A stretch of 64,000 nt of DNA from contig JANWIG010000011.1 in the NCBI GenBank assembly GCA_025449975.1, positions 124,001-188,000 of the forward strand, in the 5' to 3' direction. The notes under the pieces were generated by a model. That model was given only the letters and a program-made list of their open reading frames with translations. It was not told the origin of the DNA and did not search any database. This DNA comes from Thermoactinomycetaceae bacterium (GTDB taxonomy: Bacteria; Bacillota; Bacilli; Thermoactinomycetales; Thermoactinomycetaceae). Position numbers and translations under genes: made by a program. Positions within the stretch are counted from its first letter, which is position 1. Each line of letters starts with the position of its first letter. Shown one piece after another: positions 1 to 64,000 of the stretch.

Positions 1-282
1 CAAAAAATGATCGAGCTCTCCAGACGCCTCTCGCTCGCTTATGCTCAAAAATTTGTCGGTGATGTTTTGGAAGTGATCCCCGAGCGTCCGTATAAAGAAG
101 ATCCAACTAGCGGATTGTATATGGGTTATTCTGATAACTACCTGCAAGTGGTCTTCCCAGCTACGGAAGAGATGGTAGGGAAGGTTTGCCGTGTGCGTAT
201 CGATCGGGCTGAACCGGATTACTGCTTCGGTACATTTGTCCGGATTGTCGATGAAGTTCCTCGTCCAGTCAAAGCCGTTTAA
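1..282 (+). CDS. mtaB: tRNA (N6-threonylcarbamoyladenosine37-C2) methylthiotransferase MtaB, C-terminal part
   Basis: The reading frame is open from base 1, so the gene is cut by the window start and only the last 93 codons are seen. What remains looks like the end of the radical-SAM core and the C-terminal TRAM domain of the MiaB/MtaB family, including EVIPE and the GYSDNYLQV and VGKVCRV strands. MtaB adds a methylthio group to t6A37 in ANN-decoding tRNAs. The catalytic Cys clusters lie outside the window. In B. subtilis the orthologue yqeV also lies just before the rpsU-yqeY region, which supports the assignment. A terminator follows directly. Confidence 0.8.
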   Translation, partial: QKMIELSRRLSLAYAQKFVGDVLEVIPERPYKEDPTSGLYMGYSDNYLQVVFPATEEMVGKVCRVRIDRAEPDYCFGTFVRIVDEVPRPVKAV

Positions 283-290
283 CCGTTTTT

Positions 291-325
291 AAGCTGTTCA
301 CCTCACGGTGTTAACAGCTTTTTTC
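291..325 (+). terminator. Rho-independent terminator after mtaB
   Basis: AAGCTGTTCACC pairs with GGTGTTAACAGCTT through one bulge, followed by a run of T. It separates mtaB from the Nudix gene. Confidence 0.8.
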
Positions 326-377
326 CTTTTTCCTTCATGGACCACTGACAGAAAATGAAAAAGAAAAGAGGGATCCA

Positions 378-842
378 ATGAAAGAAATCTCCGCTGGCGG
401 TGTCGTCTACCGCAAACATCAAGGAAAGATTCAACTTTTGCTGATTTCCGACCGTTTTGGCTACGAAACGTTGCCCAAAGGGAAACAAGAGCCTGGTGAA
501 ACCATCGAAGAAACAGCCCTACGAGAAATCGAAGAAGAGACAGGGATCATTGGGAAAATCATCGCTCCCTTACATATCGCTACCTATCAATATCAACATG
601 AAAAGCGGGGACGGATCGATAAAGAAGTAACCTATTTTCTCGTTGAAGCGATCAAAGGGGAAGAAACCCCTCAGCTTTCGGAAATTGACGGTGTTCGTTG
701 GCTTGATCCACAAACGGCTTGGCAGCTCCAATGGGAACGAGGCTATGAAAACAACCGCATCGTTTTTGCCAAAGCGTTTCAAGCCCTCGGATTGAAAAAC
801 AAAGAAGGTGATCTCCGTGTCGACCATTGCGAACCTCATTGA
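378..842 (+). CDS. Nudix hydrolase
   Basis: A 154-residue single-domain protein. Residues 35-57 fit the Nudix box G-x5-E-x7-REUxEExGU, with G35, E41, R49, E50, E53 and E54 in place. The family hydrolyses nucleoside diphosphates linked to another moiety. The GGVVYR start and the short length resemble diadenosine polyphosphate hydrolases, but the substrate cannot be read from sequence. The start at 378 is preceded by AAAAGAGGG. The 3' end overlaps the start of deoC by 26 bases, so the two are probably translated from one message. Confidence 0.85.
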   Translation: MKEISAGGVVYRKHQGKIQLLLISDRFGYETLPKGKQEPGETIEETALREIEEETGIIGKIIAPLHIATYQYQHEKRGRIDKEVTYFLVEAIKGEETPQLSEIDGVRWLDPQTAWQLQWERGYENNRIVFAKAFQALGLKNKEGDLRVDHCEPH

Positions 843-1473
843 CCATACGTTGCTAAAACCTGATGCGACGAAAGAGCAGATTCGCGCTTTGTGTCATGAA
901 GCCCAAACGTATTCATTTGCCGCTGTTTGTGTCAATCCTTACTGGGTGAAGTTAGCTGCTGAGGAGTTAGCGGGAACAGACATCGGTGTATGTACGGTCA
1001 TTGGTTTTCCCCTTGGTGCGGACACCCCTGCCAGCAAAGCATTTGCCGCAAAGCAGGCTGTTTTAGATGGAGCAACTGAGTTAGATATGGTTCTGAATCT
1101 AGGCGCATTTAAATCGCATGAGTTCGATCGTGTCAAAGAAGATATACAGGCTGTTCGCTCTGCCGCTCCGGATTCTCTCGTCAAAGTGATTTTGGAGATC
1201 GGACTGCTTTCGGATGATGAAATTTCCCTCGCCTGTCAGTTAGCGAAAGAAGCAGGGGCTCACTTTGTAAAAACATCGACTGGCTTTTTAGCCGGTGGAG
1301 CAAAGCCTTCAGCTGTCCAGCTGATGAGGAAAGCGGTTGGTCAAGATCTAGGAGTCAAAGCTTCCGGTGGAATCCGCAGCTATCAGACAGCCTTGGAAAT
1401 GATTGAAGCGGGAGCGAACCGTTTGGGAACGAGTTCAGGTGTAGCGATTATTCAAGAAGAAAGAAGAAATTAA
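817..1473 (+). CDS. deoC: Deoxyribose-phosphate aldolase
   Basis: A 218-residue TIM-barrel aldolase that splits 2-deoxyribose-5-phosphate into acetaldehyde and glyceraldehyde-3-phosphate. The Schiff-base lysine is K152 in HFVKTSTGF, and the second lysine is in GVKASGGIR. I prefer GTG at 817 (MSTIANLIDHT) to an in-frame GTG at 808: it has GAAGG eight bases upstream and matches the usual DeoC N-terminus. It overlaps the Nudix gene. It meets the convergent Na/Pi gene with a 4-base overlap at the stops and no terminator between them. Confidence 0.92.
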   Translation: MSTIANLIDHTLLKPDATKEQIRALCHEAQTYSFAAVCVNPYWVKLAAEELAGTDIGVCTVIGFPLGADTPASKAFAAKQAVLDGATELDMVLNLGAFKSHEFDRVKEDIQAVRSAAPDSLVKVILEIGLLSDDEISLACQLAKEAGAHFVKTSTGFLAGGAKPSAVQLMRKAVGQDLGVKASGGIRSYQTALEMIEAGANRLGTSSGVAIIQEERRN

Positions 1474-2450
1474 CTTTTCTTGTGATGCTGAATTTGTAAA
1501 TATTCTTCCCATTTCCAGACCTTGTTTCTTTCGGGAACGAGCCAAGTGATTAGCTTTGCAAAAGCATTCGTAAATGGGAGAACAGCTAATGAACAGAGAA
1601 TATTAAAGATCGTTTGAACATGAGCCAGTTGGACGGCAGGCTGATCCGCTAAATAAGGAATCCAATCGATATAGAGAGGGATCAGCGGTGTGAAAATCAT
1701 TGCCCCTAAAACATTTAAGATCAGATGAGCAATGGCTACGCGTTTGGCATGAATATTTGTCCGAAAGGCGGCCATCAATCCGGTGACACAGGTACCGATA
1801 TTGCTACCATAAACGACGGCTAGCGCAAATGGCAGCGACACCAATCCAGAGGCATAAAATCCCATGGTAATCGCGATGGTAGCGCTACTGCTATGGATGA
1901 GAGCAGTGATCAAGATACTGATCAAAAGACCGAGCAAAATGGGGTTTCCGCTGCTTTGCATCAGAGCATCGATCCAGCCTTTCTCCTTTAGCGGCTGAAT
2001 GAGCGATTGAATGAGGTTGATTCCCAAAAACAGACAGCCAAAGCCGCTAAGGATGGGTCCAACCTTTTTTACATTTGACCAAGGAAGCCAGCGAAGCGAT
2101 AAACCGATCAAGAGCAAAGGAAGGGCGAGATCTTCGATATGTAAGGCTAGGATTTGCGTGGTAATCGTCGTACCGATATTGGTTCCCAAAATAATACCGA
2201 TCGATTGCGAAAAGCTAAGGATCCCGACATGAACAAAACCGATCGTCAATACGGTGACGGCGGTGCTGCTCTGCAACAAGGCAGTAGTGATCGTTCCAGT
2301 GAGAAAGCCACGAAAAGGAGTTTTCGTAAAGCGAAGTAGTACTTCCTGTAAATGATCACCAGCTAATCTTTCAAAACCTTCTCGCATCGTATGTAAACCA
2401 TATAGAAAGATCATGAGTCCAAAGAGAAAAACCGATATGATTTCAAACAC
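1470..2450 (-). CDS. Na/Pi-cotransporter family membrane protein (YqeW-like)
   Basis: A 326-residue protein made almost wholly of membrane segments, with the two inverted Na_Pi_cotrans repeats. Their signatures are QSSTAVT at residues 60-66 and HSSSATIA at 186-193. The family includes NptA and YjbB phosphate transporters. It lacks the C-terminal PhoU-like domain seen in YjbB. The B. subtilis orthologue yqeW also sits near rpsU. Start is GTG at 2450 with AGGGGGAT about nine bases upstream. The transported ion is inferred from family membership only. Confidence 0.85.
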   Translation of the reverse strand: MFEIISVFLFGLMIFLYGLHTMREGFERLAGDHLQEVLLRFTKTPFRGFLTGTITTALLQSSTAVTVLTIGFVHVGILSFSQSIGIILGTNIGTTITTQILALHIEDLALPLLLIGLSLRWLPWSNVKKVGPILSGFGCLFLGINLIQSLIQPLKEKGWIDALMQSSGNPILLGLLISILITALIHSSSATIAITMGFYASGLVSLPFALAVVYGSNIGTCVTGLMAAFRTNIHAKRVAIAHLILNVLGAMIFTPLIPLYIDWIPYLADQPAVQLAHVQTIFNILCSLAVLPFTNAFAKLITWLVPERNKVWKWEEYLQIQHHKKS

Positions 2451-2604
2451 TGTCTAAATCCCCCTTATCGTGTCAGCCAGCTTAACTACTGCTTTTCTCC
2501 TATAGATATGGTGGAAAGGAGACAGGCATGACAAACAGGGGATGCGATCGATTCCAATGCCGATTACCCCTGCCGGAAGGGCAGAGGGAGAATCAGCGGT
2601 TGAG

Positions 2605-2892
2605 CTAGAAATCGAAGTCTGGATCAAATCCTTGGGGCCATTGGGATGGAGCTTTGGGCGCTCGTGGCTGGGAAGGAGGGTTTGGTTCAAACATTTCCCA
2701 CGGATTATTTTTGTTTATTTCTTCTTGTTGTTTTCGCAAAAATTCTTGATGTGCTTGGAATTCCTGCTCGAATTCAGGTGGATACGCAAAAGGAGATTGG
2801 TTTTGGTTGGCTTTCTTTATTTCTTCCTTCACCATTTGACGTATCAGATTTCGCAATTTTGCCTCATTCATGTAGCTTTTTGCTTTGCGCAA
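2605..2892 (-). CDS. Small proline- and glutamine-rich hypothetical protein
   Basis: A 95-residue protein of unknown function. It has a basic helical N-terminus (LRNLIRQMVKEEIKKA), a Q/E-rich middle and a P-rich, acidic end (GFDPDFDF). There is no signal peptide or membrane segment. I count it as real because TTG at 2892 has AAGGGAGT at the right distance, because the frame has the composition of a soluble protein, and because it fills the gap before the HIT gene. No domain is recognised. Confidence 0.55.
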   Translation of the reverse strand: MRKAKSYMNEAKLRNLIRQMVKEEIKKANQNQSPFAYPPEFEQEFQAHQEFLRKQQEEINKNNPWEMFEPNPPSQPRAPKAPSQWPQGFDPDFDF

Positions 2893-3010
2893 GGATTTTC
2901 ACTCCCTTATGTTTCGTGTTACATTATATGTTACAAAAGAGTTGTTGGGTTTGTTCTATGATTGCAGCCTAAATTTGATATAATTAGGCAAGAAGATAGG
3001 AGGGAAAAAG

Positions 3011-3355
3011 TTGTCGGACTGTATTTTTTGTCAAATCGCATCAGGGAAGATTCCTTCAAAAAAGGTATATGAAGATGAATATCTTTTTGCCTTTCGCGAT
3101 ATTAATCCAGTAGCTCCTGAGCATGTGTTGGTGATCCCGAAACGGCATATCGCTTCTTTGGATCATTTGGAGGAGGCAGATGAGGCGCTGGCTGGAAAAA
3201 TTCTTCTAGGGATCAAAAAAGTTGCTAATCAGTTGGGATTAGAAGAGTCGGGCTACCGTGTGGTGAATAATATCGGGGAAAATGCTGGACAGGCTGTATT
3301 TCATATCCATTTTCACCTCTTGGGAGGTCGTCCATTTGGTTGGCCGCCAGGCTGA
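3011..3355 (+). CDS. HIT-family hydrolase (Hint-like)
   Basis: A 114-residue histidine triad protein. The triad HIHFHLL lies at residues 98-104, with H100 as the expected nucleophile, and there is a zinc-type C4-x2-C7 near the start. Hint proteins hydrolyse nucleoside phosphoramidates or dinucleotides. Start is TTG at 3011 behind AGGAGGGA. A TATAAT sequence at 2979-2984 gives a plausible -10 box without a good -35. It lies just before the rpsU promoter and is probably transcribed alone. Confidence 0.92.
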   Translation: MSDCIFCQIASGKIPSKKVYEDEYLFAFRDINPVAPEHVLVIPKRHIASLDHLEEADEALAGKILLGIKKVANQLGLEESGYRVVNNIGENAGQAVFHIHFHLLGGRPFGWPPG

Positions 3356-3358
3356 TTT

Positions 3359-3388
3359 TTGACAGAGATAAATTCCTTTTTGTATAAT
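3359..3388 (+). promoter_or_regulatory. Sigma-A promoter of rpsU-yqeY
   Basis: Perfect -35 TTGACA (3359-3364) and perfect -10 TATAAT (3383-3388), separated by 18 bases. The transcript would start near 3395, leaving a leader of about 205 bases before rpsU. Confidence 0.85.
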
Positions 3389-3394
3389 ATAAAA

Positions 3395-3599
3395 TGAGGG
3401 CTTATGACCAAGATGAGCGATGGTTAAGAGTCATATGGTCTGTCCTAGGAAAAGTGGGAATGTAAGGTGCTTCAGAGAGAATATGACGTATGCGTGAGCA
3501 ATGCCTACTACTCTCTGGGGAATCAAGCCACTGTTTGCTTCAATGTGGGGTTGTTGCGCCGCTTTTGTGGCTCGTTGCCCTTTGAGGGGAGGGATAAGC
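3395..3599 (+). promoter_or_regulatory. Long 5' leader of rpsU
   Basis: About 205 transcribed bases between the consensus promoter and rpsU, with no convincing ORF of its own. Long leaders of ribosomal protein genes are often autoregulatory, but I recognise no described leader motif here and have not folded it. Length and position are seen; a regulatory role is inferred. Confidence 0.35.
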
Positions 3600-3773
3600 A
3601 TGGTCGAAACACGCGTACGCAAAAATGAATCTTTGGATAGTGCTTTGAGACGATTCAAACGTTCATGCGCTAAGCATGGTATTTTGTCAGAAGTACGTAA
3701 ACGCGAGCGTTACGAAAAACCAAGTATTCGTCGGAAGAAGAAGGCAGAAGCTGCTCGTAAAAAGCGTCGTTAG
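3600..3773 (+). CDS. rpsU: 30S ribosomal protein bS21
   Basis: A 57-residue, very basic protein with the family sequence [16 protein letters not shown] and a [12 protein letters not shown] tail. It binds 16S rRNA near the anti-Shine-Dalgarno region of the 30S subunit. I place the start at ATG 3600, preceded by GAGGGGAGGG. The frame is open further upstream, but that part lies in the leader and has no homology. The next gene, yqeY, starts 16 bases after the stop, as in B. subtilis. Confidence 0.95.
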
Positions 3774-3789
3774 AGAGGTGTCCTTGCCG

Positions 3790-4233
3790 GTGAGTCTGGT
3801 CCAACAGATTGAGCAAGATATGAAGACTGCGATGAAGCAGAAAGATAAGCAGGTCTTATCGACGTTGCGTTTGTTGCGCGCGACAATTAAGAAAGAGGAA
3901 ATCGATAAGCGGACTACGTTTAGCGATGACCAGGTTTTGGATGTGATTGTTCGGGCGATTAAGCAACGGAGAGATTCGGTTGCTGAATATACAAGGGCTG
4001 GTCGAGAGGACTTGGCAGAGAAAGAACAAAGTGAGATTGATATTTTGACGCGCTATTTGCCTAAACAGTTGTCTGAGTCGGAGCTGCGCGCTTTGATTCA
4101 AGAGACGATCGAGGCGGTCGGGGCGAAGACGAAGAAGGATTTAGGGAAAGTGATGGGTGCTGTTTTGCCTAAAGTGAAGGGGAAGGCGGATGGCAAGACA
4201 GTGAATCAGTTGGTGCGTGAATATTTGGAGTAG
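3790..4233 (+). CDS. yqeY: YqeY / GatB-related protein
   Basis: A 147-residue protein of the YqeY family, which is homologous to the tail domain of GatB and is thought to touch tRNA amidation or aminoacylation; its exact role is unknown. The sequence has the helical N-terminal half, the YLPKQLSESEL linker and the C-terminal GKVMGAVLPKVKGKADG motif. GTG at 3790 gives MSLVQQIEQDM, which matches family N-termini, with GAGGTG nine bases upstream. Cotranscribed with rpsU and closed by a strong terminator. Confidence 0.9.
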   Translation: MSLVQQIEQDMKTAMKQKDKQVLSTLRLLRATIKKEEIDKRTTFSDDQVLDVIVRAIKQRRDSVAEYTRAGREDLAEKEQSEIDILTRYLPKQLSESELRALIQETIEAVGAKTKKDLGKVMGAVLPKVKGKADGKTVNQLVREYLE

Positions 4234-4258
4234 GGCGTGGATGATCCACGCTCTTTTT
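4233..4258 (+). terminator. Terminator after yqeY
   Basis: GCGTGGA-TGA-TCCACGC followed by TCTTTTTT. Confidence 0.85.
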
Positions 4259-4386
4259 TGTTTTGGGGCAAAAGTCTGTCTTCTGATTGGAGGGGAATGA
4301 GATCGGTTTGTGGTGGGAAGTCGGGTCGGTGCTTTTTGATTCTTCAGGGTGTTGATGCTAGCGAGGAAGTAGGGACTGTTCGCTTT

Positions 4387-4466
4387 GGGGAACGGCTGCG
4401 GGGGCGGAAAAAACTCGCTGACGCTCAGACACGTTTTCCGCTTGCTCCCCTTCGCCGTTCCTCTCC
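4387..4466. repeat. GC-rich palindromic intergenic repeat, copy 1
   Basis: The first 25 bases (4387-4411) recur without change at 4633-4657. They pair imperfectly with 4434-4466, forming a long interrupted hairpin whose core is GCGGAAAA...TTTTCCGC. The G/C richness stands out from the surroundings. The 370 bases between the yqeY terminator and copy 2 hold nothing else that I can support. Confidence 0.7.
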
Positions 4467-4632
4467 GCTAGGTAGCCCCAAGCCTTTCGCCTTCAAAAGT
4501 CCCTCCCCCCTAAGTTTATGGTTTTAGATCAATAGAGTGACGATCTGATTTCGGATGGTGGTCGGAGGCGGGCAGGGACTATTGAGTCTCCAGTCACTTG
4601 ATGCTTGCACGGATGTTTTATGTGTCCGCTGC

Positions 4633-4697
4633 GGGGAACGGCTGCGGGGGCGGAAAAGGCTCTGAGGGTGGGTGACTCAGAGACGTTTTCCGCTTTT
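4633..4697. repeat. GC-rich palindromic intergenic repeat, copy 2
   Basis: It begins with the same 25 bases as copy 1. The hairpin core is again GCGGAAAA...TTTTCCGC, with an inner CTCTGAG/CTCAGAG stem. The two copies differ only in the central loop and in how far the outer arms extend. The right arm runs into the 3' end of the CDF gene on the minus strand and supplies its last codons. Confidence 0.7.
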
Positions 4698-5576
4698 GGC
4701 GCAGTAGGGGGGGACGACGATGGGTTCGGGTTCGACATGGATTTGGATGTGGGTGATTTTGTATTGATCGAGAAGTTTTTTCTCGATTCGTTCTGTGATT
4801 TTGTGACTTTCGATGACGTTTAGGTGGGGGTCGACGGTTATGTCGATGTCCAGTAGTAGTTCGTTGCCGTGGAAGCGTCCTTTGATTCCACGGATTTGTC
4901 TGACGCCTTTGGTTTGGCTGATGGATGTGTGCAGTTTGGCGAGTAAGTCGACGTCGATGCCATCGGTGAGCAGGTGGGTGGCTTCGGAGAAGATTCCCCA
5001 TGCGGTTTTGCAGATAATCAATCCGACGATGACGGCGGCGACGGGGTCTAGCCAAGGGAGTTGAAATTGTGAACCAATGATGCCGATAGCTGCGCCGATG
5101 CTGACGAGGGAGTCGGATAAGTTGTCTTTGGCGGCGGCTTTGACGGCTAGGTTGGAGGTTCGTTTGGCAATATAAAGGTTATAACGATAAACAATGAACA
5201 TGATCAGTGCAGAGAAGAGGGCAAACCAAGCGGCTTCTAGTTTTGGCGTAGTGGTTTGCTGAAAGATGATCGATTTACTGGCATTGATCAATACTTCGAT
5301 TCCTACCACCATCATGATAAAGGAAGCGATTAGGGAGGCGATGGTTTCTGCTCGCCGATGGCCGTATGGATGGTTGAGGTCGGGGGGTTTTTTAGAGACC
5401 TTCAATCCGATTAGGATCGCCAAGGAGGCGATGATATCTGTGCTGTTGTTAAGACCATCAGCTAGGAGAGCTTGTGAATCGGTTAGATATCCTACGGTTA
5501 GTTTGCTGATCGTTAATAGGACGTAAGCTCCGATGCTGATCCATGCTGCGCGTTCGTTTAGTTTTTCCAATTCCAT
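4677..5576 (-). CDS. mneP: Cation diffusion facilitator, MneP-like manganese exporter
   Basis: A 299-residue CDF protein with about six membrane segments and a cytoplasmic C-terminal domain. Visible metal-site signatures are D40-G-L-N-N44 in TM2, HPYGHRRAE after TM2 and D151-NLS-D155 in TM5. The DGLNN signature and overall similarity point to the B. subtilis MneP (YdfM) manganese exporter, so the symbol is tentative. The last six codons (KSGKRL) lie inside an arm of palindromic repeat copy 2, so the natural C-terminus was probably replaced when the repeat arrived. ATG at 5576 has GGGGTG just upstream. Confidence 0.85.
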   Translation of the reverse strand: MELEKLNERAAWISIGAYVLLTISKLTVGYLTDSQALLADGLNNSTDIIASLAILIGLKVSKKPPDLNHPYGHRRAETIASLIASFIMMVVGIEVLINASKSIIFQQTTTPKLEAAWFALFSALIMFIVYRYNLYIAKRTSNLAVKAAAKDNLSDSLVSIGAAIGIIGSQFQLPWLDPVAAVIVGLIICKTAWGIFSEATHLLTDGIDVDLLAKLHTSISQTKGVRQIRGIKGRFHGNELLLDIDITVDPHLNVIESHKITERIEKKLLDQYKITHIQIHVEPEPIVVPPYCAKSGKRL

Positions 5577-5792
5577 ACACCCCGTTGGATATTGATGATG
5601 CTGGGTTTAGCTTACCAAGCGAGAAGCGAGTGGGTCTAGAGAAACGATTTTTACTGCAGACTACAAAGCAGAGCAGATGAAAGAAAGTGTTCAGATGTCA
5701 AGTTTGTTGGATAAGAGCAAATTTTTGCTGGGAAGTATACGGAATGGAGTAAGATCGATAAAATAAGGCGATCTATTTGGAAACAATTGATA

Positions 5793-5822
5793 ACCATAGT
5801 TTGTTATTTATTCCTCATACTA
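5793..5822 (+). promoter_or_regulatory. Probable sigma-G promoter of the SASP gene
   Basis: The -10-like CATACTA (5816-5822) fits the sigma-G consensus CATNHTA. ACCATA sits 17 bases upstream as a weak -35. This is the expected class for a forespore SASP gene. The rest of the 270-base gap shows nothing clear. Confidence 0.5.
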
Positions 5823-5846
5823 TTCATTAAAAGGGGGGAATAAAGA

Positions 5847-6050
5847 ATGCCGCGTTCGCGAAATACCAATCGTTTATTGGTTCCGGGAGCGAGAGAGGTA
5901 TTGGATCAATTTAAAGAAGAGATTGCGATGGAGTTTGGCGTAAAGTTGGGTGCGGATACCACGGCACGTGGGAATGGGTCGGTTGGTGGTGAGATTACCA
6001 AAAGGCTGGTAGCCCAAGCGGAAAAAGATTCGTTTCTTAATCGATCCTAG
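5847..6050 (+). CDS. Alpha/beta-type small acid-soluble spore protein
   Basis: A 67-residue SASP that coats spore DNA in the A-like form and gives UV and heat resistance. It shows the conserved EIAMEFGV (residues 25-32), which contains the GPR protease cleavage site, and the second conserved block [16 protein letters not shown] at 5847 follows AAGGGGGG. It is a single-gene unit with a sigma-G-type promoter and its own terminator. It directly supports endospore formation. Confidence 0.95.
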
Positions 6051-6055
6051 ACGTA

Positions 6056-6093
6056 AAAATGGACGGTATAGATGGGTTCTATACCGTCCATTT
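6056..6093. terminator. Bidirectional terminator between SASP gene and fabH
   Basis: AAATGGACGGTATAG pairs perfectly with CTATACCGTCCATTT around a 7-base loop. The right arm is also the end of the fabH coding sequence (KWTV and stop). Read on the minus strand, the stem is followed by a T run, so it probably serves both genes. Confidence 0.8.
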
Positions 6094-7065
6094 CATAAGT
6101 AGGTGTGAATGAGTAAGCCCGCCACCAAAGCCAGAGAGAAGGATTAAATCGCCTTTTTGAAGTTTCCCTTCTTTAAGAGCGATTTGAAGGGCCAATGGAA
6201 TGGTAGCAGACGATGTATTACCATAATATGTTCCACTAAATAAGGTTTTTTCAATTGGAAAGTTGATTCGTTTACAAACGGATTCGAGAATACGCAGATT
6301 CGCACTATGGGGAACGAACCAATCTAAATCGTCGATGGAGTATCCAGCGTTCTCTAAAAGGTGAGGAACCTCTTTACTGAGTGTATCTACGGCAAACTTA
6401 TAAACTTCTCGTCCATTTTGAACCATATTTCCCTTGCCAACCAATGGCTTTCCTTGCATGTGCTGGGAGAGACCACTTCGATATAGATAAATTCCACCTT
6501 TTCCGTCTGTTCCGTTGGTGGAATAAAGGAAGCTGGTTTCCTCTCCTTCTTTCTGCTCGACCAGAACCGCTCCAGCGGCATCCCCGAATAGAACACAGGT
6601 GGTTCGGTCAGTAAAGTCGGTTACTTTAGACAATACTTCTCCTCCGACTACCAGTACCTTGCGGTTCATCCCAGAGCTGATCAAGGCATTTGCCAACTGA
6701 AGACCGTAGACAAAGCCGGCACAAGCGGCGGAGAGATCCAATACGCCTGTTCTTTCGATTTGAAAAGCGGCTTGGATTTGACTGGCAACGCTGGGGAAGG
6801 GAAAGTCCGGTGTACTTGTCGCTACTAGAATCATATCCACATCATGAATTGTAACTGGATAACGATCAAGTAAATCATGCACGGCAGCAATACATAGATC
6901 ACTAGTAAATTGCTCCTTCGACGCAATTCTTCGCTCATGGATTCCAGTACGTTGAACGATCCAATCGTGAGAGGTATTCACCATTTTCTCTAAGTCGTGA
7001 TTGGTCAGGCGTTTTTCTGGTGCGTAAGTCCCGATTGCTGTGATATGAGCGACTGCAGTTGACAT
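6079..7065 (-). CDS. fabH: 3-oxoacyl-[acyl-carrier-protein] synthase III
   Basis: A 328-residue KAS III that condenses an acyl-CoA primer with malonyl-ACP to start fatty acid synthesis; in Firmicutes the primers are often branched. The catalytic triad is visible as C115 (SAACAGFVY), H253 (VPHSANLRI) and N283 (YYGNTSSATIP). It is closer in feel to the FabHB (YhfB) type than to the fabHA-fabF gene, because no fabF follows. It stands alone on the minus strand. Its last codons form the right arm of the shared terminator. Confidence 0.93.
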   Translation of the reverse strand: MSTAVAHITAIGTYAPEKRLTNHDLEKMVNTSHDWIVQRTGIHERRIASKEQFTSDLCIAAVHDLLDRYPVTIHDVDMILVATSTPDFPFPSVASQIQAAFQIERTGVLDLSAACAGFVYGLQLANALISSGMNRKVLVVGGEVLSKVTDFTDRTTCVLFGDAAGAVLVEQKEGEETSFLYSTNGTDGKGGIYLYRSGLSQHMQGKPLVGKGNMVQNGREVYKFAVDTLSKEVPHLLENAGYSIDDLDWFVPHSANLRILESVCKRINFPIEKTLFSGTYYGNTSSATIPLALQIALKEGKLQKGDLILLSGFGGGLTHSHLLMKWTV

Positions 7066-7210
7066 GGATATGCTCTCCTATTTTTTATTTTTAGTATCTG
7101 ATATTATTACCTGATTGTAATTTGCGGCAAATATTTTGTCAAGTGAGGGAAGACTGATTCTAAATAACTGTCCTTTTGCATATTTCTTAGAGAGAGATGG
7201 AGGGCAGAGA

Positions 7211-7492
7211 ATGAAAGGTGTAGGTAATCACAGGGTGCGGAAATGGTTTTCCGATTTGTTTGATTTGCCACCGGAAGTAGTGGAAGAGGTGCCGCGGATT
7301 GAGCTGATTGGGGAAGACCATTTATATATAGAAAATCATAAAGGTGTGCTGTTTTTTAGTCAGGATCGATTGCAGCTTCAACTGATCAAAGGCTCCTTAT
7401 TGGTATTGGGTGATCATCTTAAGCTTAAATTGATTAATCAGAATATGATCTCAGTGACCGGAAAGATTACGGAGTTAAAATATATCGATTAG
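7211..7492 (+). CDS. yqfC: Sporulation protein YqfC
   Basis: A 93-residue protein of the YabP/YqfC family, found only in spore formers and expressed in the mother cell in B. subtilis; its molecular role is unknown. ATG at 7211 (MKGVGNHRVRKWF) is preceded by GGAGGG and matches family N-termini, though the frame is open upstream. It is followed at once by yqfD in the same frame, separated only by the TAG at 7490. Confidence 0.88.
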   Translation: MKGVGNHRVRKWFSDLFDLPPEVVEEVPRIELIGEDHLYIENHKGVLFFSQDRLQLQLIKGSLLVLGDHLKLKLINQNMISVTGKITELKYID

Positions 7493-7504
7493 GGGGAGAG
7501 GATC

Positions 7505-8707
7505 ATCGATAAACCAAGTTTCGTCAAGGGAAAGGTTACCTTTACCTGTCGGGGAGAGAGGCTGATCGAATGGTTGAATGAAGTGATTGATCAGGGGATA
7601 GAGATGGAAAATGTTTTTTGGGTGGACAAGAGTCAATTGGAAGTCACCCTAAGTCTTCCCGACTTTTTTCGGCTGATTCCGTATTTACGTCGCTATCAGA
7701 TTCGAATTCGTTTAAAACGAAAGCAAGGCATGCCCTTTTGGATTCGGAAAATAAAGAAGAGAGTCTATTTTTATATTGGGTTTTTGTTGTTTATTGTCTT
7801 ATTATTCGTTCTCTCTAGTTTTATTTGGCAGATAGAAATCGTTGGGGCAGAAACCATTCCACATGAGCAGGTTTATGGTGTATTACAGAAAGAGGGAATT
7901 TTTAAAGGACAATTGAAATTCCGTCTACCTAAGGAAAAGGAGATTCAAGAGCGTTTGCTTAAGTCTTTTTCTCAAGCCTCTTGGATTGGTTTTCAATTGG
8001 AAGGGACAAGGGCGATTGTAACGATCGTGATGAAGAAGCAAATTGAGGAGCAGTCCGAAGATCAGAAAGATGAAGGACCGGTCGATCTGATTGCTGGTAA
8101 AGATGCGCTCGTAGTGGACATGCAGATTCAGCGTGGACGAGCGGTTGTTGGTTTAAATGAAGTGGTTCAAAAAGGCGATCTGTTGGTTTCGGGGAAATAT
8201 GGTGATCCATTGCAAGAAACCGATGATCAAATTGTCGGAGCAAAGGGAAAAGTCCTTGGAGAGGTATGGTATGAAGCAGAAGTGGCGGTGCCTTTTTTGG
8301 TCCATCGAAAGGAATATACGGGTAGGCGTGATAGGAAGACCCATTTTTTTGTTGGTACAAAAGTTTTGCATAATCCATTTAAAAAGAGCTTGGATCTGAA
8401 GCAGTATGAGACGACTCAGACGATGCGGTCTTTCTATTTGGGAAATTGGAAGATGCCTTTTGGTTTGGTAGATGAGGAACGATTAGAAATGAATTTATTA
8501 AAGTATCGTAGAACTTTTTCTGAGGCTGTGCAATTGGCAAAGCAGAGTGCAAAAGATGAAATGATATCTTATTTGGACGCAGATGGAAAGATTATTAATG
8601 AAAAAGTTTTGCACCAACGTGTCGACAATGGTAAAGTTTATTTGAAGATACATTTTGATGTAGTTGAAAATATTGCTGTTTCACAACCTATTTTGCAAGG
8701 AGAATGA
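7505..8707 (+). CDS. yqfD: Sporulation protein YqfD
   Basis: About 400 residues, the usual YqfD length: a cytoplasmic N-terminus, one membrane segment near residues 95-115 and an extracytoplasmic C-terminal part, reminiscent of stage IV sporulation proteins. The first ordinary start codon, TTG 7574, would remove the conserved FVKGKVTFTCRGERLIEWLN. The only suitable codons behind the strong AGGGGGAG (7491-7498) are ATC at 7502 and ATC at 7505. I therefore annotate AUC 7505, six bases after GGAG. If this is wrong, the start is TTG 7574. Confidence 0.85.
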   Translation: MDKPSFVKGKVTFTCRGERLIEWLNEVIDQGIEMENVFWVDKSQLEVTLSLPDFFRLIPYLRRYQIRIRLKRKQGMPFWIRKIKKRVYFYIGFLLFIVLLFVLSSFIWQIEIVGAETIPHEQVYGVLQKEGIFKGQLKFRLPKEKEIQERLLKSFSQASWIGFQLEGTRAIVTIVMKKQIEEQSEDQKDEGPVDLIAGKDALVVDMQIQRGRAVVGLNEVVQKGDLLVSGKYGDPLQETDDQIVGAKGKVLGEVWYEAEVAVPFLVHRKEYTGRRDRKTHFFVGTKVLHNPFKKSLDLKQYETTQTMRSFYLGNWKMPFGLVDEERLEMNLLKYRRTFSEAVQLAKQSAKDEMISYLDADGKIINEKVLHQRVDNGKVYLKIHFDVVENIAVSQPILQGE

Positions 8708-8710
8708 ACA

Positions 8711-9679
8711 TTGCCTGAACAGGGGAAAAATGTGAAAATTCGTTTGAATAGTGCCCAAGAAGCGCTAAGCTTATTTGGACCCCATGATACCTTTTTAAAA
8801 CTAATCGAATCACAAACTTCTGCTAAAATTTTCACTCGTGGAGAAGAATTAACAATTATTGGTTCTCCGCAAGAATGTGAAACACTTGAAAATTTGTTTC
8901 GCGTCCTGCTATTGCTGATCCGTAAGGGAATCGTCTTAACTGAACGTGATGTGATCTATGCTCAGCGCCTTGCAGCACAAGGATTAGAAGATGAACTATT
9001 GGAACTGTTTCATGAAGAAGTGGGTGTAAGTTATAAAGGAAATAGGGTTCGTGTCAAAACGTTGGGGCAACGCCATTATGTATCCGCTATTCAAAAGTCA
9101 GATATTGTGTTTGGAATTGGACCAGCTGGAACGGGTAAAACCTTTTTAGCTGTTGTCTTGGCGGTAATGGCTTTAAAATCTCATCGAGTCAAGAAAATCG
9201 TATTGACACGTCCAGCAGTTGAAGCTGGGGAAAACCTTGGCTTTTTACCTGGTGATCTACAGGAAAAAGTGGATCCTTATCTCCGTCCACTTTATGATGG
9301 ATTGTATTTTATGCTGGGTGTGGAGCAGGTCAATAAGATGATGGAACGAGGATTGATTGAAGTAGCTCCGCTTGCGTATATGAGAGGGCGTACGTTGGAA
9401 GATGCCTTTGTCATATTGGATGAAGCGCAGAACACAACGAGTGAACAGATGAAGATGTTTTTAACTCGACTCGGCTTTGGAGCCAAAATGGTAGTAACTG
9501 GTGATGTGACACAAGTGGATCTACCGCGAGGAAAACAATCTGGCTTGCGGGAAGCAGAGCGTATTTTAAAAAGTGTTCCAGAAATTCGCTTTGTCTATCT
9601 GGGTCAGGAAGATGTCGTACGCCATACGCTGGTGCAGAAAATCATTGAAGCCTATGAGCGAGATGAAAATCAATCATAG
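8711..9679 (+). CDS. phoH: PhoH-family ATPase (PhoL)
   Basis: A 322-residue P-loop ATPase of the PhoH family, linked to RNA metabolism and always found next to ybeY in Firmicutes. Walker A GIGPAGTGKT is at 135-144 and Walker B FVILDEAQ at 233-240. A KH-like N-terminal part precedes the ATPase. Start is TTG 8711, eight bases after AAGGAG, only three bases behind the yqfD stop. Confidence 0.93.
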   Translation: MPEQGKNVKIRLNSAQEALSLFGPHDTFLKLIESQTSAKIFTRGEELTIIGSPQECETLENLFRVLLLLIRKGIVLTERDVIYAQRLAAQGLEDELLELFHEEVGVSYKGNRVRVKTLGQRHYVSAIQKSDIVFGIGPAGTGKTFLAVVLAVMALKSHRVKKIVLTRPAVEAGENLGFLPGDLQEKVDPYLRPLYDGLYFMLGVEQVNKMMERGLIEVAPLAYMRGRTLEDAFVILDEAQNTTSEQMKMFLTRLGFGAKMVVTGDVTQVDLPRGKQSGLREAERILKSVPEIRFVYLGQEDVVRHTLVQKIIEAYERDENQS

Positions 9680-9692
9680 CAGGAGGTGTAAA

Positions 9693-9755
9693 ATGGTTAC
9701 GCATGAACAGAGACAAATGCCCGGCTTTTCACCTTGGGCATTTGTCTCTGTTTGA
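9693..9755 (+). CDS. Twenty-residue ORF with strong ribosome binding site before pgpH
   Basis: An ATG at 9693 follows a perfect AGGAGGTG (9681-9688) and opens a 20-codon frame (MVTHEQRQMPGFSPWAFVSV) ending at 9755. The ribosome binding site is the best of the whole operon, while the following gene pgpH has almost none. The coding part contains a perfect 17-bp hairpin. I do not recognise the peptide. It may be a leader peptide that couples translation to pgpH, or a chance frame in a hairpin region. Confidence 0.45.
   Translation: MVTHEQRQMPGFSPWAFVSV
9706..9752 (+). promoter_or_regulatory. Perfect 17-bp hairpin between phoH and pgpH
   Basis: Bases 9706-9722 pair perfectly with 9736-9752 around a 13-base loop. 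No T run follows, so this is not a typical intrinsic terminator. It lies within the 20-codon ORF and ends eleven bases before the first pgpH start candidate. Confidence 0.65.
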
Positions 9756-9762
9756 GTAACAT

Positions 9763-11889
9763 TTGATCATGAAAGAGATGAGCGAACCAATACCAAAAAG
9801 GTTCGGTTTTATATATGAAAAATATAAACAGCAGATGCCGTTTATCATTTACGCGATCTTTGGGGTCGCGTTCTATTTATTGCTTATTCATCAAATCTTG
9901 CCACAACAGTATGAGGTAAAGATTGGAACGGTGAGTAAGGAAACGATCATCTCTCCAATTACCAAAGTGGACGAAGTAGCAACGGAGAGTGCTAGAAAAC
10001 GTGCAGCCTCTGCAGTCGAACCTCAATATAGTAAAGATGAAAAGATAACAGAGAACCAGATAGAATTAATTGATAATATCTTTATGGATGCTCGTAGAAA
10101 TATATTAGATACCTCGTTAAGTGAGAAGGAGAAGATCGATAATCTTCGCGATCTGATAGCGAAAGATTTATCGTCGGAGTTTTATTTAAAACTAGTACGG
10201 TTTCCCGCTGATGAGTTAAATACATTGCGTTTAGAAACCAGAAATATTGTTAGTGAGATATTGTTTGATGGTGTAAAAAAGGAAGAGTTAGCAGAAAAGA
10301 AAAATTTGGTTGATCAAAAGTTAAGCTTATCTGATCTGGATAGCAATGCGCGTTTTATCGTTAGAGAATTAGCGCGTGAGTGTATCATTGTAAATGAAAT
10401 ATATGATGAAAAAAAGACAGCGAAGATCCGGGAAGTGGCTCGTGATGAAGTGGAAGCGATTCAGATCCGAAAAGGGCAGATCATCGTTTCTGCTGGAGAG
10501 GAAATTACCGCTGACCAATATCGGAAGTTGGCCGTTCTCGGTCTTCTGAAAGAAAAAAGCAATCCCGGTTCGTATGTAGGTTTAACCATTCTCGTGGGAT
10601 TGATCGCTGTGCTGCTTTATTTTTATATTCGGCGTTTTCATCCAAAAATACATGAAGATCATTCCAAATTACTGATGTTTGCTTGTATTTTATTACTGAA
10701 TTTACTAAGCATGAAATTGATTGCAATTGGTCAAGATTTGAATTGGAGTACGCTTGGCTATCTTGCTCCGGTGGCTTTTGGCGGAATGTTAATCACTTTG
10801 CTCCTCAATGTCGAACTCGCCTTTGGCGGTGTTCTCGTATTGGGTGTAGCCGCTTCGATTTTATTTAACAATGAGAGCCATGTTTTGTTTGATTTTCGCT
10901 TTGGTTTGGTTGCTTTTATCAGTGGAGCAGCCAGTTCGTTTGCATTAGCAGGAATTAAAAAGCGGAGCGCTATTTTGCAGGCAGGTATGATCGCTTCACT
11001 TACCAGTGTCGTGCCGATCATTGCTATTTCGTTGATGGACCCGTCGGAAACCGATGTGAATACACTTGGACTCTCCGTCGTTTTTGGGATCGCCAATGGG
11101 CTTTTCTCTGCCGTGTTAACGATCGGCTTTTTACCGATTTTTGAATCAATGTTTGGTATTTTATCTCCTTTACGCTTATTGGAGCTAAGTAATCCCAATC
11201 ATCCGTTGCTGCGAAGATTGTTGATTGAAACACCTGGAACCTATCATCACTCTGTGATCGTGGGTAATTTATCAGAGGCCGCTGCAGAGGCGATCGGAGC
11301 CGATGGCTTATTGGCTCGTGTGGGTGCGTACTACCATGATGTGGGTAAGATCAAACGACCGCAATTTTTCATTGAAAATCAGATCAATCGGGAAAATCCA
11401 CATGATAAGATTTCCCCTCATTTAAGTAAAACCATCATTGTTTCTCATGCGCGAGATGGAGTAGAGTTATTAAAAGAACATAAAATTCCCAAGCCGATTC
11501 AAGACATTGCCGCTCAGCATCATGGAACCACGTTAATAAAATATTTTTATTTTAAAGCCAAACAAGATAACGACAAAGTATTATCGGATGATTTTCGCTA
11601 TCCTGGTCCCAAGGCACAATTCAAAGAAGCAGCGATTGTTGGGATTTGTGATTGTGTAGAAGCTGCTGTTCGTTCGATTTCTCGCCCTACCCCTGCACGG
11701 ATTGAAAACCTTGTACGCAAAATTATTCGTGATCGATTGGAAGATGGACAGTTTGACGAATGCCACCTTACGTTAAAAGAACTTGACATTATTGCCAAAT
11801 CTGTGGTAGAGACATTGCAAGGTATTTTTCACTCTCGGATTGAGTATCCCGAGGAAGTTACCACCGTTAAAGGAGTCAAATATGGATGA
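9763..11889 (+). CDS. pgpH: Cyclic-di-AMP phosphodiesterase PgpH (YqfF)
   Basis: About 708 residues: an N-terminal membrane anchor, a large extracellular 7TMR-HDED domain (to about 260), seven membrane helices (about 275-455) and a cytoplasmic HD domain with YYHDVGKIKRPQFF, where H525-D526 is the metal-binding pair. The family cleaves c-di-AMP to pApA. The start is uncertain: TTG 9763, ATG 9769 and ATG 9778 are all possible, and none has a good Shine-Dalgarno sequence, which hints at coupling to the preceding small ORF. It overlaps ybeY by four bases. Confidence 0.92.
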   Translation: MIMKEMSEPIPKRFGFIYEKYKQQMPFIIYAIFGVAFYLLLIHQILPQQYEVKIGTVSKETIISPITKVDEVATESARKRAASAVEPQYSKDEKITENQIELIDNIFMDARRNILDTSLSEKEKIDNLRDLIAKDLSSEFYLKLVRFPADELNTLRLETRNIVSEILFDGVKKEELAEKKNLVDQKLSLSDLDSNARFIVRELARECIIVNEIYDEKKTAKIREVARDEVEAIQIRKGQIIVSAGEEITADQYRKLAVLGLLKEKSNPGSYVGLTILVGLIAVLLYFYIRRFHPKIHEDHSKLLMFACILLLNLLSMKLIAIGQDLNWSTLGYLAPVAFGGMLITLLLNVELAFGGVLVLGVAASILFNNESHVLFDFRFGLVAFISGAASSFALAGIKKRSAILQAGMIASLTSVVPIIAISLMDPSETDVNTLGLSVVFGIANGLFSAVLTIGFLPIFESMFGILSPLRLLELSNPNHPLLRRLLIETPGTYHHSVIVGNLSEAAAEAIGADGLLARVGAYYHDVGKIKRPQFFIENQINRENPHDKISPHLSKTIIVSHARDGVELLKEHKIPKPIQDIAAQHHGTTLIKYFYFKAKQDNDKVLSDDFRYPGPKAQFKEAAIVGICDCVEAAVRSISRPTPARIENLVRKIIRDRLEDGQFDECHLTLKELDIIAKSVVETLQGIFHSRIEYPEEVTTVKGVKYG

Positions 11890-12365
11890 GGGTTGATCTC
11901 GATTTACAAATTAAGACGGCGCTGACAGCGGATGAAGAAAAAGCACTTAGCTGGATTTACCGTGCGCTAAATAAAGCGGCAGAGATGGAAGAGTTGCCAG
12001 CGGTAGATTTATCTCTAACGATTGTCGATGATCTTGAGATCCAGCGGTTGAATCGTGAGTATCGGGGGGTTGATTCTCCGACGGATGTTCTATCTTTTCC
12101 CTTGTGGGAACCCGATGAAGATTGGGTGATCTCGGAAGAGGAAGAAACAGTGCCACTTGGCGATTTGGTGATTTCCTTGCCCCGTGTGAAAGAGCAGGCG
12201 AAAGAGTATAATCATTCTTTTGAGCGAGAACTTGGTTTTTTAGCCGTTCACGGTTTTCTCCATTTATTGGGTTATGATCATGAAACAGAGGAAGAAGAGA
12301 AAGAGATGTTTCAACAACAAGAAGCGATTTTACAGGCAATCGGTCTGACAAGAGGGGATCTATAG
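11886..12365 (+). CDS. ybeY: Endoribonuclease YbeY
   Basis: A 159-residue metal-dependent RNase involved in 16S rRNA 3'-end maturation and ribosome quality control. The zinc motif H122-GFL-H126-LLGYD-H132 is intact. ATG overlaps the pgpH stop (ATGA), with AAGGAG upstream. It follows the standard phoH-pgpH-ybeY-dgkA-cdd-era order. Confidence 0.95.
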   Translation: MRVDLDLQIKTALTADEEKALSWIYRALNKAAEMEELPAVDLSLTIVDDLEIQRLNREYRGVDSPTDVLSFPLWEPDEDWVISEEEETVPLGDLVISLPRVKEQAKEYNHSFERELGFLAVHGFLHLLGYDHETEEEEKEMFQQQEAILQAIGLTRGDL

Positions 12366-12464
12366 AGAAAGGGGGAAACCTGCTACTTGAAAGTTTTCTA
12401 CAACTAGTTGTCACGGTTTCTCTAACAATCATTCATCACAATTCGTTCGGGTAGCAGCCTAGAT

Positions 12465-14464
<2,000 letters not shown>

Positions 14465-14500
14465 CAAGTTAATTTATCAAGTGGATAGTATAATTTTTTA

Positions 14501-14529
14501 TTGACAATTTTTCCATCTAATACTCTTAT
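14501..14529 (+). promoter_or_regulatory. Possible promoter before yqzL-recO
   Basis: A perfect TTGACA at 14501-14506 is followed 17 bases on by TCTTAT (4 of 6 matches to TATAAT). It would give yqzL-recO expression independent of the upstream block. Confidence 0.4.
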
Positions 14530-14587
14530 GTGTATCCGTCCATCCTAATTCTTAAACCAGTAAAGTTAGGGGAAAGGATGAGGCTAG

Positions 14588-14728
14588 TTGCGCAGTTTCC
14601 TGTGGAGTTGCTTTGAAGCAACTGGCAGTATTGAAGCCTATTTGCTATATAAAGATATCGGGATGATCGAAAATAATAAAAATCAGATTGATGATTTTGA
14701 AGAAGAGGAAGAAGAGAAAAAGATCTAG
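14588..14728 (+). CDS. yqzL: YqzL family small protein
   Basis: A 46-residue protein starting at TTG 14588. The N-terminal half FLWSCFEATGSIEAYLLYKD matches the YqzL pattern (aromatic start, TGS-x-x-AYLLYK). The tail is a run of acidic residues ending KKI. It lies exactly between era and recO, as in B. subtilis. The function of the family is unknown. The ribosome binding site is modest (AAGGATGAGG). It is short enough to be missed by most gene callers. Confidence 0.85.
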   Translation: MRSFLWSCFEATGSIEAYLLYKDIGMIENNKNQIDDFEEEEEEKKI

Positions 14729-14745
14729 AGAGGACTTCTTCTGAT

Positions 14746-15492
14746 ATGCTGAGCAAATTTGAGGGGATTGTATTTCGGGCAAAAGATTATGGTGAGAGTA
14801 ACCAAATTGTTCTTGTCTTTACGGAACAATTTGGTAAAATCTCTCTCATGGCACGAGGATCCAAAAAGCCAAAAAGTCGGTTTCGAGCCGTTACGGAACC
14901 GTTTACTTTGGCTCAATTTATTTGCTTTACAGGGAGTGGGATGCCGACACTTTCTCAAGCCGATCTCATCAAACCGCGTCATTTGCTCCGTTCCGATTTA
15001 TTGTTAACTGCTTACGGAGCCTATTGGTTTGAGCTCATTGATAAATTGTTATCAGAAAAAGAGCCTCATTCACTGGTATATCGTTTATTGGATCATGGAT
15101 TGGATCATCTAGAAAAAGGAACGGATCCAGATGTTCTTACGCGCATTATCGAGTTGAACATGCTGGGAGTTGCTGGATATCAGCCTGTTTTGGATCGATG
15201 TGTCCAGTGCAGTGCCACGACCGATTTGACTCACTTTAGTATTCGGCAAGGCGGATTTTTGTGTAAAAAATGTAGATCCGTTGATGGTCATGCTTTTTCT
15301 CTTCAACCTGCTGTCGTCCGCATTTTGCCGTTATTGCAGCGAATCGAGCTGCGGCGTTTAGGAGAAGTATCGGTCAAACCAGAGACAAATCAGCAGCTTG
15401 AGTCGGTGTTATCGGCATTTATCGATGAGTATCTATCTGGACCATGGAAGTCGCGGCAGATCCTCCAGCAGTTTAAACAAACATGGAGATAG
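14746..15492 (+). CDS. recO: DNA repair protein RecO
   Basis: A 248-residue recombination mediator that loads RecA on SSB-coated ssDNA with RecR. It has the N-terminal OB fold (FEGIVFRAKDYGESNQIV) and a four-cysteine zinc site C152-x2-C155 ... C173-x2-C176. Start ATG 14746 follows AGAGAGGAC. Transcription of the next gene restarts at its own promoter fifteen bases downstream. Confidence 0.94.
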   Translation: MLSKFEGIVFRAKDYGESNQIVLVFTEQFGKISLMARGSKKPKSRFRAVTEPFTLAQFICFTGSGMPTLSQADLIKPRHLLRSDLLLTAYGAYWFELIDKLLSEKEPHSLVYRLLDHGLDHLEKGTDPDVLTRIIELNMLGVAGYQPVLDRCVQCSATTDLTHFSIRQGGFLCKKCRSVDGHAFSLQPAVVRILPLLQRIELRRLGEVSVKPETNQQLESVLSAFIDEYLSGPWKSRQILQQFKQTWR

Positions 15493-15506
15493 CTTGTAAG
15501 GAATCA

Positions 15507-15535
15507 TTGACAAGGAAATGTTTTTTTGCTATACC
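15507..15535 (+). promoter_or_regulatory. Sigma-A promoter of glyQS
   Basis: TTGACA (15507-15512), 17-base spacer, TATACC (15530-15535). Confidence 0.8.
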
Positions 15536-15544
15536 ATTACTATA

Positions 15545-15757
15545 AAAAAGAGAGTGTGACGTGTTGAAGGAAAGGAGTAGCTAGATCACTGAGCAAAGCG
15601 AGTCAGGGAGAGTGAAAGCCTGATCTTAAGTGTCTAGTGAAGGGCATTCTGGAGCGTCTATGATAAATCAAGAGGGTTAACAGTGGGTTAACCAAGTAGG
15701 GTGGAACCGCGGGAAATAGCTTCTCGTCCCTATAACGTGTTGGATCGTTATGTTTTT
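15545..15757 (+). promoter_or_regulatory. Glycine T-box leader of glyQS
   Basis: The T-box core AGGGTGGAACCGCG is at 15698-15711. A Stem I region lies upstream, in which GGC (15643-15645), in the context GAAGGGCATTCTGGAG, is placed as the specifier codon for glycine. The hairpin ATAACG...CGTTAT followed by GTTTTTT (15732-15757) can act as the terminator. Uncharged tRNA-Gly is expected to bind and allow read-through into glyQS. Confidence 0.9.
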
Positions 15758-15827
15758 TGATCCAATGGATTGGGGATGGGAGGCTGTTTCCCGTTTCTAC
15801 TTCACTGCAAAAATTGGGGGTGTTTTT

Positions 15828-16718
15828 GTGGAGTTACAACAAATGATTATTCAGTTGCAAAACTATTGGTCTAAACATGGCTGTGTTTTGGCTCAGCCCT
15901 ATGATGTGGAGACAGGAGCCGGCACATTAAATCCGATGACCTTTTTGCGCTCGCTAGGGCCAGAACCTTGGAAAGTGGCTTATGTGGAGCCCTCACGGCG
16001 TCCGGCAGATGGTCGATATGGCGACAATCCCAATCGCCTGTACCAACATCATCAGTTTCAAGTGATTTTAAAGCCGGCGCCAGCTGACATTCAGGAGATC
16101 TATTTAGGTAGCTTAGCAGCTTTGGGAATTGACTCGCGGCAGCATGATATTCGCTTTGTCGAGGACAACTGGGAGAACCCTACATTTGGAGCAGCCGGTC
16201 TCGGTTGGGAAGTCTGGGTCGATGGCATGGAGATTACCCAGTTTACGTATTTTCAACAAGTTGGTGGTCTGGAAACCAATCCGGTATCGGTTGAGCTGAC
16301 ATATGGATTGGAACGATTAGCTCTTTATATTCAGGATAAAGAGAATGTCTATGATTTAACGTGGATCGATCAAGTAAAATATGGGGATATTTTTTATCAG
16401 CCGGAGTATGAACATTCAAAGTATACCTTTGAGATTTCAGATGTCCATTTACTTTTCCAACTCTTTGAGTCGTATGAAAAAGAGGCCGTACGTGCTTTGG
16501 AAGAAGAGCTTGTCTTTCCAGCGTATGATTATATTTTAAAATGCTCGCATACCTTTAATCTGCTTGACGCTCGGGGAGCAGTCAGTGTGACAGAGCGAAC
16601 GGGGTATATCGGAAGAGTACGCCATTTAGCGAGAAGATGTGCGAAAGCCTATGTGAAACAAAGGGAGAAATTAGGCTTCCCTCTATTAAAACAAGGAGAG
16701 GAGCGGAGCAATGGATAA
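15828..16718 (+). CDS. glyQ: Glycine-tRNA ligase alpha subunit
   Basis: A 296-residue catalytic subunit of the alpha2beta2 bacterial glycyl-tRNA synthetase. It contains the class II blocks, for example [29 protein letters not shown] and [12 protein letters not shown] 15828 ([14 protein letters not shown]) matches family starts and has GGGGGTG six bases upstream; the longer open frame overlaps the T-box terminator. It overlaps glyS by eight bases. Confidence 0.95.
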
Positions 16719-18798
16719 ACAAACATTTTTGTTGGAAATCGGTTGTGAAGAAATACCCGCGCGTTTTGTTCGCGATGCCTTGTCGCAATTAGCGGATCGT
16801 CTGACCAGTTGGTTTCAAGAACACCGGATTGCTTTTGGTGAACTAAAAACCTATGCGACTGCTCGTCGCTTGGCTGTACTGGTCGAAGAGGTAGCTACCC
16901 AACAGACCGATCTAACGGAGGAAGTTCGCGGACCAGCGGCGCGAATCGCCAAGACCCCGACGGGCGAATGGAGCAAAGCAGCGGCAGGTTTTGCCCGCAA
17001 ACAAGGGGTTAGTGTGGAAGAACTCCAGCTAAAAGAGTGGAAAGGCGAGACATATGTATTTGCGAAGAAACATCTACAAGGACAGAAAACGGCTGAAGTA
17101 TTAGCTCAGAGCGTAGGCGAAGTGATCACGCAGGTTCATTTTCCGCAAACGATGCGTTGGGGAAGTGACAAAGCGCGTTTTATCCGTCCGGTTCGTTGGT
17201 TGGTCTGCATGTTAGGGGAAAAAGTGATTCCCATCCAATTTGCCCAAGTGACAGCTGGTAATGTGACAAATGGACATCGCTTTTTAGGGAAGAAGCGAAT
17301 GATTCCTGCAGCGGAACTATACGTTGACACCTTGCGTGAAGAATATGTGATTGTCGAGATCGAAGAGCGAAAGAGCATGATCATCCGCCAATTGCAACAG
17401 CTTGAAGTGGAACAAGGTTGGCTGATTCCAGTCGATGCGGATTTGTTGGAAGAGGTATTGTTCTTGGTAGAATATCCAACAGCCCTTTTTGGTTCCTTTG
17501 AAAAAGAATTTCTCTCACTACCGAAAGAAGTGCTCATCACCACCATGCGTGAACATCAGCGTTATTTTCCTGTCGAAAACGCTCAGGGAGAACTGTATCC
17601 TCACTTTGTTACCGTTCGCAATGGAGATACATATGGGCTAGAGAATGTTGCCAAAGGAAATGAAAAGGTGCTAAGAGCTCGTCTCTCCGATGCGCGCTTT
17701 TTCTTTGAAGAAGATCTCAAACTGCCGATCGCGAACGCTTTGGAAACGCTAGAGAAGATTGTCTTTCTAGAAGAATTGGGGACGATGGGTGCGCGAGTCC
17801 GTCGGATCAAAGATATTGCTTTACGTCTCGGTCAATTGCTTGCGTGGCAGTCGGATTCATTGCAAAAGTTGGAACGAGCAGCTGAAATTTGTAAATTTGA
17901 CCTAGCTACACAAATGGTCGGAGAGTTTTCGGAGCTAGAAGGATATATGGGGCAGATCTATGCGGAGCATCATCAGGAAGATCCGCAAGTAGCGGCAGCT
18001 GTCTATGAACATCATTTTCCAAGATCCGCAGGCGATCGTCTGCCACAAGGAGATATCGGGACGCTTCTTGCCCTTGCAGATAAAATCGATACGATTGCGG
18101 GAAGTTTCGCTGTTGGCATTCAGCCAACCGGCTCGCAAGATCCGTATGGATTGCGACGAAGAGCAGCGGGGATTGTTCAGATTTTACTACAGAAAGCTTG
18201 GTCAAAGATTCGATTGATCGATCTGATTACCTTTGCCTTGGATCGTTTGGAACAAGACGATTTGCTTCAGGTAGATCGGACGCTAGTAGAAAAAGATCTC
18301 AAGCAGTTCTTTATTCGTCGAATGAAAGCAGTGCTACAGGAGAAAGGAACGCGTTATGATGTGATTGAGGCTGTACTGGGAGCAGTGGAACCGGAACCAC
18401 TTCTCACTGTCAAAAAAGCGGAAGTATTGATGAAGCGCACATCGCTTGAAGCTTTTAAATCGGAAGTAGAAGGATTTACCCGTGCAGCCAACTTAGCGAA
18501 GAAAGCTAGAGAGCAGTCATTCGACCGATCGTTGCTTGTCGAGGAAGCGGAGCAGGAGCTCTCGCAAGCCTTGGATGAAGCAGCGGAAAGGTTCCAAGAA
18601 GCAAAAAGCGAGCAGGATCCGGAGCAAATGTACCAAGCTCTTGCCTTAATGGCTCCACATATTCACTTTTTCTTTGATCACGTGATGGTGATGGTTGAAG
18701 ATCCCCAGATTCGGCAAAATCGCTTGTCTTTGCTAAAAGAGATAAACCAGTTGGTTGAACAATTTGCAGCCTTTGAGTATCTTGTCTTTGCTTCCTAA
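16711..18798 (+). CDS. glyS: Glycine-tRNA ligase beta subunit
   Basis: A 695-residue beta subunit carrying tRNA recognition. It has the conserved start [13 protein letters not shown], an HD-like middle part ([30 protein letters not shown]) and a C-terminal DALR-type anticodon-binding region. Length and motifs are complete. ATG 16711 has AAGGAGAGG upstream. It closes the T-box operon with a strong terminator. Confidence 0.96.
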
Positions 18799-18818
18799 GA
18801 TTTCCACCAAGAAATCAT

Positions 18819-18846
18819 AAAACCCTAGGATATCCCTAGGGTTTTT
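18819..18846. terminator. Terminator shared by glyS and the convergent lipoprotein gene
   Basis: AAACCCTAGGGATATCCCTAGGGTTT-type stem with T runs on both strands; it sits between convergent genes. Confidence 0.8.
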
Positions 18847-18856
18847 ATCATTTGGA

Positions 18857-19711
18857 TTAATAGACTTCTGCTGGCAAGATGATTTCTTTTACTTCCCCTT
18901 TAAATTGAATCGTTTGCTCTTGATTGATGGTGGAGTCATATTGTCCTTTGAGAGGAATATCCAGCTCTAATTTTTGCGTCAGTTTATTGATGATAAAGTC
19001 TGTTTTATTGATGTAGATGGATAAGTCCAATGACTTATAATTGAGTTGCGAATCGGTAATGTTGTTATCCCGAGTTAGATTGGTGGTTGCTGCTTTGGTA
19101 AATGGTCGAATTTTTTGATCATCTTTTAGCGAAATCGTAAGGACGTAATCTTCACCTTCTGTCGATACCTGCAGAGAATTGGCTTCATGACGGAAAGTAT
19201 CTAAAATATAGTTTGGATTGACATAATCTCTCTCTAAATTGTCGAGAATAGGCCTAATTCTAGAGTCAGTGAAGTCCCATTTTGCCCATGAGTTGCTGTT
19301 GCTGTTTTTGATATAAACTCTGTCATTTTTTGAATAGAGTTCCGTAAAGGTGCTTTGGGTTCGTCCACCGGATTCTGTCGTGATCTCTACCGTGTTGTGT
19401 AGTTCTTTGGTACTGATGAATTCGGTTTCTGTTCTAACCGTATTTTTAGCGCGCGATAAATCGGTTCTAACCAAAATGTCTTGTACTGCATTGACTTGCC
19501 ATTTGTAACCTTCCATCCGTTCCATTGCGTCTGAAGATTTTGATAAAATTTCGCTAGCTGTAAGGGAAGGGGTGGTCCGCGTTTCTACATTTTTGGTTTG
19601 GTTGTCGGGAGGTGGGGGAGTGTCTGATGAGAGATTGGTAAAAATTCCACATCCTGAGAAGAATGTGATCATAAGAGCGCTCGAGAGTATCGCTACCCAT
19701 TTTTTTCGCAT
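18857..19711 (-). CDS. DUF6612-like secreted lipoprotein
   Basis: A 284-residue protein with a typical lipoprotein signal: MRKK, a hydrophobic stretch and the lipobox FFSGC with C21. A short P-rich, T-rich linker precedes a folded domain of repeated beta strands with YKW and NKLTQKLELD segments, resembling the LolA/LppX-like fold of DUF6612 proteins. These may carry lipid or sense the envelope, but no function is proven. It stands alone on the minus strand, flanked by a terminator and a long AT-rich gap. Confidence 0.75.
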   Translation of the reverse strand: MRKKWVAILSSALMITFFSGCGIFTNLSSDTPPPPDNQTKNVETRTTPSLTASEILSKSSDAMERMEGYKWQVNAVQDILVRTDLSRAKNTVRTETEFISTKELHNTVEITTESGGRTQSTFTELYSKNDRVYIKNSNSNSWAKWDFTDSRIRPILDNLERDYVNPNYILDTFRHEANSLQVSTEGEDYVLTISLKDDQKIRPFTKAATTNLTRDNNITDSQLNYKSLDLSIYINKTDFIINKLTQKLELDIPLKGQYDSTINQEQTIQFKGEVKEIILPAEVY

Positions 19712-20282
19712 GTTGTCAGCACCTCATTAAATTGGATTATTAACTATAAACATATATTACTATGAAAAGTGAATGAATGTTTCCTTTGTTCATTGGATCT
19801 TATGTCTAAAAAAGTACGATTACCTTAATTCTAGCTTAATAAATCAATATACTTATGAAAATTTACAACGAAAAGTTTTTTTCGATCGGAATTAGGGAAA
19901 GTTTTATTACTTAGAGAGAAAGACCATACAAAGTAATAATAATATAAGATAAAAAAGATGCAAACGGATTTTTCTAAATAGATAGTCTTTTCGGAAATGA
20001 TATAAGGGGATCGAATGAGACTAGTGAAGATGCTTAATATTCGATCATTTTTATGTCTAGGAGGAGTGAAAATCGGGTATTTAAAGGATTGGATTTATAT
20101 TCGAGGAAACGACTTACAAGTATTCTCTTGTAGTCGAATGCGATGAGATCGGTTATATTTTAAAGGGGAAAATTGATGGGAACACTTGATGTCCAAGTTT
20201 GAAATCATTAGTATATACTATATATGATTAAAGTATGACATAATAAAGCAGGATTTAATTAGAATTTGGGAGGTGGACCGGC
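19712..20282. other. AT-rich gap before ccpN
   Basis: About 570 bases without a supported gene. It contains an 8-bp inverted repeat GATCGAAT/ATTCGATC (about 20010-20045). It also holds a 26-codon frame from GTG 20066, with AGGAGG touching the start codon, and TATAAT-like sequences just before ccpN. Nothing is firm. Confidence 0.4.
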
Positions 20283-20927
20283 ATCGAGCTGACGAAACGG
20301 CAAGAAAAGATACTGGAAATCGTCAAAGCTTCAGGTCCGATCACTGGTGAACAAATTGCTGAGAAGTTAAGTTTGACCAGAGCGACCTTGCGGCCAGATC
20401 TGGCTATTTTGACTATGTCCGGCCTGCTAGACGCACGCCCGCGTGTTGGTTATTTCTTTTCAGGCAAATCGGCCAATCAGTTGTTAGGTGAGCAAATACG
20501 TAAATTGCGTGTAAAAGATTATCAATCGCGTCCAGTCGTTGTGCACGAAGAAACATCTGTTTATGATGCGATCTGTACGATTTTTTTGGAGGACGTGGGT
20601 AGTCTATTTATTATTAAAAAAGCTGGTTATTTAAGTGGAGTGGTTTCTCGCAAAGATTTATTGAAAGCATCGATGGGCAATCAAGATCTTAATTCCATTC
20701 CAGTGGGCATTGTGATGTCGCGGATGCCCAACCTGATCACTTGTACATCCGAGGATTCCCTATACCATGCAGCCCAGCTAATGATCCGGTCACAGGTCGA
20801 TTCTTTACCAGTCGTACGCCCCTTTCATCATGACTCTAACTCAGAGCATTTGGAAGTAGTTGGACGAATAACCAAAACGACGATTACCAAAGCTTTTGTG
20901 GAATTAGGAGAGAATATCATTCTATAA
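20283..20927 (+). CDS. ccpN: Transcriptional repressor CcpN
   Basis: About 214 residues, the family length. An N-terminal winged helix ([20 protein letters not shown], then [15 protein letters not shown]) is followed by two CBS domains that sense adenylates. In B. subtilis CcpN represses gapB and pckA on glycolytic substrates. The winged helix begins at ATC 20283, seven bases after GGAGGTG (20269-20275). No ATG, GTG or TTG exists in frame between the upstream stop and residue 31, so I annotate an AUC start. It is paired with yqfL, as in B. subtilis. Confidence 0.9.
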
Positions 20928-20947
20928 AGGGGGAGAAGGATATTACC

Positions 20948-21763
20948 ATGAACATTGATCACCCAATAGTGTATGTTGTTTCAGACTCGGTTGGAGAAAC
21001 AGCAGAACTTGTTGTAAAAGCAGCATGCAGTCAATTTAATGGTGGAACGGTAAATATCCGTCGTATTCCGTATGTGGTAGATCGAGAAACGATACTGGAA
21101 GCATTACAGGCTGCGAAGGAAGAAAATGCCCTTGTCGCTTTTACGCTTGTCGTGCCAGAATTAAGAAAAGCATTGTTAGAAGAAGCCACGAGGTTGGGAG
21201 TTCCTCATGTCGACATCATGGGTCCAATGTTGGATGGCTTGACAAAGCTGTATAATAAGAGTCCAAAGGGTCAACCTGGGTTAATCCATCGTTTAGATGA
21301 TGAATATTTCCGCAAAGTGGAAGCGATTGAATTTGCTGTAAAGTATGATGATGGGAGAGATCCACGCGGATTATTACGTGCAGATGTCATACTTCTAGGT
21401 GTATCCAGAACTTCAAAAACACCTCTTTCCATGTTCTTGGCACATAAACGTTTGAAGGTGGCCAATGTTCCCCTTGTTCCGGAAGTGGAGCCGCCAGAAG
21501 AATTGTATATGGTTCCATCCCAACGCTGTGTCGGATTGATTATTGATCCTACTCAATTAAATCATATTCGACGCGAACGTCTACGTGCATTGGGATTGAC
21601 ATCTAGTGCCAACTATGCAAGTATGTCTCGGATCATACAGGAGTTAGAGTATGCAGAAAAGATAATTAAAAAAGTCGGCTGTCCGCGGATTGATGTTTCC
21701 AATAAAGCGGTAGAAGAAACGGCGAATATCATCCTTGAGTTGTTGAAAATGAAAAAAGAATAA
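20948..21763 (+). CDS. yqfL: Pyruvate, phosphate dikinase regulatory protein (YqfL)
   Basis: A 271-residue DUF299 protein. Homologues are bifunctional kinase/pyrophosphorylases that switch PPDK or PEP synthase off and on by phosphorylating a Thr. The P-loop GVSRTSKT is at 151-158, and [10 protein letters not shown] opens the protein. In B. subtilis YqfL modulates CcpN activity, so the ccpN-yqfL pair controls the glycolysis/gluconeogenesis balance. ATG 20948 has AAAGGGGGAGAAGG upstream. Confidence 0.93.
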
Positions 21764-21885
21764 TGAAGTCTGTGGCTTCGTCGTCTCACTGACCAATAAG
21801 AGACGGCGGAGCAAATGGCTATCGCTAATCAGCAGATGGTTCATAGCCCATGGAATCATTCATAGACCCGTTGTCTACGAAAAAT

Positions 21886-21920
21886 CACCTAGCTCTCCAG
21901 AAAGGGATTAGGCTTTTTTC
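21886..21920 (+). terminator. Probable terminator after yqfL
   Basis: CCTAGCTCTCC and GGGATTAGG pair imperfectly around AGAAA, followed by CTTTTTT. Confidence 0.45.
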
Positions 21921-22366
21921 CAATGCCCTGAGATTGCCTTTTTATGTTTTTCTTTTTACAAGGTTTCGCTTGTCGGGGAAGAAAAGGAAGAGATAAGAAG
22001 AGGGATCTTTTATCAAGGATTAAAAAATATTTCTTTTTTTGTTGGTGTAATGGAGGGTATTTTTTATTTAAAATGATTCTAAAATAGTAGTAAGGAACAT
22101 AAATAATTCGACAGGCTTTTCCAAAATTTTCTTTATCTCTTCATTTGCTGGTAGGAGGAGGAGAACAAGCATATTTGTAGAATAGGAAGAAAAGAGATGT
22201 ATTAAAACAATGCTCTACATATTTATATGAAATGATTACCATGAAAAAATGTATAGGATAATAAAGGACTTTGACGAATCATGGCGAATAGTTACTAGTT
22301 GTCTGGAGAAATTCATATTTTTTGGTAGTAGTATTTAGGGTAATAGAATAGAAAGCAGTGATTTTT
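21921..22366. other. Gap before dnaG
   Basis: About 445 AT-rich bases. A purine-rich AGGAGGAGGAG at about 22151 has no ORF behind it. The dnaG-sigA promoter is expected here, but I see no clear -35/-10 pair. Confidence 0.35.
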
Positions 22367-24217
22367 ATGAGGGGACGGATTCCTGATGAAGTGATCGACC
22401 AAATCAAATCCCAGGTGGATCTTGTCGATGTGGTCTCAGCCTATGTGCAGCTGAAGAAAAGTGGCAAAAACTTCTTTGGACTATGTCCTTTTCATTCGGA
22501 AAAAACGCCTTCTTTTTCGGTCTCTCCAGACAAACAAATTTATTATTGTTTTGGCTGTGGAGCGGGCGGAGATGTCATACGTTTTCTCATGGATGTGGAT
22601 CATCTTACTTTTTTGGAAGCTGTAAAGTATCTTGCAGATCAAACGGGTGTTTTACTTCCGGAGACGATCTCAGCCGAAGAGAATGAAAATGAAGAATTAG
22701 CCAGTATGCGTCGCGCTCTGGAGTTGACTGCTCAGCTATACCATCACTTGTTGCTGCATGAACAGTACGGATCTAAAGCCAGAGAATATTTGATGGAGCG
22801 ACAAGTTCATATAGAAACGATAAAAGAATTTCAGTTGGGTTATGCACCACCTTATGATGCACAAATCCTGTTTCGCTTTCTAACTCGTCGTGGCTTTCAT
22901 CCAGATGTATTAATAAAAGCAGGTCTGATTCAATCAGGAAACAATGTGAATTCCAAGATGTTTGACCGTTTTCGCGGAAGACTCATCTTTCCAATTCATG
23001 ACTCCCAAGGTCGAGTGATCGGTTTTGGGGGGCGAAGTTTAGAAGAGAGGGGTCCTAAATACGTAAATACACCGGAGACACCTTTATTTCATAAAAGCAA
23101 TCATTTATTTAATTTACATCGCGCAAGGACTTATATACGTAAGAAACAACAGGCGATTCTTTTTGAGGGATTCATGGATGTGATTATGGCCTGGCAAGAG
23201 GGAATTCAGACGGGCATTGCGACATTAGGAACTTCTCTGACCGAAGAGCAAGCGAAAATCATTAAAAGAAATGCACAAACAGTCTTTCTATGTTTTGATG
23301 GAGATCAGGCAGGGCAATCAGCTGCTGAGCGAGGGGCAGATCAACTAAAAAAGTACGACTGTACCGTTAAAATCACAAAATTACCTGATAAGATGGATCC
23401 GGATGATTATATACGTCGTTATGGTGCTGCTGCTTTTGAGCAAGATGTGCTAGCTGAGTCCATGTCATTAACAGCTTTTAAACTGGAAAAGCTAAAAGGG
23501 AATTTTAATCTACATGATGAAGATGATCGTATAAAATATTTAACTCAAGCGATAGATGTCATTAGTGAACTGCCTTTAGCGATCGAACAAGATCATTATT
23601 TGCGTCGTTTGGCTGATGAGTTTCATCTCTCTCTGGATGCGCTCAAAGAAGAGCAAAGACGCGCGAGATTGCGCAAAAAGAAGCAAAAAGAGGGGGATAT
23701 TCCACAAAATAAGTGGAATAATGGAAATCAGGAAGTAAGCAAGCGTTTGGTCATGGAACGACGTCCTGCTTCATTAGCTGAGACATCAGAAAAGCATTTA
23801 TTGTCTTTTATGTTAAAAGATCCACTGATTTGCAAATGGGTAGAGCAAGAATTGGGAGCAGATTTTCAGACAGATCAATTTGCTGCATTGGCTGCTCACC
23901 TTTATCGATATTACCAAGCAGGCGCTCCTGCTGATGTTGGAAAATTTATTCGTTATTTAGAAAAGACAGACTCGACACTGATTACGACGGTGAGTGAGCT
24001 GGCCATGTTGAACTTACCAGATCAAACGTCGGAATCGGCCTTAAAAGACTATGTATATCATATAAAAAATGCCAAGATATTGGCTGATATAGAGCGGAAA
24101 GAAAGAGAACAGCAAAGACTAATTCGGGCTGGTGAGTCGATCCAAGCGGCGCATCTGGGCATTGAAATTATGCGTCTTAAGCAAAAGGTAAAGAGATTAA
24201 ATGGATCGATAAACTAG
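22367..24217 (+). CDS. dnaG: DNA primase
   Basis: A 616-residue primase with an N-terminal CHC2 zinc finger (C40, H43, C61, C64), a catalytic core with TOPRIM signatures ILFEGFMDVI and LCFDGDQAGQ, and a C-terminal DnaB-interacting region. It makes RNA primers at the replication fork. I chose ATG 22367 (MRGRIPDEVID) because homologues start there. GTG 22358 is an in-frame alternative, and neither has a good ribosome binding site. It is followed by sigA in the classical macromolecular synthesis operon. Confidence 0.95.
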   Translation: MRGRIPDEVIDQIKSQVDLVDVVSAYVQLKKSGKNFFGLCPFHSEKTPSFSVSPDKQIYYCFGCGAGGDVIRFLMDVDHLTFLEAVKYLADQTGVLLPETISAEENENEELASMRRALELTAQLYHHLLLHEQYGSKAREYLMERQVHIETIKEFQLGYAPPYDAQILFRFLTRRGFHPDVLIKAGLIQSGNNVNSKMFDRFRGRLIFPIHDSQGRVIGFGGRSLEERGPKYVNTPETPLFHKSNHLFNLHRARTYIRKKQQAILFEGFMDVIMAWQEGIQTGIATLGTSLTEEQAKIIKRNAQTVFLCFDGDQAGQSAAERGADQLKKYDCTVKITKLPDKMDPDDYIRRYGAAAFEQDVLAESMSLTAFKLEKLKGNFNLHDEDDRIKYLTQAIDVISELPLAIEQDHYLRRLADEFHLSLDALKEEQRRARLRKKKQKEGDIPQNKWNNGNQEVSKRLVMERRPASLAETSEKHLLSFMLKDPLICKWVEQELGADFQTDQFAALAAHLYRYYQAGAPADVGKFIRYLEKTDSTLITTVSELAMLNLPDQTSESALKDYVYHIKNAKILADIERKEREQQRLIRAGESIQAAHLGIEIMRLKQKVKRLNGSIN

Positions 24218-24234
24218 TAAGGAGGAAATGAACA

Positions 24235-25341
24235 TTGGCTAACGAACAAAATGTGGACACAGAGTTGGATCTGGACCAAGTGAAGGTTCAGTTGATCGAG
24301 GCGGGTAAAAAGACGGGTGCTTTGACATATAAAACGATTATGGAGAAATTGGCTCCATTTGAGCAAGACTCTCAACAAATTGATGATTTCTTCGAGTTAC
24401 TAAATGAGCTGGGTGTAGAAGTAGAAAATGAAACAGATGATGATTTTGAGCCTGAAACGGAAGAAGAAGAGTTTGACTATGCCAGCGAAGATCTCAGTGT
24501 CCCTCCGGGAATAAAAATAAATGATCCTGTACGGATGTATTTAAAGGAAATCGGTCGTGTTCCTCTTTTGACAGCGGAAGAGGAAGTGGAATTGGCTAAA
24601 CGAATCGAAGAAAAAGACGAGCTTGCCAAAAGACGCTTAGCAGAAGCAAACCTTCGTTTAGTCGTGAGCATCGCCAAAAGATATGTGGGGCGCGGCATGC
24701 TGTTTTTGGACCTTATTCAAGAAGGAAATATGGGACTTCTTAAAGCGGTCGAAAAGTTCGATTACCGTAAGGGTTATAAATTTAGCACATACGCAACATG
24801 GTGGATTCGCCAAGCGATCACACGTGCCATCGCCGATCAAGCACGCACCATCCGGATTCCTGTCCATATGGTGGAAACCATCAACAAGCTGATCCGAGTT
24901 TCCAGGCATTTATTGCAAGAGCTAGGGCGCGAGCCGATGCCGGAAGAGATCGCTGAAGAGATGGGACTTAGCCCAGAAAAAGTGCGTGAAATTATGAAGA
25001 TTGCCCAAGAACCCGTTTCATTAGAAACACCCATTGGTGAAGAAGATGATTCCCATCTCGGAGACTTTATCCCAGATGATGAAGCACAGGCGCCAGCTGA
25101 TGCTGCTGCATACGAATTGTTAAAAGAGCAATTAAAGGAAGTCCTGGATACTTTATCCGATCGAGAAGAGAATGTTCTTCGGTTGCGTTTTGGTTTAGAT
25201 GATGGACGGACTCGTACACTTGAAGAAGTAGGAAAAGTCTTTGGTGTTACTCGTGAACGGATTCGACAAATCGAAGCAAAGGCACTGCGCAAATTGCGTC
25301 ATCCGAGCCGGAGCAAGCGGCTCAAAGATTTCCTAGAATAA
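24235..25341 (+). CDS. sigA: Primary RNA polymerase sigma factor SigA
   Basis: A 368-residue group 1 sigma-70 factor. It has an acidic region 1.1, region 1.2/2 ([38 protein letters not shown]), region 3 and region 4 ([19 protein letters not shown]). TTG 24235 lies nine bases after AAGGAGG. Eighteen bases after dnaG and certainly co-transcribed. Confidence 0.97.
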
Positions 25342-25412
25342 CGTGTTTTTCAGACGAAAGAGATGATTGAATACCTTCATGAATGAACCGATACAACGTG
25401 ATATTTGTAACT

Positions 25413-25442
25413 CCAAGCACTCGTTTTGAGTGCTTTTTGTTT
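25413..25442 (+). terminator. Terminator of dnaG-sigA
   Basis: AAGCACTC-GTTTT-GAGTGCTT followed by TTTGTTTT. Confidence 0.85.
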
Positions 25443-25497
25443 TATTGATACAATTTTATCCCTTTTCCAAACTTAATGCAAACACAAATGTATACGC

Positions 25498-25527
25498 TTA
25501 CAATTATTAATCAGCAATAAATATAAA
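25498..25527 (+). promoter_or_regulatory. Possible promoter upstream of the acyl-CoA synthetase gene
   Basis: TTACAA (25498-25503) and TATAAA (25522-25527) with an 18-base spacer. The start point would be about 33 bases before the cre site. Another, weaker candidate (TTTAAA ... GATAAT) lies near 25758-25788, closer to the gene. Confidence 0.4.
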
Positions 25528-25566
25528 ATTATTGAGTATTAGCTGCAAATACATCTTTAATAGTAA

Positions 25567-25580
25567 TGAAAGCGTTATCA
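25567..25580. promoter_or_regulatory. Catabolite-responsive element (cre)
   Basis: TGAAAGCGTTATCA matches the CcpA operator consensus TGWAANCGNTNWCA at every position. It lies 337 bases before the acyl-CoA synthetase gene. The rest of the 475-base gap is AT-rich with no supported gene; a 14-codon frame at 25608 is too weak to call. Confidence 0.7.
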
Positions 25581-25916
25581 TACTACTTGGATTAAGGGAT
25601 AGAGGACATGAACTTCGGCTTCGTTTCCGTGCAAGAGATGACTCATAAATAGATGCGAGATTTTGTTAATCGTAGCAAATATTTTATGGTCAATGCAAGT
25701 TATGGCGACTATCCAATTGAAAATATAATATACTACTCGCAACAATCAATAAATACTTTAAAGAATCGTATACAAATGGTATGATAATATAAAACAATTA
25801 TTATATAAGCAGTTTTATGAATATATGAAATCATTACGATTGTGATCTGCCTTCTTTGTGACTTCTCAAGGTGGGACATTTGCTGAAAAACTGGATAAGG
25901 TGGAGAGAAGATCCTC

Positions 25917-27551
25917 ATGATGGACTATCAACTGACTGTACAGTCAATGTTGGAACGTGCAGAAAAGTATTTTCCTAAGAAAATGGTTGTTTCGCGAACT
26001 TTGTCTAATGTGGAACGGATCTCGTATCGGCAAATTGCTCAACGTGTTCGTCGTCTAGCCAGTGTGTTGGAGAAGCTTGGTGTACAAGCAGGGGATCGTG
26101 TGGGAACGTTGGCGTGGAATCACCATCGCCATTTGGAAGCGTATTTTGCAATTCCATCGATGGGAGCGGTTTTGCATACGATTAATATTCGTTTGTCAGC
26201 AGAGCATCTGATCTATATTATCAATCATGCTGAAGACCGAGTTCTCTTGATCGATGAAGATCTTTTGCCCATGATAGAGAAAATCCATGATCAGCTTCCA
26301 ACGGTTAAGGCCTATATTGTGATGGGAGATCGAGAGGAGGCACCCGCTTCTGTACTTTCTCCCTTGTACTCCTATGAAGGATTGTTAAAAGAAGGAGATC
26401 CAGCTTATTCCTTTACACAAAAGCTAGATGAAAAGGATCCGGCTGGTTTGTGTTATACTTCTGCAACCACAGGGAAACCCAAAGGAGTCGTCTATACCCA
26501 TCGCAGTATATTTCTTCATAGTATGGTGCTCGGTTTAAAGGATAGTATGGCGATCTCGGAAGAGGATACGGTGATGTATGTCGTTCCAATGTTTCATGTC
26601 AACGCATGGGGAATGCCGTTTGCTTCAACTTGGTTGGGTTCCTCGCAAGTATTGCCAGGACCTAAGTTTACCCCGAAAATATTGGCTGAGTTGATTCAAA
26701 ATGAACAGGTGACGATCACAGCTGGTGTACCGACGATTTGGCTGGGTCTGTTACAAGAGTTAGAGAAAGAAAGTTATGACTTATCCAGCTTGCGTTCGAT
26801 TGTCTGCGGTGGTTCAGCTGCCCCTCCTGAAATGATTCGTACATTTGAACAGAAATATAAGGTTCCATTCTGCCACGCTTATGGCATGACCGAAACCTCT
26901 CCACTGGTGACGATCTCGCGGTTAAAAAGCGATCAACAGAACTTGTCCGATGAAGAGAAACTGGCTATTCGCGCAAAGCAAGGGATGGTTGTCCCAGGAT
27001 TGGAAATCAGAGTGGTGGGAGAAAAAGGAGACGTCAAATGGGATGGTCAGGAGATGGGTGAATTGCTAGTTAGAGGACCATGGATTGCTGATCAATATGA
27101 TCGTGACGAGCGAAGCAAACAGAGTTTTAAAGACGGTTGGCTCTATACGGGCGATATCGTTACGATTGATCAAGAAGGTTTTATCAAAATTGTCGATCGC
27201 ACCAAAGATTTAATTAAAAGCGGTGGAGAATGGATTTCTTCCGTTGATTTAGAAAACGCTTTCATGGCGCATCCAGAAGTGTTGGAAGCAGCTGTAGTCG
27301 CTGTTCCTCATCCGAAATGGCAGGAACGTCCGTTGGCATTTGTCGTGTCGAAGAAACAGACCAGTGACCTAAAAGAAGAATTGCGTCGTTTTATAAGCCA
27401 ACAGTTTCCCAAATGGTGGATTCCTGATGAAATTATTTTTCTTAAGGAGATCCCCAAAACATCTGTTGGTAAGTTTTTAAAGCGGGCTCTTCGTGAAAAG
27501 TACAGCGATTATTATGGGCAAGCGAAAGGAAATCGGGTTGATGCTAGTTAG
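25917..27551 (+). CDS. Long-chain fatty acid-CoA ligase (AMP-binding)
   Basis: A 544-residue ANL-superfamily enzyme that adenylates a fatty acid and transfers it to CoA. Motifs seen are the P-loop YTSATTGKPKG (180-190), YGMTET, YTGDIV and a C-terminal catalytic lysine in KTSVGKF. The P-loop has SATTG where most members have SGTTG. Homology is nearest to FadD/AlkK-type ligases. Start ATG 25917 (or the next codon, ATG 25920) follows GGTGGAGAG. No beta-oxidation gene is adjacent. The upstream cre site suggests carbon catabolite repression. Confidence 0.88.
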   Translation: MMDYQLTVQSMLERAEKYFPKKMVVSRTLSNVERISYRQIAQRVRRLASVLEKLGVQAGDRVGTLAWNHHRHLEAYFAIPSMGAVLHTINIRLSAEHLIYIINHAEDRVLLIDEDLLPMIEKIHDQLPTVKAYIVMGDREEAPASVLSPLYSYEGLLKEGDPAYSFTQKLDEKDPAGLCYTSATTGKPKGVVYTHRSIFLHSMVLGLKDSMAISEEDTVMYVVPMFHVNAWGMPFASTWLGSSQVLPGPKFTPKILAELIQNEQVTITAGVPTIWLGLLQELEKESYDLSSLRSIVCGGSAAPPEMIRTFEQKYKVPFCHAYGMTETSPLVTISRLKSDQQNLSDEEKLAIRAKQGMVVPGLEIRVVGEKGDVKWDGQEMGELLVRGPWIADQYDRDERSKQSFKDGWLYTGDIVTIDQEGFIKIVDRTKDLIKSGGEWISSVDLENAFMAHPEVLEAAVVAVPHPKWQERPLAFVVSKKQTSDLKEELRRFISQQFPKWWIPDEIIFLKEIPKTSVGKFLKRALREKYSDYYGQAKGNRVDAS

Positions 27552-27618
27552 AGGATCTCTAATCTCTTAATCAGTTGGATCAGTATATAAGGTAGAGATG
27601 AGCTATTTTCAGCGTTCC

Positions 27619-27687
27619 AAAGGGCTGGTCGGGAAAGGATCGTTTCCACTGTGGTGGGCGATTTGTTCCCGTTAGCCCTTTTTTGTT
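27619..27687 (+). terminator. Terminator after the acyl-CoA synthetase gene
   Basis: AAGGGCTGGTCGGGAA and TTCCCGTTAGCCCTT form a long stem around an inner region, followed by TTTTTTG. Confidence 0.7.
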
Positions 27688-27797
27688 TGCGATCGTTGAG
27701 GGGATAGGTTGGGAGGCGGGAGGGGGATGGAATACTATTTTGGTAGAAACATCATTTTCTATTTTACAATACTTTTGTACAATCTATATAAAAGTGA

Positions 27798-28190
27798 CTT
27801 GACCTTCCACACGGTTTTCGCCGTGGGATGCTTGGGTTATTAAGGTCTACAGTCCAGATCCGTTTTGGCGGGTGCCCAAGTGCAGGGCTGTATCGTCAGC
27901 CCATCCCTTGTCGTTCTACAACAATGGTTGTATGTACCCACATAGGCGGGACGCCTGTTATCAGCGTTCTGGTTCCTTTTACCTGTTCTCATGGTTTTAC
28001 CTAGTGGGAGAGATCGGTTCGCTATGCGAACTTGGTCCCTTGACGTACCGAAGAACGACCTGCTACAAGCAGGTTGAGCATTGCTCCAACGTTCGAATTT
28101 GCAGAAAAGGTTGTTCGAAGTCATCCCACAAAGGGATTACCGAGCAACGCTGTCTTTGGTCCCACTACGCAAAACCGTGGGCTTTCATCC
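27798..28190 (+). ncRNA. Structured GC-rich element, possibly an orphan HEARO/omega RNA
   Basis: About 390 bases, clearly richer in GC than the AT-rich flanks and without a credible protein frame on either strand. Hairpins that I can pair by eye: CCACACGG/CCGTGG at 27807-27826, GGTTCGC-TAT-GCGAACT at 28016-28032, ACCTGC-TACAA-GCAGGT at about 28058-28074, and CCCAC...GTGGG at 28161-28181 near the right end. The element follows GTGA (27794-27797), and TTGAC lies at its left edge. The boundaries resemble palindromic IS200/IS605-type ends. No iscB, tnpB or tnpA gene is beside it. The RNA class is inferred, not proven. Confidence 0.35.
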
Positions 28191-28227
28191 AGCAAAGTTT
28201 GTAAAATAAGAAATGGAGACCTCATCT

Positions 28228-28845
28228 ATGGATTATTCTCCCCCGATTTTAAAGGATTTTCCACATAAGTTTGAGACGGAACGTCTGTTTATCCGCTTGC
28301 CTCTACCAGGAGATGGAAAGTATGTAAATGAGGCTATTGTTGAATCGATGGATCATTTACGACCGTGGATGAATTGGGCTCAGTACCCTCCTACTTTGGA
28401 AGAGACAGAAATCAAAGTGAGACAAGCCTATTGTCGCTTTTTAGAAAGGTTGGATTTGCGCTTTCATCTCTTTGAGAAAGAGACGATGGAGTTTATCGGA
28501 AGTAGTGGCTTGCATCGCATTGATTGGAGTATACCGCGGTTTGAAATTGGCTATTGGTGTCGAGTCAACAAAGTAGGGAAAGGTTATATTACTGAGGCCG
28601 TTCGCGGCTTAACGGTGTTCGCCTTTGAAATTTTGGGTGCCAAGCGAGTTGAAATCCGCTGTGATGAGAGAAATGTGCGGAGTCGCAAGGTGGCGGAGCG
28701 ATTGGGGTATCGTTTGGAAGGAGTTTTGCGCAATCATCGTTTAGCAGTAGATAACCGCTTAGAAAATACTTGTGTTTATGCGATGATCCCGGAAGACTTT
28801 CGGTTACAATCCATTCGTCAACTAGCTGCTGACGCATCACAATAA
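28228..28845 (+). CDS. GNAT-family N-acetyltransferase (RimJ/RimL type)
   Basis: A 205-residue acetyltransferase of the Acetyltransf_3 group, which modifies N-terminal amines of ribosomal proteins or small molecules. Visible parts are the N-terminal FETERLFIRLPLPGD, the central FEIGYWCRVNKVGKGYITEAVRGL with the acetyl-CoA loop, and RNVRSRKVAERLGYRLEG. ATG 28228 has GGAGAC eight bases upstream; ATG 28213 is possible but has no ribosome binding site. It starts right after the structured element. The substrate is unknown. Confidence 0.85.
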   Translation: MDYSPPILKDFPHKFETERLFIRLPLPGDGKYVNEAIVESMDHLRPWMNWAQYPPTLEETEIKVRQAYCRFLERLDLRFHLFEKETMEFIGSSGLHRIDWSIPRFEIGYWCRVNKVGKGYITEAVRGLTVFAFEILGAKRVEIRCDERNVRSRKVAERLGYRLEGVLRNHRLAVDNRLENTCVYAMIPEDFRLQSIRQLAADASQ

Positions 28846-28863
28846 TGTGGAGCGTCTTTTTTT
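28830..28863 (+). terminator. Terminator overlapping the end of the GNAT gene
   Basis: GACGCATCACA pairs with TGTGGAGCGTC around ATAA, followed by seven T. The left arm is coding. Confidence 0.75.
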
Positions 28864-28970
28864 ATGGGCATATTTGGATAATCTACAAATAAAGTAAATA
28901 TTTTCCGGATGATTGGCTTATCCTAACCCTAAAGATGGAAAAACCAATACTATGTAGGGGGAAAATATTT

Positions 28971-30374
28971 ATGTTACAGCGGATCATTTCAACCATGGTT
29001 GTTGTATTTTTATTTTTGTTTCCATTTTCGAATATAAGTGGAGCTGAAGAAAACAACCAGCGTCCGTTTTATCAAATGGAGATAACTTATCACCCACAAA
29101 AAGATCAAGTGCAGGGGAAAATGAATGTTACGATTCCAGTCACTTCTGCTGATGGTTTGAAAGAACTATATTTTCACCTGTATCCCAATGTATTTCAAGA
29201 GTGGAAGTATGGAGAAGAGGCAAAACCGAGTAAGCCAGGGAAAATTGAAGTCTCTCAAGTGAAAGTAGATGGTAAGTCGGTTCAAAAGTCAGTAAAAGAT
29301 ACGATTATGAAAGTGCCGCTTCCCTCTGCAAAGTCCAAAGGAGAACTGGTTCGGGCGGAGATGGATTTTACCCTTGATCTTCCCCGAGGAGGCACTCGTT
29401 TAAATACGTTCCAAAAAACGGCCTTTTTGGCTCAATGGTATCCGATGTTGGCGGTAAAAGATAAAGAGGGTTGGCATATCGACCCGTATACCACGACGGG
29501 AGACCCTTTTTATACCCAGATGTCAGATTTTGAAGTCGTTTTCCATGTTCCAAAGGGTTACCAAGTGATTACGACTGCCAAAGATGAGCCATCTGCATCG
29601 GATCAACCGATTCGTTTAAAACAGACGAAAGTACGGGATTTTGCCGCGGTGATTACGCAGGATTATCAGGTAAAAAGAGGAGAGGCGGATCACGTTCGTG
29701 TCAACTTATGGTATGTCAAGGGGATGGAGCCAGTTGTCGATGAGTTACATCAAGCGGCTAAATCGGGGATGACGTTTTTTAATGAAAAATTTGGTCGCTA
29801 TCCATATGAAGAAATTGATATTGTTTTGGGCGAAACAGGATATGGCATCGCTGGGATGGAGTACCCAGGGTTGATCACTTCGATTCCAATGATCCAGACG
29901 GATCAAGGGGAGCGTGCAGCCGTCAATGTAGTTGTTCATGAGTTGGCTCATCAATGGTGGTATGGTGTCGTAGGAAATAATCAAGTGAAAGAACCGTGGT
30001 TGGATGAAGGGCTGACTACTTTCTCTGAGTTTTACTATATGCATAAGCAAATGAATGAAGATGAACGCGATCTTCTGAAAAAGGCAGCCAAGCGAACCGA
30101 CGAAATTTACCAAGAAGTTGGTGTCACTTCTGCTGAACCGCTATACAAATATCCAGATTCGGTTTATGGTCTGATGGTCTATATTCGACCAGCGGCGATG
30201 ATGTATGATTTAATTGAGAAAATCGGGGAAGAAAAGGTGGTAGAGATTTTACGATCCTACTACGATACTTACAAATTTAAAATAGCGACTACACAAGACT
30301 TTATTGAAATTGCCAACAAAGTCGCTGATCAAGATCTCAGCTCATTCTTTGCCAAATGGTTGCATTTTAAATGA
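28971..30374 (+). CDS. Secreted M1-family metallopeptidase
   Basis: A 467-residue protein with a Sec signal peptide (MLQRIISTMVVVFLFLFPF, then a likely cut after SGA). The gluzincin zinc motif is HELAH at 323-327, with the third ligand E346 in WLDEG, at exactly the M1 spacing. The upstream GIAGMEYPG is the aminopeptidase GxMEN-like loop. It lacks the long C-terminal helical domain of aminopeptidase N, so it is a short M1 form. ATG 28971 follows AGGGGGAA; an upstream in-frame start at 28935 would spoil the signal peptide. Confidence 0.9.
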   Translation: MLQRIISTMVVVFLFLFPFSNISGAEENNQRPFYQMEITYHPQKDQVQGKMNVTIPVTSADGLKELYFHLYPNVFQEWKYGEEAKPSKPGKIEVSQVKVDGKSVQKSVKDTIMKVPLPSAKSKGELVRAEMDFTLDLPRGGTRLNTFQKTAFLAQWYPMLAVKDKEGWHIDPYTTTGDPFYTQMSDFEVVFHVPKGYQVITTAKDEPSASDQPIRLKQTKVRDFAAVITQDYQVKRGEADHVRVNLWYVKGMEPVVDELHQAAKSGMTFFNEKFGRYPYEEIDIVLGETGYGIAGMEYPGLITSIPMIQTDQGERAAVNVVVHELAHQWWYGVVGNNQVKEPWLDEGLTTFSEFYYMHKQMNEDERDLLKKAAKRTDEIYQEVGVTSAEPLYKYPDSVYGLMVYIRPAAMMYDLIEKIGEEKVVEILRSYYDTYKFKIATTQDFIEIANKVADQDLSSFFAKWLHFK

Positions 30375-30390
30375 TAACTGGAACAGCGGC

Positions 30391-30453
30391 AACCCCCTTG
30401 CCTACAGCAGGCAGGGGGTTTGTCAGCGAGTCAAAAGTTTTTTGGCTTTTGAC
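30391..30453. terminator. Hairpins between convergent M1 peptidase and GNAT genes
   Basis: AACCCCCTTGCCT-ACAG-CAGGCAGGGGGTT is followed by GTCAAAAG...CTTTTGAC. The first is very stable, but its T run is short. Confidence 0.55.
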
Positions 30454-30471
30454 AAGGGGAGACAATGAGAT

Positions 30472-30903
30472 TTAGAGATATTTTTTAAGATAGTAACGCT
30501 GATGGCCTTTGGGACAATCATCCAATACCCCGAATATTTCATATCCGTTTTTAATATAAAAGCGCTTGGATTGAAAGCTATAAGTGGTTAGATGAGATAA
30601 ATGTACGCCGCATTTTTTTGCTTCTCGTTCGATATGTAGTAATAGTTTTGTTCCCAATCCTCTATTTTGAACGCGCTGGTCAACCCAAAGGTGATTGATT
30701 TGTAAGCAAGATTGTCCCCAATATAATAACCCATTGACCCCAGCAATCACATTGCCATCCGAGTCCTTAATATGAAAGCCGATTTCCGTTGGTCGTTTTT
30801 CTTTATCAATCGAAACGTGACGTAAATTATATTTAATTAATTGTTGGATGATAAACTGATCATCTTGTTTGCTACTGGTACGAATCGGATATGTTTCTGT
30901 CAT
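30472..30903 (-). CDS. GNAT-family N-acetyltransferase
   Basis: A 143-residue GNAT with the acetyl-CoA binding segment VDQRVQNRGLGTKLLLHIE (Q/R-x-x-G-x-G/A pattern) and the C-terminal FYIKNGYEIFGVLDD. ATG 30903 (MTETYPIRTSS) is eight bases after AGAGAGG; the upstream ATG at 30948 has none. The substrate is unknown. Unrelated in detail to the GNAT at 28.2 kb. Confidence 0.8.
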   Translation of the reverse strand: MTETYPIRTSSKQDDQFIIQQLIKYNLRHVSIDKEKRPTEIGFHIKDSDGNVIAGVNGLLYWGQSCLQINHLWVDQRVQNRGLGTKLLLHIEREAKKCGVHLSHLTTYSFQSKRFYIKNGYEIFGVLDDCPKGHQRYYLKKYL

Positions 30904-31648
30904 GCGAATAGCCTCTCTTTTTTTCGATCTTCGGAAGAATGCCCACATTACAGGAGGAAGTGGGATCCGTTCATTGCCTTTGGCTGAGTTGTTAAGAAGT
31001 TATGCAGTTAATCGAAAAAATTTTTTGAATGGATCGGTTAGTCCAATGGATTGAAAGTAATTGTCAAGAAAAGATGATGTGTTGGAATTCTGACTATATT
31101 TAATCCTTTTTTATCCACCAATGGTAATCACCTAGATGCCGTTTAAAAATTAGGAATAAATAACTGAATCTCAAATAAACCAACTGGAAGACACAGTGGT
31201 GTGACGGATTTACACTATTTAATATATCTATGGGTATGTTTTGGCCAGAGAATCGGCAAGCCTATCTTTAAACGATGTTCAAAGGAAAACGGGTTGCTCT
31301 AGTCAAAGATTCTTGATCGGGATGAATAACCTTGGGAAGACCATATTCCAGATCAGAAACAACATCAGTTGATCGTGATACATTCGAATGTGGTTATGTT
31401 GGAGAAAGGATAAATCCATTTTTAGTCAGTTAGACAAACCGGGACCCATTGGTTATAAATGGAGAATTAAAAGAAACAAAAGGATTAAATATGTCCTGAA
31501 TTTAACTAGATTTATTTTATCATAACATTGTGCCATTTTCAGCAAAATTTATTTCCTGAAAGTGAATACGATTCAGGAAAAGGATGCCAATTGGCTGAAG
31601 GAGGGTTGTCCGCGAAGGAGGGGAGAGTTCTTTTGCTCTCCCTGTTCC
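30904..31648. other. Gene-poor gap with apparently decayed sequence
   Basis: About 745 bases. Several short protein-like stretches in different frames between 31250 and 31450 are broken by stops and could be remains of a lost gene, but I cannot name it. A hairpin TTTCCTGAA...TTCAGGAAA lies at about 31551-31578 and may end the downstream minus-strand gene. A 29-codon frame with a possible ATC start at 30965 is listed as a finding only. Confidence 0.4.
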
Positions 31649-31882
31649 CTATGCTTTTCGGCGGAAGAACCAAACAATCAAGGAGATAATAAGTGAGAAA
31701 AAGGTATAGATTAGGACCCAACGAGAAAAGGATGGGTTATCGATAATAATGGTAATGACGCTAAAGATAAATATGGTAAATAAAGGCATAATATAAAATT
31801 TTTTCGATTGCCATGTTCCAACAATCGAGTAAATCAAAATCAAAATGGGAAAAACAACGAGTAACAATGTAGAACCATCCAC
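31649..31882 (-). CDS. DUF2651-like small membrane protein
   Basis: A 77-residue protein with three hydrophobic segments, an NPSFSRWVLIYTFFS motif before the last, and a basic end WFFRRKA. It resembles the Bacillus DUF2651 family of unknown function. GTG 31882 has AAGGAGG at the right distance. The in-frame ATG at 31888 is too close to that sequence. Confidence 0.6.
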   Translation of the reverse strand: MDGSTLLLVVFPILILIYSIVGTWQSKKFYIMPLFTIFIFSVITIIIDNPSFSRWVLIYTFFSLIISLIVWFFRRKA

Positions 31883-32048
31883 AATCATCCCTCCTTATCA
31901 TTATTTTAGCAAAATAATCTGTTATATTTTAATGATTTTATCCTATTGAATCATATGGCTTCTTAATCGAAAGAACATATTGAACAATGTTGTTAAACAG
32001 GAAATAATGAGAGAGATAAAAGTGAACTTGGTAAGGTGGCGAGTAGAG

Positions 32049-32780
32049 GTGAAAATAGAATTATCCAAACGGTTGCAACTCGTCCGTTCATATATTGCTG
32101 ATCAGTCGAACGTAGCGGATATTGGTGCGGATCATGCGTACCTTTTGCTCTCGTTGGCTGAGCAAGGAAAGTTGAAGAAAGGGGTGGTTGGTGAATTAAA
32201 TGACGGACCCTTGGAAAACGCTCGACGGCAAATTGAACGAAGCGGGTTTACTTCACGGATTGATGTACGAAAAGGAGATGGCTTGGCTGTTCTAGAGCCG
32301 CAGGAAGTAGATACGATTGTCTTAGCAGGAATGGGTGGGACCCTGATCGCTCGCATTCTCGAAAGAGGACGAGAAAAACTAGCCGGTGTCAAGCGGCTGG
32401 TTTTACAGCCCAATGTGGGGGGGAACCAGGTACGTGTCTGGGCCAATCAGAATCAGTGGCATCTGGTAGCAGAGTCTTTGGTTGAAGATGCGGATATTTT
32501 ATATGAAGTGATCGTCCTCGAGCCTGGAGAAAAGCCTGCACAGTACATAGATGAGCAGTTTACCAAAGAGGAGCTGTTGGCGATTGGACCGCTATTGTGG
32601 CGGCAGAAACATCCCCTACTGGTCAAAAAATGTAGGATCGAGTGGGAGAGTTGTCAGCGGATTATCGAGCAGTTGGCAAAGGGGAAATCTGCTCAAGCTC
32701 TTCAAAAGAAAGAAGAAATAAGAAGACAAATGACTACTTGGGAAAGGGTGATTCAATGTCTATCAGCGGACAAGATGTGA
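32049..32780 (+). CDS. trmK: tRNA (adenine22-N1)-methyltransferase
   Basis: A 243-residue class I SAM methyltransferase that makes m1A22 in tRNA. The SAM motif is VADIGADHAYL (22-32), and the TrmK family signature LAGMGGTLI is at 92-100. A C-terminal coiled coil follows. GTG 32049 (MKIELSKRLQLV) fits family starts and lies eight bases after AAGGTGG. Its last 25 bases overlap yqfO, the usual partner gene downstream of sigA in Bacillus. Confidence 0.9.
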   Translation: MKIELSKRLQLVRSYIADQSNVADIGADHAYLLLSLAEQGKLKKGVVGELNDGPLENARRQIERSGFTSRIDVRKGDGLAVLEPQEVDTIVLAGMGGTLIARILERGREKLAGVKRLVLQPNVGGNQVRVWANQNQWHLVAESLVEDADILYEVIVLEPGEKPAQYIDEQFTKEELLAIGPLLWRQKHPLLVKKCRIEWESCQRIIEQLAKGKSAQALQKKEEIRRQMTTWERVIQCLSADKM

Positions 32781-33862
32781 TGAGGGTGATGGAGAGCTAT
32801 GCTCCAAAGAGATTTGCTTGGGCGAAAGATCGAATCGGTTTGCAAGTCGGTCGTCCCGATGCGGAGGTCAAAGGGATTCTGGTTTCGCTTGATGTGACAG
32901 AAGAGGTGGTCGATGAGGCTATCGCGAAAGGAGCGAATTGGATCATTGCCCATCATGCGGTGATATTCCATCCTTTGGCGCAACTACGAACGGATCAGCC
33001 AGCTGGAAGATTGATGGCGAAGCTGTTAAAGCATGATCTACAAGTCTTTATTGCCCATACCAATCTGGATGCAGCTGAGGGAGGCGTCAATGATGTTTTA
33101 GCGGAAAAAATCGGCTTAACCCAAACCAAAGTGTTGATCAAAGAAGGGGCCGAAAAGCTGAAGAAGCTGGTTGTCTTTGTCCCTGTTGACCATCATGAGC
33201 GAGTCTTGCAAGCGATGGGGAAAGCTGGAGCGGGATGGATTGGCAATTATAGTCACTGTACGTTTAATCTAACTGGAACGGGTACTTTTTTACCACAGGA
33301 AGGGAGCAATCCATTTATTGGACAACAAGGAAAGCTAGAGAGAGTGGAGGAGATTCGTTTGGAGACGCTGGTGACGGAGAGCAATCAACAGCAGGTCATC
33401 CAAGCGATGTTGTCGGCGCATCCTTATGAGGAAGTTGCTTATGATCTTTATCCCTTGGAAATCAGGGGGGAAGAATGGGGATATGGTAAGATCGGCTCTT
33501 TGCCAGCGCCGCTTTCTCTCGGGGAATTTGCAAAAAAAGTGAAGGAAGCTTATCAACTTTCGGGATTGCGGATAGTTGGTGACCCAGCAACCTTGGTTCG
33601 CCGTGTAGCATTATTGGGTGGTTCGGGCGCTCGTTATTATCTGGATGCGAAGCGTCAAGGAGCAGATGTGTATATCACAGGGGATATCGACTTCCATACT
33701 GCTCAGGATGCGTTGGCAGCCGGAATTTGTTTGATTGATCCCGGACATCATGTGGAGCATCTCGTGGTGGAACGGGTATGTGAAGTGCTTCGCCAAAACT
33801 TAGGGCAGGCGATTCCAATTTTTCCATCCGAAACGGATACCAATCCCTTCCAATTCATTTAA
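32756..33862 (+). CDS. yqfO: Nif3-like dinuclear metal center protein YqfO
   Basis: A 368-residue NIF3 family protein. Metal ligands can be seen in IAHHAVIFHP (H66, H67), HTNLD (H101, D105) and the C-terminal PGHHVEH. The middle part (about 125-235) is the inserted PII/CutA-like domain found in the B. subtilis protein. The family is annotated as GTP cyclohydrolase I type 2, but the true function is unsettled. ATG 32756 has GGAAAGGGTG upstream. Confidence 0.9.
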   Translation: MSISGQDVMRVMESYAPKRFAWAKDRIGLQVGRPDAEVKGILVSLDVTEEVVDEAIAKGANWIIAHHAVIFHPLAQLRTDQPAGRLMAKLLKHDLQVFIAHTNLDAAEGGVNDVLAEKIGLTQTKVLIKEGAEKLKKLVVFVPVDHHERVLQAMGKAGAGWIGNYSHCTFNLTGTGTFLPQEGSNPFIGQQGKLERVEEIRLETLVTESNQQQVIQAMLSAHPYEEVAYDLYPLEIRGEEWGYGKIGSLPAPLSLGEFAKKVKEAYQLSGLRIVGDPATLVRRVALLGGSGARYYLDAKRQGADVYITGDIDFHTAQDALAAGICLIDPGHHVEHLVVERVCEVLRQNLGQAIPIFPSETDTNPFQFI

Positions 33863-33877
33863 CGCGATGAGATTTCC

Positions 33878-33906
33878 TTGACTGATAATACAGTTTCGTG
33901 TATAAT
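33878..33906 (+). promoter_or_regulatory. Sigma-A promoter of rnpB
   Basis: TTGACT, a 17-base spacer, TATAAT. Transcription would begin about ten bases before the RNase P RNA. Confidence 0.85.
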
Positions 33907-33921
33907 CAGGATTCGCTAATG

Positions 33922-34338
33922 AGAAAGTAAACAAAGCAATCGCCGGTGGATACCGCAAGGTACCACGGGAGGAAAGTCCGAGCTCCATAGGGCAGGATGC
34001 CGGTTAACGACCGGTGGGGGCGACCCTAAGGCTAGTGCCACAGAAATGTAGACCGCCGATGGAGGTAATCACCTCACAGGCAAGGATGCAACGGTGCGGT
34101 AAGAGCGCACCAGCAACATGGAGACATGTTGGCTAGGTAAACCCCATCTGGAGCAAGACCTAATAGGAGATCTGCTTGAAAAAGCAGCTGTGGCCCGCAG
34201 TGATCTCGGGTAGGTCGCTTGAGCCATATAGCAATATATGGCCTAGATAGATGATTGCTACTCCGTATCGTGGGAGACGTGCAAGCTGTCGTTTAACCAC
34301 TTGGAGAACAGAACTCGGCTTATTGTTTGCTTTCTTAA
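33922..34338 (+). ncRNA. rnpB: RNase P RNA, type A
   Basis: The catalytic RNA of RNase P, which removes tRNA 5' leaders. Conserved blocks: AGGAAAGTCCGAGCTCCATA (33970-33989), ACCGCCGATGG (34052-34062), GCGGTAAGAGCGCACC (about 34096-34111), GCCTAGATAGATGA (about 34241-34254) and ACAGAACTCGGCTTAT near the 3' end. The ends AGAAAGTAAACAA and TTGTTTGCTTTCT pair as P1. The layout follows the E. coli A type rather than the Bacillus B type. It has its own promoter and terminator. End positions are good to a few bases. Confidence 0.95.
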
Positions 34339-34360
34339 CTTGCTTGCTAAAAATAGCGAC

Positions 34361-34393
34361 AACTAGCATCTGCTGGAGATGCTAGTTTTTTTT
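34361..34393 (+). terminator. Terminator of rnpB
   Basis: AACTAGCATCT-GCTGG-AGATGCTAGTT followed by eight T. Confidence 0.9.
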
Positions 34394-34497
34394 ATAAGCA
34401 ATGATCGCCATATTTGTGACTATCATCACAATTTTTTTTGCCTCCATATAGTATGGTGGTAGATAAAAAGATCTATTCACGAAAGGTTGCAGATAGG

Positions 34498-35217
34498 ATG
34501 AAATGGGTAGTCCCTCATGAGCATGGTGCTTGGGCGATGTTGATCGTTCCATTTGTATTGGGAATGTGGGCCGCTGGTCCCGAGCTTGGTCATCTCTTTC
34601 TATTTTTGGCGTGGCTTTTTTTTTATTGTGGTACTTATTCCTTGATCCAATCGTACAAACGGAAAAGAGATCGAGCAAGATGGGTTCGTTGGGGAGTTGC
34701 TTATGGTCTGATTGGGCTCATCTTCTTGGTTTACCCCTTGATCGTAGAGCCAAAACTATGGATCTTAGCCCCTATGATTTGTGGGTTGTTTAGCATTAAC
34801 TTTTGGTATGTTACCAAAGGCGATGAGCGGGCGATCATGAACGATTTGGTAGCGATTTTAGTCTTTTCATTGGGTGGGGTCGCTGCTTACTTATTGGGAA
34901 CAGGCGAATGGAGTTTTTTGATGTTTTCCATTTACCTTTTTTCAGTCGTTTATTTTATGGGAAGTGTCTTTTTTGTAAAATCGGTGATTCGTGAGCGAAA
35001 AAATCCTCGTTGGTTGACTTATGCTATCATTTACCATGTTTTTTTACTATTGATACCTGTTTTTTGGGGAACACCTTGGCTTTTCTTGGCTTTTATCGCC
35101 TCGTTGATCCGCCTATTGATTTGGGGTGGAAAGGAGATAAAACCGGTTCAAGCTGGAATAATTGAAATGGTCAATTCGCTGCAATTTGTTTTGATCGTCG
35201 GTTTGTTGCTTTTTTAA
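34498..35217 (+). CDS. YwiC-like membrane protein
   Basis: A 239-residue protein with about seven membrane segments. The N-terminal PHEHGAWAMLIVPF is the signature of the YwiC-like family, which in B. subtilis lies near the anaerobic regulator and nitrate genes; function unknown. ATG 34498 (MKWVVPHEHGAW) matches the family start. A GAAAGG lies 11 bases upstream. Some similarity in layout to UbiA-type enzymes can be imagined, but no DxxxD prenyl-binding motif is seen. Confidence 0.75.
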   Translation: MKWVVPHEHGAWAMLIVPFVLGMWAAGPELGHLFLFLAWLFFYCGTYSLIQSYKRKRDRARWVRWGVAYGLIGLIFLVYPLIVEPKLWILAPMICGLFSINFWYVTKGDERAIMNDLVAILVFSLGGVAAYLLGTGEWSFLMFSIYLFSVVYFMGSVFFVKSVIRERKNPRWLTYAIIYHVFLLLIPVFWGTPWLFLAFIASLIRLLIWGGKEIKPVQAGIIEMVNSLQFVLIVGLLLF

Positions 35218-35289
35218 GAGGATCATCGCTTGGTGTATAGTTTGGGCTGGTTATTGACAAGATAGGAGTAAAAAGAAGGTTGACAAAAG

Positions 35290-35562
35290 ATGATCCAAGA
35301 CTTTTCTTCCTATGAAGCGTACATGGAAAGATATAAAATGTTTTACAATGAGGAAGGGGATGGACGCCCTCCCATTTTATCAGAAGCGCAATTTGCTGAG
35401 TACTTTCAACTATTAAAAGAGAGTTATGAGGCTTACGAGCAATTGGTGCAAATGGGGCAGAGCGAAGAAGCGAGGAATTATTATCAGCAAGTCATCAACG
35501 GGCTAGAAGATCTGTTAGCGATTGCAGATGCATCCGATAATTTTTCCAGAAAAATCACATAA
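35290..35562 (+). CDS. Small hypothetical protein
   Basis: A 90-residue soluble, acidic protein with many Y and E residues (YEAYMERYKMFYNEEG, LKESYEAYEQLVQMG), probably helical. No domain is recognised. ATG 35290 has AAGAAGG upstream. It starts 72 bases after the YwiC-like gene and may be co-transcribed with it. Confidence 0.6.
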   Translation: MIQDFSSYEAYMERYKMFYNEEGDGRPPILSEAQFAEYFQLLKESYEAYEQLVQMGQSEEARNYYQQVINGLEDLLAIADASDNFSRKIT

Positions 35563-35719
35563 CCATTCCCTTCCCTCCTTTATGTTAGAATAGGGATATA
35601 TTGCAATGCGATGCTGCGAAAAATCACCTGCTTACTCGATGGTAAAGCATAAGTTTGGGTAAATGAATGATTTTGTAACGAATAGACCAAAGTGAAAACA
35701 TAAAGGAGGCGAAGGGAAA

Positions 35720-36448
35720 ATGAATAAATCTGCTGCTTTTTTTACATATACTGAAAAGCTGGTAGAGAAGCTCTCTCCTATTTCAGTTAAGGAGCTAGCG
35801 GAGCGAGTCAATGGAATCGACCGAGTCTACCTTGTTTTTGTAGATATCCTTAAAGGATTTTGTGAAACAGGTGCTTTATCTAGTGAGAGAGTGAATGAGC
35901 TGGTGGCGCCTGTCGCTCAGTTAACCCAACGTCTGCTTGATGCAGGGATGCCAAAGGGAAATCTTATTTTTTTAAATGATGCGCATCCTGCTGATGCCGT
36001 TGAGTTTCAATCATTTGCTCCTCATTGTATTCGACAGACTGCAGAAGCCGAAGTGGTGGATGCTTTAAAACCGTTTTATGCGTTTCCGGAGACACAACGT
36101 TACCTCAAAAATGCGACAAATGGATTATTTGCCAAAAATGAAAAAGGTCAGCCATTTCATGCATGGTTGGAGAGAACGTTTGATGAGGGGAAATCGTTAT
36201 TTATTGTAGTGGGCGATTGTACCGATCTGTGTATCTATCAGAATGCCATGGGAATTCGCTTATTGGCTAATGAAAAGAATGCGGATGTTCATGTCATTGT
36301 TTCCAAAGAGCATGTCAGAACCTACGATCTCAGCATAGAGCAGGCAGAAAAGTTACAGGTTCTCGCCCATGATGCAGATGTTTTGGATCAGATCTTTTTA
36401 TATCATATGAAGTTAAATGGAATCGAATTGGTTTCATCCATTACGTAG
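35720..36448 (+). CDS. Isochorismatase-family cysteine hydrolase
   Basis: A 242-residue member of the isochorismatase/nicotinamidase superfamily. The likely catalytic triad is D42 (VFVDILKGF), K130 and C171 (GDCTDLCIYQNAMG). NDAHPADAVEF supplies acidic and histidine residues for a metal site like that of nicotinamidases. The substrate is uncertain: nicotinamide is possible, isochorismate less likely. ATG 35720 has AAGGAGGCGAAGG upstream. It is followed by a hairpin with a T run over its stop codon. Confidence 0.82.
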   Translation: MNKSAAFFTYTEKLVEKLSPISVKELAERVNGIDRVYLVFVDILKGFCETGALSSERVNELVAPVAQLTQRLLDAGMPKGNLIFLNDAHPADAVEFQSFAPHCIRQTAEAEVVDALKPFYAFPETQRYLKNATNGLFAKNEKGQPFHAWLERTFDEGKSLFIVVGDCTDLCIYQNAMGIRLLANEKNADVHVIVSKEHVRTYDLSIEQAEKLQVLAHDADVLDQIFLYHMKLNGIELVSSIT

Positions 36449-36470
36449 CGTTAAGTTCTACGTAGTTTTA
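36442..36470 (+). terminator. Terminator at the isochorismatase stop codon
   Basis: TACGTAG and CTACGTA pair around a 9-base loop, followed by GTTTTA; the left arm contains the TAG stop. Confidence 0.5.
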
Positions 36471-36543
36471 TATTGTCATTCGATTCTTATCGTTGAAACA
36501 TAATATGTTGATGAAATGATCCAGTTGAAAACGAGGGTAGACC

Positions 36544-37155
36544 ATGGGTGAATTGGAAATCTTGTTACAACAGTATGGATATATTGGGATTTTTCTGTTT
36601 TTGGTGTTGGGGATTGTAGGGCTTCCTTTGCCAGATGAGATTATGATGGCTTTTTTGGGGTATCTGACCTCCATTGGTAAGCTTGATTTACTGCTAACCT
36701 ATTTCAGCGCTCTAAGTGGTTCCATGGTGGGAATTACGCTGAGCTTTGTGTTGGGAATCCGACTCGGATACCCCTTTCTACGAAAATATGGCGAAAAGGT
36801 ATTTATTACCAGACAGCGTTTACGGATGACACAACGTCTCTTTCGGAAACATGGCAGTTGGATTTTAATGATCGGTTATTTTATTCCAGGAGTAAGGCAT
36901 GTGACTGCTTATATCGCAGGGATTTCACGAACCCCTTTTTATCGTTTTGCATTATTTGCTTATGTGGGTGCGGCGATCTGGTGTGCCACATTTATTGGAC
37001 TGGGCAACTTATTGGGCGAAAGCTGGAAATACGCAATGGATTTGTTTCACCATTATGGTGTCATTGCATTGTTCATTCTCCTCCCATTGGTCCTTCTTGT
37101 GGTAGGCTTAGTTGTGTGGAGACGGAAGAAAAGCAATAGTGAAAATATAAACTAA
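36544..37155 (+). CDS. DedA-family membrane protein
   Basis: A 203-residue DedA/VTT-domain protein. Recent work shows that members of this superfamily are lipid scramblases or undecaprenyl-phosphate flippases. Seen are the re-entrant loop VGLPLPDEIMM, the GYFIPGVRHVTAYIAG motif with the key proline and arginine, and a final membrane helix with a basic tail. ATG 36544 has CGAGGGTAG upstream. Which lipid it moves is not readable. Confidence 0.85.
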   Translation: MGELEILLQQYGYIGIFLFLVLGIVGLPLPDEIMMAFLGYLTSIGKLDLLLTYFSALSGSMVGITLSFVLGIRLGYPFLRKYGEKVFITRQRLRMTQRLFRKHGSWILMIGYFIPGVRHVTAYIAGISRTPFYRFALFAYVGAAIWCATFIGLGNLLGESWKYAMDLFHHYGVIALFILLPLVLLVVGLVVWRRKKSNSENIN

Positions 37156-37449
37156 TCAGGAGAAAATAAAAAAAGGATATGACAAGACCAAAGTTGGGAT
37201 GGATTCGCTGAGGCGATGAATTTGTGTGCATAATCAGCTGGCAAAGGAATATCGACTGACGAAGTACAAACTTTGCTGGATGGTCATGATTTTGGGGATG
37301 GATTGGGCTGATGACATAGCCCTGAACGTGGGCGCCCACCAAAACGGTAGTAGGGAGTAAGTGGCGAGGCGAAAAAACGCGTTGTATGTGTTTTTCACAG
37401 CGGTGGAATCAGGTCGAGCGAATCATTGCCCTCATCATGGTTGCCCTCG
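37156..37449. other. Gap between DedA and the SEDS gene
   Basis: About 300 bases in which I see no gene, promoter or repeat that I can support. Confidence 0.4.
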
Positions 37450-37476
37450 AAAAAGGAGTAGGATCTAGCCTACTCC
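37450..37476 (-). terminator. Terminator of the SEDS gene
   Basis: On the minus strand GGAGTAGG-CTAGAT-CCTACTCC is followed by TTTTT. Confidence 0.8.
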
Positions 37477-37490
37477 ATTTTATTATGTAC

Positions 37491-38642
37491 TTATATATGA
37501 CTAATGGATTGGTTAGAGGTCACTTTCAGCGGGCGCTTTTGTTTTTTTACTTGGCGATAACGAGAAATATTTAACAGAATGCCCATCGCCATCATTTTAA
37601 AAACCAAAGAAGTACCGCCATAGCTGATCAATGGAAGTGAAACTCCTGTTACAGGTAATAGAGCGGTTACAACTCCTAGATTAAAAATCGTTTCAACCCC
37701 AATCAAGGTAATGATCCCGATCCCCAGTAATGTTCCAAACTGATCCGGAGATTGCATCGCGATCCGAATACCGCGAACAATTAAAACAATAAATAGGAAA
37801 ATGACAAATGCGCCGCCAAAAAAACCTAATTCTTCAGCGATGATGGAAAAAATAAAATCATTATGCGCTTCTGGTAGATAAGCCATTTTTTGAATACTAT
37901 TTCCAAGTCCTAGACCAGTTAGTCCGCCAGGACCGATTGCATAAAGAGAGAAGATTGTCTGATAGCCACTTCCTGTCGGGTCATTAAAGGGATTTAACAT
38001 CGTGGTGATCCGTTCCATCCGATAATCACTTGTATATAAGATGATGAGTAGAACCGGTGTACTCGCTACAAATAAGAATAACAAGTGTCTGATTTGGGCG
38101 CCGGCACAAAAGATGATCACGAGTGTCGTGCATAAGATGATGACAATTGCACTAAAATGCGGTTGAAAATAAAGAAGTGAGCAAATGATCCCAATCACGG
38201 TGAGAGGAGGAATCAGCGCGCGTTTAAAGTTGTGAATCACAGATTGTTTTTTTATCATGATCGAGGCCGTATAGAAGATCATGGCTAGCTTGACAAATTC
38301 GGATGGTTGGAAGGGAATGGAACCGATTTGAATCCATCGTTTAGCCCCATTCGCTGTCGTTCCAACGATTAAAACAGCGATCAATAATAAGATCGAAAGA
38401 ATAGTGAAAGGAATCACTAGCTTTTGGTAAATCGTATAACGTATATTGGAGACGATGAAAAAGATGACCAATCCGATCCCAGCAGCGATCAGCTGCTTTT
38501 TGATGAAATAGTATGAGTCATTATAATTGAGTAAACCTTTATAATAACTTGCACTGAAGACCATCACTAAGCCAAAGCCTAGCAGTAAAAAGGTGATCAT
38601 CACCAACCAGTAGTCTGGTTTTTCTAGTTTCTTCTGCTTCAT
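37491..38642 (-). CDS. SEDS-family peptidoglycan polymerase (FtsW/RodA/SpoVE)
   Basis: A 383-residue protein with about ten membrane helices. SEDS signatures are FSASYY near the first helix, NGAKRWIQIGSIPFQPSEFVK, FIFSIIAEELGFFGG and the C-terminal GVSLPLISYGGTSL. SEDS proteins polymerise lipid II into glycan strands with a partner class B PBP. The gene stands alone outside a dcw cluster, so FtsW-like and SpoVE-like roles are both possible. ATG 38642 (MKQKKLEKPDYW) has TTGGAG upstream; a longer frame to 38684 lacks one. Confidence 0.9.
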   Translation of the reverse strand: MKQKKLEKPDYWLVMITFLLLGFGLVMVFSASYYKGLLNYNDSYYFIKKQLIAAGIGLVIFFIVSNIRYTIYQKLVIPFTILSILLLIAVLIVGTTANGAKRWIQIGSIPFQPSEFVKLAMIFYTASIMIKKQSVIHNFKRALIPPLTVIGIICSLLYFQPHFSAIVIILCTTLVIIFCAGAQIRHLLFLFVASTPVLLIILYTSDYRMERITTMLNPFNDPTGSGYQTIFSLYAIGPGGLTGLGLGNSIQKMAYLPEAHNDFIFSIIAEELGFFGGAFVIFLFIVLIVRGIRIAMQSPDQFGTLLGIGIITLIGVETIFNLGVVTALLPVTGVSLPLISYGGTSLVFKMMAMGILLNISRYRQVKKQKRPLKVTSNQSISHI

Positions 38643-38934
38643 AAAAAATCTCCAATCTACAGAAATCGATGTTTCAGCTATCATAAATATACTTTAATAG
38701 GATTGCCCTTTGGCTGTTTTGTACACATATGGAGATTCTCTTTTTCTTGCTCTTTTCCTGTTTTGTACGGTATTGATTAGAAGTATAACACAAAATATTC
38801 CGTTTTCCCTTAAAGTTTGACGAAGCTCAAATGATATTTAAAGGTTGGTTCAACTTGCTACCAAACGTTATAAATTATAAGATAGCTATAATATTAGTCT
38901 TGTTTTTTTATTATATCGAAGGAAGTGGCGCGAA

Positions 38935-39228
38935 GTGAAAATCATTTCGATTACATTGCAATTAAAGGAATATGATTATGATTTATATGAAGAGCAATTG
39001 GAAAAAAGCGGTTGGGTCAAACTGCCTGACCAGCGAGTCTATCGAAAAATGTTTGGGGAAATGGAGACAGAAGTCAGAGAGCATTTGCCCACCTTTAGCC
39101 GCGAGGTTACGTTGCGTGTATCGGCTAAAAATCCCAAGGGAATTAGCTTAGACCAGATCAATCAGATCATTGAGGAACTGCATCGCGCTGATCTGACCGA
39201 GGATGTGGAGGAAGACGAAGAAGTTTAA
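38935..39228 (+). CDS. Small acidic hypothetical protein
   Basis: A 97-residue protein of unknown function with an alternating beta/alpha look (MKIISITLQLKEYDYD, then REVTLRVSAKNPKGI, then a helix) and an acidic tail. GTG 38935 follows GAAGGAAGTGG. A bidirectional hairpin follows. No named domain is recognised. Confidence 0.6.
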   Translation: MKIISITLQLKEYDYDLYEEQLEKSGWVKLPDQRVYRKMFGEMETEVREHLPTFSREVTLRVSAKNPKGISLDQINQIIEELHRADLTEDVEEDEEV

Positions 39229-39231
39229 TAA

Positions 39232-39275
39232 AATAAAAGTAGCTGACCCTCCGTGGAGAAGATCAGCTACTTTTG
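39232..39275. terminator. Bidirectional terminator
   Basis: AAAAGTAGCTGA and TCAGCTACTTTT pair around a 16-base loop, between convergent genes. Confidence 0.75.
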
Positions 39276-39279
39276 TAAA

Positions 39280-40557
39280 TCATTCTTGGTTGATCGCTTG
39301 TTTTTCGTCGGATTGAGGAGGCTGTTTCTCCCCTGAAAAGAATATTTTTAACAGAGGTGGTGTAACCAAGGTCGTAGCGAGGACGATCACTACGGTCGCC
39401 GTAAATATTTCACTCGAGATTAATCCTTTCGTAAGTCCGATCGTTCCCACGATCAGCCCTACTTCTCCCCGAGCAATTATTCCGGCACCAATTCCCAAGG
39501 AGCTGCGATTGTTAAAGCGGGCGATTTTTGCTCCAATCGCTCCTCCAATGATCTTGGTAAGAATCGCGACAATGGTAAGAACGATAATCATCGTTAGGAA
39601 CGTTGCATCGATGCCGCTGATATCGGCGACCAGTCCAATGCTAACGAAGAAAATCGGAACGAAGAAAGAGAAAGAGACGGTTTCCACTTTTTCAAACAAT
39701 TCATCTTTAACAGCAGACATGCTCAGCATGAGTCCGGCAAAGTACGAACCAACGATATTGGCCATCCCCATCATTTCCGCAGAGAAGGCAAATAAAAGAG
39801 CGCAGATAATTCCAAAGGCGAGAATCACTTCCGTTGTCATCAGGTTGGATACCTTTTTGAAGATCCAAGGTAGGATTTTCTTTCCAATGAAATAAACCAA
39901 GATGAAGAAAATGATAATTTTAGCAAGTAAAATAAGTATTCCTGATAGATCACCGCCGCCGGAACCGGCTGTGAATCCAATAACCAACGAAAGAACAATA
40001 ATCCCCAAAATGTCATCTAAAACAGCAGCACCGAGGATCGTTACCCCTTCTTTGGATTGGAGCTTGCCAAGCTCACGCAAGGTCTGAACAGAGATACTTA
40101 CACTGGTTGCCACCAAGAGGGTTCCAATAAACAGGGCAGTCGACATCTCAAATCCATAATACAAAGCGACAGCCATACCGCCGACAAAAGGCAGGACCAC
40201 ACCGCAGATTGCGACAGAGGTAGAGGCAAAAGCCGATTTCATAAACTCTTTGATATCGGTTTCAAGTCCGGCTAAGAACATCAGTAATATGACTCCAATT
40301 TCCGCCAATTCAGTAATCAATGGCGTGGGATGCAGCCAACCGAGAACGACGGGACCTAAAATCACTCCAGCTAAAAGTTCACCCATAACAGACGGTTGAC
40401 CGAGTTTCCTACTTAAGTGACCAGCAAACTTGACGGCAATCAGAATCAAAGCGAGTTCGTATAAAAAAGACACATTCTTCAAAGTTTCCATGTCAAAAAT
40501 AGAATTAATAAAGTCCATAAATATCAATATGCCAACTAAAGGAATATTAATTGGCAA
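39280..40557 (-). CDS. CPA2-family cation/proton antiporter
   Basis: A 425-residue Na_H_Exchanger protein with about twelve membrane helices and no TrkA-N tail. The helix with GAAVLDDILGIIV carries the double aspartate typical of electrogenic NapA/GerN-type antiporters, and GELLAGVILGP and GIIARGEVGLIVGT are further CPA2 signatures. It exchanges Na+ or K+ for H+. TTG 40557 has AAAGGTGGTG five bases upstream; the later ATG 40518 is an alternative. Confidence 0.88.
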   Translation of the reverse strand: MPINIPLVGILIFMDFINSIFDMETLKNVSFLYELALILIAVKFAGHLSRKLGQPSVMGELLAGVILGPVVLGWLHPTPLITELAEIGVILLMFLAGLETDIKEFMKSAFASTSVAICGVVLPFVGGMAVALYYGFEMSTALFIGTLLVATSVSISVQTLRELGKLQSKEGVTILGAAVLDDILGIIVLSLVIGFTAGSGGGDLSGILILLAKIIIFFILVYFIGKKILPWIFKKVSNLMTTEVILAFGIICALLFAFSAEMMGMANIVGSYFAGLMLSMSAVKDELFEKVETVSFSFFVPIFFVSIGLVADISGIDATFLTMIIVLTIVAILTKIIGGAIGAKIARFNNRSSLGIGAGIIARGEVGLIVGTIGLTKGLISSEIFTATVVIVLATTLVTPPLLKIFFSGEKQPPQSDEKQAINQE

Positions 40558-40687
40558 GTTTCACCACCTTTTAAGATTTATTGTTACAGGCTATTATAAC
40601 AGATTCATGCATAGTTTGGTTAGATTCAACGATAATATAATGTGTTCCTTTTTTAAGATAAAATAAGTTGAGAAGGAATGATTTTTT

Positions 40688-41368
40688 ATGTTCTGGCTTT
40701 TTATGATTTTATCTCTTGCAGGATTAGGATTGGCGATTTGGGCGCAGATGCGAGTAAAAAGCAATTATCGGCGCTGGTCGAAAGTAAGGGCCTTTTCAGG
40801 TATGACAGGAGCTGAGGTAGCTAGAGAAATTTTGGATTCCCATCAGCTGACGCATGTGGCAGTGGAGAGGGTTCCTGGAACATTGACTGATCATTATGAT
40901 CCCACTGTTCGAACGGTTCGGTTGTCCGAAGGGATTTATGACTCGAATTCAATTGCTGCCGTCTCTGTAGCGGCCCATGAATGTGGACACGCATTGCAAC
41001 ATCATGAGGCTTATGGCGCACTCGTTTTCCGGCATCGCATGGTTCCGCTGCTCAACCTGACTTCCGGACTTGCCCCATGGCTATTGATCGCAGGGGTTTT
41101 GATGAATGCCTTTAATCTCCTATTGTTGGGCGTTATTTTATTTGCGACCGTTGTTCTTTTTCATTTGGTTACCTTGCCGGTGGAGTTTAATGCCAGTTCC
41201 CGCGCAAAGGAGATTTTGCTTCGTCAAAACTTCATTTCCGAAGGAGAAAAGAAAGGCGTCGGGCAAGTATTAAATGCAGCAGCTTTAACCTATGTCGGTA
41301 GTGCTGTTGTCGCTTTGGGACAGCTTTTATATTATCTATTTATTTTGTTTGGACAGGGAGACGATTGA
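40688..41368 (+). CDS. yugP: Zinc metallopeptidase YugP
   Basis: A 226-residue membrane protease of the YugP family (neutral zinc metallopeptidase). Zinc motif HECGH is at 97-101, and the probable third ligand is E166 in LPVEFNASSRA. There is one N-terminal and three later membrane segments. The physiological substrate is unknown. ATG 40688 has GAGAAGGAATG upstream. It is followed by a strong terminator. Confidence 0.88.
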   Translation: MFWLFMILSLAGLGLAIWAQMRVKSNYRRWSKVRAFSGMTGAEVAREILDSHQLTHVAVERVPGTLTDHYDPTVRTVRLSEGIYDSNSIAAVSVAAHECGHALQHHEAYGALVFRHRMVPLLNLTSGLAPWLLIAGVLMNAFNLLLLGVILFATVVLFHLVTLPVEFNASSRAKEILLRQNFISEGEKKGVGQVLNAAALTYVGSAVVALGQLLYYLFILFGQGDD

Positions 41369-41396
41369 GAATCGATCAAACGATTCTTTTTTTTTG
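41366..41396 (+). terminator. Terminator of yugP
   Basis: AGAATCG-ATCAAA-CGATTCT followed by a run of T. Confidence 0.8.
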
Positions 41397-41514
41397 TTTT
41401 CCGTTGGCAAATACATAATTTAGCAGTCGATCCTCCAGTATAGTTTGTTATCTGGGCAACATACTATCGGTAAATAGTTCGCTCAGTACGAGAGTATAAG
41501 GAGGATTCTGGGGA

Positions 41515-42108
41515 ATGGTAAAAATTTTTCGGGGAATGGTCGTTCTTTTACTCACTTTTGTTTTTGTTGGATGTGCGATGGACCGGAATCAACAAGGAGC
41601 GGAGTCGAGGCCGACACCAGCCAATATAAGAAATCCGGTCACTGAAGTACCGTCCAAGTATGTCGAACGGGAGCGGATCCACCGTGTAGGGACGCCGATT
41701 TCACCAACACCTCCTGGTCCAACCAATCCGACTCCCAATATTCCTAAACGAAGCGAATCAAACAACAATCGTTTCGACTATAACGTTCGAGCCGCTGATC
41801 TCATCGTGCAGGATATCACCAAGATGCCAGAAGTGGAAAGAGCTACAGCAATTCAAATGGGACAATCTGTCTATGTAGGCGTTGTTCTGCGAGAGAAGGA
41901 ACAGCTGACCGATTCGTTAAAGCAAAAAATTGCCAATCGTGCTCGTCGAGCCGATTCCGGTTTGAGAAAAGTATATGTTTCTGCCAATCCGGACTTTAAT
42001 AAACAATTGGGTCAATATGCCGACCAAGTACGAGCTGGAAGACCGGTACAAGGAATGATAAACCAATTGCAGGATTTGTTTAAGCGGACGTTTCCAGAAG
42101 CAAAATAA
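41515..42108 (+). CDS. YhcN/YlaJ-family sporulation lipoprotein
   Basis: A 197-residue lipoprotein with signal MVKIFRGMVVLLLTFVFVGC (lipobox FVGC, C20). A P-rich, low-complexity linker (about 50-78) precedes the conserved domain with AADLIVQDITKMPEV, AIQMGQSVYVGVVL and RKVYVSANPDF. In Bacillus these proteins sit in the forespore or spore inner membrane and affect germination. ATG 41515 has AAGGAGGATT upstream. It is probably a single-gene unit. Confidence 0.87.
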   Translation: MVKIFRGMVVLLLTFVFVGCAMDRNQQGAESRPTPANIRNPVTEVPSKYVERERIHRVGTPISPTPPGPTNPTPNIPKRSESNNNRFDYNVRAADLIVQDITKMPEVERATAIQMGQSVYVGVVLREKEQLTDSLKQKIANRARRADSGLRKVYVSANPDFNKQLGQYADQVRAGRPVQGMINQLQDLFKRTFPEAK

Positions 42109-42290
42109 TCAGTAAATGGCAGGAGAAATCCTGCTTTCTTTTGCATTTTCGGATGATACAATGAATCGGTGAAAACACCTCAACAGACATGAAAGTTTAA
42201 AGTAATTTTTTATTCTATTTTGAGGTAAGTAAAATTAAATTCGTATATAATGGTTTCTTAGATATAGAAGTATATTAGGGGAGTGACATC

Positions 42291-42611
42291 ATGAGACGTT
42301 TGACCCCGATGGACATATATAATAAAGAGTTCAAACAAACCATTCGTGGTTATGATGTAAATGAAGTGAATGAGTTTTTGGATCTGATTATTAGCAATTA
42401 TGAAGATGTCTTGGATGAAAATAAGATACTAAAAGAAAAGCTTAAAAGGCTGGAAGCGGCTGGAGCCGTTGACCGGATCCAAGACAAAAATGATTCATCC
42501 GTCGTGGATGCCATTCCCGAAAGGGATCTAAGTCAGTATGATCAAATCATACGAGATATTTTGCTTAGAATTGAACAAATTGAAAGAAGAATTGGATTGT
42601 ACGCACGATAA
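42291..42611 (+). CDS. gpsB: Cell division protein GpsB
   Basis: A 106-residue DivIVA-related protein. The N-terminal lipid/PBP-binding domain reads LTPMDIYNKEFKQTIRGYDV then NEFLDLIISNYE. A coiled coil follows, and the C-terminal trimerising segment (DILLRIEQIERRIG) is as in GpsB; full DivIVA proteins are longer. GpsB shuttles PBP1 between side wall and septum. ATG 42291 has AGGGGAGTG upstream. Confidence 0.9.
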   Translation: MRRLTPMDIYNKEFKQTIRGYDVNEVNEFLDLIISNYEDVLDENKILKEKLKRLEAAGAVDRIQDKNDSSVVDAIPERDLSQYDQIIRDILLRIEQIERRIGLYAR

Positions 42612-42697
42612 TGCGGCTGCTGGTGATCTCTGGTTGAATGATTTTCCCTCCACTTTGTAAATACTAATCTTAGATTTGGACAAATGGAGGGAAGAAG

Positions 42698-43084
42698 ATG
42701 GAACGAGAAGCCGAACACCAGAATCATGCTACCAACATGGAATCAGAAAAGACAGAACCACCGCGCCTTGAGTTGAACCAGGATGATGTAGAGTTTGCCG
42801 CAGCATATGGAGCTGCAATACCTGAGAAGAAGGAAAGACCCAAAGAAAATCAGCAAGAATTTGAAGGTGATGTTCAAGATCGGGGAAAAGGCTTGGGAGT
42901 TACAGCGCTAGTCATTGCAATTATTTCTTTGTTCCTATGGCCACTTGTCTTAGCCCCTGTAGCCATTATTCTCGGGGGAATCTCTATCCGTCGGGGAAGT
43001 ACTCTAGGTTGGTGGGCTGTAGGAATTGGCTTGCTCTCATTCATTATTATGATAGTAGCCCTTCCATTTCGTCTTTTCTACTAA
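42698..43084 (+). CDS. DUF4190-like membrane protein
   Basis: A 128-residue protein. A hydrophilic, charged N-terminal part (1-65) precedes two membrane helices with the DUF4190 pattern: G-x-A-L-x-I-A-I-I-S-L-F, then P-V-A-I-I-L-G-G-I-S and L-G-W-W-A-V-G-I-G. Function unknown. ATG 42698 has GGAGGGAAG upstream. A terminator follows. Confidence 0.75.
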   Translation: MEREAEHQNHATNMESEKTEPPRLELNQDDVEFAAAYGAAIPEKKERPKENQQEFEGDVQDRGKGLGVTALVIAIISLFLWPLVLAPVAIILGGISIRRGSTLGWWAVGIGLLSFIIMIVALPFRLFY

Positions 43085-43100
43085 CAGTGTCAAAACAAGA

Positions 43101-43129
43101 AACTCCCTGATAAAGGGAGTTTTTTTATC
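43101..43129 (+). terminator. Terminator after the DUF4190-like gene
   Basis: AAACTCCCT-GATAA-AGGGAGTTT then TTTT. Confidence 0.85.
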
Positions 43130-43311
43130 TACCTAGAAAGAAAAGTTCTTGTTTAAACTAAATTAATTATTCCACATGAGGACTGTATCGTTTATGATGG
43201 AAGTAGGGGTTTTTGTTTGCCAAATGGTTGATTCAGTTACCTCGTTCCATTCGTAATAACCGTTCCAATCTAAGTAATGATCTTAAATTTGAAGGTGAAG
43301 GGGACAACCAG

Positions 43312-43941
43312 ATGCAAAAGGTCGAATATATCCGTAAGCTTTTTGTAAAAGAAAATGACGTACTACGTTCCATTGAGGATGGATTGGCTCAGCGTGGTTT
43401 TCCACAGATCTCTGTTCCATCTGAAGTGGGGAAAACCTTATCTTTACTCGTAAAAATCACAGGTGCCAAGCACATCTTGGAGATTGGAGCTTTGGGCGGA
43501 TATAGCACGATTTGGCTAGCAGAAGCACTTCCAGAAGATGGAACGCTGACTTCCTTGGAGCTGAAACAAGAACATGCTGATTTTGCGATGGAAAATGTTC
43601 GAAAAGCAGGCTTAGCGGAGAAAGTTACTTTTTTGGTAGGCGATGCAAGCAAGACCCTTACCACTCTAAAGGATACAGGTCGAAAGTTTGATTTCTTTTT
43701 CATTGATGCAGATAAGCCGAACTACGTTCATTATTTGGAGAAATCGATTCAATTGGCTCATTCTGGCTCTGTGATTACTTTGGATAACTTGTTTCATGGG
43801 GGAAGGGTACTTGATGAGTCGGATCAAAATCCTGCCCCAAATGCCTTGCGACAAGTCAACCAGATGTTAGCCAGTGATCCACGTTTGGAATCCATGATCT
43901 TACCGATCGGTGATGGGGTTGGCTTAGCAAGAGTGAAGTAG
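43312..43941 (+). CDS. SAM-dependent O-methyltransferase (YrrM-like)
   Basis: A 209-residue Methyltransf_3 enzyme of the catechol/caffeoyl-CoA O-methyltransferase type. The SAM motif is ILEIGALGGYSTIWLA (55-70), and the metal/catalytic segment FFIDADKPNY and LDNLFHGGRV are present. YrrM-like proteins include the tRNA 5-hydroxyuridine methyltransferase TrmR, so tRNA wobble modification is a possible role. ATG 43312 has GGTGAAGGGG upstream; the longer frame to 43213 has no family similarity. Confidence 0.83.
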   Translation: MQKVEYIRKLFVKENDVLRSIEDGLAQRGFPQISVPSEVGKTLSLLVKITGAKHILEIGALGGYSTIWLAEALPEDGTLTSLELKQEHADFAMENVRKAGLAEKVTFLVGDASKTLTTLKDTGRKFDFFFIDADKPNYVHYLEKSIQLAHSGSVITLDNLFHGGRVLDESDQNPAPNALRQVNQMLASDPRLESMILPIGDGVGLARVK

Positions 43942-44151
43942 CTTTTCTGATCGCATAAGAATCAGTTGTTTTCAAGTGGAAGCGCAGAAAAAAGGTCCAT
44001 CCGTGTACAATGCACCATTTCATCTTTCTCCTCAGCGAAGTAACAACTTGCCATCAACTCTCCTTTGGAATCCTTCATCTAACTGCCGAACTAGCCGATA
44101 TGGTTTGAATCATCCCCCTTTATCCTATTGAAAGAAAAGAGGGATTCAACG

Positions 44152-44682
44152 ATGACAGTACAGCCTAGGATGCTTAGCGAAGGCTGGAATCAAGAAGAGA
44201 TCACTTTACCACCATACTTTATCGAAAAGGGATGGAATCTTTTTTTGCCGAAAGGTACCGTTTCCTTATTATTAAGTGTCATCACCTATATTTTGCAAGG
44301 TTACAATAAGCATGAAATCTACGAGCTGATGGAATTAGAAGAAAAGGAGCTTTCCCTAACTCCCTTTGATTTTACAGCACCTTTTGCGCATAAATCAGAG
44401 GAAGCGAGGCAAGTGTATCTAAATATTGCGAAGCAAGAAAGTAAAATCCAGAGTATGTTGGCGCGTTCTGGCTTATCTTACCCTCAGTCGGTAATTGATT
44501 GGATTCAGCTGCTGATTCATTTAAAAATTATTCATGAAGTAAGACAAGAAGATCAAGTTTTTTTAGACGTAGTGATCGATCCATTTCCAGCTCCGGAAGA
44601 GATGTTGACACTTACCGTGGATGAACGGAAAAAGCTTGAAAAATATCGATTAACTCAGCGTATGCAAAAACTATCAGAATGA
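44152..44682 (+). CDS. Hypothetical protein
   Basis: A 176-residue soluble protein that I do not recognise. A helical layout, for example TVSLLLSVITYILQGYNKHE, SVIDWIQLLIHLKIIHEV and a basic C-terminal helix RKKLEKYRLTQRMQKL. ATG 44152 has AGAGGG upstream. It ends 65 bases before the carbonic anhydrase gene on the same strand and may be co-transcribed. Confidence 0.6.
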   Translation: MTVQPRMLSEGWNQEEITLPPYFIEKGWNLFLPKGTVSLLLSVITYILQGYNKHEIYELMELEEKELSLTPFDFTAPFAHKSEEARQVYLNIAKQESKIQSMLARSGLSYPQSVIDWIQLLIHLKIIHEVRQEDQVFLDVVIDPFPAPEEMLTLTVDERKKLEKYRLTQRMQKLSE

Positions 44683-44747
44683 TGGTGGAATGTGGTTATA
44701 AAAGTTAAGACCCACTTTTCTTTAAAGCGACGATGGAGGGATTTGGT

Positions 44748-45290
44748 ATGAATAGGCTGGCAGAGATAATGGCACAAAATAAAGATTTTGTTGAAAATAA
44801 ACAATACGAATCGATGCTCACATCGAAATATCCAGACAAAAAATTGGTCATCGTTACGTGTATGGATACCAGACTGGTTGAATTATTGCCCAAAGCATTA
44901 CGCATTCGAAATGGCGATGTAAAAATGATCAAAACAGCTGGTGCCTTGATCCATCATCCTTATGATAGTGTGATGCGGAGTGTGATCGTTGCCGTAACGA
45001 TGTTAAAAGCAGAAGAAGTACTGGTGATCGGGCACTTGGACTGCGGCATGGCTGGATTAAAAGGTGAGCAAGTAGTCGATCGTTTAAAAGATAGAGGAGT
45101 TGCGTTAGAAGAATTAAATGGTCAAGATGTGAATAACTGGTTAAGTGGATGCGAAGTGATTGAACAAGGCGTTTTAAATACGGTCAAACTGATCAAAGAA
45201 CATCCGCTGTTACCCAAAGATGTCAAAGTACATGGATTAACGATCGATCCAACGACGGGACAGCTCGCATTATTATATGAAGACCAATAG
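44748..45290 (+). CDS. Beta-class carbonic anhydrase (YtiB-like)
   Basis: A 180-residue beta-carbonic anhydrase of the short type. Zinc ligands are C38 and D40 (CMDTR, with R42), H96 and C99 (HLDCG). It interconverts CO2 and bicarbonate. ATG 44748 (MNRLAEIMAQN) has GGAGGG eight bases upstream; ATG 44733 is also in frame but lies on that binding site. A terminator follows. Confidence 0.88.
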   Translation: MNRLAEIMAQNKDFVENKQYESMLTSKYPDKKLVIVTCMDTRLVELLPKALRIRNGDVKMIKTAGALIHHPYDSVMRSVIVAVTMLKAEEVLVIGHLDCGMAGLKGEQVVDRLKDRGVALEELNGQDVNNWLSGCEVIEQGVLNTVKLIKEHPLLPKDVKVHGLTIDPTTGQLALLYEDQ

Positions 45291-45414
45291 TATTGGCTGA
45301 GAAATGTAAGCCTTTTCACTGGTTAAGGAAGAGACTACATAAAAAGCGGAAGACTTTTCAAACTTTTTTATCTTGGATCTAGGAAATATCGTTGACCGAT
45401 GAAAAAGGCAAGAC

Positions 45415-45452
45415 AAAACCCCTATTTTTGTTTTATAAAGATAGGGGTTTTA
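45415..45452 (+). terminator. Terminator after the carbonic anhydrase gene
   Basis: AAAACCCCTAT...ATAGGGGTTTT followed by ATTT. Confidence 0.75.
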
Positions 45453-45479
45453 TTTCATCTTGATGGAAGGAGAAGAGAG

Positions 45480-45508
45480 TTGTAAAATAGTGAGTGAGTA
45501 CTTACTAT
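45480..45508 (+). promoter_or_regulatory. Promoter of the ABC exporter operon with internal TetR-type operator
   Basis: TTGTAA (45480-45485) and TACTAT (45503-45508), spaced 17. GTGAGTACTTAC (45494-45505), a 12-base palindrome with one mismatched pair, covers the spacer and the edge of the -10. Such a position suits a repressor, and a TetR gene ends the operon. Confidence 0.55.
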
Positions 45509-45525
45509 AAAAAGGAGGTTTGTTT

Positions 45526-46785
45526 ATGTGGAGAAAGATTTATGCATTGATGAGCAAAGAATTTATTCAGTTAAAGCATGATCGCCGCACCCTTGCCTTG
45601 ATGATTCTTCTCCCTGTGATCTGGCTCGTCGCTTTTGGTTATGCTGTCAACTTTGATGTTCAAAAAGTGGATCTCTTTGTCGTCGACCAAGCGCAAAATG
45701 AAGATAGTAAAAAGGTGAAAGATCATCTGAACAAAGATGAAGAAATCGTCATCAAACAGCAGGGGCAAACGGTGGCAGAGGCAGAAAGGGCTTTGCGTCA
45801 AGGAGAAGTGACGCTCTTGATTCATTTCCCGCCGGAATATCAAATCATGGCGAAAGAAGAACAACAGAAATTAAATATTTCTGTCGATGGCAGTCATTTG
45901 TTTTCAGCTAGTTCAGCGATTAAAAAGATGCAACAAATCCTGTTAGATGTTCAAAAAGAATCACTTGAGGATCTAAAGAAGCAAGTTCAACAGGAAATGT
46001 CCCAAATCGCTCTGACAGAGCCAGATCCGAGCTCTCCGCCCATTCAACAAAATCAGCAGCTGCAAATGAGAATAAAAGAGCAATTGGAAGAAAAGATGAA
46101 AGAACAGCAAGAAAAGCTGGAGAATCTTTTTCCCGATTCCGAGCAGTTTACGCCAGACATAGATGTCCTTTATAATCCCGACTTAAAAAGTGCCTATGTG
46201 ATGATTCCTGGGTTAATCGGTCTCGTTTTACTCTTTATTACTACTTTAATGACTGCACTGGGGTTGGTTCGCGAGAAGGAACAAGGAACGCTCGAACAAT
46301 TGCTTGTTTCCCCGCTTCGTCCCTTTGAGTTATTGATGGGTAAAATTTTGCCGTATCTGTTGATTGCCACCATCGATTTTCTGATCGTTTGGGTTGTTGG
46401 TGTCACACTCTTCGACATCCCTTTCCTCGGTGATTTTGTCAGTTTCTTTGCCGTTGCTCTGCTCTTCTTGTTTGTCTCGTTAGGGATCGGTTTATTTATT
46501 TCAACCGTTGCCCAAAATCAACAGCAGGCGATGCAGATGACGATCTTGGTGTTGGTTCCGCAATTTATCCTATCTGGATTTGTTTTTCCATTGGAGTCGA
46601 TTCCTTGGGGAGTGCGGTGGATATCCTATTTACTTCCATTGACTTATTTTTTACCGGTTTGTCGTGATCTCTTTCTAAAAGGAAGCAGTATCACTGAATT
46701 TGGCTTCGAACTTTCGATTTTAGTTGTGTTTGCCGTGGTTATTCTTCTTTTTGCGATGTTACGATACCGGAAGAGTTTGGGGTGA
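45526..46785 (+). CDS. ABC-2 type exporter permease
   Basis: A 419-residue ABC-2 permease. The first membrane helix (about 20-40) is followed by a large external domain with a Q/E/K-rich coiled coil (about 130-200) and five C-terminal helices; LVREKEQGTLEQLLVSPLRP is the cytoplasmic coupling segment. The YhgE/YbhR layout suggests export of drugs or other amphiphiles, perhaps as a homodimer since only one permease gene is present. ATG 45526 is seven bases after AAAGGAGG. First gene of a four-gene operon. Confidence 0.88.
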   Translation: MWRKIYALMSKEFIQLKHDRRTLALMILLPVIWLVAFGYAVNFDVQKVDLFVVDQAQNEDSKKVKDHLNKDEEIVIKQQGQTVAEAERALRQGEVTLLIHFPPEYQIMAKEEQQKLNISVDGSHLFSASSAIKKMQQILLDVQKESLEDLKKQVQQEMSQIALTEPDPSSPPIQQNQQLQMRIKEQLEEKMKEQQEKLENLFPDSEQFTPDIDVLYNPDLKSAYVMIPGLIGLVLLFITTLMTALGLVREKEQGTLEQLLVSPLRPFELLMGKILPYLLIATIDFLIVWVVGVTLFDIPFLGDFVSFFAVALLFLFVSLGIGLFISTVAQNQQQAMQMTILVLVPQFILSGFVFPLESIPWGVRWISYLLPLTYFLPVCRDLFLKGSSITEFGFELSILVVFAVVILLFAMLRYRKSLG

Positions 46786-46791
46786 ACGTAG

Positions 46792-47688
46792 ATGATCCAA
46801 TTAAAAAATGTCTCTTTTTCATTTGATAAACCGCTCTTTCAACAGTTAAATCTAACCTTTTCGGCGAAACGAATCTATGGAATCGTCGGAGCAGATGGAT
46901 CCGGTAAATCGACATTTCTCCGCCTGCTCATAGGGATTTATCGGCCGACGGAAGGCAAGATTGAAAGATCCGATCAGCTTTTGTATGGGTTTGTTTCCGA
47001 AAACATGGGTTTGTATGAAGAAATGAATGTAATGGAGAATTTGCTGTTCTTTGGGCAGCTCTATGGACTATCCAAAGAAGAGAGTCGGAAGCGATCGGAG
47101 GAATTGTTGGCGTGGGTAAAGCTCGAACCTTTTGCAACCCGTCCGGCAGGAAAGCTATCGGGTGGGATGAAACGAAAATTGGCCGTGATCCGTGCGATTG
47201 TACATCAGCCCCATTGTTTGATTTTAGATGAGCCGACTTATGGGGTTGATCCGGTAGCCCGACAAGAAATTTGGGCTTTGATCAAGAAAATCCACCAACA
47301 AGGAACGACGATTTTGGTTTCAACACAATATTTAAATGAAATTGCTTACTGCGATGAAGTGCTCTTTTTTCATCAGGGGAAGCTGTTAACGAAGGCTCCT
47401 CCTGCGGAGCTAATGGAACAATTTCCTTACCGTGTCCTCTCCCTCAGCGAAGAAAAGAGACTTCAGCTGAAGGATCTTAAGCAATTGCGGCAAATGGAAG
47501 GTGTGTTGGATGCCTATTTTCGTGGTACAGAGCTTATTCTGCTCTGTGAAGATCCTCAGGCGGTGAAGCGAGCATATGAAAAGGAACGGACGGATCTCCA
47601 AGCAAGCGATTGGATAGAGATCGAGCCTTCTTATGAAGAGATTTTTGTTTCCTTAATGAAACGAGGAGGGGGGAATCTTGGTGATTGA
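46792..47688 (+). CDS. ABC transporter ATP-binding protein 1
   Basis: A 298-residue ATPase with Walker A GADGSGKST (33-41), signature LSGGM (122-126), Walker B LILDEP (143-148) and a C-terminal extension of about 80 residues. It starts seven bases after the permease and overlaps the next ATPase. In YbhF-type systems the two ATPase domains are fused; here they are separate genes. Confidence 0.9.
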   Translation: MIQLKNVSFSFDKPLFQQLNLTFSAKRIYGIVGADGSGKSTFLRLLIGIYRPTEGKIERSDQLLYGFVSENMGLYEEMNVMENLLFFGQLYGLSKEESRKRSEELLAWVKLEPFATRPAGKLSGGMKRKLAVIRAIVHQPHCLILDEPTYGVDPVARQEIWALIKKIHQQGTTILVSTQYLNEIAYCDEVLFFHQGKLLTKAPPAELMEQFPYRVLSLSEEKRLQLKDLKQLRQMEGVLDAYFRGTELILLCEDPQAVKRAYEKERTDLQASDWIEIEPSYEEIFVSLMKRGGGNLGD

Positions 47689-48415
47689 GCTAGATTCGTT
47701 AGCCAAACGTTTTGGTTCATTTTGGGCAGTCGATCATGTATCATTATCGGTAGGCAAAGGGGAGATATATGGATTGCTCGGTGCAAACGGTGCAGGAAAG
47801 ACCACGTTAATCCGCATGATTTGTGGGGTTTTAACACCGACGGCCGGAAAGGGACAAGTACTTGGCTTGGATTTGCGCCGAGAACAATTAAAAATTAGAC
47901 AACAAATTGGCTATATGTCACAAAAGTTCTCGCTCTATCGCGATTTAACAGTAGAAGAAAATCTTTTATTTTATGCGAGGATTTATGGGGTGGATCGCCC
48001 TAAGGAACGGATTGCTTCTTTGATCGATCAATTTTCTTTACATCAGGTAAAAAAGCAGCTCGTCTCTGCGCTTGGTACAGGGGTTCGCCAACGCGTTGCC
48101 TTTGGATGTGCGTTGGTTCATCAACCTGCACTGCTTATTTTGGATGAGGCGACCAGTGGAGCAGATCTGTTTACTCGGCGCCTTTTTTGGGAACATCTAT
48201 ACCAGCTTGCGGAGAAAGGGACGACGATCTTGGTGACGACGCATTATATGGATGAAGCGGAACGCTGTCACCGGATCGCCTTGTTAAACCGCGGAAAGCT
48301 GATTGCCGAAGGAAAAGTTTCAGAGTTGAAAAAAGGTGTCCAAAAGGAAAATCGGGAAAAGTCTTCATTGGAAGATGTTTTTTTCTACTATATGAATAAA
48401 AAAAGGGAAGCCTAA
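47678..48415 (+). CDS. ABC transporter ATP-binding protein 2, degenerate signature
   Basis: A 245-residue ATPase with an intact Walker A GANGAGKTT (35-43) and LILDEATSG (153-161). The signature motif reads LGTGVRQR (132-139) instead of LSGGQxQR. In asymmetric ABC exporters such a change makes one ATP site non-hydrolytic, so this subunit probably pairs with ATPase 1 as a heterodimer. TTG 47678 or the adjacent GTG 47681 follows GAGGAGGGGGG. It overlaps the preceding gene by 11 bases. Confidence 0.88.
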   Translation: MVIELDSLAKRFGSFWAVDHVSLSVGKGEIYGLLGANGAGKTTLIRMICGVLTPTAGKGQVLGLDLRREQLKIRQQIGYMSQKFSLYRDLTVEENLLFYARIYGVDRPKERIASLIDQFSLHQVKKQLVSALGTGVRQRVAFGCALVHQPALLILDEATSGADLFTRRLFWEHLYQLAEKGTTILVTTHYMDEAERCHRIALLNRGKLIAEGKVSELKKGVQKENREKSSLEDVFFYYMNKKREA

Positions 48416-48482
48416 TGAAAAGTGTCCCCGATGGAGAGTGAACGATCATACCGCCGCTCAATGATAGGGGGGATCCGTACCG

Positions 48483-49196
48483 ATGACAAAAAACGACTGG
48501 GAACAATGGGTGCAATATATTGCGGAACAGTATGATCTTGATTTAAATAAAAAACAGACAGCCAAGCAAAAGCAGATTCTAGAAGCAGCGATTCATATCT
48601 TCTCCGAAAAAGGATATAGTGGTGCGACAACAAGTGAAATAGCAAAAAAGGCCCAAGTTGCCGAAGCGACGATCTTTAAACATTATCATAGCAAAAAGGG
48701 TTTATTGCTACGTCTGGTTCTTCCTGCGATTTCCAAAGTGGTTGCTCCATTTGTCCTAAAACCACTTTTCGCTATTTTGGAAGAGGAGAAGCCCGCAGAG
48801 AAGATTGTCGAAGATTTAATCAAAGATCGTGTCGAACTAATTGAAAAAAATCAAAAGTTGATTCGCGTGATCTTGGTGGAAAGTTTATATCATCCCGAAT
48901 TAAAGGAAGCCTTGGTGAATCACGTTTTGAAGGCGAATGCTCCCGAAGTGGCGAAAAGGGTACAACGGCTCAAAGAACAAGGAATCATTCGGGCTGATTT
49001 ACCGGACTACGTGGTGATCAGTGGATTGATCTCCACTGTTCTGGCTTATTTGATAAGTACCAACTTATTTGCTTTTATGGGGACGGAATCAGATGAACAA
49101 AAGATCAAATACTTTGCCGATCTTTTTATCAATGGGATTGTTCCCCGTTCAACTGATTTGCGCCCTGCTGAAAGAGAAGAAAGACGGGAAAGCTAA
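48483..49196 (+). CDS. TetR-family transcriptional regulator
   Basis: A 237-residue regulator. The N-terminal HTH reads ILEAAIHIFSEKGYSGATTS then EIAKKAQVAEATIFKHYHSK. The C-terminal ligand domain is all-helical. An unusual 25-residue acidic/aromatic extension precedes the HTH. It lies 67 bases after the ABC genes on the same strand and most likely represses them through the operator at 45494. ATG 48483 has AGGGGGG upstream. A terminator follows. Confidence 0.9.
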   Translation: MTKNDWEQWVQYIAEQYDLDLNKKQTAKQKQILEAAIHIFSEKGYSGATTSEIAKKAQVAEATIFKHYHSKKGLLLRLVLPAISKVVAPFVLKPLFAILEEEKPAEKIVEDLIKDRVELIEKNQKLIRVILVESLYHPELKEALVNHVLKANAPEVAKRVQRLKEQGIIRADLPDYVVISGLISTVLAYLISTNLFAFMGTESDEQKIKYFADLFINGIVPRSTDLRPAEREERRES

Positions 49197-49221
49197 GTGA
49201 TGATGTTGACAATTCAATGAA

Positions 49222-49254
49222 GAAAAGTAGGTTTTCCTTTGCCTACTTTTTTTG
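49222..49254 (+). terminator. Terminator of the ABC exporter operon
   Basis: AAAGTAGG ... CCTACTTT with a following T run. Confidence 0.8.
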
Positions 49255-49308
49255 TCGTTATGGTATGATGATTCAGTGTAAGATTCAAAGGAAAGGAGTC
49301 AAAACCGA

Positions 49309-50469
49309 TTGATTTATTTAGACCATAGTGCAACCACGCCCGTTCATCCCGAAGTAGTGGGAGTAGTAACGGATGTGATGCAAAATATATATGGTAATCC
49401 GTCCTCATTGCATGGATTGGGAGTGAAAGCAGAGCGATTGGTTGAAGAAGCTCGCCGTGTGATCGCTCGCAAGCTAAATTGTTCGCCAACGGAGATCTAT
49501 TTTACGTCGGGGGGAACAGAAGCAAATAACTTAGCGATTCGTGGAGTAGCTGAGAAGCTGCAAAGCCGAGGACGCCACCTGATTACGACCCAAGTAGAGC
49601 ACCCATCGGTCTATGATGTAATGAAACAACTTGAGCAAAAAGGCTGGCGGGTTACTTATCTGCCTGTGGATCGGGATGGGCGGGTCTCGTTGGCAGACTT
49701 AGAAAAGGCGATTACCAAAGAAAGCGTTCTCGTTTCGATTATGCATGTCAATAATGAGGTCGGCACGATTCAACCAATTGAGCAAATTGGACGGATGCTA
49801 GCTAATTATCCGAAAATTTTGTTTCATGTGGATGCCGTGCAATCTTTTGGGAAGCTTCCCATTGATCTTCAAAAAACTCCGATTGATTTGTTATCGATTT
49901 CTGCGCATAAATTTCAAGGTCCAAAAGGAATTGGCGCCTTATATATTCGAAAAAATATTCAATTGATGCCGCAATTGGTCGGCGGAGGGCAAGAGCAAGG
50001 CATACGCTCTGGGACGCTAAATGTACCGGGGATTGCCGGAATGGCTAAAGCGGTACTTCTAACTGAGAAGCAGCCCCATTTCTTGCGCGATTGCCAAAAA
50101 TGGAAAAAGGCATTGATTGAGAAAGTAACCGAGCGCGTAAAACCCGTTGTCATCAATGGTGACCTTAGCTTGGAAGGCGGAGCGCCCTACGTTATCAACC
50201 TATCTTTTCCGGGTGTGAAGTCGGAAGTACTGGTACATGCTTTAGAGGAAAAAGGGATTATCGTCTCCAGCAAGTCGGCTTGTTCTTCAAAGACAGAGAA
50301 GCCTAGCCGCGTTCTAAAAGAAATGGGTAGAAATGATCAAGAAGCCCTTTCTTCGATTCGGATTAGTTTAGGATACCAAACAACGGCTGCAGAAATGGAG
50401 CAATGTGCGGATAAACTAATTGAAGTGGTCACAAAACTACAACAAGTGATGAAGGTGCGATCAAGATGA
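49309..50469 (+). CDS. nifZ: Cysteine desulfurase NifZ (ThiI partner)
   Basis: A 386-residue class V aminotransferase-fold enzyme that takes sulfur from cysteine. PLP lysine K201 is in SISAHKFQGPKG, H98 in QVEHPS, and the persulfide cysteine C325 in SKSACSSK. TTG 49309 follows AAAGGAG. It overlaps thiI by four bases, as in B. subtilis, where NifZ feeds sulfur to ThiI for 4-thiouridine in tRNA. Confidence 0.93.
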   Translation: MIYLDHSATTPVHPEVVGVVTDVMQNIYGNPSSLHGLGVKAERLVEEARRVIARKLNCSPTEIYFTSGGTEANNLAIRGVAEKLQSRGRHLITTQVEHPSVYDVMKQLEQKGWRVTYLPVDRDGRVSLADLEKAITKESVLVSIMHVNNEVGTIQPIEQIGRMLANYPKILFHVDAVQSFGKLPIDLQKTPIDLLSISAHKFQGPKGIGALYIRKNIQLMPQLVGGGQEQGIRSGTLNVPGIAGMAKAVLLTEKQPHFLRDCQKWKKALIEKVTERVKPVVINGDLSLEGGAPYVINLSFPGVKSEVLVHALEEKGIIVSSKSACSSKTEKPSRVLKEMGRNDQEALSSIRISLGYQTTAAEMEQCADKLIEVVTKLQQVMKVRSR

Positions 50470-51662
50470 GTTTTGATGTCATTTTATTGCGATTTGGGGA
50501 ATGGACATTAAAAGGGAAGAATAAATCGGTTTTTGCTAAAAAGCTGCTTGAAAATGTAAAGGAAAAATGCAAAGAGTTTTCTTCCGTACGCATTACCCAA
50601 GAACATGGGCGGATGTTTGTCGAGTTAAATGGTCAACCCTATGAGCCTGTGATTGAAAAGTTACAAGAAGTGTTTGGGTTGGTTGGCTTTAGTCCAGCGA
50701 TCCGTGTGAAAAATGATCTGGAAGCGATCAAAAAAGCTGCCTTATCGATCGTTCGCGGAGAAAAAAATGTCCAGACATTTAAAGTCGTTAGCAAGCGTTC
50801 CAATAAAAAATTTCCGATCCGTTCATTGGCCTTAAACCAGCAGATCGGTGGGCATATTCTTGCCAATGCACAGCCGATTCGGGTCGATGTGCATCAGCCG
50901 GATCTCAGCGTTTATGTCGAAGTTCGCTCAACAGGCACGTATGTTTATGGCAAAGATGTTCCCGGGCTCGGTGGTCTACCTGTTGGAACGAGCGGGAAGG
51001 TATTGCTTCTATTATCAGGAGGAATCGATAGCCCTGTAGCGGGATATTTGTCCCTAAAACGTGGGGTGGAATTAGAAGCGATCCATTTTCATAGTTATCC
51101 ATATACAAGTGAGCGAGCAAAGCAAAAGGTGATTGACCTAGCGCAGATTTTAACGCGTTTTGGCGGAAAGATTCGTCTACATGTGGTGCCTTTTACCGAA
51201 ATTCAAACAGAGATCAATAAACATTGTTACGAATCGTACTCGATTACGATTATGAGACGGATGATGTTACGAATTGCTGAAGCCATCGCTCAGCGTCGGA
51301 AAGCATTGGCGCTGGTAACGGGGGAAAGCTTAGGACAAGTGGCTAGTCAGACATTGGAAAGCATGAATACGATCAATGCGGTCACCCATCTTCCGATTTT
51401 ACGTCCCTTGATTGGCTTGGATAAACAGGAGATTATCACGATTTCCAAAAAAATTGGCACCTATGAAACCTCGATTTTGCCTTATGAAGATTGTTGTACC
51501 GTCTTTTTACCGAAAGCACCAAAAACAAAACCGGAGAAAGAAGTGGCTAGCCGACTGGAAAGCAGACTTGACATGGATCGCTTGATTAAAGAAGCGGTGG
51601 AGCAAACGGAGATGATTGAAGTCAAACCAGAATCACCAGAAACGTTTTCCTATTTCTCGTAA
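50466..51662 (+). CDS. thiI: tRNA 4-thiouridine synthetase ThiI
   Basis: A 398-residue protein with an N-terminal ferredoxin-like part, a THUMP domain (about 60-165) and a PP-loop AdoMet-independent ATPase domain with SGGIDS at 184-189. It ends without the rhodanese domain of E. coli ThiI, as is normal in Bacillales. C343-C344 in YEDCCTVF lies at the conserved cysteine position. It adenylates and thiolates U8 of tRNA. ATG overlaps the nifZ stop. Confidence 0.95.
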   Translation: MSFDVILLRFGEWTLKGKNKSVFAKKLLENVKEKCKEFSSVRITQEHGRMFVELNGQPYEPVIEKLQEVFGLVGFSPAIRVKNDLEAIKKAALSIVRGEKNVQTFKVVSKRSNKKFPIRSLALNQQIGGHILANAQPIRVDVHQPDLSVYVEVRSTGTYVYGKDVPGLGGLPVGTSGKVLLLLSGGIDSPVAGYLSLKRGVELEAIHFHSYPYTSERAKQKVIDLAQILTRFGGKIRLHVVPFTEIQTEINKHCYESYSITIMRRMMLRIAEAIAQRRKALALVTGESLGQVASQTLESMNTINAVTHLPILRPLIGLDKQEIITISKKIGTYETSILPYEDCCTVFLPKAPKTKPEKEVASRLESRLDMDRLIKEAVEQTEMIEVKPESPETFSYFS

Positions 51663-52500
51663 CGATGCCATCTGTTAGACAGATGAAGGATCGATGATAA
51701 AAGAGGAAAATACTTCCGCCTGTCAAAAGAATTTAACAAACTTGGATCGGAAAAGCGAAGTTGTAAGGGATCAACTTAACTGATCGAGTGTTCGCCATCC
51801 GATGGGTTAAGCGATCGGATCGAAACGGTAGAGAGAAAATAGCAGTCGAAGCAATAGCGGATGGTTGTTCTGGAGATCCGTACCAATCCATCCAAATAAA
51901 ACCACGTGTATATACTTGCGAATAGTTTTATAATATATGTAGGAAAAAATATCCTGATTTCGAAAAGGAGATTCTTCAGTTTGCACGAACATTGCCAACC
52001 AATTCGTTGTTAGATATGCTGAAAGATTCAAAGTGCGTGGTTGGGGGACGATGGAAAAGGGGTGGAATCCAGAAGGACATATTCTTCTATTTTTCATCTA
52101 GATGCCACGTGTTGGGTTTTGAAACAAGAGGGGCCGTGAATAGCGTTGATTGAGAATGATAATAAGTTTGGTAAGGGAGATGAAAATCAGCTTTTATCAT
52201 GTTGTAATAGCTTAAATTTTAATATTGAGTGAAAATAACTTCGTTTAGCTCGGTATAAATTTGTTTGAGGAGCGTTTTGCGAGGAAAAGGATTGGTTGGA
52301 TAGATAGATTTTATGGAATCGACTTGGGAAGATCGGAGAAGATGGACGTTAGATTTTAAGCAGATGGTCTCGAATCGAATGGGTAAAGTGATGCGAAACT
52401 TATTTTAATCATAGTCTTTACATAGTAAGAATCGATCGAGAGCGGATAGAAAAGAAGATTCGAGGATCCATGTGTTGGTTCATTTTAGGTCGAATAAAAG
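51663..52500. other. Long gap between thiI and terC
   Basis: About 840 bases with no supported gene. One frame from roughly 51920 to 52150 is open for about 75 codons and protein-like in composition, but has no ordinary start and matches nothing I know. AAAAGGAG at about 51965 precedes only a ten-codon frame. It may be decayed coding sequence. Confidence 0.4.
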
Positions 52501-52588
52501 GGGGGAGTGACTGCTACATTTAGTAATCATAGGCAAAGGAGGGTGGCGGACGGGTTTTTTATATTGTCTATGGATGTAGCAGGAGAAT
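52501..52588 (+). promoter_or_regulatory. Leader hairpin before terC
   Basis: TGCTACAT (52512-52519) pairs perfectly with ATGTAGCA (52574-52581), whose last base is the first of the AGGAG ribosome binding site. The enclosed part holds GGGTGGCGGACGGGTTTTTT. TerC/YkoY genes often carry a manganese (yybP-ykoY) riboswitch; the stretch AAAAGGGGGGAGTG is faintly like its start, but the full consensus is not met. Confidence 0.35.
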
Positions 52589-53263
52589 ATGGAAACTAGT
52601 TTTTGGATTGGGTTCGTCAATATTATTATCCTAGACCTTGTGTTAAGTGGAGATAACGCAGTTGTAATTGGAATGGCTGCTCGTAACCTGCCAGCTGAAC
52701 AACGGAAAAAGGCGATTCTCTTAGGAACTGCTGTCGCTATTGTTCTACGTGCCGCACTCACCATGATAGCAACCTACCTGCTCAAAGTCCCCTTGTTGAT
52801 GACGGTAGGAGGTTTGCTTTTATTATGGATTGCCGTGAAACTCTTAATTGAAAAAGATGATAAACATGCCGATGTTTCCCCCGTCAATAGCTTGCGCAGT
52901 GCGATCAAAACGATTATTATTGCCGATGTTGTAATGAGTCTAGATAATGTGTTGGCTGTGGCTGGGGCGGCTCATGGAAACGTCTTTTTGGTAATATTTG
53001 GACTAGCTCTTAGTATCCCGATTATTATGTGGGGTAGTAAATTAATCGCTACGATTATGAATAAATTTCCTTGGATTGTCTATATTGGAGCGGCGATCTT
53101 AGGTTATACGGCCGGAGATTTGATTGTCGGTGACAAATATGTCAAAGACTGGATCACCATTGATATGATAGAAAAAGTGATCCCGATTGTTTTAGCGGTA
53201 GCTGTATTGGTAGTTGGAATGATTGTTCGTAAACGGATGGAAACGAGCCAGAAAACAATATAA
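52589..53263 (+). CDS. TerC-family membrane protein (YjbE/YkoY-like)
   Basis: A 224-residue protein with about seven membrane helices. The family acid motifs are DLVLSGDNAVVIG (D16, D22) and ADVVMSLDNVLAVAGA (D113, D119). Members in Firmicutes export manganese, in part to metallate secreted enzymes. ATG 52589 has GCAGGAGA upstream. It is a single-gene unit ended by a terminator. Confidence 0.88.
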   Translation: METSFWIGFVNIIILDLVLSGDNAVVIGMAARNLPAEQRKKAILLGTAVAIVLRAALTMIATYLLKVPLLMTVGGLLLLWIAVKLLIEKDDKHADVSPVNSLRSAIKTIIIADVVMSLDNVLAVAGAAHGNVFLVIFGLALSIPIIMWGSKLIATIMNKFPWIVYIGAAILGYTAGDLIVGDKYVKDWITIDMIEKVIPIVLAVAVLVVGMIVRKRMETSQKTI

Positions 53264-53289
53264 AAAACTTTGATCCGTATTCCTTTGAC

Positions 53290-53330
53290 CAACCACTTCT
53301 GAATCTTTGCTTTCAGAAGTGGTTTCTTTA
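53290..53330 (+). terminator. Terminator of terC
   Basis: AACCACTTCTGAA...TTTCAGAAGTGGTT followed by TCTTT. Confidence 0.75.
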
Positions 53331-53357
53331 ATGAAGGAAAACGTGTTTCAAAATAAT

Positions 53358-53419
53358 GTTTGTCGACAAACGACAAATACTTTAGTAAATTTAAATTAAA
53401 CAGTGTTTAAAACATTGTT
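53358..53419. promoter_or_regulatory. Two operator-like palindromes before the TetR-activase operon
   Basis: GTTTGTCGACAAAC (53358-53371) is a perfect 14-base palindrome. AACAGTG-N7-CATTGTT (53399-53419) is an inverted repeat with one mismatch. Both lie within 92 bases of the TetR start codon, the usual place for autoregulation. Which one is bound is not known. Confidence 0.5.
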
Positions 53420-53448
53420 CAATCTATTCTTTTAAATAGGGATCAATT

Positions 53449-54051
53449 ATGAATCATGGTGAAGAACGGGAGTGTTCAAAGAAAGAACTGATTTTGGAAG
53501 CCACATTGAACTTGATAGAAAGAGAGGGATTTGAAGGGATCACGCTGCGAAAGATCGCTTCTGAAGCAGATGTGAATGTAAGCCTTATCAACTATCATTT
53601 CGGTTCGAAAGATAAGTTGATGAATAAAATCATTCAGATGATAGCTAATTCTTTTAAGGAATCATTTGCTATATTGGATGATGATTCAATCGAGCCGAGA
53701 GAACGCTTAAAACGCTTCTTGATCCAATACATTCATGTCTATCATCAATATCCATTTATTTTACGGAAAATTATGGATAAAGAAGCGGGGCTATTTGATA
53801 GCCATCATGAGTGTATCCGTTTTATTAAAGCCATTGGATTAAAAAAGATGCAACGTACCATTGAACAATTAACGGGCGAGACAGATCCAGAAACGCTTAT
53901 GATCATGACTTCACATTTAATCGGTGCTGCTTTTTTACCTGTATTGATCGAACCATTGTATGAAAAAGTGATGGGTTTTCCGTTAACCGACAAGGATAGT
54001 AGAATTGAACTTTTATTGGAGCGCTATTTTCAAGAGACAAAAACAAAATAA
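53449..54051 (+). CDS. TetR-family transcriptional regulator
   Basis: A 200-residue regulator with HTH LILEATLNLIEREGFEGITL then RKIASEADVNVSLINYHFGS. The C-terminal domain resembles AcrR/FadR-like TetR proteins. It lies 42 bases before the activase gene and is surely co-transcribed with it, so it probably controls that gene and itself. It starts at ATG 53449 with a weak AGGGATC upstream. Confidence 0.9.
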   Translation: MNHGEERECSKKELILEATLNLIEREGFEGITLRKIASEADVNVSLINYHFGSKDKLMNKIIQMIANSFKESFAILDDDSIEPRERLKRFLIQYIHVYHQYPFILRKIMDKEAGLFDSHHECIRFIKAIGLKKMQRTIEQLTGETDPETLMIMTSHLIGAAFLPVLIEPLYEKVMGFPLTDKDSRIELLLERYFQETKTK

Positions 54052-54093
54052 TAAAGGGATTCGATACCTTGTCATTAAAAGCGAGGGAGAAAT

Positions 54094-57000
54094 ATGGAAC
54101 TTCAAGTGGGACTTGATGTTGGTTCAACTACCGCAAAACTCGTTGTATTAAACAGTCGGAATGAAATTGTCTTTAAATCATACCAGAGACATTTTTCAGA
54201 GATAAAAAATACAACTTTAGAGCTATTAAATCTGGTGGCAGAACAATTTCCCCATGCACAATTAAAGATGAATGCAAGCGGTTCTTCAGGTCTTGGCTTG
54301 TGTGAACCGATGGGAATTCCTTTTATTCAGGAAGTTGTCGCTTGTACGGAGGCCGTAAAAAAAACGGAGAAGGATATTGATGTGATTATCGAGCTTGGCG
54401 GTGAAGATGCGAAGATCATTTATTTAACAAATGGCATTGAGCAAAGAATGAATGCCGCCTGCGCTGGAGGAACAGGGGCTTTTATTGATCAAATCGCTTC
54501 TTTGCTTCATACCGATGCCGCCGGACTGAATGAACTAGCCAAAGGAGCGAAGAAAATTTATCCGATCGCTTCCAGATGTGGTGTATTCGCCAAAACGGAT
54601 ATACAAGCCCTGATGAATGAGGGCGTGCGAAAAGAGGATCTCGCTGCATCGGTATTTCAGGCTGTTGTCAATCAAACCATTGCGGGTCTAGCAAATGGAA
54701 GACCGATTCGCGGGAATGTCGCTTTCTTAGGTGGACCGCTGACCTTTTTATCTGAATTGAGAAAACGATTTGTCGAGACATTGAATTTGCGAGCGGAACA
54801 TGTTTTGCATAACCAAGACGGTCATTATTATGTAGCGATTGGAGCTGCGCTGGAAAGCAAAGAAAATGAATCGATCGCGATCGAAAGACTGATTCAACTC
54901 CTTGAAAATCGCAGTCAAGCGCCTCAACTGAAAGATCCGAAGCGGCTGCCTCCTCTTTTTCGTTCGCCAGAGGAATATGAGGAATTCAAAAAACGACATG
55001 ATCGCGCAAAAGTAAAGCAAAAACCGCTAGAAACCTACTCGGGAAATGCTTTTTTAGGAATTGATGCCGGTTCGACAACGACCAAAATGGTGTTGATCGG
55101 AGAAGAGGATGAGGTTCTATATCGCTTTTATGAGAAGAATAAAGGGAATCCGCTGGAAACCGTTCGTACAGGACTTATCTCTCTTTATCAAATCCTTCCA
55201 GAAGATGTGAAAATTGTTCGCTCAACCGTAACAGGCTATGGAGAAAAATTGATACAGGCTGCTTTTGAAATCGATGAAGGTGAAATTGAAACCGTTGCCC
55301 ACTATACAGCGGCGAAAAAATTCCAGCCGGATGTCGATTTTATTATCGATATCGGCGGTCAAGATATGAAGTGTATCAAGATAAAAAACGGGGTCATCGA
55401 TCAGATTTTACTTAATGAAGCTTGTTCATCCGGTTGTGGCTCGTTTTTAGAGAGTTTTGCCGAAACGTTAGGAAAAGATGTGCGGGAATTTTCCCAGATG
55501 GCTTTAATGGCACAGGCGCCAGCAGACCTTGGCTCCCGATGCACCGTCTTTATGAACTCAAAAGTAAAGCAATTACAAAAAGAAGGGGCAACCATCCCTG
55601 ATATTTCAGCGGGTTTGGCTCATTCCATTATCTCAAATGCGATTTATAAAGTGATTAAGTTAAAAACAGTGGAACAACTGGGGCAACATGTCGTGGTGCA
55701 AGGAGGAACCTTCCTCAATGACGCCATCTTACGATCGTTTGAAAAAATCACAGGCAAAGAAGTGGTTCGTCCCGATTTGGCAGGATTGATGGGGGCTTAT
55801 GGTTGTGCCTTGATCGCCAAAGAAAGATGGGATGGACAAGCAAAATCGACGCTTCTGCCGGCAGATAAATTGACGGACTTTAAAGTTCGGATTTTTCATC
55901 GACACTGCGGGATCTGTGAAAATAATTGTCCCATTACGATCAATAAATTTCCTGGCAAACGCTCCTTCATTATGGGAAACCGTTGTGAACGAGGGGCAGG
56001 GAAACAAAAGACAAAGAGTCGCTGTCCCAATTTGGTAGAAGAAAAATTAGATAAATTATTTCATCGTGTCTGCTTAGAAGGAAAAGAAGCAGAGCGAGGA
56101 AAAATCGGTATCCCACGTGTGCTAAATATGTATGAAAATTATCCGTTTTGGCATCGTTTCTTTACTGAGTTAAGTTTTGAGGTGGTCTTATCGGATCCTT
56201 CGAGCAAAGAGATTTATGAGAAAGGCTTCGAAACGATCCCTTCGGAGTCCGTGTGTTATCCGGCGAAATTGACACATGGTCATATCCTAAACTTAATCGA
56301 AAAAGGTGTCAAAACGATCTTTTATCCTTCGGTTGTGTTTGAAAAACATGAAAGCCCTACGCAGCAAAACCATTACAATTGTCCGGTTGTTGCTTCCTAT
56401 CCAGAAGTGATTCGGGTCAATTTGGAGCAAGTTTTCACGGAGCATCAAGTGACTTATTTAAATCCATTCGTCACCTTGGATAACCTTTCCGCTCTCGTAA
56501 AGAGTTTAAGTGAATGCTTTAAAGAGATTCCGAAGTCAGAGATCAAAAGAGCGATTAAAAAAGCAAAAGAGGAGAAAGATGCTTATAAAGAGAGGCTACA
56601 TAACCGCGGTGAGGAAGTCATTACTAAGCTGAGAGAGGAAAAGAAGAAAGGCATCGTTTTTTCGGGACATCCTTACCATATGGATCCGGCTATTCACCAT
56701 GGGATTCCAGATGAAATCAATAAGTTGGGGATGGCAGTCCTGACTGAAGATGCGATTGCCCATCTGGCAGATCCGAATTTAAAAGTAGATGTGGTCAATC
56801 AGTGGACTTATCATTCTCGTTTATATCAAGCCGCGGATGTTGTGAAGAAAGAGCCTAGTCTTGAACTTTTGCAAGTTACCTCTTTTGGTTGTGGACTGGA
56901 TGCCATTACGACGGACGCTGTACAAGAAATCTTGGAACAAGACAATCAGCTCTACACCTGGATCAAAATGGATGAGATCGGCAATTTAGGAGCAGCCCGT

Positions 57001-58338
57001 ATTCGCCTTCGTTCCTTAGCTGCGGCGATTAAGGAGAGGGAAAAACACCCCGAACTGAAACATAAAACGAAAGTAGCGAAAAGAAAAACCCCGCGATTTG
57101 AAAAAAGGGATAAAGAAAGATATACCATTCTTTTCCCGCAAATGCTGCCTACGCATTTTGAGTTGCTAGAAAAGGCTTTTAATCTTAATGGTTATGATTT
57201 CAGATTGCTAAAAGAAGTCCAAGATGTCGATGTGACAGAAGGTTTGCGCTATGTGAACAATGATGCTTGTTATCCAGCGGTGGTTGCGATCGGTCAATTG
57301 GTTCGTGCGCTAAAGAATGGAGAGTTTGATTTGGAACGGACAGCGGTGATTATGTCGCAGACAGGCGGAGGATGTCGGGCGACCAACTATTTTGCCCTGC
57401 TTAAGAAAGCCTTACGAGATGCTGGAATGTCACAAGTTCCTGTCATCTCTTTAAATGGGAGTGGACTGGAGAAAGAGAACCAGCCCGGTTTTAAGCTCTC
57501 CCTATCGCTGGTAAAAGACATGGTGATCGGAGTCTGTTTGGGTGACTTATTGATGCGTCTGAAACTCGCCGTCCGTCCCTATGAACGGAGAAAAGGAAGT
57601 ACGGAGCAAGTTTATAAGAAGTGGCTGGAACGTAGCAAGAAGCTTTTAGAAGATTTCTCAATGCGCAAATATAAGAAAGTGATTCGAGAGATCATTGCCG
57701 ATTTCAGCCAAATCGAAGTAGACTGGAAAAGAAAGCCGCGCATCGGGATCGTGGGTGAGATTTTTGTTAAATTCCATCCTTATGCCAATAATCAATTGAT
57801 TGAAATCATCGAGTCAGAGGGCGGAGAAGCGGTTCTTCCAGACTTTATTGACTTTTTCCTCTATGATCTGTATAGTCGAAAATTCATGGTCACGCATTTG
57901 GGAAAATCAAAGTGGCAAGAAGTGATTGGGAAAATAGCGATTCAGGTTATCGAATATTACCGTCGTCCGGTACGGGAGGCACTCTTGGCAAGCAAGCGCT
58001 TTAAAGCTCCTTTAGAGATTTCAGAGATCGCCAAAAAAGCATCACGCTTTTTGAGCATCGGAAATCAGATGGGGGAAGGCTGGTTGTTGACAGGGGAGAT
58101 TGCGGAGCTGATGGAATCTGGAGTCAAAAATGTTGTTTGCGTGCAGCCATTTGGATGTTTACCCAATCATATCATCGGGAGAGGCATGTTCAACGGAATC
58201 AAAAAGGAATATCCGACAGCAAACCTCATTTCGATTGACTACGATGCCAATATCAGCAAGGTGAACCAGGTAAACCGCCTCAAGCTATTGATCAATATCG
58301 CCAAAGATGAAATCAAAGAGAAGGCAAGCCCATCTTAA
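54094..58338 (+). CDS. Giant acyl-CoA dehydratase activase-related protein
   Basis: A 1414-residue protein of four parts. Two BadF/BcrA-type ASKHA ATPase domains come first: one with GLDVGSTTAKLV (6-17) and NAACAGGTGAF, one with GIDAGSTTTKMV (322-333) and NEACSSGCGSF. A DUF2229-like part follows with cysteines C605, C608, C612 and C631 suited to an Fe-S cluster. Last comes a region related to 2-hydroxyacyl-CoA dehydratase D-subunits (C1059 in NNDACYPA, C1094 in TGGGCRATNY, C1355 in QPFGCLP). Activases drive single electrons into dehydratases by ATP hydrolysis. The substrate is unknown. ATG 54094 has GCGAGGGAG upstream. Confidence 0.88.
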   Translation: MELQVGLDVGSTTAKLVVLNSRNEIVFKSYQRHFSEIKNTTLELLNLVAEQFPHAQLKMNASGSSGLGLCEPMGIPFIQEVVACTEAVKKTEKDIDVIIELGGEDAKIIYLTNGIEQRMNAACAGGTGAFIDQIASLLHTDAAGLNELAKGAKKIYPIASRCGVFAKTDIQALMNEGVRKEDLAASVFQAVVNQTIAGLANGRPIRGNVAFLGGPLTFLSELRKRFVETLNLRAEHVLHNQDGHYYVAIGAALESKENESIAIERLIQLLENRSQAPQLKDPKRLPPLFRSPEEYEEFKKRHDRAKVKQKPLETYSGNAFLGIDAGSTTTKMVLIGEEDEVLYRFYEKNKGNPLETVRTGLISLYQILPEDVKIVRSTVTGYGEKLIQAAFEIDEGEIETVAHYTAAKKFQPDVDFIIDIGGQDMKCIKIKNGVIDQILLNEACSSGCGSFLESFAETLGKDVREFSQMALMAQAPADLGSRCTVFMNSKVKQLQKEGATIPDISAGLAHSIISNAIYKVIKLKTVEQLGQHVVVQGGTFLNDAILRSFEKITGKEVVRPDLAGLMGAYGCALIAKERWDGQAKSTLLPADKLTDFKVRIFHRHCGICENNCPITINKFPGKRSFIMGNRCERGAGKQKTKSRCPNLVEEKLDKLFHRVCLEGKEAERGKIGIPRVLNMYENYPFWHRFFTELSFEVVLSDPSSKEIYEKGFETIPSESVCYPAKLTHGHILNLIEKGVKTIFYPSVVFEKHESPTQQNHYNCPVVASYPEVIRVNLEQVFTEHQVTYLNPFVTLDNLSALVKSLSECFKEIPKSEIKRAIKKAKEEKDAYKERLHNRGEEVITKLREEKKKGIVFSGHPYHMDPAIHHGIPDEINKLGMAVLTEDAIAHLADPNLKVDVVNQWTYHSRLYQAADVVKKEPSLELLQVTSFGCGLDAITTDAVQEILEQDNQLYTWIKMDEIGNLGAARIRLRSLAAAIKEREKHPELKHKTKVAKRKTPRFEKRDKERYTILFPQMLPTHFELLEKAFNLNGYDFRLLKEVQDVDVTEGLRYVNNDACYPAVVAIGQLVRALKNGEFDLERTAVIMSQTGGGCRATNYFALLKKALRDAGMSQVPVISLNGSGLEKENQPGFKLSLSLVKDMVIGVCLGDLLMRLKLAVRPYERRKGSTEQVYKKWLERSKKLLEDFSMRKYKKVIREIIADFSQIEVDWKRKPRIGIVGEIFVKFHPYANNQLIEIIESEGGEAVLPDFIDFFLYDLYSRKFMVTHLGKSKWQEVIGKIAIQVIEYYRRPVREALLASKRFKAPLEISEIAKKASRFLSIGNQMGEGWLLTGEIAELMESGVKNVVCVQPFGCLPNHIIGRGMFNGIKKEYPTANLISIDYDANISKVNQVNRLKLLINIAKDEIKEKASPS

Positions 58339-58360
58339 CGCAGATCGGTAAAATAGATCA

Positions 58361-58405
58361 GGCGCCAGCTCTGTATGAAAGACAGGGCAGGCGCCAGCTC
58401 TTGTT
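58361..58405 (+). terminator. Terminator after the activase gene
   Basis: GGCGCC...CTCTGT-ATGAA-AGACAGG...GGCGCC stem; CAGGCGCCAGCTCT occurs twice as a direct repeat around it. The following T run is short. The next 250 bases are AT-rich with nothing else seen. Confidence 0.55.
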
Positions 58406-58662
58406 TTATTACCAAAATAAGTGAGAAGTGGTCAACTTTATTGACCTGCATAGAAAACAGCCAAATCGTAAACAAGAATGCTGAAGCCTCCCTGTTGTTA
58501 ATCCCAAAGAAGGAAAAAAGCAAATCATATGGAAGATCTAAAAACGATGGGTTATTTTAAAAAATTCTTTTGATTCCATATTAATCAAATTTTGGAATAT
58601 TCTATAAAAATATATTAAAATGTAGGAAAGGGAATCATCGATCATTCGTGGGGAGGATTTGC

Positions 58663-59040
58663 ATGGATGACTTGAAAAGGATACTGCAATCGATACAAAA
58701 CGATATCGCTTATATGAAAGAAAATACAGTGACCAAACAGATGTTAATCGATTCCGAGAAAAGGACGAGGGAAGCGATCCATTCTGTCTATGAAGTTGCT
58801 GTGACAGTAGAAGATAAGGCAGAAGTGGGAGATGTTTTGATAAAATCGTTTGTGGATGCATTGGAAGAGAGGACAAACATTCGCTTGGATCAGATCGACA
58901 ACAAGCTAAACGTGATTGTTTCCTCTCTTGAGGATATTCGAAAAGTGCTTCAGTTATCCCTTCAGCAAGATGACCGCTTTGAGCGTAGGCTCAATCTACA
59001 CGAAGCGGACATTGCCAAATTAAAAAGGAAGTTAGGCTAG
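58663..59040 (+). CDS. Coiled-coil hypothetical protein
   Basis: A 125-residue, highly charged protein predicted to be almost all helix (heptad-like LDQIDNKLNVIVSSLEDIRK, LNLHEADIAKLKRKLG). Unknown function; similar in style to short phage-type or plasmid coiled-coil proteins, but with no true match. ATG 58663 has GGGGAGG seven bases upstream, which makes expression likely. A strong terminator follows. Confidence 0.65.
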   Translation: MDDLKRILQSIQNDIAYMKENTVTKQMLIDSEKRTREAIHSVYEVAVTVEDKAEVGDVLIKSFVDALEERTNIRLDQIDNKLNVIVSSLEDIRKVLQLSLQQDDRFERRLNLHEADIAKLKRKLG

Positions 59041-59072
59041 AGGACATATACCTTGGATGTATCATTAAAATA

Positions 59073-59120
59073 AAATGGTCGCCTGCTCTATCGGCAATCC
59101 AGAGTAGGCGACCATTTTTT
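59073..59120 (+). terminator. Terminator after the coiled-coil gene
   Basis: AAATGGTCGCCT...AGGCGACCATTT with inner GCTCT/AGAGT pairing and six T. Confidence 0.85.
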
Positions 59121-59144
59121 CAGGGACTTTATTCATGTATGGAT

Positions 59145-59219
59145 TGGCTGGGAAGGCAGGATTCGAACCTACGCATCACGGAGTCAAAGTCCGTTGCCTT
59201 ACCGCTTGGCTACTTCCCA
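59145..59219 (-). tRNA. tRNA-Gln (anticodon UUG)
   Basis: Acceptor arms TGGGAAG/CTTCCCA, discriminator G and an encoded CCA (59145-59147 on the complement). The T loop is GTTCGAATC, and the anticodon loop CTTTGAC gives anticodon TTG (complement at 59185-59187). It stands alone between the coiled-coil gene and the comG operon, with no visible integrase or duplicated 3' end. Confidence 0.95.
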
Positions 59220-59317
59220 TTACGTTAGTTATCCTGCCAATTTTGTCGAAAAAATATACCTAAAGAACGACATATTTAGTGAGATAAAACGTGAAAAAGA
59301 GAAGGTTTTTTAAAAAT

Positions 59318-59331
59318 AAAATCGAAATTTT
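59318..59331 (+). promoter_or_regulatory. AT-rich dyad before comGA, possible ComK-type site
   Basis: AAAATCGAAATTTT, close to AAAA-N5-TTTT, about 30 bases before comGA. Only one good dyad is seen where ComK needs two, and the region is generally A/T rich. Confidence 0.2.
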
Positions 59332-59360
59332 CAATAAAATGGGAAAGGAGAGCGCTTGGC

Positions 59361-60440
59361 TTGAATGTGGTTGCTTATATTTCCAAATTGATTGAAGCAG
59401 CGATTGCTCACCGAGCTAGCGATATCCATCTCGAGCCAATGTTGGAAGGATTGCGTGTCCGACAGCGGATCGATGGGTTACTGATACAGACAGATCTGAT
59501 CCCATCCAAGGACAGTGCGGCGATCGTCTCACGGCTAAAGATTATGGGACAGCTAGATATTGGGGAGCGCAGATTGCCACAAGATGGCTCATTTGTTTTT
59601 CAGAAAGCCCAAAAAAGATATGATCTGCGAATCTCTACCTTGCCAACGCGTTTTGGTGAAAAAATTGTGTTGCGCTTATTTCCAGACCAGTCAGAGCAAT
59701 TTTCATTGCCGATGTTGGGGATGGAAAAAACAGATCAGCTAAAATTGATCCGTTGGCTAAAAGGGCACAGTGGCTTATTGATCGTGACTGGTCCGACAGG
59801 GTCGGGAAAAACAACGACCCTCTATGCGATCCTGCAGCTGTTAAACAAAGAAAATGTCAATATCGTCACCCTGGAAGATCCGATCGAGCTGCGATTGAAC
59901 GGCATCAATCAAGTGCAGATCCACCCCAAGGTTGGTTTTACTTTTGCGGAAGGATTGCGGGCGATCTTAAGGCAAGATCCCAACGTGATTATGATTGGGG
60001 AGATTCGTGACTTGGAAACGGCGGAAGTCGCTTTGGGAGCCGCCTTAACGGGACATTTGGTTTTAACTACGATGCATACGAGTGATGCCGCTCAAGCGGT
60101 GATGCGACTGCTGCAGATGCACTTGGATCCGCATCGCCTTGCTGCGGCTCTCACCGGATTGATTGCCCAGCGTCTGATCCGTTTAAAATGTCCCAACTGC
60201 TTTGGACAGCGCTGTTTGGAATGTCAACAGACCGGATTTTTGGGGCGAACAGGTGTATTTGAGGTGGTTGAGGTGACCGAAACGTTTCGCCAGCTGATTA
60301 GCGAGAAAGCAGCGGTGACGACTTTTCGCCAATATCTTCGAAGAGAAGGTGTCATTCCGTTGGCAGAGGCGATCCACCGAAAAATTCGGCAGGGATTGAC
60401 GAGCAGAGCGGAGGGAGAGAGGGTGATGGGGATTGTCTAG
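59361..60440 (+). CDS. comGA: Competence type IV pilus ATPase ComGA
   Basis: A 359-residue GspE/PilB secretion ATPase that powers assembly of the transformation pilus. Walker A GPTGSGKT is at 144-151, Walker B VIMIGEIRD at 209-217, with the Asp box VTLEDPIE and the His box TTMHTSDAA. A four-cysteine zinc site (C277, C280, C285, C288) is present, as in long GspE proteins. TTG 59361 follows AAAGGAG. First gene of the comG operon; overlaps comGB by eight bases. Confidence 0.94.
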   Translation: MNVVAYISKLIEAAIAHRASDIHLEPMLEGLRVRQRIDGLLIQTDLIPSKDSAAIVSRLKIMGQLDIGERRLPQDGSFVFQKAQKRYDLRISTLPTRFGEKIVLRLFPDQSEQFSLPMLGMEKTDQLKLIRWLKGHSGLLIVTGPTGSGKTTTLYAILQLLNKENVNIVTLEDPIELRLNGINQVQIHPKVGFTFAEGLRAILRQDPNVIMIGEIRDLETAEVALGAALTGHLVLTTMHTSDAAQAVMRLLQMHLDPHRLAAALTGLIAQRLIRLKCPNCFGQRCLECQQTGFLGRTGVFEVVEVTETFRQLISEKAAVTTFRQYLRREGVIPLAEAIHRKIRQGLTSRAEGERVMGIV

Positions 60441-61467
60441 ACGAAAGAAAAAATGGTCTGCGGAGCAACTCGCCTTCTTTAGTGGACAAATGGTTCATCT
60501 CCTGCAAAGTGGGATCCCGCTCCTAAACTGTTTGCACTTGCTGGCAGAACAGAAGATCTTGCCCGTTCCCTTGCTGACGAGACTGATCAGACATCTTGAA
60601 CATGGGAGACGGCTATCGGATGCATTGCTCGAAGAAGAATTTCCAGACTTGTTTGTCTCTTTTATTCGCGCGGCAGAGGAGCATGGAGATTATATGTGGG
60701 GGTTTCGCCAGTGCCAGTCCTTTTATCAGGCGAGAGAGCAATTTGTGCGCGAAATAAAAAAAGCCTATACATATCCTTTGTTTGTTTTTCTTCTCGCCAT
60801 GGCTTCTTTTCTCTTTTTTACTCTGTTTGTGTTACCGCGTTTTAGGCAGCTCTATCAATCGATGGGAATCGAACTGCCGGTCTTCACACGTTGGCTGCTA
60901 GATTCCGTGGCTTTTCTTCCTACTCTTCTTCTCATCGGGATCAGTCTGCTGCTCCTTGGCATTTTGGGCTTAAAATACGCCAAGGCGAAAGGATATGATT
61001 GGCATCAGCCGCTGTTGTATTGTCCGGTACTCAGGCATATTGGACGATTTCGCTTTACCCACTATGTAGCCATCCAGCTGGGTTCGTTGCTGCGAGCAGG
61101 TGTCCCACTGCTGACTGCCTTGGAGTTGGTCGCTTGCATCTCCCCGTGGGGATATTTAAGCAGACAACTGCGCTGGCTAAAAGGGCAAATTGCGCAAGGT
61201 CTACCGATGAACCAATCGATTAAACGGCTTCATCCGCAGCTCTTTGTTCCTTCCTTTGCTAGGTTGATCGCAATAGGGGAAACCTCTGGACGCTTGGATG
61301 AGTCGCTACTAGCCATTGCGAAGGGGACGGAAATGTTGATCAAAGAAAAGACCGAACGTTGGCTCAGCCGACTGGAACCGGCGCTCATTTGTCTGATTGG
61401 CTTTTTTATTGCTTTTGCTGTCCTGATCTTATTTTTACCATTGTTGCAGCTGGTTCAGTCGATCTGA
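60433..61467 (+). CDS. comGB: Competence pilus inner membrane protein ComGB
   Basis: A 344-residue GspF/PilC-type platform protein with two homologous halves and three membrane segments (about 115-140, 155-178 and near the C-terminus). TTG 60433 overlaps comGA. It anchors the pilus assembly machine in the membrane. Confidence 0.92.
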   Translation: MSRRKKKWSAEQLAFFSGQMVHLLQSGIPLLNCLHLLAEQKILPVPLLTRLIRHLEHGRRLSDALLEEEFPDLFVSFIRAAEEHGDYMWGFRQCQSFYQAREQFVREIKKAYTYPLFVFLLAMASFLFFTLFVLPRFRQLYQSMGIELPVFTRWLLDSVAFLPTLLLIGISLLLLGILGLKYAKAKGYDWHQPLLYCPVLRHIGRFRFTHYVAIQLGSLLRAGVPLLTALELVACISPWGYLSRQLRWLKGQIAQGLPMNQSIKRLHPQLFVPSFARLIAIGETSGRLDESLLAIAKGTEMLIKEKTERWLSRLEPALICLIGFFIAFAVLILFLPLLQLVQSI

Positions 61468-61496
61468 CGGATCTTCAAACGAAAGGAGTCAAGTAG

Positions 61497-61832
61497 GTGA
61501 TAAAGAAAAGTAATCATGAACAAGGCTTTACCTTGATTGAAATGGTGATTGTTTTATTTATTATCGGCATCATCATTGCGATTGCGCTTCCTAACTTCAA
61601 ATCAGTCGGGGAAACTGCCATCGCTCGAGCGGATCAAGTGAATCGCCAATTGATCAGTAGTCAAGCAGACCAATACTATTTGGAATACGGCGAATATCCG
61701 AAAACAGTCGACGAGCTTGTGAAACAGAAATTCTTGCATTCGGTTCCTAAATGCCCGGGTGGAAAAGGAGTCTATGTCCTCTCTTCAGATCCCAATGTCC
61801 CAAGTGAACAGAGAGTCAAATGTCAAAAATGA
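61497..61832 (+). CDS. comGC: Major competence pseudopilin ComGC
   Basis: A 111-residue pseudopilin with class III signal: QGFTLIEM at residues 9-16, cut by ComC before F11, then a hydrophobic helix. Two cysteines near the C-terminus may form a disulfide, as in type IV pilins. GTG 61497 has AAAGGAG upstream. Overlaps comGD by 13 bases. Confidence 0.93.
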   Translation: MIKKSNHEQGFTLIEMVIVLFIIGIIIAIALPNFKSVGETAIARADQVNRQLISSQADQYYLEYGEYPKTVDELVKQKFLHSVPKCPGGKGVYVLSSDPNVPSEQRVKCQK

Positions 61833-62269
61833 CAAGGCAACCGCTTGAGGGAGGGTGGAGCCTGATCGAGCTGGTTTTTCTTTTGTTTATCATCAGCACT
61901 TTTCTGCTAATCGCTATCCCCAACATGCTTGCCTTCGGGGAAAGAGGAGAACGAAATCTGTTGCTTCATATGCTATCGAGCGAATTGCAGCTGGCACAAA
62001 TGGAGGCGATCAGTCAGGAGAGAGCGATTTTGGTTCGCTTTAGAAAAAACAAACTTCAAGTCGAAGCGGATCAGCTAAGGAGAGAAACGGTGTTGCCGGA
62101 TCGTTACCAGTTGAAAACCAACTATCCGCAATCGACGGTCGTTTTTCACCAGACAGGGCAAGTGCGAGGCGGAACAGTCCAGCTATATCGACACGACCGC
62201 TTGATGGGAGAGATTCGCATTCAGGTGGCTTCAGGACGTCCCAAAGTGGAGCTGGTCAAATCATGGTAA
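61820..62269 (+). CDS. comGD: Minor competence pseudopilin ComGD
   Basis: A 149-residue minor pseudopilin. The prepilin peptidase site reads GGWSLIEL, with W in place of the usual F and S in place of T, followed by the hydrophobic helix FLLFIISTFLLIAIPN. The GspH-like globular part follows. Overlaps comGC and comGE on either side. Confidence 0.85.
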   Translation: MSKMTRQPLEGGWSLIELVFLLFIISTFLLIAIPNMLAFGERGERNLLLHMLSSELQLAQMEAISQERAILVRFRKNKLQVEADQLRRETVLPDRYQLKTNYPQSTVVFHQTGQVRGGTVQLYRHDRLMGEIRIQVASGRPKVELVKSW

Positions 62270-62667
62270 CCGAACGGGGGTTTACATTGATAGAAAGTAT
62301 CGTCACCGTGTTTGTTGTCGGTGTCTTTCTCGCCTGTCTCTTTCCCCTCGTCCAAGAGCTTCGTCTGCAAGCGATCGAACGGGCGATCCAAACCGAGGCC
62401 AAGCACTATTTACAACAACAGATGGAGAAAACGCTCGCTTCATTTGCAGCAAAAGAGATGGAAAAAGAAGAGAAAAAACGAAGCCGATCTGTTCCGCAGC
62501 AATTTTTTTATCTCAAATCAGTCATCCATTTGCGAGGAGAGAACCTATGGGAAATCGTGGTCCAAATCCAATGGGAAAGATCTTCAAAAACCGAACAGAA
62601 AAAGCTGGTCACCCATCGCTTCGTTCAGAACGAGGAGCGATCTATCTTGAAGCGATTCTCTCGCTAA
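62263..62667 (+). CDS. comGE: Minor competence pseudopilin ComGE
   Basis: A 134-residue minor pseudopilin with RGFTLIES at residues 5-12 and a hydrophobic helix. The C-terminal 40 codons overlap comGF in another frame over 121 bases, so the last part may be variable or non-essential. It starts at ATG 62263, seven bases inside comGD. Confidence 0.8.
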   Translation: MVTERGFTLIESIVTVFVVGVFLACLFPLVQELRLQAIERAIQTEAKHYLQQQMEKTLASFAAKEMEKEEKKRSRSVPQQFFYLKSVIHLRGENLWEIVVQIQWERSSKTEQKKLVTHRFVQNEERSILKRFSR

Positions 62668-63083
62668 TGATGATCTCCATGGTCATACCGGTCTTTTTTT
62701 TTGCCGCCCAACTATTGAGGCAAGAAGTAGACAAGCAAATTGAAGAGCAACGATTGCGAGGGGAATACCTCACTTTTCTCAGCTTTGCCCAAAGAGAATT
62801 GAAAACAGCCAATCAGTTTCGTGTACAGCAAGGGGCGCTGTTGTTTGAATTGCCTACAGGGGAAACGGTTCGCTATGAGCAGAAGAAAGGTCAAATCGTC
62901 CGGCAACGAAAGCAAGTGGATTCCCCTCATTTCCAAGGTCATACCGTTCTTTTGCAATATGTCGATCAAGTCTTTTTCACTCCTGATCAGCAGGGCGTCG
63001 CCATGACCATTTATCTAAAGAAAAAGAAGGTAGTGGCAATCATGGAAACCTATATTACTGCGAGGAAAAACGATGAAAGCTGA
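62547..63083 (+). CDS. comGF: Competence protein ComGF
   Basis: Up to 178 residues. SERGAIYLEAILSL, the pilin-like start, is at about 27-40, then a hydrophobic helix and the ComGF-type domain (PTGETVRYEQKKGQIVRQR). ATG 62547 has AGGAGAG just upstream. A shorter form from ATG 62571 is possible and would shorten the overlap with comGE. Overlaps comGG by 11 bases. Confidence 0.82.
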   Translation: MGNRGPNPMGKIFKNRTEKAGHPSLRSERGAIYLEAILSLMMISMVIPVFFFAAQLLRQEVDKQIEEQRLRGEYLTFLSFAQRELKTANQFRVQQGALLFELPTGETVRYEQKKGQIVRQRKQVDSPHFQGHTVLLQYVDQVFFTPDQQGVAMTIYLKKKKVVAIMETYITARKNDES

Positions 63084-63444
63084 ACGAGGAGCGTTGCTTC
63101 CCATTGTTTTGGTTGGATCGTTGTTTTTGAGTTTCTTTGTTACCATGAATATCGCCGAACTGAAGCGGACCGATCGCTTGGAACAACTCTATTTTGAAAT
63201 GATTGAAGCCCAATATGCAGCAGAAAGCGGGATCGCTTATACCAAACAAGCTCTTTCTCAACAAAACAACCCCAATCTTACGCTGCAAAAACAGTTTGGC
63301 TCTATCAGAGTGGTCACACAAGCCAAAGAAATCGATGCCGAAAAGATCGCGGTCACAGCAACTGCCTACGCTCGTCAAAACGTCAAACAGACCATCACTG
63401 TCCAAGTAAAAAAGAAACCATTCTTAGTAAATGAAGAAAAATAG
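63073..63444 (+). CDS. comGG: ComGG-like pseudopilin
   Basis: A 123-residue protein with a short basic start (MKAERGALLP), one hydrophobic helix and a PilX/GspK-like motif AAESGIAYTKQAL. It lies last in the comG run and fits ComGG by position and layout rather than strong identity. Confidence 0.72.
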   Translation: MKAERGALLPIVLVGSLFLSFFVTMNIAELKRTDRLEQLYFEMIEAQYAAESGIAYTKQALSQQNNPNLTLQKQFGSIRVVTQAKEIDAEKIAVTATAYARQNVKQTITVQVKKKPFLVNEEK

Positions 63445-63594
63445 CGGAAAAAGATGTTACTATAAAAGCGTTCTGATCGAAGAGATGAGTAATATACCAT
63501 TACCCTCGATGAATGGAAGCAAGAAGAGAAGATCATTTCAAACAGACCAATCTTTTAGCAACAATACTACAGAAGATAGGAGTATATAAAACAG

Positions 63595-64000
63595 ATGAAC
63601 AAGCGACATATTCTTTTGATCGGACTGATGGGAACAGGAAAGACAACCGTAGGAAAACGATTGGCTCGCGTCTTAGAGCGACCTTGGATCGATACGGACC
63701 AATTTCTCGAAGGAAAGTGGGGGTATTCGATTGCGGACTACTTTGCCAAATATGGTGAAGAAGCGTTTCGCGATGAAGAGACCGCTGTACTCCAAACTCT
63801 TCTAACCGATTCTCCGCCCTCTGTCATCACTACGGGAGGCGGGATCGTTCTTAGAGAAGTCAACCGAGAGAGGATGAAAAAGCACGGTTTTGTGATCCAT
63901 CTCGATGCCGATCCTCAAACGATCGCCAAACGGCTAAAAAATGATCAAACAAGACCTCTCCTTCAAGGGGACCTACATAACCGAATTAAGCAAATATATC
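63595..64000 (+). CDS. aroK: Shikimate kinase, 5' part
   Basis: Cut by the window end after 135 codons. P-loop GLMGTGKTT is at 10-18, shikimate-binding D33/D35 region WIDTD, R59 and GGG at 81-83. It phosphorylates shikimate in the chorismate pathway. ATG 63595 follows AGGAG. comG followed by aroK is a common Bacillales order. Confidence 0.93.
   Translation, partial: MNKRHILLIGLMGTGKTTVGKRLARVLERPWIDTDQFLEGKWGYSIADYFAKYGEEAFRDEETAVLQTLLTDSPPSVITTGGGIVLREVNRERMKKHGFVIHLDADPQTIAKRLKNDQTRPLLQGDLHNRIKQIY

Follow-up and report, generated by a model that had tools for sequence, protein, structure and literature searches.

The window, that is, the whole 64,000-nucleotide stretch of DNA analyzed here, contains a gene-free structured block adjoining an acetyltransferase gene, just upstream of the gene. 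A first-pass annotation had described a GC-rich block with IS200/IS605-type palindromic ends at this place, and the GC step, the folding z-scores and the alignment of the family bear it out, with both palindromic ends being real. The GC content is 0.495–0.51 over approximately 27800–28200, compared with about 0.42–0.44 in the neighboring 200-base windows, and all 100 dinucleotide shuffles fold less well than the block, whichever strand is taken, with z-scores of −4.6 (plus) and −3.7 (minus). Comparison with the family sets the best bounds at 27799–28200, which makes the element slightly wider than the originally drawn 27794–28190. Its internal open reading frames have no credible Pfam match, the top score being 16.8 bits at a cut-off of 25. 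We rejected a decayed transposase gene, which the annotation had named as one example of an outcome that would speak against its own proposal of a HEARO RNA: besides the lack of a credible Pfam match, the sequences of the left and right ends (LE and RE) correspond to non-coding terminal parts of tnpB elements.

The same acetyltransferase gene allows a comparison with Thermoflavimicrobium dichotomicum (G001), placed in the same genus as the window genome. There, the region upstream of the orthologous gene lacks the element, and only a short distance separates a shared TTTTGTACAAT motif from the same ribosome-binding site. The gene further upstream is not an ortholog of the window's neighbor (31% identity), so that the left half of the comparison consists of the short motif only; the place is empty of the element, at a site too diverged for the TTAC joint to be read. 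None of seven orthologous or related acetyltransferase loci (L247–L253) carries a gene-free copy.

Several other features were observed around the element. A 17-nt AT-rich inverted pair (88%) at 27753–27769 and 28199–28215 brackets it, lies mostly in the flanks and may be due to chance. A long terminator-like hairpin (AAAGGGCT...AGCCCTTTTTT) follows the AMP-binding-enzyme gene at 27610–27685 and accounts for a chance mir-3132 match in the Rfam search at relaxed E. The RNase P RNA (class A, 33924–34337) and a T-box leader (15555–15734) are both ordinary.

Transposon ends and gene-bearing relatives

Further copies, whose existence the annotation had proposed to check, were found in the window genome and across the order, and related loci carry tnpB. 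A DNA search of the window genome returned 19 match segments of 69–100% identity, the window included, several of which are pieces of one copy; in the set of relatives, 21 of 41 genomes have DNA matches. We refer to the gene-free copies as minis. Of 71 distinct near-full copies, 54 passed filters on 5′ coverage, length and 97% identity, and 48 of these together with the window copy form alignment A1 (n = 49); five deleted or short copies (L066, L005, L151, L006 and L183) and L001, which is the window itself, were left out. Alignment A2 holds 47 of the 49 copies (without L156 and L142), and alignment A3 holds 26, mostly copies without hairpin inserts or large gaps. The parts of the window element are listed in Table 1.

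Table 1. Parts of the element in the window and its immediate flanks
Feature	Position	Strand	Remarks
TTAC target / left cleavage site (CL), candidate TAM	28201..28204	-	outside the element; TTAC at the left junction in 44/49 aligned copies; same tetranucleotide in IS608 (PMC5934647)
Left end (LE)	28102..28200	-	blastn to LE of tnpB elements L053, L071, L068, L114, L115, L039; alignment A1
LE guide tetranucleotide AAAG	28185-28182	-	alignment A1
LE subterminal hairpin CCCAC..GTGGG	28181-28161	-	alignment A1
LE second hairpin AATCCC..GGGAT	within 28102..28200	-	alignment A1
Place of TATAAT-like -10, LE/MID junction	28096..28101	-	degenerate here (CAAATT)
MID, structured RNA domain of ~128 nt	27970..28096	-	94.2 bits with model R1; covariation; occupies the place of tnpA-tnpB in gene-bearing elements
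Right end (RE) with reRNA-like scaffold	27799..27972	-	homologous to the tnpB-element block that begins with the stop codon of tnpB; covariation
RE pseudoknot loop	27894-27890	-	part of scaffold
RE pre-hairpin tetranucleotide	27831-27828	-	GCAT here, GAAT in family
RE terminal hairpin	27827-27807	-	part of scaffold
RE terminal TCAA	27802-27799	-	element end
Would-be 16-nt guide, host flank, 3′ end of RNA	27783..27798 (read 27798-27783)	-	predicted from the TnpB reRNA plan (PMC8612924)

On the minus strand, the copies read from the TTAC target through an LE of about 100 nt to an RE that closes in TCAA. In IS608, the left and right cleavage sites are reported to be TTAC (CL) and TCAA (CR), with AAAG (GL) and GAAT (GR) as the respective guide tetranucleotides (PMC5934647), and the same four occur, together with two subterminal hairpins, in the present family: TTAC in 44, AAAG in 43, GAAT in 45 and TCAA in 48 of the 49 aligned copies, with all four in 33. 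The window copy has three of them. The family ends are hairpins and not mutual inverted repeats, unlike the terminal inverted repeats that, with target duplication, define a classical MITE. The GTGA at 27794–27797, taken in the annotation for the insertion motif, belongs to the flank, and a single base separates it from the element end; the motif conserved outside the copies of the family is TTAC, found at the opposite end.

Some minis additionally contain a hairpin of about 25 nt (type GACCAT.GGGAGTGCCTGTGGTA or its reverse complement), inserted in the loops of different stems (L031, L032, L051, L052, L153, L027, L035 and others). Judged by insert length in the 49 copies, it sits in the LE loop five times, in the first RE hairpin eight times, in the terminal hairpin nine times and in two other places once each. 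It is also present in the LE of the tnpB element L114, and reads as a tiny palindrome that invades hairpin loops.

The alignments show matches to the ends of tnpB elements from the same order on either side. The clearest case is L053 (genome G022), which encodes a Y1 TnpA of 132 aa (PF01797, 135.5 bits) and a TnpB of 363 aa (PF07282, 81.9 bits, and PF01385) and has the same LE and RE as the minis, so that autonomous relatives share their ends with the gene-free copies. A second locus, in Seinonella (L141), has tnpA and tnpB genes with 92 and 85% identity to those of L053 and the same right end, its left end being matched only in part. In the gene-bearing relatives, the right block starts at the tnpB stop codon TAG; the minis differ between LE and the position of this TAG, where they have the MID domain of about 128 nt instead of tnpA and tnpB. 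As observations on the related loci, the closest solved chains to the related TnpB (L053:2161-3249) are named IS605 OrfB or OrfB_Zn_ribbon, followed by Cas12f (E ~1e-31 to 1e-25), and at L091 (G024:C1:101900-103400) a complete mini is followed directly, on the same strand, by a tnpA tail and tnpB, an arrangement that we read as a mini beside another element.

The right-end scaffold and its pseudoknot

The reRNA of TnpB is described as consisting of the 3′ end of tnpB and the right end of the element, with about 16 nt of flank as the guide (PMC8612924), and as containing a pseudoknot that joins the bases just before the guide with an upstream loop (PMC10097598, PMC10711439). The present family has a predicted scaffold and pseudoknot of this plan. 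A covariance model of the RE was run on nine elements of the related tnpB family and hits all of them immediately at the stop codon of tnpB, with 172–192 bits, compared with at most 35 bits on other tnpB loci; in these nine elements the scaffold extends from, or from just after, the stop codon to the right end. Among the 26 copies of alignment A3, its nested stems comprise 44 pairs, with 97.8% of cells paired and double changes in 16 pairs, and the covariation score is 0.300, compared with 0.152 in shuffles.

The pseudoknot of the family is formed by bases −7 to −3 before the guide, which pair with the apical loop of the upstream hairpin GGGSTGATGnnACASCCC. Across the 49 copies, 97.1% of its cells are paired, compared with 87.7% in shuffles, and 16 cells are changed on both sides, compared with 4.9; by its number of pairs with double changes it does not stand out, 122 of 500 shuffles reaching the same value. 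In the window copy, only three of the five pairs can form.

The two strands of this pseudoknot have changed together between gene-bearing and gene-free elements. All 24 exact-pattern matches to tnpB-element ends (18 of them distinct) end in GTGTC, as do the nine tnpB elements examined individually, and the loop of the 24 reads GACAC in 17 and GGCAC, GATAC or GGCCC in the others. Of the 49 minis, 33 end in GTCTC, and the loop is changed to match in 30 of these (GAGAC in 23, GGGAC in seven), the other three having GGGTC, a gap or a deleted loop. No tnpB element with a GTCTC end was found by the exact pattern search, which misses elements with other spacings: nothing matched in G001, where the tnpB elements L068 and L071 have GTGTC. 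Regular expressions performed poorly on other tnpB-locus ends, and the pattern search replaced them. Because the loop follows the changed end in 30 of 33 minis, the pairing seems to have been kept by selection in elements without tnpB, unless a GTCTC-bearing tnpB lineage was missed, since such an unsampled lineage could also explain the changed pseudoknot. Taken as a whole, these comparisons show that the right part keeps a predicted TnpB-type reRNA scaffold with its pseudoknot.

Reading the element on the minus strand is supported by folding energy, which is lower for this strand in 47 of the 49 copies, with consensus folds of −56.8 and −37.5 kcal/mol for the minus and plus strands, respectively. 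In this whole-element comparison two copies go the other way, among them the window copy, whose plus strand folds better. Counting G-U against A-C pairs was dropped as a strand test, as a G-U excess arises on either strand when the structure predicted for that strand is used.

The MID domain and the distribution of the family

The MID structure that we counted was drawn from one member (L049) and RNAalifold. It comprises four stems with 25 pairs, and 95.2% of 1140 cells are paired in the 47 copies of alignment A2; slid controls reach 36–51%. Changes on both sides occur at 13 pairs and in 115 cells, compared with 8.2 and 33.3 in shuffles, and none of 500 shuffles has as high a covariation score. 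Further pair types, one of the five measures, are not above shuffles (68 of 500). For the GUUC/GAAC stem, nested and pseudoknotted versions fit indistinguishably. With the covariance model, MID was found in none of 24 tnpB elements, nine of the related family and 15 others, among 52 loci (which did not include L091); the L053 and L141 loci each hold a separate mini with a MID match. As judged by these alignments and models, tnpA and tnpB are shown to be replaced in the minis by a conserved domain, MID, with a predicted RNA structure.

The other 28 of the 52 loci (L218–L245) were picked around weaker MID matches, and 20 of them have an RE match. Of the eight without one, blastn finds an LE as well as MID in L226, L229 and L235, only MID in L237, L241 and L242, and nothing in L225 and L227. 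The MID matches of L225 and L227, both in G040, are weak, while those of L237, L241 and L242 are stronger (66–102 bits). These RE-less loci may be truncated minis, chance matches or MID in another setting.

At the junction of LE and MID, 30 of the 49 copies carry TATAAT, compared with a mean of 1.4 in mononucleotide shuffles; no clear −35 motif lies beside it in the family copies, and a promoter search of the window copy gave no match. In layout the family resembles a small transcription unit, in which LE, a putative promoter, MID and the reRNA scaffold are followed by host flank as a candidate guide.

Of the 42 genomes of the order, 21 contain MID matches to model R1, 154 in total, with G017, G020 and G040 counted only at E 1e-4 to 1e-3. 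Among 398 genomes drawn from the class the model has matches in 21, one of which (G140) lies outside the order. One exact MID pattern (25 stretches) names Thermoflavimicrobium dichotomicum, Seinonella peptonophila, Marinithermofilum abyssi, Thermoactinomyces mirandus and Paenactinomyces guangxiensis as carriers. The element was not found by similarity search in plasmid or phage collections, nor was an exact MID pattern found in viral contigs.

A related TnpB (at least 60% identity, E ≤ 1e-30, broken copies included) is present in 15 of the 21 MID genomes and in two of the 21 without MID (Fisher p 9e-5, phylogeny ignored, as in the other counts given here), an association that fits borrowing of this protein by the minis. 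Six MID genomes have no related TnpB at this cut-off; in one of them, G017, a C-terminal remnant was found. Shorter remnants of this tnpB family, not included in the counts, also occur in at least two genomes without MID (G008 and G035), so that the association is softer than the counts imply. In the window's own assembly, no Y1 tnpA was detected, and related tnpB is represented by a broken piece and two C-terminal ends at contig starts; a working partner in the window strain is therefore hypothetical. Contigs C34, C35 and C36 of this genome (L023, L024 and L021) were seen to begin inside copies of the related tnpB family. Repeats of this family may be missing from the assembly.

Interpretation and relation to known systems

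Given these features, we consider it likely that 27799–28200 holds, in minus-strand orientation, a degenerate member of an IS608-like IS200/IS605 family of Thermoactinomycetes, made up of non-autonomous elements that would be moved by TnpA and kept by TnpB, both in trans. The first-pass annotation had anticipated a mobile, multi-copy element of the transposon guide-RNA kind without a nuclease gene, and the copies in relatives and the homology to the block 3′ of tnpB agree with this. It had also pointed to the correct flank for the guide, at 27.78–27.80 kb; strand and polarity have to be reversed, with the RNA on the minus strand and the guide at its 3′ end. The mutated right guide tetranucleotide, the broken pseudoknot and the missing −10 motif suggest that the window copy is an old, degenerate member of its family, probably a relic, and the latter two that it has probably lost guide function.

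For intact members, we hypothesize that Y1 TnpA made elsewhere would excise minis and insert them as single strands 3′ of TTAC. The putative promoter at the LE/MID junction would give a transcript of MID, scaffold and flank; such a promoter-driven leader makes sense, as a mini has no tnpB mRNA. This transcript could then serve a TnpB made elsewhere as guide RNA, possibly after removal of MID by TnpB, which can process its own mRNA to reRNA (PMC10278001). According to one proposal, TnpB cuts the donor site once it is empty and in this way helps its transposon to persist (PMC8612924); guided by a mini, it would cut the site that the mini left on excision, and the mini would be copied back. In this way, a mini would borrow both proteins, TnpA and TnpB, from gene-bearing relatives. 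Both mobile ends and a guide-type RNA fold, retained without genes, together with an extra RNA domain that is absent from the gene-bearing relatives examined, suggest that the nuclease acting with the guide RNA is borrowed from another element. More tentatively, and as somewhat less likely than not, we propose that they are parasitic guide-RNA elements without transposase and nuclease, which would hijack TnpA for movement and TnpB for retention, and that MID may be a new domain added to the reRNA for action in trans (a promoter-driven 5′ domain, for stability or TnpB capture) and selected independently of tnpB.

A rival account is that the minis are plain MITE- or PATE-like derivatives moved by TnpA, with a fold inherited without guide function and MID as a passenger between the ends. 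Gene-free PATEs with IS605-like ends are known (PMC3119063), the window copy is decayed and no partner TnpB with a GTCTC end came to light, all of which speaks for this account. We nevertheless regard it as rather unlikely: the compensatory changes in MID and the paired change in the pseudoknot exceed what single-stranded DNA transposition should need at the ends, and MID keeps its roughly 128 positions across four family labels (f1, f3, f5 and f17), the last outside the order. Considerably less probable is that MID is an antisense regulator of tnpA and tnpB and not part of a guide RNA. Antisense small-RNA regulation is said to occur in IS200/605 transposons (PMC10278001), but the duplex energy between MID and the element mRNA is no better than in shuffles in both pairs tried (z −0.66 and −0.24).

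We give very little credence to the proposal of the first-pass annotation that the block is a solo HEARO or omega RNA of IscB, on the plus strand with a 5′ guide. It was prompted by a structured, orphan block with IS200/IS605-like ends preceded by GTGA, but neither RF02033 (gathering score, or E relaxed to 10) nor another Rfam family matches the window element credibly, and a search of ten loci containing relatives, with E up to 5, gave nothing credible either. HEARO RNAs are described as carrying their spacer at the 5′ end (PMC9755519) and are placed upstream of iscB; the related loci have the block 3′ of tnpB, to which it is homologous, with the guide side at the 3′ end, and folding favors the opposite strand in nearly all copies. 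Equally improbable is that the block is a self-splicing group I intron framed by IS605 ends, an IStron without an ORF as known from B. cereus (PMC4227781), as the window copy sits between genes and no group I or II intron matches the window element at E up to 10 or the ten loci at E up to 5.

The family would allow a direct test of whether gene-free relatives exploit TnpB made elsewhere. The material includes the 154 MID matches within one order, a reRNA scaffold without tnpB, paired changes in a TnpB-specific pseudoknot, and, in MID, an extra conserved RNA domain that can be removed in an assay.

Among known systems, the minis resemble IS608- and ISDra2-type elements with tnpA and tnpB in the IS608 tetranucleotides, the subterminal hairpins, the RE reRNA with its pseudoknot and the candidate use of the flank as a guide; they differ in lacking both genes and in having MID in their place. 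Stand-alone omega RNAs act with an IscB encoded elsewhere. The likeness lies in guide-RNA copies apart from the nuclease gene, but those are of the IscB/HEARO kind with a 5′ guide, whereas the minis are of the TnpB type, with a predicted 3′ guide and transposable ends. The PATEs of Haloquadratum are likewise gene-free, multi-copy and heterogeneous, have palindromic ends of the IS605 type and are invaded by smaller repeats; they are archaeal, and the available parts of their description contain no conserved internal RNA domain or guide RNA (PMC3119063). The ORF-less BcISt1 IStrons are also derived from IS605 and gene-free, with a structured RNA between the ends, but this RNA is a group I intron (PMC4227781), for which the minis have no match. 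The bcr1 repeats of Bacillus cereus, short mobile-like repeats with mobility tied to a TTTAT motif (PMC6542083), are likened here by description only. Our literature search, whose scope excluded most subscription journals, found no publication title on TnpB-type minis with an added RNA domain, which we take as a weak negative. Gene-free IS605-type elements, in the form of PATEs, and ORF-less IStrons are already known; the present family has, in addition, a TnpB-type scaffold and the extra RNA domain MID.
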